From: a virus
Strand: one strand, 5' to 3'
IMG/VR virus record: IMGVR_UViG_3300049847_000305
Span: 1-27,462 of that record
Length of the DNA stretch: 27,462 nucleotides
Part shown: positions 1 to 27,462 of the stretch, piece after piece
Position numbering within the stretch: the stretch's first letter is position 1
How the letters are laid out: each line of letters starts with the position of its first letter
The notes under the pieces: model-generated
The model's database searches: none
The model's input: the letters and a program-made list of their open reading frames with translations, nothing else
Told to the model about the DNA's origin: nothing
Program-made: the position numbers and the translations under genes

Positions 1-450
1 CCCGCGCATCGTCGACGCAAGAGAGCGCTGCTGGTTCTGAGCGGCTTGGTTCTGCTGGGCAAGCATCTGCTGAGACTGGGAGTTCGGGTCACCCGCGGCC
101 TGTCGCTGCAGGTCCTGGATGACGCGCATCTGAGACAAACGAGCTTGGTCCTGGTTCGCCGTATTGAACCCCGGCATGTTGACAGACTGGGGTTTCGCGA
201 AATACGAATCCCAAGGGCTTGGTCCAGCATTTAAGAAGTTTGCACTTGGGTCGGCGGCGACTGCGGCGTGAACTGGGCTCTGAGAAGCTGGTCCGGTCCC
301 GATATTCTCGGCGTTTACCTGCGGTCGCGCACCTGCAGCAAAATCAGTATCTGACTTGGCCTTATCGGCTACGTACTGCCACCTACCTCCAGACCAGACG
401 TAGTTTGGGTTGTTGTTGAAGGCCGGGTCGTTTCTGTCGGTAGGGGACAT
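1..450 (-). CDS. Glutamine-rich virion-associated protein (partial, C-terminus outside window)
   Basis: An ATG at 450 opens a frame that stays open for 150 codons to the left edge, so only the N-terminal part is seen. A GAGGA ribosome binding site lies about 8 bases before the ATG, and the gene starts 3 bases after the stop of its upstream neighbour. The protein begins MSPTDRNDPAFNNNPNYVW, continues through a low-complexity Asn/Ala/Pro region, and becomes rich in Gln and Ser after about residue 100 (QSQQMLAQQNQAAQNQQ). Its place directly after the tail nozzle genes is where podoviruses commonly encode internal or DNA-ejection proteins, and Gln-rich helical sequence fits that role. The function is inferred from position and composition only; no catalytic motif is visible. 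Confidence 0.75.
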   Translation of the reverse strand, partial: MSPTDRNDPAFNNNPNYVWSGGRWQYVADKAKSDTDFAAGARPQVNAENIGTGPASQSPVHAAVAADPSANFLNAGPSPWDSYFAKPQSVNMPGFNTANQDQARLSQMRVIQDLQRQAAGDPNSQSQQMLAQQNQAAQNQQRSLASTMRG

Positions 451-453
451 GTT

Positions 454-927
454 TTAAATCCTCGAAGAAGACGACATACGGAACATCCCAGGTTTCACGC
501 CCACTTGCAAGGACAGTGCCGTCAATCTGAAACGAGTAGCCCCTTCGGAGTAGAACGAGAGCTTAAGCTTAATAGATTCGCACTTTTGCTGAGCGAAATG
601 ATGCTGAATCTGTCCTCTGGACTTGGTCGTGAAGTCGGGGTTGGTGATGTAGGTGAAACTTGCATTCTCGGTCTCTACTGAGTCGTCGAAATCTCGGTAG
701 GTTACGAGGTTCCCGAACATCGGAGCGCCCTCGGAGCCATTGAGGTCCTGAAACAACAACTCCATTCGGTATGCACGCTGGAATCCTTGAATTCCTGCCA
801 TCGCCAGCCATGGCGTCTCAACAACCGCAACGATGTTGGCAATAGTTGACCCTGCGTCGTTGACGTCGATGTATGTACTCTCATCGGTGTAGCGTAGAAG
901 AGGTGCGTCTGAAGCAACAATGGACAT
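454..927 (-). CDS. Detached C-terminal domain of tail nozzle / stabilisation protein
   Basis: This 157-residue protein contains a stretch I recognise from the C-termini of large podovirus nozzle or stabilisation proteins: an aromatic TPWLAMAGIQGFQRAYRMELL segment near residues 38-58 and a terminal LSLQVGVKPGMFRM segment. It lies immediately after the 921-residue nozzle gene in the same reading frame, separated only by TAA and one GCC codon. GGGG sits 6 bases before its ATG, so independent, coupled initiation is plausible. It probably docks on the nozzle to complete the tail tip. Whether it is made as a separate subunit or also by stop readthrough cannot be told from sequence. The family assignment rests on my recall of motif patterns, not on an alignment. 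Confidence 0.7.
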   Translation of the reverse strand: MSIVASDAPLLRYTDESTYIDVNDAGSTIANIVAVVETPWLAMAGIQGFQRAYRMELLFQDLNGSEGAPMFGNLVTYRDFDDSVETENASFTYITNPDFTTKSRGQIQHHFAQQKCESIKLKLSFYSEGATRFRLTALSLQVGVKPGMFRMSSSSRI

Positions 928-930
928 GGC

Positions 931-3696
931 TTACCCCGAGTTATTGGTGACGTGGTAGAATCTACCATCGGCGAAGCAGGCGTCGATGTTGCCAAACCCC
1001 GTGAAACGACTCCACTGTTTCCACTGAGTATCCCAGACAAGTACGTTGCCCACCGACTGGTAGAACCTCACCTGCTGCTTTGTGGAGCCCACGACCGCGA
1101 CCGCCGTTCCCGATGCCAGCTCGTCCACCTCGGAGCCGACCTGCTTCCCGTCCTGGCCGATGGCAAGTCCGCCCTGTCTCGACATCAAACGGAACCCATA
1201 GGGCGAGCGGAACCACACCCCATCGGTCGAGCGGATGATGGACTTTGGAGAGTCCCAGTCACCACCCAGCTCGAGGATGATGGGCTGGAAATCGCTGTAC
1301 TGTCCCTGGGTGCCTGTGGGCGCTGGACCGGTCCCGTAGATGACTCCCACGGCCTTCTCAGCAACCACCGCGAGCTTGTCGTCCAGCTCCATGGTACCGA
1401 CCGCGCGACCGTACGAAGCGGGGATGCTGGTCTGGTGAGTAGGGTCGTCGGTACAGAACTCGGGGCCGTACCCGGCTTGGGTCTGCTTCGACCAGTGAAC
1501 CTTCGAGCCATCACCGCACCCAGAGAGCACGAGACGTTTCTGGAACGTGGAGACTTGACGGCAGGCGGGGGCGGGGGTGTTGGGCAGTACGCCACCGGAA
1601 GTGTAGAGCTGTTCACCCGAGGCCAAGGTAGCATCCACAGCGATGTACGACGATGCTGAGCCGACCGCGGCTAAGTACAGCGTCGTATCGGTGGAGCTGC
1701 CCAACGTGCGGTACATACGGTACGTGACATTACGCTTCGACGTTGGTACCCTGGCCAGCGAGGTCTCGGGTAAGTACCTAACAGTGGCACTTGATGTCAC
1801 AGTAGCTTCGTTAGAGGGGTAGCTCTCGTACCAGTTCCCCGCTGCATCCTGCCACCCCACAGTGAAGCAGATGGTATACGTCTTCGTATCGGCCGGGAGT
1901 GCCCAGGGGGACGTAGAGGAGGATAGCGTGGCCACCCCGGAGGAATTCACCGTAATCTCGGGTGCGTGGTGGAAGCCCTCCTCAAAATAATTCAGTCCGT
2001 CGAAAATGTGAGGGCATGCTCCGGACAAGAACGTAACGCCGAGAACTTCCTCATGAGCTAGCTGTGTCTCAGTATCTACAGACAGCTGTCGAAGTACCGG
2101 GACAGTGATGTTCAATGTGGAGGTACTGGAACTCCCAACGAGCACGGCATTCTGCGAAGTTCCGATGTAGACAGTAACGAAGCCAGCATCACGAGTAGCA
2201 AGGTTGGGCAGCAGGACCTGAGCCCCACGTACGGCCAGTGAAGTTCCGCCAGCACCATACTCAGCGCGAGTCAATACCTCAAGCGGAGGGTCATCAATCC
2301 CACTCAACGCCGCATCGTAAGACGCAGTAACATCCACAATATAGTGAGTCTCCTGAAACTCGGAAGGTATCCGCATGGGGAGATAGATTCGAGAGTTCAG
2401 CGTAGCGAACTTCCCAGAGGGTGCCCAAGAGACAGCCAACTTCCTATCGCTCGGGGAACCCTGAGAGTGCGTGAACGTCACATAGCGAGAATTCGAGCCC
2501 TCAGTCCCACCAGCGTTGAAGTAAGCCAGCATGCATAAAGAGGTAGATACTTGAACGGCCGCAATAGTCCCGGAAGTACCGGTGCCAAGGTTAGCTAAGG
2601 TTACTTCAGAGGCACTGGTGACGGATGTGGTCTTATTGTAGTAACGACCCTTTACGTCATCGGTGTTGATTGTATAGAGCGCGTGGTACCTTATGACCGC
2701 GCTGCCATCTACGGAGATGAGCGCGGCCATGCCCCATTTAATGTTCCCAGAGGCGGTAGGAATGGCAACGTCGGTCCACTCATCGCTGGTAGCATCTAAA
2801 TCAGTTATGCAGTAAGTGCCACTTGTGTCGGTCTTGTGTACGATGAGAATTGTAGTGCCACGGGCCGTTACATCGTACAGGAACTGGTTAGCTTCCGAGT
2901 CGTCTGGTAATCCGGATGTAGGAGCATACACCTCATCGGTAACAACAGCTACAGCCGATACAGCCGCCGTCGAGGGCTTGACCGTAGCGTACATCATCTT
3001 ACCGACAGAGGTAGTAACACCTGTGGGGTCGTACCTAAATAGGAAGACGTAGAAAGTAGGCACGCCTCCAACACCTGAGGTCACGCTCACTACTTTGGGC
3101 TTCACGTAGAAATACAGCGTGTCATACAAGGTGGTGTTGACCACTTCGATGTTGTTCACGGTATCCACTACACGCACCACCACCCCTACGCCCTGGCTCG
3201 TGTCCGCGGTCTCGTAGACGTAGCAGTTGTAATCCCCAAGGACGGCCACATCGACTGAGCCGCCTCCCATAACCAGTGATGATATGGAAAGGTTAGCATT
3301 CAAGTCCGCGAGGTTTTGGACAGAGTAGAGTGGCGTTCGAGAGACAACCTTCTCCTCCATCGCCGCTCGGCGAAACGTCGAGGGAGCGCTAGTAGTCAAA
3401 CCAATGGGAGGATTCTCGATTTGAGTACTCCCACCCGACTTCTTCACCCTCTCCAGCGTGGTGAATCTCTCAAGAAGTGCGTTTCCCTGATGGGTGAACA
3501 TGCGGACCGCTGGGTTATTCGAACCGCTCGCTAGCGTGGCCCTCACCTGGGCGTCCCGCGTACGCAGGGTGCTCTTATCGTCAAACTCGACGTTGTCCGC
3601 AACGGTCAGCTTCGACGGAATGACCGTGAAAGGGTCGTCCTTGGTCTGGACGCCACCGGTCAGATTCAAGTTGACGACCTGTTTCTGCAGTGCCAT
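931..3696 (-). CDS. Tail nozzle / packaged-DNA stabilisation protein (P22 gp10 / T7 gp12-like)
   Basis: At 921 residues this is the largest structural protein here. It is rich in Thr, Ser, Val and Gly and looks all-beta. It opens with a short basic-hydrophobic segment (MALQKQVVNLNLTGGVQTKDD), then a region on defining an initial set of values typical of nozzle proteins (KLTVADNVEFDDKSTLRTR). The C-terminal third carries FQKRLVLSG, VHWSKQTQAG and DGVWFRSPYGFRLMSRQGG, matching the repeated beta-blade pattern of nozzle proteins that report 'wall' contacts around the DNA channel. Its order after the adaptor and before ejection-type proteins agrees. The ATG at 3696 directly abuts the TGA of the upstream gene. 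It ends at ...RFYHVTNNSG, short of the usual C-terminal domain, which is encoded next door. Confidence 0.75.
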   Translation of the reverse strand: MALQKQVVNLNLTGGVQTKDDPFTVIPSKLTVADNVEFDDKSTLRTRDAQVRATLASGSNNPAVRMFTHQGNALLERFTTLERVKKSGGSTQIENPPIGLTTSAPSTFRRAAMEEKVVSRTPLYSVQNLADLNANLSISSLVMGGGSVDVAVLGDYNCYVYETADTSQGVGVVVRVVDTVNNIEVVNTTLYDTLYFYVKPKVVSVTSGVGGVPTFYVFLFRYDPTGVTTSVGKMMYATVKPSTAAVSAVAVVTDEVYAPTSGLPDDSEANQFLYDVTARGTTILIVHKTDTSGTYCITDLDATSDEWTDVAIPTASGNIKWGMAALISVDGSAVIRYHALYTINTDDVKGRYYNKTTSVTSASEVTLANLGTGTSGTIAAVQVSTSLCMLAYFNAGGTEGSNSRYVTFTHSQGSPSDRKLAVSWAPSGKFATLNSRIYLPMRIPSEFQETHYIVDVTASYDAALSGIDDPPLEVLTRAEYGAGGTSLAVRGAQVLLPNLATRDAGFVTVYIGTSQNAVLVGSSSTSTLNITVPVLRQLSVDTETQLAHEEVLGVTFLSGACPHIFDGLNYFEEGFHHAPEITVNSSGVATLSSSTSPWALPADTKTYTICFTVGWQDAAGNWYESYPSNEATVTSSATVRYLPETSLARVPTSKRNVTYRMYRTLGSSTDTTLYLAAVGSASSYIAVDATLASGEQLYTSGGVLPNTPAPACRQVSTFQKRLVLSGCGDGSKVHWSKQTQAGYGPEFCTDDPTHQTSIPASYGRAVGTMELDDKLAVVAEKAVGVIYGTGPAPTGTQGQYSDFQPIILELGGDWDSPKSIIRSTDGVWFRSPYGFRLMSRQGGLAIGQDGKQVGSEVDELASGTAVAVVGSTKQQVRFYQSVGNVLVWDTQWKQWSRFTGFGNIDACFADGRFYHVTNNSG

Positions 3697-4155
3697 TCAA
3701 GACTCCGTATCGAAAGTGATGCCTTCGAGGGAAAAGTACGTAACCCCTCCAGAAGTGTACTCTACAACACCCGTTGAGTACACGGACACGACCCCGGCAC
3801 CACTACTCCCTGCCGCTGGAAACAGGGTCCTATGAGCCGGCCTGTACCCTACAGGAAGCACCGCAATCGTCGTAGTAGAGCCGGAAGTCCTCGCTACAGT
3901 ACCTCGAAGCTCAACCCTACCCAGCGGATTCTTTCTGTACCCAGCCCTAGACAAATCCGGGTCGGAGTATTGAGACCAGCCGGTCGAGAACGTAAGAGGC
4001 TGCCACTTCTGCGCCTGTACGAAGGGCTGCAGAAACTTGACAATGGCGATAACGGGCGTAGCGAGAGCGTCGAGAGCGCGCTGGATGGTAGCATCCTGGA
4101 CACGCGGCCTCTGACCCTCGGGGAGCGGTCGGTCTCTATTATCACGAGCGGTCAT
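3697..4155 (-). CDS. Small fibre- or knob-like structural protein
   Basis: This 152-residue protein has two parts. The N-terminal 50 residues are charged and then hydrophobic (a short helix around residues 30-45 that could anchor to the virion). The remainder is beta-rich. It contains GRVELRGTVARTSG and IAVLPVGYRPAHRTLFPAAG, a pattern common in the receptor-facing ends of phage tail fibres and related head or tail fibre domains, where a 'LPxGYRP' loop precedes the last strands. The gene sits between the adaptor and nozzle genes with 3-base and 0-base spacing, so it is part of the virion operon. Its place in the particle (tail appendage, head fibre or nozzle accessory) is not determined. There is no strong ribosome binding site; coupling to the upstream gene is likely. 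Confidence 0.6.
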   Translation of the reverse strand: MTARDNRDRPLPEGQRPRVQDATIQRALDALATPVIAIVKFLQPFVQAQKWQPLTFSTGWSQYSDPDLSRAGYRKNPLGRVELRGTVARTSGSTTTIAVLPVGYRPAHRTLFPAAGSSGAGVVSVYSTGVVEYTSGGVTYFSLEGITFDTES

Positions 4156-4158
4156 CGG

Positions 4159-4824
4159 TTATTGCCACGTATAGAGGATGTCCACCATATCCACGTCAAC
4201 CACCTGTTTCGGCGACGCGAGGTCTCGGTTCTCCTTAGTAGCTTCAATCTCTTGAACGATACGGCCGCGCTCTTCCACCAGACCACCTACCGAGGACTCT
4301 TCCTTTAAGAGGCACTGAATCGCAGCATCGAGTACGATGAACCGCTCCCAGCCGTTGGGGTAAGTAACCTGGTCCTCGGCCGAGACGAGCGTAGTGGCTT
4401 CAGGCGCGTACAGGATGGCACCGGTCATCACCGAGGTGGGCACCGGGTACAGACGAAGGTTCGAGCCCACGAGGTTGTACCGCGGGATGAGTCCCACATT
4501 CAAAGTCGTGTTACGCAGAGGGTTCCGTTCCGAGCGGTTGAACCGGCTCAAGGGGCGGATGTTGCCTCCGACAGTAAGGTCAACGCCATACAGCTTGTAG
4601 AACCCGGAAGGCAGGGCGTAATCCGCCGTCCCGGAAGCGGTCGTAAACGAGCTGGAGGAAGACACATACTCCTCCCCCAGCGCGTCCACGAGCATCCCGT
4701 GTAGCTTTTGATTCGCCTCGTTCACAAAGTCGGTCAACCTAGCATCGGATATGAAGCTAGAAGACGCCATGTCCGCCCGCTCTCTCACCCTCGTTAGCAG
4801 CGTTGTAAGAGTAACGGTGGACAT
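4159..4824 (-). CDS. Head-to-tail adaptor protein
   Basis: The 221-residue product starts with a helical segment (TLTTLLTRVRERADM, then FISDARLTDFVNEANQKLHGMLVD) followed by a beta-rich middle (YALPSGFYKLYGVDL, IPRYNLVGSNLRLYPVP) and a C-terminal helix (ERFIVLDAAIQCLLKEESSVGGLVEERGRIVQEIEATKENRD). This is the usual pattern of podovirus adaptor proteins that bind below the portal ring (P22 gp4 / T7 gp11 role). The ATG at 4824 follows GAGGTAAGCC, a good ribosome binding site that overlaps the end of the preceding gene's intergenic spacer. Its position between capsid genes and nozzle supports the assignment. Confidence is moderate because adaptor sequences diverge strongly. Confidence 0.7.
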   Translation of the reverse strand: MSTVTLTTLLTRVRERADMASSSFISDARLTDFVNEANQKLHGMLVDALGEEYVSSSSSFTTASGTADYALPSGFYKLYGVDLTVGGNIRPLSRFNRSERNPLRNTTLNVGLIPRYNLVGSNLRLYPVPTSVMTGAILYAPEATTLVSAEDQVTYPNGWERFIVLDAAIQCLLKEESSVGGLVEERGRIVQEIEATKENRDLASPKQVVDVDMVDILYTWQ

Positions 4825-4834
4825 GGCTTACCTC

Positions 4835-5221
4835 TTAGAATCCAGCGGGTTTCACGGCAGAGTCCTGCAGGATGATGGTCAGCAACAGCTTCTCATCGGT
4901 CGACAGGTCAGCAGCCACACCCCCTTTGTAGATTGCAATCCCGATGGTCAAGTTGCTGGTCAAGTCGGTGGTAACGTTCACTTCCCAGTCGTCTGGGGTG
5001 GTAACGTCAATTACGTTTCCAATCACGTTCAAGAGACCTTGGAACTTGCGTGAAAGCGTAATCGTGTGAAGGCCAGCGCTTGCGCCACGGGTAATAGACG
5101 CAATACCAACCCCCTTAACAGAGGTAAGGTTTGCGGCACCCGCGCCAGTTGCCCTAGCGTGAAGTGAAACTACTTGAGGTACGTTAACGTACTGCTCATC
5201 AAACCAAGTGTTTACAGTCAT
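4835..5221 (-). CDS. Probable capsid decoration or cement protein
   Basis: I place the start at the ATG at 5221, preceded by AGGAG with a 6-base spacer; a longer in-frame version from 5254 would run through a hairpin and lacks a good ribosome binding site. The 128-residue protein is almost wholly beta-prone and rich in Thr, Val, Gly and Ala (VVSLHARATGAGAANLTSV, GLHTITLSRKFQGLLNVIG), without catalytic motifs. It lies directly after the major capsid gene, the usual place for decoration proteins or secondary capsid proteins. A minor virion or connector role cannot be excluded. A strong hairpin in its leader may set its expression relative to the capsid gene. Confidence 0.6.
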   Translation of the reverse strand: MTVNTWFDEQYVNVPQVVSLHARATGAGAANLTSVKGVGIASITRGASAGLHTITLSRKFQGLLNVIGNVIDVTTPDDWEVNVTTDLTSNLTIGIAIYKGGVAADLSTDEKLLLTIILQDSAVKPAGF

Positions 5222-5243
5222 GGTAGTCTCCTGTGAGAGAAAT

Positions 5244-5274
5244 GAGGGGCTCACTCACCATGAGCAAGCCCCTC
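5244..5274 (-). terminator. Hairpin between capsid and decoration genes (attenuator or processing site)
   Basis: GAGGGGCT (5244-5251) pairs perfectly with AGCCCCTC (5267-5274), with further CTCA/TGAG pairing inside the loop. Transcribed leftward it lies just after the capsid stop at 5283 and before the decoration gene's ribosome binding site. Only a weak AUUUCUC tract follows, so it is more likely a partial terminator or RNA-stabilising hairpin than a full stop. Confidence 0.55.
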
Positions 5275-5282
5275 AGTTCAAA

Positions 5283-6551
5283 TTAGGTTGGCAGGGTGAC
5301 GACCATGTTCTTGTGCGGGGCGTAGCACACCATGTTCCCGTAGAACGAGAATCGACCCTCGAAGCGGTCGGCCTGGTATTCACGAGCCATTCCGCCATCG
5401 CCACCAGCATCGCCCTTGTTCACGAGGTCGCCAAGGTGCTTCAGCTCCCAGGTGCTAAGGGTCAGCAACCGGCCAAAGCCCACGGGGGCGTTGCGGTCAG
5501 CGAACACGGACACGGGACCCATGGGGCCACGAATCTTCATCGACTCGAACCCGATGTCACCGACCGACTGGTACTCGGCATCAACGCGAGAACCCAAGGC
5601 CAGCTTCAGGTTCTTCTCGTCGGTGAACGAAGTGAAGATGTGGCTAGGCTCACCATCTTCACGAGCCAAGGCCGCCAGCGCGGTGATGTAGCCTTCCTCA
5701 GGCTGCAGTGCGCTGATGTCCAGACGGTGCCCGGACAGACGGGTCACGTCCACCGAGCGGTCAACACCTCCCATGAACGAGTCACCCGAGGTAGGGGCGG
5801 TAACGGGGTTCCAGGCATCAAGACCAGCAATCTTCAACGAGCTGGCATTGGTCACAGCGGCCGCGGGGCGGTCACCTGAGATTGAGAGCCAGTCGTTCGC
5901 CACGATGGGGTCGGCGAGCTGAGCAGCGATGGTGAACGTACCAGCCGAGCGGTTCACGGTCGCCACGGTAACGGTCGCACCAGACGAGCGCAGCAGCGCG
6001 GTCTTGGTCGAACCGGTGGAGGCGCAGAGGGTCATCCCAACTTCAATCTGGGTGATGGCCTCTCCGACAGTGATGGTGAACGGACCGGCACCGCTGACCG
6101 CGGTAACTTGGCCACGAGTACCGGAGCCATCGCCGTACACGTCGACGCCGAAGTCGTTACGCAGAGTCTGGAGGGTCCCGTCAATGAGCTGGGTAGCGGC
6201 CGCAGTGAACGCGCCCTTGTCGCCTTTCGAAGCGAGCAACGCTTCTTGCTCAATGGTGTACATCGCGTAGTTCTTCACGCGAGGAACGATGAAGTTCACG
6301 TCGAGGTTCTTGCCCACGTCCGTGCCCGAGGCGCCGTTGATACCGGCTCGACCTTGAGCAGTGGCGAACGCTGCGGAACGAGCCAGCGAGTTACCGTAGG
6401 TCAGTGCGTGGATGTGTGAACGCCCAACGAAGCCACCTTGCTTGGCCAGCAAACCGAACAGGGGGTTCTTCTCATAGACCGCGTTCTGGAGAGCGCGGCT
6501 GGTGTAAACAAACTTCAGAATCTTGTCAATCGTGGTAGTCGTAGCAGCCAT
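5283..6551 (-). CDS. Major capsid protein
   Basis: The 422-residue protein starts with a helical segment (KILKFVYTSRALQNAVYEKNPLFGLLAK) and continues with an N-arm and E-loop-like region (VGRSHIHALTYGNSLARSAAF, VPRVKNYAMYTIEQEALLASKGDKGAFTAAATQLID). A beta-rich insertion of about residues 145-235 resembles a surface domain (TVTVATVNRSAGTFTI, DWLSISGD). The C-terminal half carries VFADRNAPVGFGRLLTLSTWELKHLGD, typical of HK97-fold capsid axial domains. It follows the scaffold gene directly, and TTAGGTGA precedes the ATG at 6551. No protease gene is adjacent, and the N-terminus shows no obvious delta domain. I am confident of the role from gene order; the fold is inferred. Confidence 0.88.
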   Translation of the reverse strand: MAATTTTIDKILKFVYTSRALQNAVYEKNPLFGLLAKQGGFVGRSHIHALTYGNSLARSAAFATAQGRAGINGASGTDVGKNLDVNFIVPRVKNYAMYTIEQEALLASKGDKGAFTAAATQLIDGTLQTLRNDFGVDVYGDGSGTRGQVTAVSGAGPFTITVGEAITQIEVGMTLCASTGSTKTALLRSSGATVTVATVNRSAGTFTIAAQLADPIVANDWLSISGDRPAAAVTNASSLKIAGLDAWNPVTAPTSGDSFMGGVDRSVDVTRLSGHRLDISALQPEEGYITALAALAREDGEPSHIFTSFTDEKNLKLALGSRVDAEYQSVGDIGFESMKIRGPMGPVSVFADRNAPVGFGRLLTLSTWELKHLGDLVNKGDAGGDGGMAREYQADRFEGRFSFYGNMVCYAPHKNMVVTLPT

Positions 6552-6568
6552 TGTGATTCACCTAAGGG

Positions 6569-7513
6569 TTATGCCTCGAGTTCCTCTTCGCGACCTTCAA
6601 GAATCGCTGCGAGTACCTCTTGGCGAGTTTTTGGAACAGTTTTCACCGGGGCGGGTGCCGAGGTGTTGGAGTTGGTCAACGTCCGGGTCGTCACTGTTCC
6701 GGCCTTAGGCTGCTCTGGTGCCTTAGGTGCAGTTGAAGCAGGAACCGTGCCAGGAGTCAAGACCCCTTGCCAGCGCGCAGCCTCTTTCTTCAGGTTTGCC
6801 TCGTAGAACTCCGCGGCCAGCTGGACCGACTCTTCGAAGGTCGAACCGGGGAGTTCTCCGTGTTTGGCGTGGTATTGGATGAGTACTTTTTCAACCCCAT
6901 CATAATCGCCAAGCTTGTTGATGAGATTGAACTTGGGGTTGTCCTTGAGCGCGGTCTGCATCTGGCTCATGACCTGAGTACGGGTCGACTGCATCTTCTC
7001 GGCCTCCCGCTCGGCCTTCAGAGCCTGCAATTCTTGACGCAGTGTGTCGAACTCAGGATTCCCGGTCTTTTCAGCGGGGGCAGATTTCTCTTCGGCGGGG
7101 GCGGCCTCACCCAGGAGCCGAGCGGTGTACTGGGAGTGCGTCATGCCCACGGCCGCAAGGAGGGCCACCGGGTCACCGGATTTGATGGCCTTAGCCACGG
7201 CCGAGGCTGTCGCTGGCGGGATGTCCCGGAGTACGTCGAGGTAGGGCTTGTTAGCCTCAGATTCTTTCCTAAGGGCGGCCCGTTCTTGCGCCAGCTTGAC
7301 TAGCGCTGGGACTTGCTCTTCTTGCGCATCGCCGACGGGAGCTTTCTTCTCCGTGATTGTAGTCTTCTCCGTGATTGGAGCTGCCTCAGCTTCAGGAGTC
7401 GGCACAATCCCTTCGTCCTGAAACGCCTTGGCCAGCTCGGCCGGGTCGATTCGGGAAGGAGGGATGAACGGGGTAGGAGCTACGGCGGTGGCGGGCTTGG
7501 CTTCGTCTGACAT
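6569..7513 (-). CDS. Scaffolding protein
   Basis: This 314-residue protein is acidic, rich in Ala, Glu, Pro and Lys, and mostly helical. It has a disordered N-terminal tract, a helical core with coiled-coil potential near residues 150-180 (FDTLRQELQALKAEREAEKMQ), a segment LNNPKF-like (DNPKFNLINKLGDYDGVEKVL), an Ala/Pro/Thr-rich linker, and a charged C-terminal helix (RQEVLAAILEGREEELEA) of the kind that binds capsid subunits. It sits between portal and capsid genes, the canonical scaffold position in podoviruses. It guides procapsid assembly and is absent from the mature virion. The ribosome binding site before the ATG at 7513 is weak (AAGAAA). Confidence 0.82.
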   Translation of the reverse strand: MSDEAKPATAVAPTPFIPPSRIDPAELAKAFQDEGIVPTPEAEAAPITEKTTITEKKAPVGDAQEEQVPALVKLAQERAALRKESEANKPYLDVLRDIPPATASAVAKAIKSGDPVALLAAVGMTHSQYTARLLGEAAPAEEKSAPAEKTGNPEFDTLRQELQALKAEREAEKMQSTRTQVMSQMQTALKDNPKFNLINKLGDYDGVEKVLIQYHAKHGELPGSTFEESVQLAAEFYEANLKKEAARWQGVLTPGTVPASTAPKAPEQPKAGTVTTRTLTNSNTSAPAPVKTVPKTRQEVLAAILEGREEELEA

Positions 7514-7543
7514 ATGGGTTTCTTTCTAAGTGGTTGAAATTAC

Positions 7544-9502
7544 TTAACCAACTACGGGAGGCACTGTTGGGATGATTGGCGGGGGTACGTTGAGGGTGTT
7601 GTTGACTTGAGTCCCGCCACCGCCCATGCCGGGCTGGGGAGGGGGAGCGCCCATTTCAGGACCGGGAGGCGGACCCATCGGAGCCGGGGGAGGAGCCTGC
7701 ATTGCGGCCATCTGAGCGGTCGCGGTGTCAATGAGGTTGCGCAACAGAGACAGACGCTCTTCAGGGCAGTTGCGGTGACGTGCGTACAGGTACTGAGACG
7801 TAGCCCTGGTAATGAGCAGGGAGATATTCTGGTACGGCTCCAGCGGCTGTACGGTGGGCTCGTCGTCGTCCAGAATCTTGCTGATGGTTGCGTCTACGTC
7901 GTCAATCATGGCGTTGACAAGGTTCGTTTCCGCCTCAACGTCCGGGTATTCCAAGAGCCGTTGAGCCACGGCCTTGTCGATGAACCCGTCCTGCATCATT
8001 TCCTTGACCTTCTGGTATCGGGCCGAGGGGGTCTGAGGCAAGGACGAAACAGGCCACATCTGCATGATGTAGGCATCGCGCTCCAGGTCGATAGCCGCCC
8101 AGTCAACTTCGAGCAGGTCCCGTCTACCCGGCACGAGAACCTTGTACGACTTCCATCCATACTGCTTGGTGATAAGTTCGATGGCCAGGTCTGCATAGTC
8201 GAGGAAGAACTGCTCCCACTCCTGGTGCACGGGCGCGAAGCGTTCCGATTCGATGTCGCTGTATTCACGCAAAGCCACGGCCGCGTCCAGACCCGCGGGC
8301 TTCTTCGAGGCGGCGCTCAGCTCCGAGATACCACACTCCTGGAAGGCCTGTTGACGGAGTTGGGTAACGTAGTTGAACTCCTCTGGGGCGATGACATTGT
8401 GAGCCGCATCCTGAGGCATGGCCCCGGTGTACATGACGATGTCCCCCCCATCGTTATTCGTCAGATGGCTAGGGACAATCTTAGAGCCGATTTGCACATA
8501 GGTTCGGCCTTTGCCCTTCCTGTGCATCTGTCGGCTGATAGAGCGTACGGTACGGTTGAGTTCCACCTGGATGGGCTGCACGGTCTCGATGACGCCCTTG
8601 CCCCAGAACCCGGTAGTGCGTTGCTTGAATCGGAAAGTTACGAAGGGGAACTTGCAAATATTCCACCGCTCTTCGAGCAGCGCGCACCCGTCAATGGCGA
8701 TGACGTGTTTCCCGTCCTTGGCCTTCTTCCCACTGGGAAGGTGCCACGCTTCCCACACTTCGATGGTATTCTCGACCGTCTCCGGCTGTCCGTTGTTGAC
8801 GCTCTCGATTTTCGAGGACTTTCCTGCGTCCATGATGGCTTGGGCGTGCTTGGGGAAGAGCCGGCAGAGGATGTCACGAGCCACGTACTTCAGGCGAATC
8901 AGTTGACGCGGTGCGGCATTAGCTCCGTCTAGGTCGTCGATGAGAATCTCGTTCGGGAGCACGCGCTCGCACCCGAGTTTCCCATCCTCATCCTCAAACA
9001 CCTGGAGAAACCCGGTTCCGAACTCGCACCCGTCGACGAAGACCTGGCGAGCCTTGCGGTACACCTGGGTCTCGTAGAAGAACCCGCGGCTCCACTTGTC
9101 CAGCGCCCTGCCCTTGATTTGACCTGCCCATGAGGCGCCACTTGTGAGGAACGAGGGACGGGGACGGTTCTTCGTCACCTTCGCCGTCAACGTGTCTACG
9201 CACGAGGCGCCCACATTGAGCGACATCATGCCGGTGGAGGTCATGATTTGACGAGCTACCGCGGAGTCGTAGTCCCGGCCGTTGAGCGAGTCGAAGTCGC
9301 AGTTCTCATACAGACGAGCGTGACGCACCATGGCCGCGTGCCGGTCCCCTGCCGAGTTGAGAAGGCTAGTGCCGGTGTCGACGACGCTCTGAGCCACCTC
9401 GTCCCCATCGACTTCCCACCACCGAGAGCGAACGTACCCGGCTCGACCTCTCTTGTCCGGCTTTTCAGGGTGTTTCACTACGTCCCGGTAATCTTCCGCC
9501 AT
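7544..9502 (-). CDS. Portal protein
   Basis: The portal forms the dodecameric ring through which DNA is packaged and to which the tail attaches. I choose the ATG at 9502, which follows CAGGAG with a 5-base spacer; an upstream GTG at 9508 is too close to that site. The 652-residue product has the usual portal progression: an N-terminal wing (RHAAMVRHARLYENCDF, SCVDTLTAKVTKNRPRPSF), a stem region (PFVTFRFKQRTTGFWGKGVIE, VQPIQVELNRTVRSISRQ) and a helical crown (ERFAPVHQEWEQFFLDYADLAIELI). The last 55 residues are a Pro/Gly/Met-rich tail (APPPAPMGPPPGPEMGAPP) that is probably disordered. It is followed by the scaffold and preceded by terminase genes, as expected. Confidence 0.87.
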   Translation of the reverse strand: MAEDYRDVVKHPEKPDKRGRAGYVRSRWWEVDGDEVAQSVVDTGTSLLNSAGDRHAAMVRHARLYENCDFDSLNGRDYDSAVARQIMTSTGMMSLNVGASCVDTLTAKVTKNRPRPSFLTSGASWAGQIKGRALDKWSRGFFYETQVYRKARQVFVDGCEFGTGFLQVFEDEDGKLGCERVLPNEILIDDLDGANAAPRQLIRLKYVARDILCRLFPKHAQAIMDAGKSSKIESVNNGQPETVENTIEVWEAWHLPSGKKAKDGKHVIAIDGCALLEERWNICKFPFVTFRFKQRTTGFWGKGVIETVQPIQVELNRTVRSISRQMHRKGKGRTYVQIGSKIVPSHLTNNDGGDIVMYTGAMPQDAAHNVIAPEEFNYVTQLRQQAFQECGISELSAASKKPAGLDAAVALREYSDIESERFAPVHQEWEQFFLDYADLAIELITKQYGWKSYKVLVPGRRDLLEVDWAAIDLERDAYIMQMWPVSSLPQTPSARYQKVKEMMQDGFIDKAVAQRLLEYPDVEAETNLVNAMIDDVDATISKILDDDEPTVQPLEPYQNISLLITRATSQYLYARHRNCPEERLSLLRNLIDTATAQMAAMQAPPPAPMGPPPGPEMGAPPPQPGMGGGGTQVNNTLNVPPPIIPTVPPVVG

Positions 9503-9504
9503 GG

Positions 9505-9747
9505 TCACTCCTGAGCGTCAATAGCTCGGCCGTAGGTTTCGAACTGTTCTCGGTAGGTAAGGCCGTCTTTTCCGACCTTAGCCTTCAGGGTTTCTTGTGG
9601 AATGTCAACATCGGGCACGCTAAATGCATCTGCAGGTTCCGAGCCTAGCACAATCTCGATGTCTCCGCACTTCAATGAAAGCACGCCTTTAGAGCGCATC
9701 CACTCAGTCAAACTCGTCAGCTCCGTAATCCTGGTCCCACCACTCAT
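9505..9747 (-). CDS. Small protein overlapping the end of terminase
   Basis: The ATG at 9747 is preceded by AGGAG with a 7-base spacer, an excellent ribosome binding site, so I use it although the frame is open further upstream inside the terminase gene. The 80-residue protein overlaps the last 44 bases of the large terminase gene in another frame and ends 2 bases before the portal ATG. It begins MSGGTRITELTSLTEWMRSKG and includes a short beta pair (VLSLKCGDIEIVLG) and a charged C-terminus. I do not recognise it. Its position between terminase and portal suggests a packaging or assembly accessory. Confidence 0.65.
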   Translation of the reverse strand: MSGGTRITELTSLTEWMRSKGVLSLKCGDIEIVLGSEPADAFSVPDVDIPQETLKAKVGKDGLTYREQFETYGRAIDAQE

Positions 9748-12139
9748 CTGGATTCTCCTGTCGTGAAAGTAGTTCTTCGTCCCGCGCTTCGATGACTTCT
9801 CCAATGGGAGGCTCTTCTTTGAACTCCGTGAAGTCAATGTAGTTGAGTGCTTTCCTCCAGGAGTACAATCCGGCGTCACAATTCGAAACCAGAATGCCGT
9901 TAGCGAAGTACTCAGGGCATCCCGCTACGGTCAACGCGTAGACGACAGCAGTTCCTTTGCTTGCTGTATTTACTGACTGTGAAGGGCTTTCCGCACTTGC
10001 CACAAACTCGTTCAATGTTGTCAATGCCAGAGAGTCTACGTTCTCGGGAGTGCCATCGCTGTGAACACTTCGTAGTGCAGAAGAGACGTTCCTCAGTCCC
10101 CTCGAAAGATACTCCGCACCCTTTGCACTCATGGGTACTGCGTGGCTTGTTAGCGGCGACACGAATACCGTGGGCACGGTGCCACTCGAGTCCTTCAGCT
10201 GAGGCGTGCCACTCAGGAGCTTTGAGTCTTGCTGCCTCGAGTCCTCGACGCATCCGCTCGGGGTGTAGCTGCCACTGTTTGCGCCCGTGCTCAGCGAGGT
10301 GCTCTCTTCCTGGCTTACACTCAAGATTCTCGATGGAGTTGTTGAAGGGGTTTTCGTCTCGGTGGTGGATATGATGACGCTTGGGAATGGGCCCGTGAAC
10401 GCTCTCGTAGATGACCCGGTGCAGCCACATTGGGCGCCCAGACACAGTTCGTTTATAGTACACCCGGTCCCCTCGTTTGGTTGACTCCGGGTATCGGTAC
10501 CACTTAAACCCACCCCATTCGACGATTCTGGCGTTTTCCATGCGTAAAACACTACGTCGGTGTCGAGAACTTCGTCAAGCCTCACCCAACCTCTGCCTGT
10601 AAGCACCGGGTGTTCGGGAGTTCCAGTGAGCCCGAACCGAGTGATGACCTCTGCCTCTGGAAGCTGAGCGTGTTTGATGACTGGGTTCCACCCGCTCCGG
10701 GTAAGGACCATGTCCCCTAGCCTGATGTCTTCGATGTTCGTCCAGCCTTTACTGGTGAGGACGAGGGTGCCGGCTACGAAGCACCGATGGTTAGGAAATC
10801 TAGGGTCTTCGCCTGGGGGCTTGCCAGAATCCGGGTCCCAGTTCGGGTCTTTGGGGAGGGAGCTGTATTCCTGGGCGAGCCCTCCCCCGCGCTGGACCTT
10901 GATGCGACCGGTAACGAAGTCGTCGTTCATGAGGCGCACGTGCTCAAGCTTCTCGGTCTTCTTGGCCGCCTCGAAGACCTGGCTGTAGCGAGACATGACG
11001 TCTTCGACGTACATCCTACCGCCACCGCCCGTGTCCGCTACCTTGGCGATGAAGTTCATCCCGAGCTTCTCCCACCGCTCAATGACTTCCATCACCTCTT
11101 CCGCGCGAGCGCCCGATTTAGACCATGAGCCCGCCTCGTAGAGTTCCCTGCGTTCGGGATGCCAGCCCCATGCAACGAGTGCCATGTCGTCCCGGAAGCC
11201 CAAGTCCCACCCAAGCACGTGCTGCCACCCCGGTCCCCATGGCTGAACTTCCGCAAGGGTAAAGGTGTTGCGCACCTCGTTGAACTTGTAGAAGAGGACC
11301 CCGTCGTCCTTGACCCACTGCCCCAGGTACTCGCGCACGTACGTGGGGTTGTCGATGGCCCACGAGCGCTTCTTTCGGATGTTGGCGAGTTCCACGGCCG
11401 CATGGGGGAGGTGGGGGTTGTCGAGAAGACTCCACCGATGGCAGGACCAGCCCGCCCCTATGCGTTCCTTCTCGTCTTCCCCTACCTCGTTCTTGGCCCC
11501 GGTCGAGACTTCCTGCCCTTCGCTCAGCCACTGCCCAGAGAGGGTAGGACCTCCAGTGATGCTATACCAGTAACCGGTAGGCACTGGCCCGGGGGTTCCT
11601 TCCATGCACATCGTACCCTGCATGTCGAAGAGGCACGGTTCCGCGACGTCTTCGACGAGCGACTTGAGAAACGGCCCGAAAAGCTGGCTTTCGAGGATGA
11701 CTTCAAGGATGGTCTTGTCGCCGCGCTTCCTCTGAGCCGACTGGTCCTTGTCCGCACCCACGAATCGAATCTCCGAGCCGTTCTGAAGCTTGATGGTGAG
11801 TTCGGTCTCGTGGGTGCTGATGGGTATTTTGTGCCTGGCTGCAACGAAGATGAACTCCTGCCACAGCATCTGCTTTACACGAAGTCGAGTGATGCCCCAG
11901 ATGCGGATGAGACTGTGGGGCTTCTTGAGCGCCTCCATGAAGCAGTAACGCGGCCACATCGACGTCTTACCGGCACGACGAGTGCAGATGGCCGCCTTGT
12001 TCCGGGAAGGGTCCTTGACGAAGCGAAGCTGCCTGTCGAAGAGTTCCCGCTCGATGCCCTCGCATACCGCGTCTGCCGACGCACGAGCCTTGGCCCGTCG
12101 TGCCATCTCTTCGGCGGCTTTGCGAGGGTCGAGCTTCAT
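9704..12139 (-). CDS. Terminase large subunit, intein-containing precursor
   Basis: This is the ATPase-nuclease that translocates and cuts DNA at the portal. The 811-residue precursor has an ATPase domain with a Walker A motif TRRAGKT at residues 53-59 and a probable Walker B around VILESQLF (146-153). An RNase H-like nuclease domain follows, with D312 in LGWDLGFRDD, D369 in AKVADTGGGG and D755 in CDAGLYSWR. Residues 453-753 are an intein inserted immediately before the last nuclease Asp, between FPNHR and CDAG. Excision would give a mature protein of 510 residues, normal for the family. The ATG at 12139 abuts the TAA of the upstream gene. Insertion at a conserved active-site position is typical for inteins, because imprecise loss is lethal to the enzyme. 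Confidence 0.9.
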   Translation of the reverse strand: MKLDPRKAAEEMARRAKARASADAVCEGIERELFDRQLRFVKDPSRNKAAICTRRAGKTSMWPRYCFMEALKKPHSLIRIWGITRLRVKQMLWQEFIFVAARHKIPISTHETELTIKLQNGSEIRFVGADKDQSAQRKRGDKTILEVILESQLFGPFLKSLVEDVAEPCLFDMQGTMCMEGTPGPVPTGYWYSITGGPTLSGQWLSEGQEVSTGAKNEVGEDEKERIGAGWSCHRWSLLDNPHLPHAAVELANIRKKRSWAIDNPTYVREYLGQWVKDDGVLFYKFNEVRNTFTLAEVQPWGPGWQHVLGWDLGFRDDMALVAWGWHPERRELYEAGSWSKSGARAEEVMEVIERWEKLGMNFIAKVADTGGGGRMYVEDVMSRYSQVFEAAKKTEKLEHVRLMNDDFVTGRIKVQRGGGLAQEYSSLPKDPNWDPDSGKPPGEDPRFPNHRCFVAGTLVLTSKGWTNIEDIRLGDMVLTRSGWNPVIKHAQLPEAEVITRFGLTGTPEHPVLTGRGWVRLDEVLDTDVVFYAWKTPESSNGVGLSGTDTRSQPNEGTGCTINELCLGAQCGCTGSSTRAFTGPFPSVIISTTETKTPSTTPSRILSVSQEESTSLSTGANSGSYTPSGCVEDSRQQDSKLLSGTPQLKDSSGTVPTVFVSPLTSHAVPMSAKGAEYLSRGLRNVSSALRSVHSDGTPENVDSLALTTLNEFVASAESPSQSVNTASKGTAVVYALTVAGCPEYFANGILVSNCDAGLYSWRKALNYIDFTEFKEEPPIGEVIEARDEELLSRQENPDEWWDQDYGADEFD
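9881..10783 (-). mobile_element. Intein in the terminase large subunit (301 residues)
   Basis: The intein starts at Cys453 of the precursor with block A (CFVAGTLVLTSKGWTNIEDI), has block B at TGTPEHPVLTGRGW with the conserved Thr and His, and ends with block F/G (VYALTVAGCPEYFANGILVSN) followed by the +1 extein residue Cys754. These are Hint-domain splicing blocks of the Cys/Cys class. The residue before the terminal Asn is Ser rather than the usual His, which is tolerated in some inteins but could slow splicing. Between blocks B and F the terminase frame encodes about 200 Ser/Thr-rich residues with no endonuclease motif; the endonuclease is instead in another frame of the same DNA (9912-10541). 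Confidence 0.88.
9912..10541 (-). CDS. HNH homing endonuclease nested out of frame inside the terminase intein
   Basis: The 209-residue protein is read one base back (-1) relative to the terminase frame and lies wholly inside the intein DNA. It begins MENARIVEWGGFKWYRYPES, like free-standing phage HNH proteins, and has the catalytic core with H41, IHH at 58-60, N68 and N72 (HHIHHRDENPFNNSIENLE). Two C-terminal zinc-ribbon-like units follow: C139/C142/C155/C159 and C180/C183/C198/C199. The last 13 codons overlap DNA that encodes intein block F. HNH enzymes of this type make the break that copies a mobile element into an empty allele. No good Shine-Dalgarno sequence precedes the ATG, so translation may be weak, coupled, or arise by frameshifting. 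The reading frame is clearly the selected one. Confidence 0.85.
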   Translation of the reverse strand: MENARIVEWGGFKWYRYPESTKRGDRVYYKRTVSGRPMWLHRVIYESVHGPIPKRHHIHHRDENPFNNSIENLECKPGREHLAEHGRKQWQLHPERMRRGLEAARLKAPEWHASAEGLEWHRAHGIRVAANKPRSTHECKGCGVSFEGTEERLFCTTKCSQRWHSRERRLSGIDNIERVCGKCGKPFTVSKYSKQRNCCRLRVDRSGMP

Positions 12140-12394
12140 TTACTTCTTCGCGGGGGCCGGGGCGGGTACGTCCTTGACCTCGAACGTGGCGATGTTCGAC
12201 ATAGGTACGTAACGGGTGGTGGGTTTACCGTTGAGGGTGCGGGTAAGCTTGACGAAGGCCTGGGCGTCGTCTAGCTCGATGACGGTCCCGCCTGCTCCTG
12301 GTCGGTCTCCTACGCCGTTGGGGTTGTCGTTGGCGCTTTGGATGGAACCGCCGAAGTTCACTACGTTCACGAACTGCACGAAACTGAGTCGCAT
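12140..12394 (-). CDS. Small conserved-looking protein before terminase
   Basis: The 84-residue product is predicted mainly beta (MRLSFVQFVNVVNFGGSI, GGTVIELDDAQAFVKLTRTL, YVPMSNIATFEVKD) and ends in an Ala/Pro/Lys tail. AAAGGTAA lies just before the ATG at 12394, and the TAA stop directly abuts the terminase ATG, so the two genes are probably translationally coupled. I do not recognise a family. A small beta-barrel with strand-rich sequence could be a nucleic-acid or protein-binding accessory, but no function can be claimed. Confidence 0.7.
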   Translation of the reverse strand: MRLSFVQFVNVVNFGGSIQSANDNPNGVGDRPGAGGTVIELDDAQAFVKLTRTLNGKPTTRYVPMSNIATFEVKDVPAPAPAKK

Positions 12395-12397
12395 GGG

Positions 12398-12799
12398 TTA
12401 CCTTTCTACGAGGTACGGGTTGAAGGTGAGGTTGTTGTGGGTTGCAAAGAGCTGGCCCACCTTGTCGGTTCCGTGACTGTAGCAGGTGGCACGGTTTCTG
12501 ACTAGGCCGGTCCCGATTCCAAGTCTCCTGTACGGGACTTTGACGTACACGTAGTGGGCGCAGTTGGCCCTTGTGTCGATGCACGCCCACCCTAGAATCT
12601 CGTCGGGAGCTTCGGGGAAGTAGGCGATGAGCGTCATACTCTTGGAGAGTAACCTGTCGATTCTCCTGTCCTGTTCCGTGATGTACACGGGTCGGCTTAC
12701 TAACTTCTTGGCGAATAACTTCCAGTAAGACGTATGCCAAGAAGAGTGCACGAAGACGGCATCGTCACTGTTCATCGTCCTTAGTGTCGGAACTGACAT
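12398..12799 (-). CDS. GNAT-fold acetyltransferase-like protein
   Basis: The 133-residue protein has the layout of small phage-encoded GNAT proteins: an N-terminal strand and helix (PTLRTMNSDDAVFVHSSW), a strand ending LGWACID (69-75), a strand HYVYVKVPY, and the acetyl-CoA pyrophosphate-binding signature RRLGIGTG at residues 91-98 (R-x-x-G-x-G). The ATG at 12799 has GAGG 8 bases upstream and keeps the first strand; a second ATG at 12775 would remove it and has poor spacing. It overlaps the end of the upstream gene by 35 bases. Substrate is unknown. Such proteins occur in terminase neighbourhoods of other phages, but a role in packaging has not, to my knowledge, been shown. Confidence 0.72.
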   Translation of the reverse strand: MSVPTLRTMNSDDAVFVHSSWHTSYWKLFAKKLVSRPVYITEQDRRIDRLLSKSMTLIAYFPEAPDEILGWACIDTRANCAHYVYVKVPYRRLGIGTGLVRNRATCYSHGTDKVGQLFATHNNLTFNPYLVER

Positions 12800-13250
12800 T
12801 CAACAGGCCTCTTTCTTTCCTGATGCGTTCGAGGAAGGGTGCGGCGGCTGCCTCGATGTCTGCATCGCTCAGCGCTGTGTACTGGGCGAGGTCCTCCGCG
12901 TCCTGTTCTACCTTCATCATCTCGGTGGCTGCAACTGCCTTACCATGCATAAACTCGAATACGTCCTTTGCCGCGGTGCGTTGCGTTTCGATGGAGGGTA
13001 CAACCCAGTCGCTTTCGGTACCATCAGGAAGCTTGGTCTTCTGTGGGTGCCCATTAGCAATGTTGATGAGTACACGGAGCATGTCCATCCCATTGTCTGT
13101 GCAGTCCCGAGCCAGCTTACGCCAGTGAGTGAGGTTGGGCCTCATCATAGCGGGCATCGTGGCCCTCCCTACTACTCGGTTGTTCTCATCTCTCTTCACG
13201 AGCACGGGCCCTTGGGCGGTGATGACTGGGGCTTTCTTGAAGATGGACAT
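12765..13250 (-). CDS. Putative terminase small subunit
   Basis: This 161-residue, mostly helical protein is the first gene of the virion operon and lies upstream of the large terminase, the normal place of the small terminase that recognises the packaging site. It contains a basic N-terminal part (VKRDENNRVVGRATM), a central helical unit (LTHWRKLARDCTDNGMDMLRVLINIANG), and a segment TQRTAAKDVFEFMHGKAVAATEM that resembles the oligomerisation region of small terminases, where 'AAK...' is followed by a 'GKPV/GKAV' turn. The C-terminus is acidic. The ribosome binding site at 13250 is weak. The call rests on position and pattern; no definite helix-turn-helix is seen. Confidence 0.6.
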   Translation of the reverse strand: MSIFKKAPVITAQGPVLVKRDENNRVVGRATMPAMMRPNLTHWRKLARDCTDNGMDMLRVLINIANGHPQKTKLPDGTESDWVVPSIETQRTAAKDVFEFMHGKAVAATEMMKVEQDAEDLAQYTALSDADIEAAAAPFLERIRKERGLLNVSSDTKDDEQ

Positions 13251-13317
13251 GGCTCTGGACTATGCAACACCCGCGCCAAAAACGCAATTTGTCACTCTAT
13301 TGCAAGGGACGGGCCGC

Positions 13318-13337
13318 GATTTAAATTGATTTAAATC
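13318..13337. repeat. Double GATTTAAAT repeat, possible operator
   Basis: GATTTAAATTGATTTAAATC contains two copies of GATTTAAAT offset by 10 bp, one helical turn, and each copy is nearly palindromic. It lies in the leader of the virion operon between the promoter-like units and the first gene, where a regulator could block or modulate transcription. Confidence 0.5.
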
Positions 13338-13364
13338 ACCCAAATGCCCCGAGAAACAATCCGG

Positions 13365-13392
13365 GTAATAATGTTTCTAAGTGCCGGTCCAG
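13365..13392 (-). promoter_or_regulatory. Leftward promoter-like unit 1
   Basis: On the minus strand this reads CTGGAC, 9 bases, then GAAACATTATTAC. The last six bases (TATTAC) resemble a -10 element, and CTGGAC sits 16 bases upstream at the -35 place. It is the unit nearest the first virion gene; the start site would fall near 13358, giving a leader of about 108 bases. Units 2 and 3 and the site at 18565-18592 share the same 28-base layout. Confidence 0.55.
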
Positions 13393-13422
13393 GGGTTGCG
13401 CTAGCCTACGTCTCGTAACAAC

Positions 13423-13450
13423 GTAATAATGTTTCCAAAAACCGACCCAG
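13423..13450 (-). promoter_or_regulatory. Leftward promoter-like unit 2
   Basis: On the minus strand this reads CTGGGT, CGGTTTTTG, then GAAACATTATTAC. It is 58 bp (two times 29) from unit 1 and 29 bp from unit 3, and is nearly identical to unit 3. It could be an additional promoter or an activator site that includes the core motif. Confidence 0.55.
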
Positions 13451-13451
13451 A

Positions 13452-13479
13452 GTAATAATGTTTCCAAAAATCGACCTAG
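13452..13479 (-). promoter_or_regulatory. Leftward promoter-like unit 3
   Basis: On the minus strand this reads CTAGGT, CGATTTTTG, then GAAACATTATTAC. It differs from unit 2 at only a few positions, all outside the core. Exact conservation of the 13-base core in all three units, compared with drift in the flanks, indicates selection on the core. Confidence 0.55.
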
Positions 13480-13537
13480 AGTTTGTGCGGGCTCGCGCCA
13501 CCTTCACCTCCCCCACCGTCACCAGTCGACCCGGTTT

Positions 13538-13680
13538 TTGGCATGACCCTTGCTACTGCATGGCACGTGCCAAAAAAGCTGGCACCCCGCTTGCATGAGC
13601 ACATCTCATGCCAACCCTTGGCACATCACTTGCACTTACTTAGCACTATGCATGCCACTACTACGGCGGGGGTCTTGCAT
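13538..13680 (+). promoter_or_regulatory. Tandem array of four sigma-54-type (-24/-12) sites
   Basis: Four sites with the invariant GG-N10-GC spacing occur at GG positions 13540, 13581, 13620 and 13665. They read TTGGCATGACCCTTGCT, CTGGCACCCCGCTTGCAT, TTGGCACATCACTTGCA and a weaker CGGCGGGGGTCTTGCAT. The third fits the sigma-54 consensus (YTGGCAC-N5-TTGCW) almost perfectly. Spacing is 39-45 bp, and each unit is followed by a partly conserved CATGCC or GTGCCA. All would transcribe rightward. The same DNA can be described as a degenerate tandem repeat, so a binding-site array for another protein is an alternative. Confidence 0.5.
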
Positions 13681-13696
13681 TAGCAAGAGGAGTGCC

Positions 13697-13741
13697 ATGA
13701 CGCATCGAGTCATCGGCCCAGTTCTTGGTTTGACTACATAA
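13697..13741 (+). CDS. Very short SD-led reading frame, possible leader peptide
   Basis: An ATG at 13697 is preceded by AGAGGAG with a 4-base spacer and opens a 14-codon frame (MTHRVIGPVLGLTT) ending in TAA. It lies just after the fourth sigma-54-type site. The good ribosome binding site is the only support; no attenuator-like codon run is seen. It may be a leader peptide or chance. Confidence 0.25.
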   Translation: MTHRVIGPVLGLTT

Positions 13742-13756
13742 GTACACCTTTACCAC

Positions 13757-13774
13757 ATTTAATGCACATTAAAT
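13757..13774. repeat. Inverted repeat ATTTAATG-CA-CATTAAAT
   Basis: Two perfect 8-base arms are separated by 2 bases in an AT-rich stretch. Size and symmetry fit a dimeric regulator's operator. Confidence 0.55.
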
Positions 13775-13804
13775 ACATCGGATAATCAAACTATATTAGC
13801 CATA

Positions 13805-13827
13805 ATTGCGCACCGCGTTAACGCAAT
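13805..13827. repeat. Nested inverted repeat around GCGTTAACGC
   Basis: ATTGCG (13805-13810) and CGCAAT (13822-13827) form an inverted repeat, and a perfect 10-bp palindrome GCGTTAACGC lies at 13815-13824 partly inside it. It could be an operator or a small hairpin in the presumed origin. Confidence 0.45.
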
Positions 13828-13830
13828 CCT

Positions 13831-13846
13831 ACTGTAATATTACAGT
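13831..13846. repeat. Perfect 16-bp palindrome ACTGTAATATTACAGT
   Basis: The 16 bases equal their own reverse complement, and a half-site-like TTGTAATATCA recurs near 14243, just before the early genes. This is a strong candidate operator for a dimeric repressor, though no repressor gene is seen in the window. Confidence 0.6.
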
Positions 13847-14030
13847 CACAGCATATATTCAATTCTTTATTAGGGAAAAGATTCACTAATACAAGGAAAA
13901 ACGCGGATAATCGCAAGAAATGGGCCCAAAACGTGTCCAATAAATTCAGTAACTTGAATGTATGGTCACATATGGTTGTCAACGGTTGGCAACACATCGG
14001 CAACCGCGCAAAGGGGCGAAGCCTCTCATG

Positions 14031-14056
14031 TTGTTGCCAGTGTTGCCAGTGTAGAC
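14031..14056. repeat. Left arm of a 26-bp inverted repeat
   Basis: This arm matches the reverse complement of 14152-14177 at 25 of 26 positions; the single difference is G versus T in the inner repeat. The arms are 95 bases apart. Each arm carries two iteron copies, so the symmetry may reflect two mirrored binding platforms rather than an RNA hairpin. Confidence 0.7.
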
Positions 14057-14151
14057 AATTATTCTCTTCTCTTCTTCTAGAGTAGAAATAAGAGGGTGGG
14101 GGGGGCCGTACGCATCAGAAAGAGAGGGTGGGGTATGTGCGCGTTTTCGTC

Positions 14152-14177
14152 GTCTACACTGTCAACACTGGCAACAA
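14152..14177. repeat. Right arm of a 26-bp inverted repeat
   Basis: This is the partner of 14031-14056. It starts GTCTACACTGTCAACACTGG and continues into further direct CAACA copies toward 14240, so the right side of the cluster is longer than the left. Confidence 0.7.
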
Positions 14178-14308
14178 GTCAACAATTTCGCGTGTTTGCG
14201 TGTAGTCAACACGTGTTGCACCGTCTACAACAGTCAACACTATTGTAATATCAGGTGCTTGCAAAACCAGCTTGACCTAGCCTGTTTTGGGGATACTAGT
14301 AGGGTACC

Positions 14309-14701
14309 ATGATTACACAAGAGCAACAGCGCAGAGTGAAGTATGAGGCTTGGTTGTCCAACCTTAGGCAGAGCGTGACGAACGCTGAGAGGTCCCTAGT
14401 TGACGCTAGGAAGCGACTTGAGTCTGCACCTGCGTTCGCTTACGACCCTGACGTATTGACCTTCCTGCGAGGCCATATTGCCGTTTACCTCGCGCCACCT
14501 GACAGCCCTTTGCACCGCTCCCAGACAGTAGGGTACACATCTACTGGTCTGCGCAGCGTGTCAAAGAAGGTCCAGCGCGCAATGGTGAATGAGTTGAGGT
14601 CAGCCGGAATGTGGAAAGAGCTTGAGTGCGAGCTGAATGAGGCAGGTTACGAGCACTGCGTGAAAGTGCTGCAAGACATGCTTGGCTCTGTAAAGCCTTG
14701 A
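14309..14701 (+). CDS. First rightward early protein, function unknown
   Basis: The 130-residue protein starts at an ATG preceded by GTAGGG. It is largely helical with a basic N-terminal half (EQQRRVKYEAWLSNLRQSVTNAERSLVDARKRLES), then STGLRSVSKKVQRAMVNELRSAGMWKELECEL and a C-terminal helix. There is no catalytic motif. TTGACC at 14272-14277 is a possible -35, but no good -10 follows at standard spacing, so the promoter is uncertain. It directly follows the control region; first genes of early operons often take over host functions, but I see no motif to assign one. Confidence 0.7.
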   Translation: MITQEQQRRVKYEAWLSNLRQSVTNAERSLVDARKRLESAPAFAYDPDVLTFLRGHIAVYLAPPDSPLHRSQTVGYTSTGLRSVSKKVQRAMVNELRSAGMWKELECELNEAGYEHCVKVLQDMLGSVKP

Positions 14702-14758
14702 CAATGTAGGTCTACAGCTCTTTTACACGCACACCGACTAAGCGCCCGTAAATACAAT

Positions 14759-14771
14759 GACACAGTGTGTC
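14759..14771. repeat. Palindrome GACACA-G-TGTGTC
   Basis: Two perfect 6-base arms flank a single G in the 225-base gap between two early genes. The gap otherwise shows no clear promoter, so this is a possible operator for the small-gene run starting at 14927. Confidence 0.45.
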
Positions 14772-14926
14772 GGTCGATTCCTAAAAATACCGCTTCAACT
14801 GGAATTCTGATTTATTTCGGCATTTATTTCAGCGAATCCCTCAGCAGTTACGTGCGCTTAGGCCGTTCCGCCAACGAATAAAAGAGTTCGAAAAAGGTCA
14901 GCAGAAGGGCTATTAGTGAGAGGACA

Positions 14927-15190
14927 ATGACGGTCCCTCAGAAAGCCGAGCATCCCGTGCACATCACCGACCCCCGAATCCAAGAAGCGAAGCTGAAGTT
15001 GGATGTAGTACGCCAAGCACTCGCAGACGCCGTACTCCAGCTGCATAAGGTAGATGCCGACGAGTGCATGGGTTACATCGTACCCGACTATATCGTCGAG
15101 GAAATCAAAGCCCTTAGCCTCGCCGAAATTGAGGCTCGTAACGAATTCCGAAAGCTCGTCGGGAGTGTGTCGACGGGGGTGGAGTCATGA
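14927..15190 (+). CDS. Small helical early protein, unknown
   Basis: The ATG at 14927 follows GAGAGG. The 87-residue product is helical (RIQEAKLKLDVVRQALADAVLQLHKV, IVEEIKALSLAEIEARNEFRKLVG) with mixed charge and moderate coiled-coil potential. Its TGA overlaps the next ATG by an ATGA junction, so it heads a coupled run of five small genes. I do not recognise it. Confidence 0.65.
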   Translation: MTVPQKAEHPVHITDPRIQEAKLKLDVVRQALADAVLQLHKVDADECMGYIVPDYIVEEIKALSLAEIEARNEFRKLVGSVSTGVES

Positions 15191-15348
15191 TGCAATCGAA
15201 CGAGCACCAACTACTGTGTTTGCTGGCTATGTCGTTGTGGACATCGAACAAGAAAATCGAGGTCTTACCCACCATCAAAGTCTACCTGCCGTGCGAAGAA
15301 GTAAGCATCGTTTACACCACCACTGAAATGAGAGGGTCTACATTATGA
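15187..15348 (+). CDS. 53-residue protein linked by overlaps on both sides
   Basis: This gene has an ATG at 15187 overlapping the upstream TGA and a TGA overlapping the ATG at 15345, so both ends show ATGA-type coupling. The frame is short but uninterrupted. The protein (MMQSNEHQLLCLLAMSLWTS...) has a hydrophobic N-terminal stretch of about 12 residues, then KKIEVLPTIKVYLPCEEVSIVYTT, which is strand-prone. It may be a small membrane-associated or beta-hairpin protein. Gene status rests on the perfect fit between neighbours. Confidence 0.55.
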   Translation: MMQSNEHQLLCLLAMSLWTSNKKIEVLPTIKVYLPCEEVSIVYTTTEMRGSTL

Positions 15349-15755
15349 GCCGCACGAGCCGAACGGTTTACGACGCAGTGCATCAAGAGGCGTACAACAT
15401 GGTGCGAGACATTGTCGAGGGCATCAAAGCCGATGACAGCATCACCACCGAAGACGAGCTTTACGACGCGGTGCATCAAGCGTGCGATGATGCCCTAATC
15501 TACACCGTTGACCAGTACACCTGCCTGTGGGGTCTGCCTGACGCCGATGATGCAATCGAGGAGGGTATGGTGGAGCCTAAGACGGTGCAGGGAGTGGTCG
15601 CAGCACAAGCCTACCTGAACATCGCGCAAGCGGTTAACGAGCACCACGAGGAGTTTATGGACATCATCGCCCAACGCGCCGACCGTGAAAACGATGCGCG
15701 TATTGACGCGGTCATTGCCGATGGTGGACCTAACGACGCGGTGCGCGATGAGTGA
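15345..15755 (+). CDS. Acidic early protein with repeated YDAVHQ motif
   Basis: The 136-residue product is strongly acidic (many Asp and Glu) and helical. YDAVHQEAYNM near residue 9 and YDAVHQACDDA near residue 40 are an internal duplication. The remainder (AIEEGMVEPKTVQGVVAAQAYLNIAQAVNEHHEEF) is helical. Small acidic early phage proteins are often inhibitors or DNA mimics of host enzymes, but that is only a possibility here. GAGAGGG lies upstream of the ATG, which overlaps the previous stop. Confidence 0.65.
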   Translation: MSRTSRTVYDAVHQEAYNMVRDIVEGIKADDSITTEDELYDAVHQACDDALIYTVDQYTCLWGLPDADDAIEEGMVEPKTVQGVVAAQAYLNIAQAVNEHHEEFMDIIAQRADRENDARIDAVIADGGPNDAVRDE

Positions 15756-15963
15756 AGACATGGAGTGGATTGCGAAACGATGGCCCGATTACCCGTGGAC
15801 CCTGGAGGCGCTTGCCCGGGAGGTCGAGTTGATTGAAGAGCACGAAGAATACCAGAGGGAGCTTGCGAGGGTGTGCCCGACCGACGAGCCACCGCAGTTC
15901 AATTCCCCCGCCGAGTTTAGGGCGTTTAAAAAAGTCTTTGTGAAAGTGGAGGGCCACTCGTGA
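15748..15963 (+). CDS. Small acidic protein, unknown
   Basis: I choose the ATG at 15748, which overlaps the end of the previous gene by 8 bases; the frame is open further upstream but only inside that gene. The 71-residue protein (MSEDMEWIAKRWPDYPWTLEALAREVELIEEHEEYQRELAR) is acidic and helical at the N-terminus with a basic C-terminal end (AFKKVFVKVEGHS). No family is recognised. It is the fourth gene in the coupled run. Confidence 0.6.
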   Translation: MSEDMEWIAKRWPDYPWTLEALAREVELIEEHEEYQRELARVCPTDEPPQFNSPAEFRAFKKVFVKVEGHS

Positions 15964-16184
15964 GCTTGTACTACTTGACATCGATGGACGATAACGTCAC
16001 ACGAACGGTGCAGCTCAGGGACCTGGTCAAAACCCTGCTTAAGTGTGAGGCTCGACTGACGACACCATCACCAAACTACACCGCGCGTTTCGTTCCTCGC
16101 GACCCACGACTCGGTCCCATTATCGTCTCATGGGCTACGCCCGATGCACAGCGTAGATTCTTAGCGGTTTTCTTCCCCCTTTAG
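15960..16184 (+). CDS. Small basic protein ending the first early run
   Basis: A GTG start at 15960 overlaps the upstream TGA (GTGA). The 74-residue protein (MSLYYLTSMDDNVTRTVQLRDLVKTLLKCEARLTT, ...RFVPRDPRLGPIIVSWATPDAQRRFLAVFFPL) has a helical first half and a strand-prone second half. It ends 9 bases before a strong terminator hairpin, marking the end of this transcription unit. The function is unknown. Confidence 0.6.
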   Translation: MSLYYLTSMDDNVTRTVQLRDLVKTLLKCEARLTTPSPNYTARFVPRDPRLGPIIVSWATPDAQRRFLAVFFPL

Positions 16185-16192
16185 CTCCCAAG

Positions 16193-16224
16193 ACGACCTT
16201 GGCCCCTTGTGGGGCTTTTGTCGT
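16193..16224 (+). terminator. Rho-independent terminator between early run and primase-helicase
   Basis: GGCCCC (16201-16206) pairs with GGGGCT (16211-16216) around a TTGT loop and is followed by TTTT. An outer ACGAC/GTCGT pair (16193-16197 with 16220-16224) can extend the stem. It lies directly after the stop at 16184, so the primase-helicase needs read-through or its own promoter. Confidence 0.75.
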
Positions 16225-16286
16225 TGACGACACTACCCCTAGTGGCTTGCGTACCTAACCTAACCCGTGGCACCTTGTACGACCCT

Positions 16287-18581
16287 ATGACGACATCAGC
16301 CGTCGAGTACGCAATCACCTATTACGCCCCCAACCCGACCGGTAGACCTACGGCGCAAGCCAGTAGGGGTGATACTCTTACCGTCCCCCTCGCCGAGCTT
16401 ATCGACTCCGTCACCGACTATGTCGACAGCGACCGTAAGGACCTCGCACCCGCTTGGTCCCCCATTACCTACACCGACGGTATACGTAAGTCGCATGGCG
16501 CCTTAGCGGTGTGTGCGCTTGTGTACGACCTTGACCACAGCGACCCAAACGACACCACCACAGGTCCACCCACAAATACCCAGTTGGAGGCACTTAGTGC
16601 GCGCTTGGAGCACCTCGGGTGGGTGTACGCTATCCACGAGACCTACACCGCAGGTCGCTGGCGTCTTGTGGTTCCGCTCGCCTCACCCGTGCACCCTAAG
16701 GAGTACCCAGCTGCCCGCGTGTGGGGGTTAGAGCAACTAGGTAACCCGCCGGCCGACCCAGCCACTGGCGACCTCGCACGGCTCTTTTATGCACCCTCCA
16801 GGCCAACGGGCACCGAGCGCCGCTCGACATCGGGTGGCACGATTCTGGCAGATTTCAAGAGTCATGCCACCCACCTTGACCCACATGTAGGCGCTTCACC
16901 CCACTCCACCCACCCCGAGGGAAGTAATTTTTCCCCAGAGGATTCGCCCTCAAAATTTTTGGGCCCCGGGGGAAGTAATTTTTCTGCAGAACCTTTCGAC
17001 CTAGAAATTTTGGCCACCGAGGTTTCCAAGTCCCTCAGCCCGCACCGCGACGCCATGAAATCCCTCATTGACGGGACTTTACGCGTCCCCCCCGGCAGCC
17101 GGGAAAACGTCATGCACCCCCTCATGTGCGCGATGGCCCAGCTCCGAGCAGCACCCTCCGAAAAAGTAATGGAGACGATGGTACGTCGCGTGCTCGAAGT
17201 GCGTGAAGGTGCAGAAGAACACCTTGAGGAGTGGGTCTCTAAAGCGCTCGACTCCTACAAGCGAGGCGCAGATTACGCGGGAAGTAAATCGGCTGCAGCT
17301 TCTTTGGCCCAGAAATTTTTTGAGGACAAAGCCAGGGAGCCCGGGAACGAGTGGATGACCCTACTCGAGCGCACGGGCAAGGACGGAGGTGGCCCCGTCA
17401 AGGCCAACGAGATGAACGTCATCACCATTCTACGCAATGATGAGGCCTTCCGAGGATTCCTTCGATGGAATGTTCTGAAGCAGCGAGCGGAAATCATCGG
17501 GGGTGTACTCAACACCATACCCGAGAGCGCACGAGACGACCTCGGGGTACACCTTGCGGCATGGTTCCAGGGCAGCGTGCACAAGTGCGCGGTAAGTCGT
17601 GACATGGCGGGGGCATGCATGCAGTCCATTGCCCTGGAGAACCCTTACGACCCGGTGCGCGAGTACCTTGACGGCCTGCCCAAGTGGGATGGGGTGGCGC
17701 GCCTGGGGAACCTCCTGAAGGACTACGCTGGCGCCCTAGGTAACCAGAACTGGATTCGAACCGTATCCACCAAGTTCTTCATCTCGGCCATAGCTCGCGC
17801 CATGGAACCAGGGTGCCAGGTCGACACGGTACTCGTCCTCATGGGAAAGCAGGGAGGCGGGAAGACGTCCCTGGTGCGCGTTATGGGTGCCGGGTTCCAC
17901 GTAGAGACCAGCCTTGACCTTCACAACAAGGACGCGGTCATGACGGCAGCGGGGAACTGGCTCGTAGAGCTTGGAGAACTGGCGTCATTGCGCAAGTCGG
18001 ACATCGAGTCCAGCCGCAACTTCATCACCCGGAAGGAAGACCAGATTAGACTGCCATATGGAAGGTCTATCCGTACTATACCTAGACGGTGCGTCTTCAT
18101 CGGCACTACTAATAGTACCACACCGTTGCAGGACCCGGACGGGAGCCGACGGTACTGGGTGGTGGCGGTAGGGAGGGTAGATACGGCCGGCCTTGAGAAG
18201 GTTCGAGGGCAGATGTGGGCCGAGGCTCTGCACTACTACAAGCAGGGGGTGTCCTGGTGGCTGGATGATGCTGAGACCGAAATCGCCGAGAACGAGGCCA
18301 GGGCGTTCGAAGCCGAGGACCCTGTTCGTCAAACCATCATTGCGTGGCTCTCCACCAACAGAAAGCGGCCAGAGTACATAAGCACGCACGACATCGCTAC
18401 GAGCTGGCTCGGGTGGCAGTCATACCAGATTAATACAGCCACACTGAGCAACATCGGGCGCGAGCTGAACAAGCTAGGCTGGCCCAGGAAGAAGAAACGC
18501 TCCGAGGGTACCGTCATAACCGTGTACGCGGTCCCCAGGTGGCAAGAAAATGAGGAAGCATCCCTTGACACAGATGCCTGA
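16287..18581 (+). CDS. Primase-helicase of the VapE/D5 type
   Basis: This fused replication protein probably primes and unwinds phage DNA. I use the ATG at 16287; an earlier in-frame GTG at 16209 lies within the terminator hairpin. The N-terminal domain has the primase-like acidic pair YDLDH (D81, D83) and, later, the pattern LGWVYAIHETYTAGRWRLVVPL and DLARLFYAPSRPTG of D5/RepB-associated primases. After a linker of about residues 195-245 comes a superfamily 3-like, VirE/VapE-type ATPase with Walker A GKQGGGKT at 520-527, then NWLVELGELASLRKSDIE, TTN near residue 603 and GSRRYW at 619-624 (arginine-finger region). It has 764 residues. No Shine-Dalgarno sequence is evident before the chosen start, so the exact N-terminus is uncertain. 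Confidence 0.82.
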   Translation: MTTSAVEYAITYYAPNPTGRPTAQASRGDTLTVPLAELIDSVTDYVDSDRKDLAPAWSPITYTDGIRKSHGALAVCALVYDLDHSDPNDTTTGPPTNTQLEALSARLEHLGWVYAIHETYTAGRWRLVVPLASPVHPKEYPAARVWGLEQLGNPPADPATGDLARLFYAPSRPTGTERRSTSGGTILADFKSHATHLDPHVGASPHSTHPEGSNFSPEDSPSKFLGPGGSNFSAEPFDLEILATEVSKSLSPHRDAMKSLIDGTLRVPPGSRENVMHPLMCAMAQLRAAPSEKVMETMVRRVLEVREGAEEHLEEWVSKALDSYKRGADYAGSKSAAASLAQKFFEDKAREPGNEWMTLLERTGKDGGGPVKANEMNVITILRNDEAFRGFLRWNVLKQRAEIIGGVLNTIPESARDDLGVHLAAWFQGSVHKCAVSRDMAGACMQSIALENPYDPVREYLDGLPKWDGVARLGNLLKDYAGALGNQNWIRTVSTKFFISAIARAMEPGCQVDTVLVLMGKQGGGKTSLVRVMGAGFHVETSLDLHNKDAVMTAAGNWLVELGELASLRKSDIESSRNFITRKEDQIRLPYGRSIRTIPRRCVFIGTTNSTTPLQDPDGSRRYWVVAVGRVDTAGLEKVRGQMWAEALHYYKQGVSWWLDDAETEIAENEARAFEAEDPVRQTIIAWLSTNRKRPEYISTHDIATSWLGWQSYQINTATLSNIGRELNKLGWPRKKKRSEGTVITVYAVPRWQENEEASLDTDA
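16920..16984 (+). repeat. Direct repeat in the primase-helicase linker
   Basis: GGAAGTAATTTTTC occurs at 16920-16933 and again at 16971-16984, 51 bases apart in the same frame, each encoding the core of GSNFS. It lies in the linker between the primase and ATPase domains and probably arose by duplication. Confidence 0.6.
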
Positions 18582-18592
18582 AACATTATTAT
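18565..18592 (+). promoter_or_regulatory. Promoter for the lipoprotein-sigma operon
   Basis: TTGACA (perfect -35) at 18565-18570, a 16-base spacer and TATTAT at 18587-18592 form a strong sigma-70-like promoter inside the end of the primase-helicase gene. The spacer and -10 contain GAAACATTATTA, the core found three times upstream of the virion operon, at the same offset from the -35 place. The expected start site, about 7 bases after the -10, coincides with the ATG of the next gene at 18599. Confidence 0.7.
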
Positions 18593-18598
18593 TCGAAT

Positions 18599-19072
18599 AT
18601 GAGACTAGCTCTTCTTCTCCTGCCCCTGTTTTTCAGCTGTGTCACTAACGTAGAGCGCACAGAATGCGGTATGGCGGTGGGAGGTGACGACCAGAACGGA
18701 AGCGACACCTGGTTAACGCTTGCGGACCTCCAGGCAGCCGAGACAAAGCTCTTGGACGCCATCGACCTCGTAGCGTTCGACCCCAAGCTCAAAAGCCGAG
18801 CCAACAACTGCGCAGCGCTCAACGGTTGGGTCGTCAACGTGCACTCGAGCAATCGATGGCGCTACCCCGGAATCGACTACGAGGTGTCGGGGCTGACGTG
18901 GTGCCTGATGAAGACTTCCACCATCGATACGCCTCAGAACGAAGTCAGCTGGCAGCGTTCGAGTCTGGCGCACGAGCTGGTACACGCAGCACAGCGATGC
19001 GAAGACCGAGAGCACATCAACTGGGCGAAGTACCAACTCTTCCAGGCCATCGATATGGCGGTCAGCCGATGA
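18599..19072 (+). CDS. Predicted lipoprotein with HExxH metallopeptidase motif
   Basis: The 157-residue protein starts with a short signal sequence (MRLALLLLPLFFSC): a basic residue, a Leu-rich core, and a lipobox-like FFSC that would make Cys14 the lipidated residue. Near the C-terminus lies HELVH (H125, E126, H129) preceded by SSLA, the zinc-binding helix of many metallopeptidases; H139 or E138 is a possible third ligand. Four further cysteines (23, 71, 102, 134) could form disulfides outside the cytoplasm. The protein would sit on a membrane facing the periplasm, so roles in superinfection exclusion, envelope remodelling or lysis are conceivable. No ribosome binding site precedes the ATG, fitting a leaderless mRNA. 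Its stop overlaps the sigma gene. Confidence 0.72.
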   Translation: MRLALLLLPLFFSCVTNVERTECGMAVGGDDQNGSDTWLTLADLQAAETKLLDAIDLVAFDPKLKSRANNCAALNGWVVNVHSSNRWRYPGIDYEVSGLTWCLMKTSTIDTPQNEVSWQRSSLAHELVHAAQRCEDREHINWAKYQLFQAIDMAVSR

Positions 19073-19614
19073 ATCTCCAAAAAAGGCTCAGAATATGTCG
19101 ACATCTGGTGAAATCTCTTATTAGGAGATTTCCCCGCTTCAAACAGTACCGAGAGGACTTAGTCCAAGAAGCTTTTCTAGGCATGCTAAGAGCCGATGTG
19201 CTTGGCTATGACGCCTCTAGGTCATCACACTCTACTTACCTTGGTATGTGGGGCAGGGCTTACGCCTTTAACTACCTGCGACATAGGCTTAAGAAGCACG
19301 CTGCCGAGCTATCCATAAAAGTGGATGATGAGGCCGACACAGATAATATACTGGAAGTAATTCCTACACAGGAACAGTCACCCGAGGAAATTTACAGCTA
19401 TAACGAGCAAGCTCAACTTTTTAAAGCAACTCTTAAAGCCAGGGCTCGAAAAGCTTTCAGTAACCCCGAAGCGCGTAAGAAGGCCTTAGCCATCGCTATT
19501 GCACGGCTCAGCGGTAGAACGCTTGCGGACATCGCCAAAGAGTTCGGAGTATCACGTCAACGCATCGAGCAGTTCAACTCAAAAATGGGTCTTTCAGTGG
19601 GGGTACAATTATGA
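19069..19614 (+). CDS. Phage-encoded sigma-70-family factor
   Basis: The ATG at 19069 overlaps the lipoprotein's TGA (ATGA). The 181-residue protein has a region 2-like segment at about residues 26-75 (YREDLVQEAFLGMLRA, then SSHSTYLGMWGRAYAFNYLRHRLK) matching the 'DLxQEaflgllrA...fxtYlxxxirxxixxylR' pattern. A region 4 helix-turn-helix follows at about 150-172 (RTLADIAKEFGVSRQRIEQFNSKM). Between them is an acidic linker. It would redirect host RNA polymerase to phage promoters; the shared motif at 18565-18592 and 13365-13479 is a candidate target. Base use is more AT-rich than in the neighbouring nuclease genes. It is smaller than housekeeping factors and similar in size to alternative factors. 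Confidence 0.85.
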   Translation: MNLQKRLRICRHLVKSLIRRFPRFKQYREDLVQEAFLGMLRADVLGYDASRSSHSTYLGMWGRAYAFNYLRHRLKKHAAELSIKVDDEADTDNILEVIPTQEQSPEEIYSYNEQAQLFKATLKARARKAFSNPEARKKALAIAIARLSGRTLADIAKEFGVSRQRIEQFNSKMGLSVGVQL

Positions 19615-20078
19615 ACCAGTGCGACAGGTGTTATCAGACGATGGGCTCGGGGGCGCTGTGCTATGATTGTGAAGTAGAGATTGAGACGGAGGAGAACCAC
19701 AGGAAAGAAATCGCCAAGGCCCGCGAAGAGCAGCGCGAGGCGTGCATGGACGCGGTGTATGACGCCGACAGTAATTACGGCTGTGATTGTTGGTATGCTG
19801 TCAAGAACGCGTCCCTCGACGCCACGCCCCTGGCCGACCGGATTCGAGAGCTGGAGGCGCAACACCTTCGCGACCAGGACGAACTGGGCAAACTCGACGC
19901 TGAATTGCTTGTCATGCACGCGCGGCACAAAGCCGAACTGCGCCGAGTCGCGGAGGCTGTGTTGGAATTGTGCGACAAAACGCTACGCGAGGACACTGAC
20001 TATTCCTGCATGAACCCGTTCCCCTTCCCCTGCCTGCGTACACTGAACCTCGACGCGATTCTTGGAGGTGGCGAGTGA
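19611..20078 (+). CDS. Zinc-ribbon and coiled-coil protein, unknown
   Basis: The ATG overlaps the sigma stop (ATGA) and has GGGGG upstream. The 155-residue protein has an N-terminal CDRCYQTMGSGALCYDC with two C-x2-C knuckles, a likely zinc ribbon, then a charged helix (EENHRKEIAKAREEQREACM), a CDCWY cluster, and a long coiled coil (IRELEAQHLRDQDELGKLDAELLVMHARHKAELRRVAEAVLEL). Co-expression with the sigma factor hints at a transcription-related or scaffold role, but this is inference only. Confidence 0.65.
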   Translation: MNQCDRCYQTMGSGALCYDCEVEIETEENHRKEIAKAREEQREACMDAVYDADSNYGCDCWYAVKNASLDATPLADRIRELEAQHLRDQDELGKLDAELLVMHARHKAELRRVAEAVLELCDKTLREDTDYSCMNPFPFPCLRTLNLDAILGGGE

Positions 20079-20281
20079 GCATATTTCTAGGTCTGGTAGC
20101 AGCTACCTTGGCAGTAGTCATGCCGTTCTGGATTTACGCCACCGTACAGGACACCAAGAGAGTCGAGCTAATAGAGCAGGCCCAGAGAGACGAGCTTCGT
20201 CAATTCGCCCACGAACTGGTTCGCCAGCTCAACGCCATTCCGGCTCGGCTTGACGCGCTGGAAAAGCGAGGTGGCGAGTGA
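20075..20281 (+). CDS. Small single-pass membrane protein with coiled coil
   Basis: The GTG start overlaps the upstream TGA and follows GGAGGTGGCGA, a strong ribosome binding site. The 68-residue protein has one transmembrane helix at about residues 2-22 (SIFLGLVAATLAVVMPFWIYA) and a charged helical remainder (VELIEQAQRDELRQFAHELVRQLNAIPARLDALEKRG). This build resembles i-spanins and small phage membrane anchors, but no o-spanin or endolysin gene is adjacent, so lysis function is unproven. Confidence 0.6.
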   Translation: MSIFLGLVAATLAVVMPFWIYATVQDTKRVELIEQAQRDELRQFAHELVRQLNAIPARLDALEKRGGE

Positions 20282-20526
20282 GCGTTAAAACAAACGAACC
20301 CTACGTGGAGATGGTTCTCCGAGCCGCTATTGCCAAGCACATAGCTAATCTGGAAGCAGAGCTTGGATTCGACGTGGCAGCAGGGAATTCATATGCGGCT
20401 GCACTGTCCTATGAGAAGCTAGAGCGCGCCAAAGAGCTTCTCCACGGTGACTTAGGGCTCTTCTCGAAAGCGGTCGTAGAGGACCTGCGAGGACGCCCGA
20501 ATCAACGCGACTGGAGTGACTCATGA
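20278..20526 (+). CDS. Small helical protein, unknown
   Basis: The GTG start overlaps the previous stop and is preceded by the same GAGGTGGCGAGTGAGC cassette as its upstream neighbour. The 82-residue protein is helical and mixed charge (EMVLRAAIAKHIANLEAELGFDVAAG, YEKLERAKELLHGDLGLFSKAVVEDLRG). No family is recognised. Confidence 0.55.
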   Translation: MSVKTNEPYVEMVLRAAIAKHIANLEAELGFDVAAGNSYAAALSYEKLERAKELLHGDLGLFSKAVVEDLRGRPNQRDWSDS

Positions 20527-20771
20527 CCGTGCTCACGTGTCGAGTGTGCGGCTGGGAGCTAAGCGCAGACAATGAGCTGTTGGATATGGTCTGTGGGTCT
20601 TGGCTCGGCTGCACCGGGGCTGCCTTGCGTTGGGGCCGTGAACTCGGAGTTCTCCCTTCGATGAGCGAAGCAAACATTCCAGCGGAGGCTCTCTGGTCCT
20701 CGCCCGAATGGGCCGTCTGCGTTGACGCTTGGATTGAAGCCGGTGCGCCCGGTTCGCGAGGTGGAAAATGA
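20523..20771 (+). CDS. Small cysteine-containing protein, unknown
   Basis: The ATG overlaps the upstream TGA. The 82-residue protein starts with LTCRVCGWEL, a C-x2-C pair, and has two more cysteines (VCGSWLGC) about 18 residues later, which could bind one zinc. The remainder is Trp-rich (ALRWGRELGV, WSSPEWAVCVDAWIEAG). No function can be assigned. Confidence 0.55.
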   Translation: MTVLTCRVCGWELSADNELLDMVCGSWLGCTGAALRWGRELGVLPSMSEANIPAEALWSSPEWAVCVDAWIEAGAPGSRGGK

Positions 20772-21034
20772 TTCTTGAGCAAGAGCGCATCATCATCGAG
20801 ACCGAAGAAGGATTTACCTTCAACTGCTCGATGTTCCTAGGCGTGTGGAGTGCTGGGCTTACAGCCCCATCGTTCATGGCCGTCGTCAAGGGAGACTCAG
20901 TGCCCAAGATGATTGACCTCGCCATCCTCCATGCCATAGACTACCGAGACCGCCTAGAAGAATTCATCACGCTGCTCGAACAAGAAAGAAAGCTGCCTCA
21001 TGGCCAAGAACATCGAGAACGGAGTCCTCCTTAG
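20768..21034 (+). CDS. Small protein overlapping the nuclease gene, unknown
   Basis: The ATG overlaps the previous stop and has GAGGTGG upstream. The 88-residue protein contains strands (RIIIETEEGFTFNCSM) and a helix (PKMIDLAILHAIDYRDRLEEFITLLEQERK). Its last 35 bases overlap the start of the nuclease gene in another frame, so the two are probably coupled. No family is recognised. Confidence 0.55.
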   Translation: MILEQERIIIETEEGFTFNCSMFLGVWSAGLTAPSFMAVVKGDSVPKMIDLAILHAIDYRDRLEEFITLLEQERKLPHGQEHRERSPP

Positions 21035-22274
21035 CGTCTCACCTTCGATGTTGACGGCATTCGACCCCAAGTCCCCTTTTGGGTGCGCTCGCCGTGGCTG
21101 GTTCAAGTACGTAGCAGGGATGGAAGAGCCTCAGACCGGTGGGCAGAACCTCGGTGAGATGCTGCACGCCCTCATCGAACGTCGTCTGGAAGAGGGCCGC
21201 ATCATTGATTCCGTGGAGTCGGAAGCGGCGGGGCTGTATATCGCCGGGCAGTCGATGATTGAGGAAGTGGCCGCGAGGAAAATACTCTCGGTTGAGTCTA
21301 AGCTTCCCCCGTTCCAGCTCGACGGTGTCAACGTCAAGGGTTACGTGGACGTGGTGACGGAAGACGGAATCATCGATTGGAAAACGACCTCTGACATCAA
21401 GAGGTACGGGAAAACGGCAGCCCAGCTGGCTACCGACACCCAGATGGTCATCTATGCCCTTGCGTGCCACCCAACCCGTGAGACGGTAAAGCTTGCGCAC
21501 GGGCAATTCCAAACCAAAGGCACAAAGCATACCAGGTTCGAAGAAATCGAAGTCACCGGAGAGCACCTTGCGAAGCACCGGGACGCGGTTATTATTCCAG
21601 CGATTAAAGAATTAAAAGAAATAGCAAAGAAGACGAAGCACACCGAAGTCGAACCGAATTTCAAGAGCTGTTTCAATTGCGCGTTCCGCGCTCACTGCCC
21701 CAAAGAAGGAAGCGAGTCCGTCATGAGCTTTTTCTCGAAATTGAATGCCCCCGCTGTAGCCCCTGTTGCCCCTCCCGACGCTCCCAAGAGCGACCCGGTA
21801 CTGGCTGCCGAGAAGCCTAAGTTGAAGATTGAAGACGCACCAGTGCCCGCTGTGCTTACGGCCACGCAAATTGCCATCATGGAAGAGAACAATGTATCCG
21901 TGGCCGCGGATAAGGCCGAGACGAAGAAGCGAGGTCGTCCCCCCGGAGCGAAGAACAAAATCGTAGTCGGAGGAGCGCGCGGGCCTGAGGTCCTTACCTA
22001 CGACCCTAAGGACGCTTGCGTCCCATTGGCTCCCAAGCCGGTCGCTAACGTGAAAAGCGTCACCGTAACCAAGGGGTTCACGATTAATTTAGGTTCGTAC
22101 TCCAGTGTTAGGTTTGAGGTGTCTATGGTAGGTGAGGGCTCGGACCACGTAGACCTCTATGATTTCCTCTACAACGAGGTTCAAGACCGTCTGGCTGCAG
22201 AAGCTAAGAAGTTTGACGCTGAAGTGGACGCAAAGACAAAGCTGACCAGACCGGGTAACGAGGTTATCAAGTGA
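21000..22274 (+). CDS. Cas4/RecB-like PD-(D/E)XK nuclease with AT-hook and C-terminal domain
   Basis: The 424-residue protein has a nuclease domain with D117 (GYVDVV) and D126-W-K128 (IIDWKTT), plus Q148. Cys29 together with C224, C227 and C233 (SCFNCAFRAHC) matches the iron-sulfur pattern of AddB/Cas4 nucleases. Residues 245-325 are a Pro/Ala linker containing an AT-hook, KKRGRPPGAKNK, around 309-320. The C-terminal 85 residues (TVTKGFTINLGSYSSVRFEVSM, then DLYDFLYNEVQDRLAAEAKK) form a separate domain seen, in my recall, as a stand-alone phage protein. It probably processes DNA ends for phage recombination. Such nucleases are common next to phage helicases and polymerases. The stop overlaps the next GTG. 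Confidence 0.8.
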   Translation: MAKNIENGVLLSVSPSMLTAFDPKSPFGCARRGWFKYVAGMEEPQTGGQNLGEMLHALIERRLEEGRIIDSVESEAAGLYIAGQSMIEEVAARKILSVESKLPPFQLDGVNVKGYVDVVTEDGIIDWKTTSDIKRYGKTAAQLATDTQMVIYALACHPTRETVKLAHGQFQTKGTKHTRFEEIEVTGEHLAKHRDAVIIPAIKELKEIAKKTKHTEVEPNFKSCFNCAFRAHCPKEGSESVMSFFSKLNAPAVAPVAPPDAPKSDPVLAAEKPKLKIEDAPVPAVLTATQIAIMEENNVSVAADKAETKKRGRPPGAKNKIVVGGARGPEVLTYDPKDACVPLAPKPVANVKSVTVTKGFTINLGSYSSVRFEVSMVGEGSDHVDLYDFLYNEVQDRLAAEAKKFDAEVDAKTKLTRPGNEVIK

Positions 22275-22753
22275 AGACCTGTCGAGTCTGTAAGGTGTCT
22301 AAGCACCATAAGGACTTCCCAGTCAAGACGTACCCTAGTGGAAAAACAGGCCCAGGATACAAGTGCAAGCAATGTATGGCTCAGTACATGGCTGAGTACA
22401 GGACTCGGCCTGGGGCTAGGCTGAGGAGGTCAGCGTGGGAAGTGGCTCAGCGCGAAAACGGGAACAGTAAGCTCTGGTATGAACGAGGGGGAAGGCGCAT
22501 TTCGTTTGAGCACCACCTCTGGAGTAAATACAAAATCGAAGTATGGGACTGGGCCATCATGTACGAACAGCAAGAGGGTCTATGTGCATGCTGCTTCAAA
22601 GAGCTAGATTTCTCCAACAAAACGCACGTCGAGCATAACCACACCACAAAAGAGGTGCGAGGTCTCGTCTGTGCCCGTTGCAACATGGCTATAGGTGTCG
22701 TAGAAGAAGGTCGGGGTATGCTCGTGGAGAAGTACCTGAAGAGGTTCAAGTGA
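22271..22753 (+). CDS. Recombination endonuclease VII-like protein
   Basis: The GTG start overlaps the nuclease stop (GTGA). The 160-residue protein carries the endonuclease VII core: C105/C108, EHNH at 121-124, VRGLVCARCN at 129-138 (C134, C137, N138) and IG. This is the zinc-bound His-Me fold of T4 gp49, which resolves branched DNA. An N-terminal extra zinc-binding pair (C4, C7, C32, C35) precedes it, which T4 gp49 lacks in this form. Location between a nuclease and a helicase suits a role in recombination-linked replication, though such genes also act as free-standing homing enzymes. Confidence 0.82.
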   Translation: MKTCRVCKVSKHHKDFPVKTYPSGKTGPGYKCKQCMAQYMAEYRTRPGARLRRSAWEVAQRENGNSKLWYERGGRRISFEHHLWSKYKIEVWDWAIMYEQQEGLCACCFKELDFSNKTHVEHNHTTKEVRGLVCARCNMAIGVVEEGRGMLVEKYLKRFK

Positions 22754-24633
22754 GCTTCTTTCACTCCGTCCCCAAGCCTGAGGGCGAAGTGTACCTCCGA
22801 GGTCACTCGGTGGGGGAGTCTGGCGACCTGAGGCGTATCCTCAAACTCCCTCGCCGTTCTCGGCCTTCAGACGCTCAAATCCAAGTCTGGGCAAACTACA
22901 TCAAGCAAGAGCTGGGCATCGACAACCCCAAGTGCCAGTGCGAATCCAAGTTCAAGCGTCGCTGCTGCAGAGACTTGCTCCCCGTCCAGGCCTGGGCGCT
23001 CTACGAGGCGGCTACCGTAGGTGGCATCCTAGGACCTATAGGGGTCGGTCATGGCAAGACCTTGCTGGACTTGCTCACTCCCATGGTCGTCGACAACTGC
23101 AAGACGGCCGTTCTCCTCCTCCCTCCTAACCTCAAATCGCAGATGCTGGACGTGGACTGGCACTTCTATGGACAACATTGGAAACTTCCTAATCTCGCAG
23201 GTGGTCGTTGGCTTGTACCTGGGCGCCCTAGCCTACACGTGGTTGCCTTCTCTGAGCTTTCTGGCAGCCGTGCTTCTGATTTACTGTCTCGGTTGCGGCC
23301 TGATACTGTTGTGGTTGACGAAGCTCACAGTGTACGGAACCGCACGGCAGCGCGAACGAAGCGATTCCTCCGATACTTTCGTGAACGACAGGGAGTAAGA
23401 CTTTTTGCGTGGAGTGGTACCCTTACAACTAGGAGCCTCAAAGACTATGCGGAACTCAGTAACCTTGCCCTCGGTGACGGTAGTCCTACCCCGCTCCATT
23501 GGCCAACTGTTGAAGAGTGGGCAGGCCATCTCGACCCTAGCGAATTTCGTAGCCCTCCCGGACGGCTCGTACAGTTTGGAGAGGATGTCCGTGGCAGCTA
23601 TGCGAAATGGGTTACCAACACAGCTGGAGTGGTCTCTAGCGGAGACACTGCCTCTTGCCAAGCCAGCCTCATCATCTCCGAGCGACCCTTCACAACTCCT
23701 CCTGCCGTTAGTCTGGCGATAGATGAGCTGGTGGGGACTCCATCTAAGAAAGGGTCGTGGCAGCGCCCGGACGGCGAAGAACTCATCGATGCGATGTCGG
23801 TAGCGCGTTGCGCTCGGGAGCTATCGTGCGGGTTCTACTACCGGTGGAGGTGGCCGCGAAAAGAGCCTACGGAAGTCATCGAGCGCTGGCTGAAAGCGAG
23901 AAAAGAATGGCACAAGGAACTCCGAGAGAAGCTCAAGGGCGGTCGTCAATTCATGGACTCCCCACTACTTTGCGCGAAGGCAGCCATCCGATGGTACAAG
24001 GGGTATGTCCATGTTGAGCATGACAGCGAAGGGAACGCGGTTGCTCGCAAAGAGATTCCGCCGAAGTCAACGCAAGGCCCCCTCCCGGTCTGGCCCGCGC
24101 TCTACTGGCAAGAGTGGGAAGAAGTCCGCGACTCGGCCAAGCCCGAAACGGAGCCAGTGTGGGTCGACAGAGGCATCGTGCAAGACGTTGTTAAATGGCT
24201 CCGAGAGCCTGGTGGGAAGCTCGCCTGGTACGAGTTCAAGGCCGTAGCTGACGAGATACTGCGGGAGTGTAAAGCTCAGGGAGTTCCGGTAACCTTCGCT
24301 GGGCCGGGACAGGAGGGGGACGCTAGGGTCATATCACTTACAGGTTCAGAGGCTGTGGTGATATCTGCAAGAGCCCACGGAACCGGTAAGAACCTCCAGC
24401 AGTTTTGTAAAAACCTCGTAATTACGCCATTTGGAAGTGGTTCAGAGTGGGAGCAAGTTATGGGGCGCTGCCACAGAACCGGACAGTCTGCCGACGAGGT
24501 ACTCTTTGAAGTGTATGGTCACACTGAGCCTCTGCGCCGAGCTATTGAGAAGGCTCGTGACCTGTCCCAGTATATCGAAGAGACGTTCGGTGCATCGCAA
24601 AGGCTTGCAAGCGTAGCTACGTGGAGATTTTGA
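22750..24633 (+). CDS. SNF2-type DEAH helicase
   Basis: I use the GTG at 22750, which overlaps the upstream TGA and follows AAGAGG with a 5-base spacer; an ATG at 22678 lies deep inside the preceding gene. The 627-residue protein has Walker A GVGHGKT (98-104), DEAH at 190-193, motif III SGT at 222-224, and motif VI QVMGRCHRTGQ near 569-579. A cysteine cluster KCQCESKFKRRCC at 61-73 precedes the ATPase core and may bind zinc. SNF2-type helicases of this class are regular members of phage replication cassettes with a VapE protein and a family A polymerase. The middle region is less conserved and helical. Confidence 0.83.
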   Translation: MSFFHSVPKPEGEVYLRGHSVGESGDLRRILKLPRRSRPSDAQIQVWANYIKQELGIDNPKCQCESKFKRRCCRDLLPVQAWALYEAATVGGILGPIGVGHGKTLLDLLTPMVVDNCKTAVLLLPPNLKSQMLDVDWHFYGQHWKLPNLAGGRWLVPGRPSLHVVAFSELSGSRASDLLSRLRPDTVVVDEAHSVRNRTAARTKRFLRYFRERQGVRLFAWSGTLTTRSLKDYAELSNLALGDGSPTPLHWPTVEEWAGHLDPSEFRSPPGRLVQFGEDVRGSYAKWVTNTAGVVSSGDTASCQASLIISERPFTTPPAVSLAIDELVGTPSKKGSWQRPDGEELIDAMSVARCARELSCGFYYRWRWPRKEPTEVIERWLKARKEWHKELREKLKGGRQFMDSPLLCAKAAIRWYKGYVHVEHDSEGNAVARKEIPPKSTQGPLPVWPALYWQEWEEVRDSAKPETEPVWVDRGIVQDVVKWLREPGGKLAWYEFKAVADEILRECKAQGVPVTFAGPGQEGDARVISLTGSEAVVISARAHGTGKNLQQFCKNLVITPFGSGSEWEQVMGRCHRTGQSADEVLFEVYGHTEPLRRAIEKARDLSQYIEETFGASQRLASVATWRF

Positions 24634-25145
24634 TGCCTAGGAAAGACCCAGATGCTAGACGGGCTTATCAGCTAGGGTGGGTGGCCTCTCATAGAGAGCA
24701 TGTAAACGCGAAGGCTAGACAGGCTCGAGCAGCTAACCTGGAGGAGGCTAGGCGTAAGGACAAGGAACGTACTGCTTCCGACAGAAGCCTGTTTAGGGCT
24801 AGAAACAGGTCTAGCTATGCTGTTCGTGACCAGCGCCTGAAGATGCTGTCTGGTGCCAGAGCTAGGGCTCGAAGGAAGGGACTGGAGTACGACCTTACTG
24901 TAGAGGATGTAGTAATCCCCACGCACTGTCCAATACTCGGTATACCTCTTGTCCCAGGTTCAGGCGCACTAGGTGCCCACCATCCGGGCTCACCTTCGAT
25001 AGATAGGCTTGATTCCAGCAAGGGTTATGTGAGAGGCAACATCGAGGTAATCTCACACCGAGCCAACGTTATCAAAAACAGCGGCACTGCAGAAGAGCAT
25101 GAGGCAGTGGCCAGGTTCATCAGGTCTCGAACGAAGACCACTTGA
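24633..25145 (+). CDS. Free-standing HNH endonuclease
   Basis: The ATG at 24633 overlaps the helicase TGA (TGATG) with GGAG 7 bases upstream; an earlier in-frame ATG is less likely. The 170-residue protein has a basic, Ala/Arg-rich N-terminal helix (residues 20-80) and a C-terminal nuclease domain: THCPILGIPL near 97-106, PSIDRLDSSKGYVRGNIEVIS at about 121-141, and HRANVIKN. This is the pattern of a large group of phage HNH homing endonucleases. Codon choice (many AGG, AGA and CTA) differs from neighbours, as expected of a recent arrival. It lies just before a strong promoter, a typical insertion place between operon parts. Confidence 0.8.
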   Translation: MPRKDPDARRAYQLGWVASHREHVNAKARQARAANLEEARRKDKERTASDRSLFRARNRSSYAVRDQRLKMLSGARARARRKGLEYDLTVEDVVIPTHCPILGIPLVPGSGALGAHHPGSPSIDRLDSSKGYVRGNIEVISHRANVIKNSGTAEEHEAVARFIRSRTKTT

Positions 25146-25169
25146 CGTCGTAATAAAGTTGGATATACT
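25142..25169 (+). promoter_or_regulatory. Strong sigma-70-like promoter before the replication-protein gene
   Basis: TTGACG at 25142-25147, a 16-base spacer and TATACT at 25164-25169 each differ from consensus by one base. The start site would be near 25176, giving a leader of about 36 bases before the ATG at 25212. It lacks the GAAACATTATTA core, so it is more likely used by host polymerase early in infection. Confidence 0.7.
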
Positions 25170-25211
25170 CGTCGGGCACCAACTCCGGTGCATGGAAAGA
25201 GAGCAAGTAAA

Positions 25212-25781
25212 ATGGGCATCATGGATATGGTTAATAAGGCCAAGGCGAATCTGAAGTCTGGCCAAGACGCTGACTTCCTCATCAAGGACCAGAAGGGCGA
25301 AATCCTCATCCACTCGTTCACCTTCTACGAGACGGACAAGGGCAAGTGGGCCGCGCTCCAGGGCGAAATCGCCAAGGTAGCGGGCAAGACCACCGGCTCC
25401 GTAACTCAACCCGTCGGCACTCGCATCAAGGTTGTGCACAAGTGCCACGGCGACTACCCCCTCATCGGGTACGAGGGCGTCCTCAAGACGGTAAAAGCCA
25501 TCTTCGACCCCTCCGACGACTCAGACCTCCAGGCCGCTATGCGCGCGTGCTTTGGCAGCGACGAGTCTGGCCTGAGCAACCGAGCCAGCGCCGAGGACCG
25601 AGCGAACCCCTTCTTTGGTGCACGGGGTGTTCTCGTTGGCTTCTCCACCAAGGAGACCAAGAACGCGGAACAACGCAGAGCGGCTGGCAAGACCGTGTTC
25701 CTTGACGTAAGCTACTCGCACGTCGAGCAGACCCTCGAAGAGATTGCGGCACGGGCGGCTAAGCTGCCTGAGATTAAGTAG
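25212..25781 (+). CDS. Conserved replication-cassette protein, possibly single-strand DNA binding
   Basis: The ATG at 25212 follows AGAGAG; an upstream GTG is poorly placed. The 189-residue protein is soluble and of mixed character: a charged N-terminus, strand-prone segments (GEILIHSFTFYETD, GTRIKVVHKCHGDYPLIGYEGVLK), an acidic patch, and FGARGVLVGFSTKETKN plus TVFLDVSYSHVEQTLEEI. It sits just before the DNA polymerase with its own strong promoter, the place where many phages encode a single-strand DNA-binding protein. I do not recognise a definite family, so the role is an inference from context. Confidence 0.6.
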   Translation: MGIMDMVNKAKANLKSGQDADFLIKDQKGEILIHSFTFYETDKGKWAALQGEIAKVAGKTTGSVTQPVGTRIKVVHKCHGDYPLIGYEGVLKTVKAIFDPSDDSDLQAAMRACFGSDESGLSNRASAEDRANPFFGARGVLVGFSTKETKNAEQRRAAGKTVFLDVSYSHVEQTLEEIAARAAKLPEIK

Positions 25782-25786
25782 GAAAT

Positions 25787-25858
25787 TGCGGGGTAGCTTA
25801 GAGGCAAAGCAGCGGACTCATAATCCGAAGACCGCAGGTTCGAATCCTGCCCCCGCTA
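25787..25858 (+). tRNA. tRNA with CAU anticodon (Met elongator or Ile2)
   Basis: The cloverleaf folds with acceptor pairs GCGGGG/CCCCGC, a D stem GCTT/AAGC, an anticodon stem CGGA/TCCG around loop CTCATAA (anticodon CAT, 25818-25820 area), and a T stem GCAGG/CCTGC with loop TTCGAAT. Position 1-72 is a T:T mismatch. No CCA is encoded. The lack of three GC pairs in the anticodon stem and the C-G pair at 11-24 argue against an initiator. CAU can mean elongator Met, or Ile if the C is modified to lysidine. Confidence 0.85.
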
Positions 25859-25860
25859 TT

Positions 25861-26142
25861 ATGGCCAACAAAAAAGTAGGCAACAACGACCCCCGGGATG
25901 CAATCGGTTACACCAAGTACGTGCGGAACCTCCCCTCGACGGAGATGCTCCTGAGGCAGTTCCTGAAGTTGGAGACGGGCCTGGGCAAAAACGAGGCGTA
26001 CCAGCGTGGCCATACCTTCAACTTCGAGTTCACCCAAGAGCAGCGCGACGCGGTGTTCAAGCTCATGGACGAAGGCAAAACGTACGAAGAAGCGTTCGAT
26101 GAAGTCTCCATGCAATCGGCTGGAAAAGGCGGTGAAAAGTGA
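25861..26142 (+). CDS. Small protein starting 2 bases after the tRNA
   Basis: The ATG at 25861 lies 2 bases beyond the tRNA's discriminator base, leaving no room for a ribosome binding site except inside the tRNA. A longer in-frame version would translate the tRNA and is unlikely. The 93-residue protein (MANKKVGNNDPRDAIGYTKYVRN) is basic at the N-terminus, then helical (STEMLLRQFLKLETG, FTQEQRDAVFKLMDEGKTYEEAFDEVSM). If tRNA processing frees the downstream RNA, its mRNA would be essentially leaderless. The function is unknown. Confidence 0.6.
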   Translation: MANKKVGNNDPRDAIGYTKYVRNLPSTEMLLRQFLKLETGLGKNEAYQRGHTFNFEFTQEQRDAVFKLMDEGKTYEEAFDEVSMQSAGKGGEK

Positions 26143-26378
26143 ACACCCAGGTCCAATACCTCAAAAAACAATGCGAACGGCGGGATGCTCAAGTACGCGT
26201 GTTGATGGATGCGGCTTCGATGGCTGCGTTCGAGGCTGACCTCGTTGGCTCTATTGCGTGTGCATTCGCCTGGGACTTGGCCGCTAGAGCTAAGGAACTA
26301 AACCAGGACTGGAGTAACATACTCCTCAAAGATGCCATACGGATGGCTTCGGAGGCTGAGAAAGCGGCCCTCGGGTGA
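26139..26378 (+). CDS. Small helical protein before DNA polymerase, unknown
   Basis: The GTG at 26139 overlaps the previous TGA (GTGA), and its own TGA overlaps the polymerase GTG. The 79-residue protein is helical (TQVQYLKKQCERRDAQVRVLMD, FAWDLAARAKELNQDWSN). It may be a polymerase accessory, but only the tight linkage supports this. Confidence 0.6.
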   Translation: MNTQVQYLKKQCERRDAQVRVLMDAASMAAFEADLVGSIACAFAWDLAARAKELNQDWSNILLKDAIRMASEAEKAALG

Positions 26379-27462
26379 CTGACCTATTGGCGTTCGACCT
26401 TGAAACTCACCTTATTCAGCAGGGTTTGCTTGCGCCTCCCATCGTCTGTGGCTCGTATGCCGACCAGAACTCTAGCGGGCTACTCACCCCCGCTGAAATC
26501 ATCGCGATAGTCGAGGAGCACCTCCGCAACGGTCTTATGGTCGCGGGGGCGAACATTTCGTATGATTTCGGGTGCATCCTCGCCGTACGCCCAGACCTCC
26601 TGCCGCTCATCTGGACGGCCTACGAGGAAGAGCGGGTCTTCGACGTACTCATTGCGGGTACCCTCGATGCCATCTACGACGGCCGTCTGACCGACGGGGA
26701 GCTGTTCAACAAGAAGGGGAAGAAGATTCAGTCCGGCCGGTACTCCCTTGAATCTGTTACGGAAGATTACTTGGGCCGCACGGATGCCAAGAAGAATGAT
26801 GTATGGCGTAAAAGTTACGCTCTGCTCGACGGTACGCCCATCGCTCAGTGGCCCGAAGAGGCCCGCCAGTACCCACTCGACGACGCTCAGAACACCCTCG
26901 ACGTGGCCAAGAAGCAGCTTCAGGTCTGCCACAATCTCCACAACCTTGCGGCCCAGGCCCACGCGGCGTTCTGCGCTCACTTGGGAGCCATCTGGGGCCT
27001 TCGTGTAGACCCTGAGCGCGTTGCCACCCTCAAGACGACTGTCGACGCTGAAATCAAGAAGGCGCAAGAGTTCGCCATCGCCAACAAACTCCTAAAGGTA
27101 GGCGGTACGCGGAAGGAGCCGAAGTGGACCAAGGACACCAAATTCATCAAGGAGCTGGTGTTCTGCCACCCTCCACGGACTCGGGCGACATCAGCATCAG
27201 CCGCGAAACGCTCGAGGATTCTGGAGACCCGGTGCTCGAAGAGTTCTCCAAAATCTCCAAGTGGGAGAAGCTTCGTACGTATGCCGACACGCTTTCGGAG
27301 CTTGGCAACAAGCCCATGAACGTGTCTTGCAATATCCTGCTTTCCACCGGTCGCGCATCGTACTCGGGCCTTATCCAGCTCATTCCGCGCAAGGGTGGCG
27401 TTCGTGAGTGCTTCCAGGCGAGGTATGGTCACGTATGGTCATCCGTCGATTACGCTGCCATT
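26375..27462 (+). CDS. Family A DNA polymerase (partial, with a frame break near 27160-27180)
   Basis: The GTG start overlaps the upstream TGA. The N-terminal 3'-5' exonuclease domain shows D8 and E10 (AFDLET), N60 with D64 (ANISYDFG) and Y166-x3-D170. From about 27150 the initial frame turns into Arg/Ser-rich sequence and stops at 27319. The frame one base back continues as DSGDISISRETLEDSGDPV, then TGRASYSGLIQLIPR and VRECFQARYGH...SVDYAAI, which are unmistakable family A polymerase motifs, and it is open to the window edge. The break could be a sequencing or assembly indel, a real mutation, or a programmed shift; no classic slippery heptamer is seen. The C-terminal part of the polymerase domain lies outside the window. 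Confidence 0.8.

What the first reader, a model, noticed from the sequence alone, without database searches (positions are those of the whole stretch)
9881..10783. HNH endonuclease encoded out of frame inside an intein of the terminase gene
The terminase intein has clear splicing blocks A, B, F and G in the terminase frame, but its middle 600 bases read as Ser/Thr-rich filler in that frame. The -1 frame of the same DNA encodes a full 209-residue HNH enzyme with two zinc ribbons. The terminase frame stays free of stops for all 210 codons of overlap, which chance at 3/64 per codon would allow in fewer than 1 in 10,000 cases, so both frames look selected. Established inteins carry their endonuclease in frame. 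I know of no well-described case where the enzyme overprints the splicing protein. It may record an HNH gene that invaded a mini-intein and kept its own frame, allowing endonuclease dose to be set separately from splicing.
Basis: partly seen in the sequence, partly recalled or inferred. Interest (0 to 1): 0.88.

Follow-up and report, generated by a model that had tools for sequence, protein, structure and literature searches.

The report
Intein with overprinted HNH homing endonuclease
This phage packaging gene carries a self-excising protein insert (an intein) whose middle also encodes a DNA-cutting homing enzyme in another reading frame, and about 90 related phages and prophages do the same, so both frames appear to be kept open by selection.

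Summary
The terL ORF (9704-12139, minus, 811 codons) contains a 301-residue intein (9881-10783). An intact 209-residue HNH endonuclease (9912-10541) lies entirely inside that intein in the -1 frame. The family settles the question. Among HNH relatives, 73 distinct viral loci plus 15 bacterial-genome loci share the arrangement: 0 stops against about 162 and 23 expected. Split-intein and free-standing relatives carry the expected number (180 against 168). No in-frame copy was found. Splicing and HNH catalytic residues are intact. AlphaFold gives a confident Hint fold joined by about 190 disordered residues, and separately a confident HNH enzyme. Shine-Dalgarno matches are enriched before HNH starts, though weak in this window. 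Acinetobacter phage Highwayman shows recent homing of one such element as a unit. Closest precedent: the out-of-frame HNH "ShiLan" insertion, which lacks an intein (PMC11855218).

The parts
9704..12139 (-). terL precursor ORF, 811 aa, continuous through the intein
   Evidence: phrog_2 terminase large subunit E=8.2e-25
10784..12139 (-). N-extein of terminase large subunit (452 aa)
9881..10783 (-). intein, 301 codons, in terL frame
   Evidence: C1, block-B T55/H58, terminal N301, +1 Cys
10538..10783 (-). N-terminal Hint splicing subdomain (blocks A and B)
   Evidence: AF2 pLDDT 84-98; Foldseek to known inteins
9962..10537 (-). Ser/Thr-rich intein-frame linker (192 codons), predicted disordered; the same DNA encodes most of the HNH in the -1 frame
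   Evidence: AF2 pLDDT about 40-61 through residues 81-270; 19% Ser, 13% Thr
9881..9961 (-). C-terminal Hint subdomain (blocks F and G), ending LVSN
   Evidence: AF2 pLDDT 78-97
9912..10541 (-). HNH endonuclease gene, 209 aa, -1 frame relative to terL, wholly inside the intein
   Evidence: AF2 pLDDT 94; best PDB match I-HmuI 1u3e
9704..9880 (-). C-extein (58 aa), beginning CDAGLYSW at the conserved terL D-A motif

Best explanation
A homing intein in the terminase large subunit gene carries its HNH homing endonuclease as a separate gene overprinted in the -1 frame of its central linker. Ribosomes that start at terL read through the HNH region in the intein frame, giving a long disordered linker between the two halves of the Hint domain; Hint then excises itself and joins the terminase (splicing is inferred from intact catalytic residues and the predicted fold). 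Separately, ribosomes start at an internal ATG just after block B and make the HNH enzyme (inferred; supported by start-codon and Shine-Dalgarno data across the family). HNH would cut intein-free terL near its nuclease-site codons, and repair would copy the whole element, both frames together (inferred from the Highwayman empty-site comparison). Selection keeps the HNH sequence, and keeps the intein frame free of stops because one stop would truncate an essential terminase (stop avoidance shown statistically; the reason inferred). Relatives that escaped this constraint are split into N-half, HNH and C-half ORFs.
For: Overprinted class: 74 hits including the window (73 distinct contigs, 70 clusters at 60% HNH identity), 0 intein-frame stops against 162 expected by within-gene synonymous shuffling, and 243 (69 loci) with host codon usage. 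Independent bacterial-genome set: 15 loci, 0 against 22.6. Same-frame control in 26 split or free-standing relatives: 180 observed against 168 expected. Two loci in the other frame (L087, L089) also have 0 where 12-13 are expected. Counts are bimodal, 0 or at least 8. HNH third codon positions, which are intein second positions, vary most (0.49-0.59), so the HNH is the protein under constraint. HHxDx4NN is present in all 74 and the intein Cys1 in 73. SD match of at least 5 nt at 31% of HNH starts against 6.4% of out-of-frame extein ATGs, p=1e-9. AF2: Hint ends 84-98, linker mostly below 61, HNH 94. Homing: Highwayman terL equals Acba_21 terL plus exactly 981 nt; all 15 mismatches fall within -163..+12 of the junction, including +1 Leu to Cys.
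Against: No protein or RNA data exist for either frame. The window's own HNH start has only a 3-nt Shine-Dalgarno match, so its initiation route is unknown. For the window alone the open intein frame is only modestly unlikely (P 0.03-0.08). The window copy lacks the usual last zinc-ribbon Cys and could be weakened. No empty-site relative was found for the window itself.
Confidence: 0.85

Rival explanations
1. The intein frame is open across the HNH by chance or base composition; only one frame is functional.
For: For the window alone P is 0.03-0.08, and the -1 type frame of HNH genes is naturally poor in stops, mean 6.9 against 18.3 in the other frame.
Against: 0 stops in 74 loci against 162 expected, including AT-rich genomes and two loci in the stop-rich frame; related split and free-standing genes show the expected stops.
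Confidence: 0.02
2. HNH is made by a programmed -1 ribosomal frameshift, as a TerL-HintN-HNH fusion, rather than by internal initiation.
For: Nearly all loci use exactly the -1 frame, and the window lacks a strong Shine-Dalgarno site.
Against: Slippery heptamers are not enriched (2 in 5,482 nt, below the extein rate); an HNH-frame stop lies at most 30 nt before the start in 54 of 73 loci, median 12 nt; Shine-Dalgarno sites are enriched and 68 of 74 starts are ATG; two loci use the other frame.
Confidence: 0.07
3. The overprinted region is removed at RNA level (group I intron or similar) or skipped by ribosomes, so no long intein-frame linker is translated.
For: HNH genes of this type often sit in phage introns (general knowledge), and ICP1 terL is spliced by an intron (PMC10448857).
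Against: No intron family in Rfam matches the window; Hint blocks with intact splicing residues flank the HNH in frame; removal would leave no reason to keep the intein frame stop-free.
Confidence: 0.03
4. The HNH is a decaying passenger and the intein is now a fixed mini-intein with a long linker.
For: The window copy has an atypical second zinc ribbon.
Against: HNH catalytic residues are invariant and codon-position divergence fits purifying selection in the HNH frame; a sibling element homed recently.
Confidence: 0.05

Closest known systems
[quoted passage not shown]
   Same: HNH with zinc fingers in the same relative frame, inside an insertion with no stops in the host frame
   Different: No splicing domain was found around that insertion; the HNH is only weakly similar (best domain 16 bits); the host gene is a dispensable methylase rather than terL
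Canonical mobile inteins in phage TerL (Kelley et al. 2016, PMC5050341)
   Same: Intein in TerL with a splicing domain and the endonuclease between its two halves
   Different: There inteins sit in the ATPase domain and the endonuclease is an in-frame domain; here it is out of frame and the insertion is at the nuclease D-A motif
Split inteins with an endonuclease gene between the halves ('fractured genes', Dassa et al. 2009; cited in PMC3229294, paper itself not readable; content from own knowledge)
   Same: Endonuclease gene lies between the two Hint halves; relatives L011, L018, L048, L050, L056, L062, L064, L073, L093, L100 look like this
   Different: In the window the Hint halves remain one uninterrupted ORF
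I-HmuI-type HNH homing endonucleases (PDB 1u3e)
   Same: HNH core; best sequence-profile and fold match
   Different: I-HmuI is encoded in a group I intron (own knowledge); here the gene is inside an intein

Membership tests
Intein (Hint splicing domain) | N-terminal Cys, block-B Thr/His, terminal Asn, +1 Cys/Ser/Thr | tested here: met
   C1, T55, H58, N301, +1 Cys in the window; C1, H58 and N301 invariant in the alignment
Intein (Hint splicing domain) | Hint fold | tested here: met
   AF2 and Foldseek to gp41-1, DnaX and RecA inteins
Intein (Hint splicing domain) | Protein splicing activity | not testable with these tools
   needs expression
Canonical homing intein | Endonuclease domain in frame with the splicing domain | tested here: not met
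   HNH offset -1 in the window; no in-frame case in any relative
HNH homing endonuclease (HNH_3) | HNH catalytic motif and zinc ribbons | tested here: met
   HNH_3 E=8.6e-15; HHxDx4NN invariant; second ribbon atypical in the window
HNH homing endonuclease (HNH_3) | Cuts the unoccupied target and promotes homing | tested here: inconclusive
   Empty site and co-conversion tract in the relative Highwayman; not seen for the window; no assay
ShiLan-type out-of-frame HNH insertion | Out-of-frame HNH in an insertion without splicing domain | tested here: not met
   Hint domain present here
Split intein | N and C halves on separate ORFs | tested here: not met
   Single 811-codon ORF; met in L011, L018 and others
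Group I intron | Intron RNA structure | tested here: not met
   No Rfam intron match in the window

The most novel reading that the evidence does not exclude
These are a widespread, previously unrecognised class of mobile element, 'overprinted inteins': a cis-splicing intein whose linker is dual-coded with an independently translated homing endonuclease gene. They would have arisen more than once, by free-standing or split-intein HNH genes being sealed into one reading frame, and they would uncouple nuclease supply from protein splicing.
Probability: 0.5. Interest if true: 0.9.

Novelty: new variant of a known kind. Interest (0 to 1): 0.8.

Why it matters
Inteins are usually described with the endonuclease as an in-frame domain, and a survey that reads only the host frame would miss this class: public records of TJE1 and Highwayman annotate one long terminase and no HNH. 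It is a large natural set of overlapping genes in which one frame is under amino-acid selection and the other appears to be under stop avoidance only, with matched natural controls. It links three architectures (free-standing, split, overprinted) and makes the origin of homing inteins testable. Terminase annotations carrying unexplained Ser/Thr-rich inserts should be re-read in other frames.

Tried and rejected
RNA intron: no Rfam match. Frameshift: no slippery-site enrichment. Single-locus chance test: only P 0.03-0.08, so not relied upon. Apparent in-frame cases L018, L064 and L122 were checked and have a stop between Hint-N and HNH, so they are split. A first guess at the ShiLan accession (JN020142) was another phage, Mutaforma13; JN020143 was correct. 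BP10 terL as an empty site for Highwayman was too distant; Acba_21 and MRABphi22 served instead. The HNH tree is a quick one with many open forks; it suggests at least three label changes for the overprinted class and one separate clade for the other-frame pair, but does not settle origins. Papers: the preprint 10.1101/2025.01.02.630785 and Dassa 2009 could not be read.

Full report
CHECK OF THE OBSERVATION. The minus-strand ORF 9704-12139 is open for 811 codons and is a terminase large subunit (phrog_2 E=8.2e-25). Inside it, 9881-10783 is exactly 301 codons beginning CFVAGTLVLT and ending FANGILVSN, followed by Cys. The 209-residue HNH ORF 9912-10541 lies wholly inside it, offset -1. Pfam finds HNH_3 (8.6e-15) in one frame and a Hint domain (7.7e-6, just under the gathering score) in the other.

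IS IT MORE THAN CHANCE? Holding the HNH protein and its codon counts fixed, the intein frame of the window is stop-free in 3.2% of synonymous shuffles, or 8.1% with terL codon usage. Relatives were gathered by HNH similarity alone, without regard to the intein frame, and classified with profiles of the two Hint halves. 74 loci (73 distinct contigs; 70 clusters at 60% identity) have both Hint halves in one frame, HNH in another, and no stop: 0 observed against 162 expected, or 243 over 69 loci with host codon usage. The 26 remaining relatives, split or free-standing, have 180 stops in the same relative frame against 168 expected. Two loci use the other frame, where 12-13 stops are expected, and also have none. 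Stop counts in Hint-flanked loci are 0 or at least 8, with nothing between. An independent set from bacterial genomes gave 15 more overprinted loci (0 against 22.6) and one clear split one with 7 stops. No HNH was in frame with an intact intein; three apparent cases were split. Caveats: loci share ancestry, so the summed probabilities are not independent in a strict sense, and a few C-half profile scores are weak, although the sequence there reads Asn followed by Cys/Ser/Thr.

WHAT EACH FRAME ENCODES. In the intein alignment C1, G13, T28, H58, L298 and N301 are invariant. AlphaFold gives pLDDT 84-98 for residues 1-80, roughly 40-61 for 81-270 and 78-97 for the last 30; fold matches are known inteins. 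The HNH frame models at 94 and matches I-HmuI by profile (E=0.00039) and by fold (rank 1, weak E=0.03). HNH catalytic residues are invariant over 45 sequences. Between relatives the HNH third position, which is the second position of the intein codon, changes most (0.49-0.59). So the shared DNA is constrained as HNH; the intein frame appears held only to being open, apart from short stretches at both ends where the two domains truly overlap.

HOSTS AND SITE. N-exteins of 67 loci were scanned and match terminase large subunit families, with insertions clustered at the conserved D-A nuclease motif. The exact register varies between loci.

EXPRESSION. 68 of 74 HNH starts are ATG, lying near the end of the N-terminal Hint half, with an HNH-frame stop a median 12 nt upstream. 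Shine-Dalgarno matches of at least 5 nt occur at 31% against 6.4% of out-of-frame extein ATGs (p=1e-9). The window itself has only 3 nt. Slippery heptamers are not enriched. Internal initiation is the best reading; for the window it is inferred.

MOBILITY. Highwayman's N-extein DNA is shared by 42 Acinetobacter phage records, many at 98-99% identity, but its intein DNA matches no other phage record. Against Acba_21 the difference is exactly 981 nt inserted plus 15 substitutions, all within -163 to +12 of the junction, including +1 Leu to Cys, which the intein needs. This is what a co-conversion tract looks like and indicates that an overprinted element moved as one unit recently.

SPLIT AND FREE-STANDING RELATIVES. 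In L011/L012 (Vibrio phages), L018 (Lactobacillus CL2) and others the Hint halves are on separate ORFs with the HNH between; the old frame has many stops, or the N-half ends just before the HNH. Trans-splicing there is inferred. Free-standing relatives often sit next to terL. The quick HNH tree does not make the overprinted class one clade, so more than one origin or repeated changes are likely. The -1 frame is the one with fewer stops in HNH genes (mean 6.9 against 18.3), which would explain why it dominates.

COMPARISON WITH THE KNOWN. Arsenault et al. 2025 (PMC11855218) describe an out-of-frame HNH in a stop-free methylase insertion and found no splicing domain there; our profile finds only weak similarity to it. 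The present class has the splicing domain. Their related preprint could not be read and may overlap with this finding, which is why the novelty is rated as a new variant of a known kind.

Noticed in passing
L010 (OZ038341.1 Highwayman), L104, L105: Apparent recent homing event with a co-conversion tract; the HNH is unannotated in the public record, as it is in TJE1 (L009).
   Followed up: yes
L011, L018, L048, L050, L056, L062, L064, L073, L093, L100, L116, L122, L125: Terminase genes apparently split by an HNH gene between two Hint halves; candidate natural split inteins.
   Followed up: partly
L087, L089: Overprinted inteins using the other alternative frame, which normally carries 12 or more stops; they group together on the HNH tree.
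   Followed up: partly
window 25787-25858 (+): tRNA gene (Rfam RF00005, 67.5 bits) in the phage contig.
   Followed up: no
window 7607-8932 (+) and 11159-12274 (+): Long ORFs (441 and 371 aa) antisense to the portal and terL genes; probably a by-product of GC-rich codon usage.
   Followed up: no
window 931-3696 (-): 921-residue ORF in the structural region without any PHROG match.
   Followed up: no

Follow-up and report, generated by a model that had tools for sequence, protein, structure and literature searches.

Late transcription driven by a phage-encoded sigma factor is known from podoviruses: the late promoters of phage 7-11, of the form GTAAtg-(16)-aCTA, are read by its own sigma factor SaPh711_gp47, and phiEco32 gp36 is a podovirus sigma factor driving late promoters (PMC8948821). 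The locus studied here resembles these systems in that a podovirus-type phage carries a sigma-70 family gene and a word common to late operons and, as in 7-11, a bipartite element with a 16-nt spacing (PMC8948821). A sigma-70 factor is indeed encoded, and the motif indeed lies upstream of late operons. Unlike in 7-11 and phiEco32, however, homologous units are found here in relatives without a detectable sigma gene, the tandem copies lie in phase with a G-rich box, and the role of the sigma factor is putative. Lambda-like cos sites (lambda, 21, N15), in which the spacing between cosN and cosB is precise (PMC4669245), form a further point of comparison.

The window, i.e., the whole stretch of DNA that was analysed, is an entire linear IMG/VR record of 27,462 bases (27.5 kb) and probably a fragment, part of the genome being missing from the record. 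Its leftward genes encode an intein-containing terminase together with portal, capsid and tail-type proteins, and its rightward genes a VapE-type primase-helicase, an exonuclease, an endonuclease VII, a helicase and a cut-off DNA polymerase. The features under discussion are as follows.

12765 to 13250, minus strand: first gene of the virion operon, an open reading frame whose homologues also come first in the virion operon of relatives
13365 to 13392, minus strand: unit 3, CTGGAC-16-TATTAC, with a more diverged left half and an exact 13-base core
13423 to 13450, minus strand: unit 2, CTGGGT-16-TATTAC, in direct repeat with unit 1 and offset from it by 29 nt
13452 to 13479, minus strand: unit 1, the copy phased to the box, CTAGGT-16-TATTAC, with GAAACAT ahead of the right hexamer
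13508 to 13529, minus strand: G-rich box TCGACTGGTGACGGTGGGGGAG, located by pattern scan and ungapped alignment and conserved upstream of the units in relatives
18565 to 18592, plus strand: unit 4, TTGACA-16-TATTAT, with an exact 13-base core and T at the last base
18599 to 19072, plus strand: lipoprotein-like gene, an open reading frame with an HELVH (HExxH) motif read by eye
19069 to 19614, plus strand: sigma-70 family factor of 181 aa with regions 2 and 4, recognised with three profile libraries

The first virion gene, for which Pfam gave no match and PHROG none of significance, is a probable terminase small subunit by position only, without a family match. The sigma factor that the earlier note had assigned to the second operon was confirmed, since the product of 19069-19614 scored 53.8 bits against a TIGR02937 cut-off of 42.9 and 31.9 bits against a Pfam Sigma70_r2 cut-off of 24. 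At the sensitivity used, searches of phage records, IMG/VR and GTDB genomes gave no homologue of it. The AlphaFold models of this protein and of the product of the divergent gene at 14309-14701 had low confidence, and no claim is based on them. The lipoprotein-sigma cassette was found only in this phage; the lipoprotein-like gene itself had no Pfam or PHROG match, and the HELVH motif of its product suggests a secreted zinc peptidase.

The core GAAACATTATTAC occurs exactly at 13365-13377, 13423-13435 and 13452-13464, always on the minus strand, and GAAACATTATTAT occurs exactly at 18580-18592 on the plus strand; the three leftward copies before the virion operon and the single rightward one thus lie precisely where the earlier note had put them. 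Its statement that the window holds no other copy also stood, as a search of the whole 27,462-base record with GAAACATTATTAY, allowing up to two mismatches, returned nothing beyond these four. Four core matches were reached in none of 100 dinucleotide shuffles of the window. In a look-elsewhere test, GAAACATTATTA was the sole 12-mer counted four times in the window, the maximum for 12-mers across 100 dinucleotide shuffles being three. A cis-element common to the two operons is well supported, with four exact cores where none would be expected.

In all four units the hexamer (CTAGGT, CTGGGT, CTGGAC or TTGACA) sits exactly 16 bases before the last six bases of the core, as had been claimed. The accompanying description of a 28-bp unit common to both operons holds for the virion copies, which form a true direct repeat family of 28-29 nt, but not for the fourth, which has only the right 13-14 bases and the spacing in common with them, its left part being TTGACA. 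In the same way, the label of -35-like hexamers suits TTGACA, the only one identical to the consensus, but not CTAGGT (1/6 positions), CTGGGT (2/6) or CTGGAC (2/6), and a sigma70 scan of 12700-20200 picked up none of units 1-3, which have no consensus -35/-10 pair at 16-18 nt. Unit 4 was the best sigma70-like site of this 7.5-kb interval, with 11/12 positions and a 16-nt spacing when scored against the sigma70 consensus; the remaining sites reached up to 9/12. Since the total number of sites was at the level of shuffles, only the rank and the score of unit 4 are informative. Unlike host sigma70 promoters, which unit 4 resembles, the virion units have neither a TTGACA-like hexamer nor the final T of the -10, and GAAAC is conserved in their spacer. 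In unit 4, the -10 stops six bases short of the ATG of the lipoprotein gene at 18599, and a transcript starting from it would therefore be leaderless or nearly so. Unit 4 is probably the promoter of the lipoprotein-sigma operon, judging from its sequence and position.

Portal, capsid, first-virion-gene, TerL and helicase queries yielded 34 related records, all from uncultured phages. Among cultured phages, portal, TerL and helicase searches gave no close relative; the helicase match in MW202816, annotated as a myovirus, was not taken as one. The closer relatives carry tandem, lineage-specific units upstream of the first virion gene: CTAGGTCAATTTCCAGAAACGCTATTAT in G003, CTGGCTCGATTTCTGAATACTCTATTAC and a near-copy in G002, CCGGCTCAATTTCCCTAAACTCTATCGC and GATATTCGATTTAGAGAAACTYTATTGT in G015 and G016, and CCGGTACTTAATCCTATAACTCTATTGC with a weaker second unit in G013. 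The repeats of the distant relatives G012, G018 and G020 are without the TATTRY end. A matrix built from the relatives only ranked unit 1 first in the window (13479, minus strand, 21.9 bits) and unit 2 second (13450, minus strand, 20.1 bits), with unit 4 at rank 4 (18565, plus strand, 9.8 bits) and unit 3 at rank 5 (13392, minus strand, 8.3 bits). The match at rank 3, at 25835, was discarded as it lies inside a tRNA-Met gene (CAT anticodon, 25786-25859, plus strand), which overlaps a predicted open reading frame; a match at 41222 of G026, within open frames, was discarded as well. In leave-one-out tests, the top two ranks went to the held-out units in the window, G003, G002 and G015; in G013 these units took ranks 2 and 5. 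A motif scan of IMG/VR gave 12 matches, with a homologous site only in G003, and we take all the others as chance. At locus L007, upstream of the G003 box, GAAACATAATGAATA occurs twice, at 397-411 and 439-453, 42 nt apart, and resembles the window core.

The box, TCGACT followed by a run of G, was the best or, in the window, tied-best match (0-3 mismatches) to a pattern written after the sequences had been seen, in the records that cover this region. G025 is the exception, its box being assigned by position with five mismatches; between this position and the virion operon (L080, 2736-2942), about ten TGTATATACA palindromes replace the units, and this array adjoins a ribbon-helix-helix-like gene. 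In seven records, including the window, the first unit begins exactly 50 nt after the start of the box. Without any gap, the left hexamer lies at +50 and the right one at +72 in the window, G003, G002, G015, G016 and G013; CTAGGT occupies +50 in G012, which is without TATTRY, and TATTCG occupies +72 in G023. The stretch between box and unit is variable in sequence and constant in length, and later units follow one another at variable distances (29 to 60 nt). A precisely phased module, composed of the G-rich box, 50 nt and tandem units, thus precedes the structural genes of an uncultured phage group.

Copies were also found at other operons. In G015, the tandem pair AAAACTCTATTGC at 6941 and AAACGCTATAGT at 6999 precedes a different, divergently transcribed operon. 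In G013, AAACTCTATCAT at 2521, just upstream of the VapE gene, is possibly at a promoter position and, taken alone, only suggestive. The chance rate of such matches in all these records together, estimated by hand from base composition, is well below one.

From these sequences, their spacing, their homologous positions and the relatives' records, in which no sigma gene was detectable, we infer promoter activity, co-regulation and the kind of recogniser. The likelihoods given to the different readings are judgements, not computations. The one that we favour, with slightly less than even confidence, is that the unit belongs to a promoter class of the phage group, captured by the lipoprotein-sigma cassette and read by something other, originally, than this sigma factor. 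In this reading, the unit would control transcription in an uncultured podovirus-like group, most likely as a promoter. Upstream of the virion operon it stands in two or three tandem copies, the first being phased to the G-rich box, which may act as an activator or anchoring site. In the cassette, the right-half word would form the -10 region of a strong promoter, TTGACA-16-TATTAT, with a leaderless start, so that the cassette would be co-regulated with the virion genes. The recogniser would be ancestral to the group and may be the RNA polymerase of the host, assisted by a factor from either host or phage. This promoter reading draws on the hexamer geometry, the recurrence of the word where other operons would have their promoters, and the leaderless fit of unit 4. 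Several points speak against it: the virion units are poor sigma70 promoters, with TATTAC lacking the final T and left hexamers that are not TTGACA-like; in 9 of 12 records (the exceptions being the window, G003 and G020), the real promoter could instead be a TTGAC word that stands apart from the units, between them and the first virion gene; the TATTRY end is lost in distant relatives; the layout of a box plus repeats also fits a packaging site; and no regulator was identified for the units.

The simple model of the earlier note, in which the sigma factor recognises the unit, was not supported by the comparison with relatives, and we consider it unlikely, while placing it first among the alternatives. 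The phage sigma would guide the host core RNA polymerase to the GAAACATTATTAY units of both the virion genes and its own operon, in positive feedback, a loop that the host sigma could initiate through the TTGACA of unit 4. In line with this, the sigma operon carries the only copy outside the virion block, the protein has both region 2 and region 4, the strict 13-base core exceeds what a host -10 needs, and 7-11 and phiEco32 gp36 offer precedents (PMC8948821). However, Sigma70_r2 was found in the window and in none of the 32 relative records searched, and in 22 records the TIGR02937 cut-off was passed only in the window; the relatives also yielded no homologue of the sigma factor. The records searched included G013 (44 kb) and G020, G025 and G026 (40-46 kb), which we judge to be near complete; some other records are fragments. 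In G026, an open reading frame at locus L091 (35653-36111, minus strand), located after the DNA polymerase gene, encodes sigma region 4 only (TLEEIGSVLSLTRERIRQI), below the TIGR02937 cut-off, and has a CPFVSC motif. The G015 record has no sigma-70 region 2 gene, yet it has units before a second operon, and the VapE-exonuclease interval of G013 holds neither a lipoprotein nor a sigma gene. Motif and sigma gene thus do not go together across the relatives; since units stand in records where no sigma-70 region 2 gene was detectable, the unit either is older than this sigma factor or can do without it, and the repeats were probably not built for it. The sigma gene seems to have come under an element that already existed, and not to have given rise to it. 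Were this confirmed, it would caution against concluding, from a phage sigma gene and a common motif, that one reads the other.

Ranked next, and also rather improbable, is a packaging site, in which the G-rich box would be the terminase cut site (cosN-like) and the units the binding repeats of the small terminase (cosB-like), in the order known from lambda: cosN, R sites, small terminase gene. As in lambda-like cos sites (PMC4669245), a conserved box is followed, at a precise distance of about 50 bp, by repeats that diverge by lineage, with the small terminase gene, here recognised by position, downstream; the spacing of +50 was exactly fixed in seven records. In every relative seen, the site immediately precedes the first virion gene, and R3 of N15 is located at bp 48-59 from the cos end, like that of lambda (PMC4669245). 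By contrast with cos sites, the same word stands at promoter positions elsewhere (18565 in the window; 6941 and 6999 in G015), all repeats are direct, where R2 of lambda is inverted, and no known genome end falls at the box, the records examined running through it. The end sequences of HK97 and PBL1c are also without such a box. The promoter class was preferred over the cos reading because of the copies at other promoters, the uniformly direct repeats and the absence of a record end at the box. A combination of both, in which one recognition code would serve a packaging-type site before the terminase genes as well as promoters, the repeat having been copied to the newly acquired sigma operon, seems very improbable; if true, such a copy in the sigma operon promoter would couple late transcription to packaging.

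The right half could also be an operator for a repressor or activator of the phage, perhaps the one encoded divergently at 14309-14701; this site would overlap the -10 of unit 4 and stand in tandem before the virion operon. Unit 4 indeed has only the right half in common with the other units, without the left hexamer, G003 has a near-dyad in TTTCCAGAAA, and the window, G013, G015 and G016 have small-protein genes that diverge across the intergenic region in a similar layout. We nevertheless regard this as doubtful, as the proteins of these divergent genes are only 18-22% identical to that of the window, whose low-confidence predicted structure had no structural match, some copies lack the dyad, and the hexamers would have come to stand at their 16-nt spacing by coincidence. 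Promoters of a T7-type RNA polymerase were considered in view of AAACGCTATAGTGAGG in G015, and no polymerase was found: a search for the single-subunit enzyme gave no PF00940 match, the control being equally silent, and no candidate among the open reading frames listed, which covered about 12-33 kb of G013.

Further observations concern other features of the window. A 26-nt inverted repeat (14031-14056 and 14152-14177; 96% complementary, arms 95 nt apart) lies in the long intergenic region and may be an origin or an operator. Within the terminase gene (9704-12139, minus strand), which matches Hint_2 from residue 453 on, an HNH endonuclease open reading frame (PF13392, 8.5e-15; 9912-10541, minus strand) occupies another frame of the intein part, so that endonuclease and intein seem to overlap in different frames.
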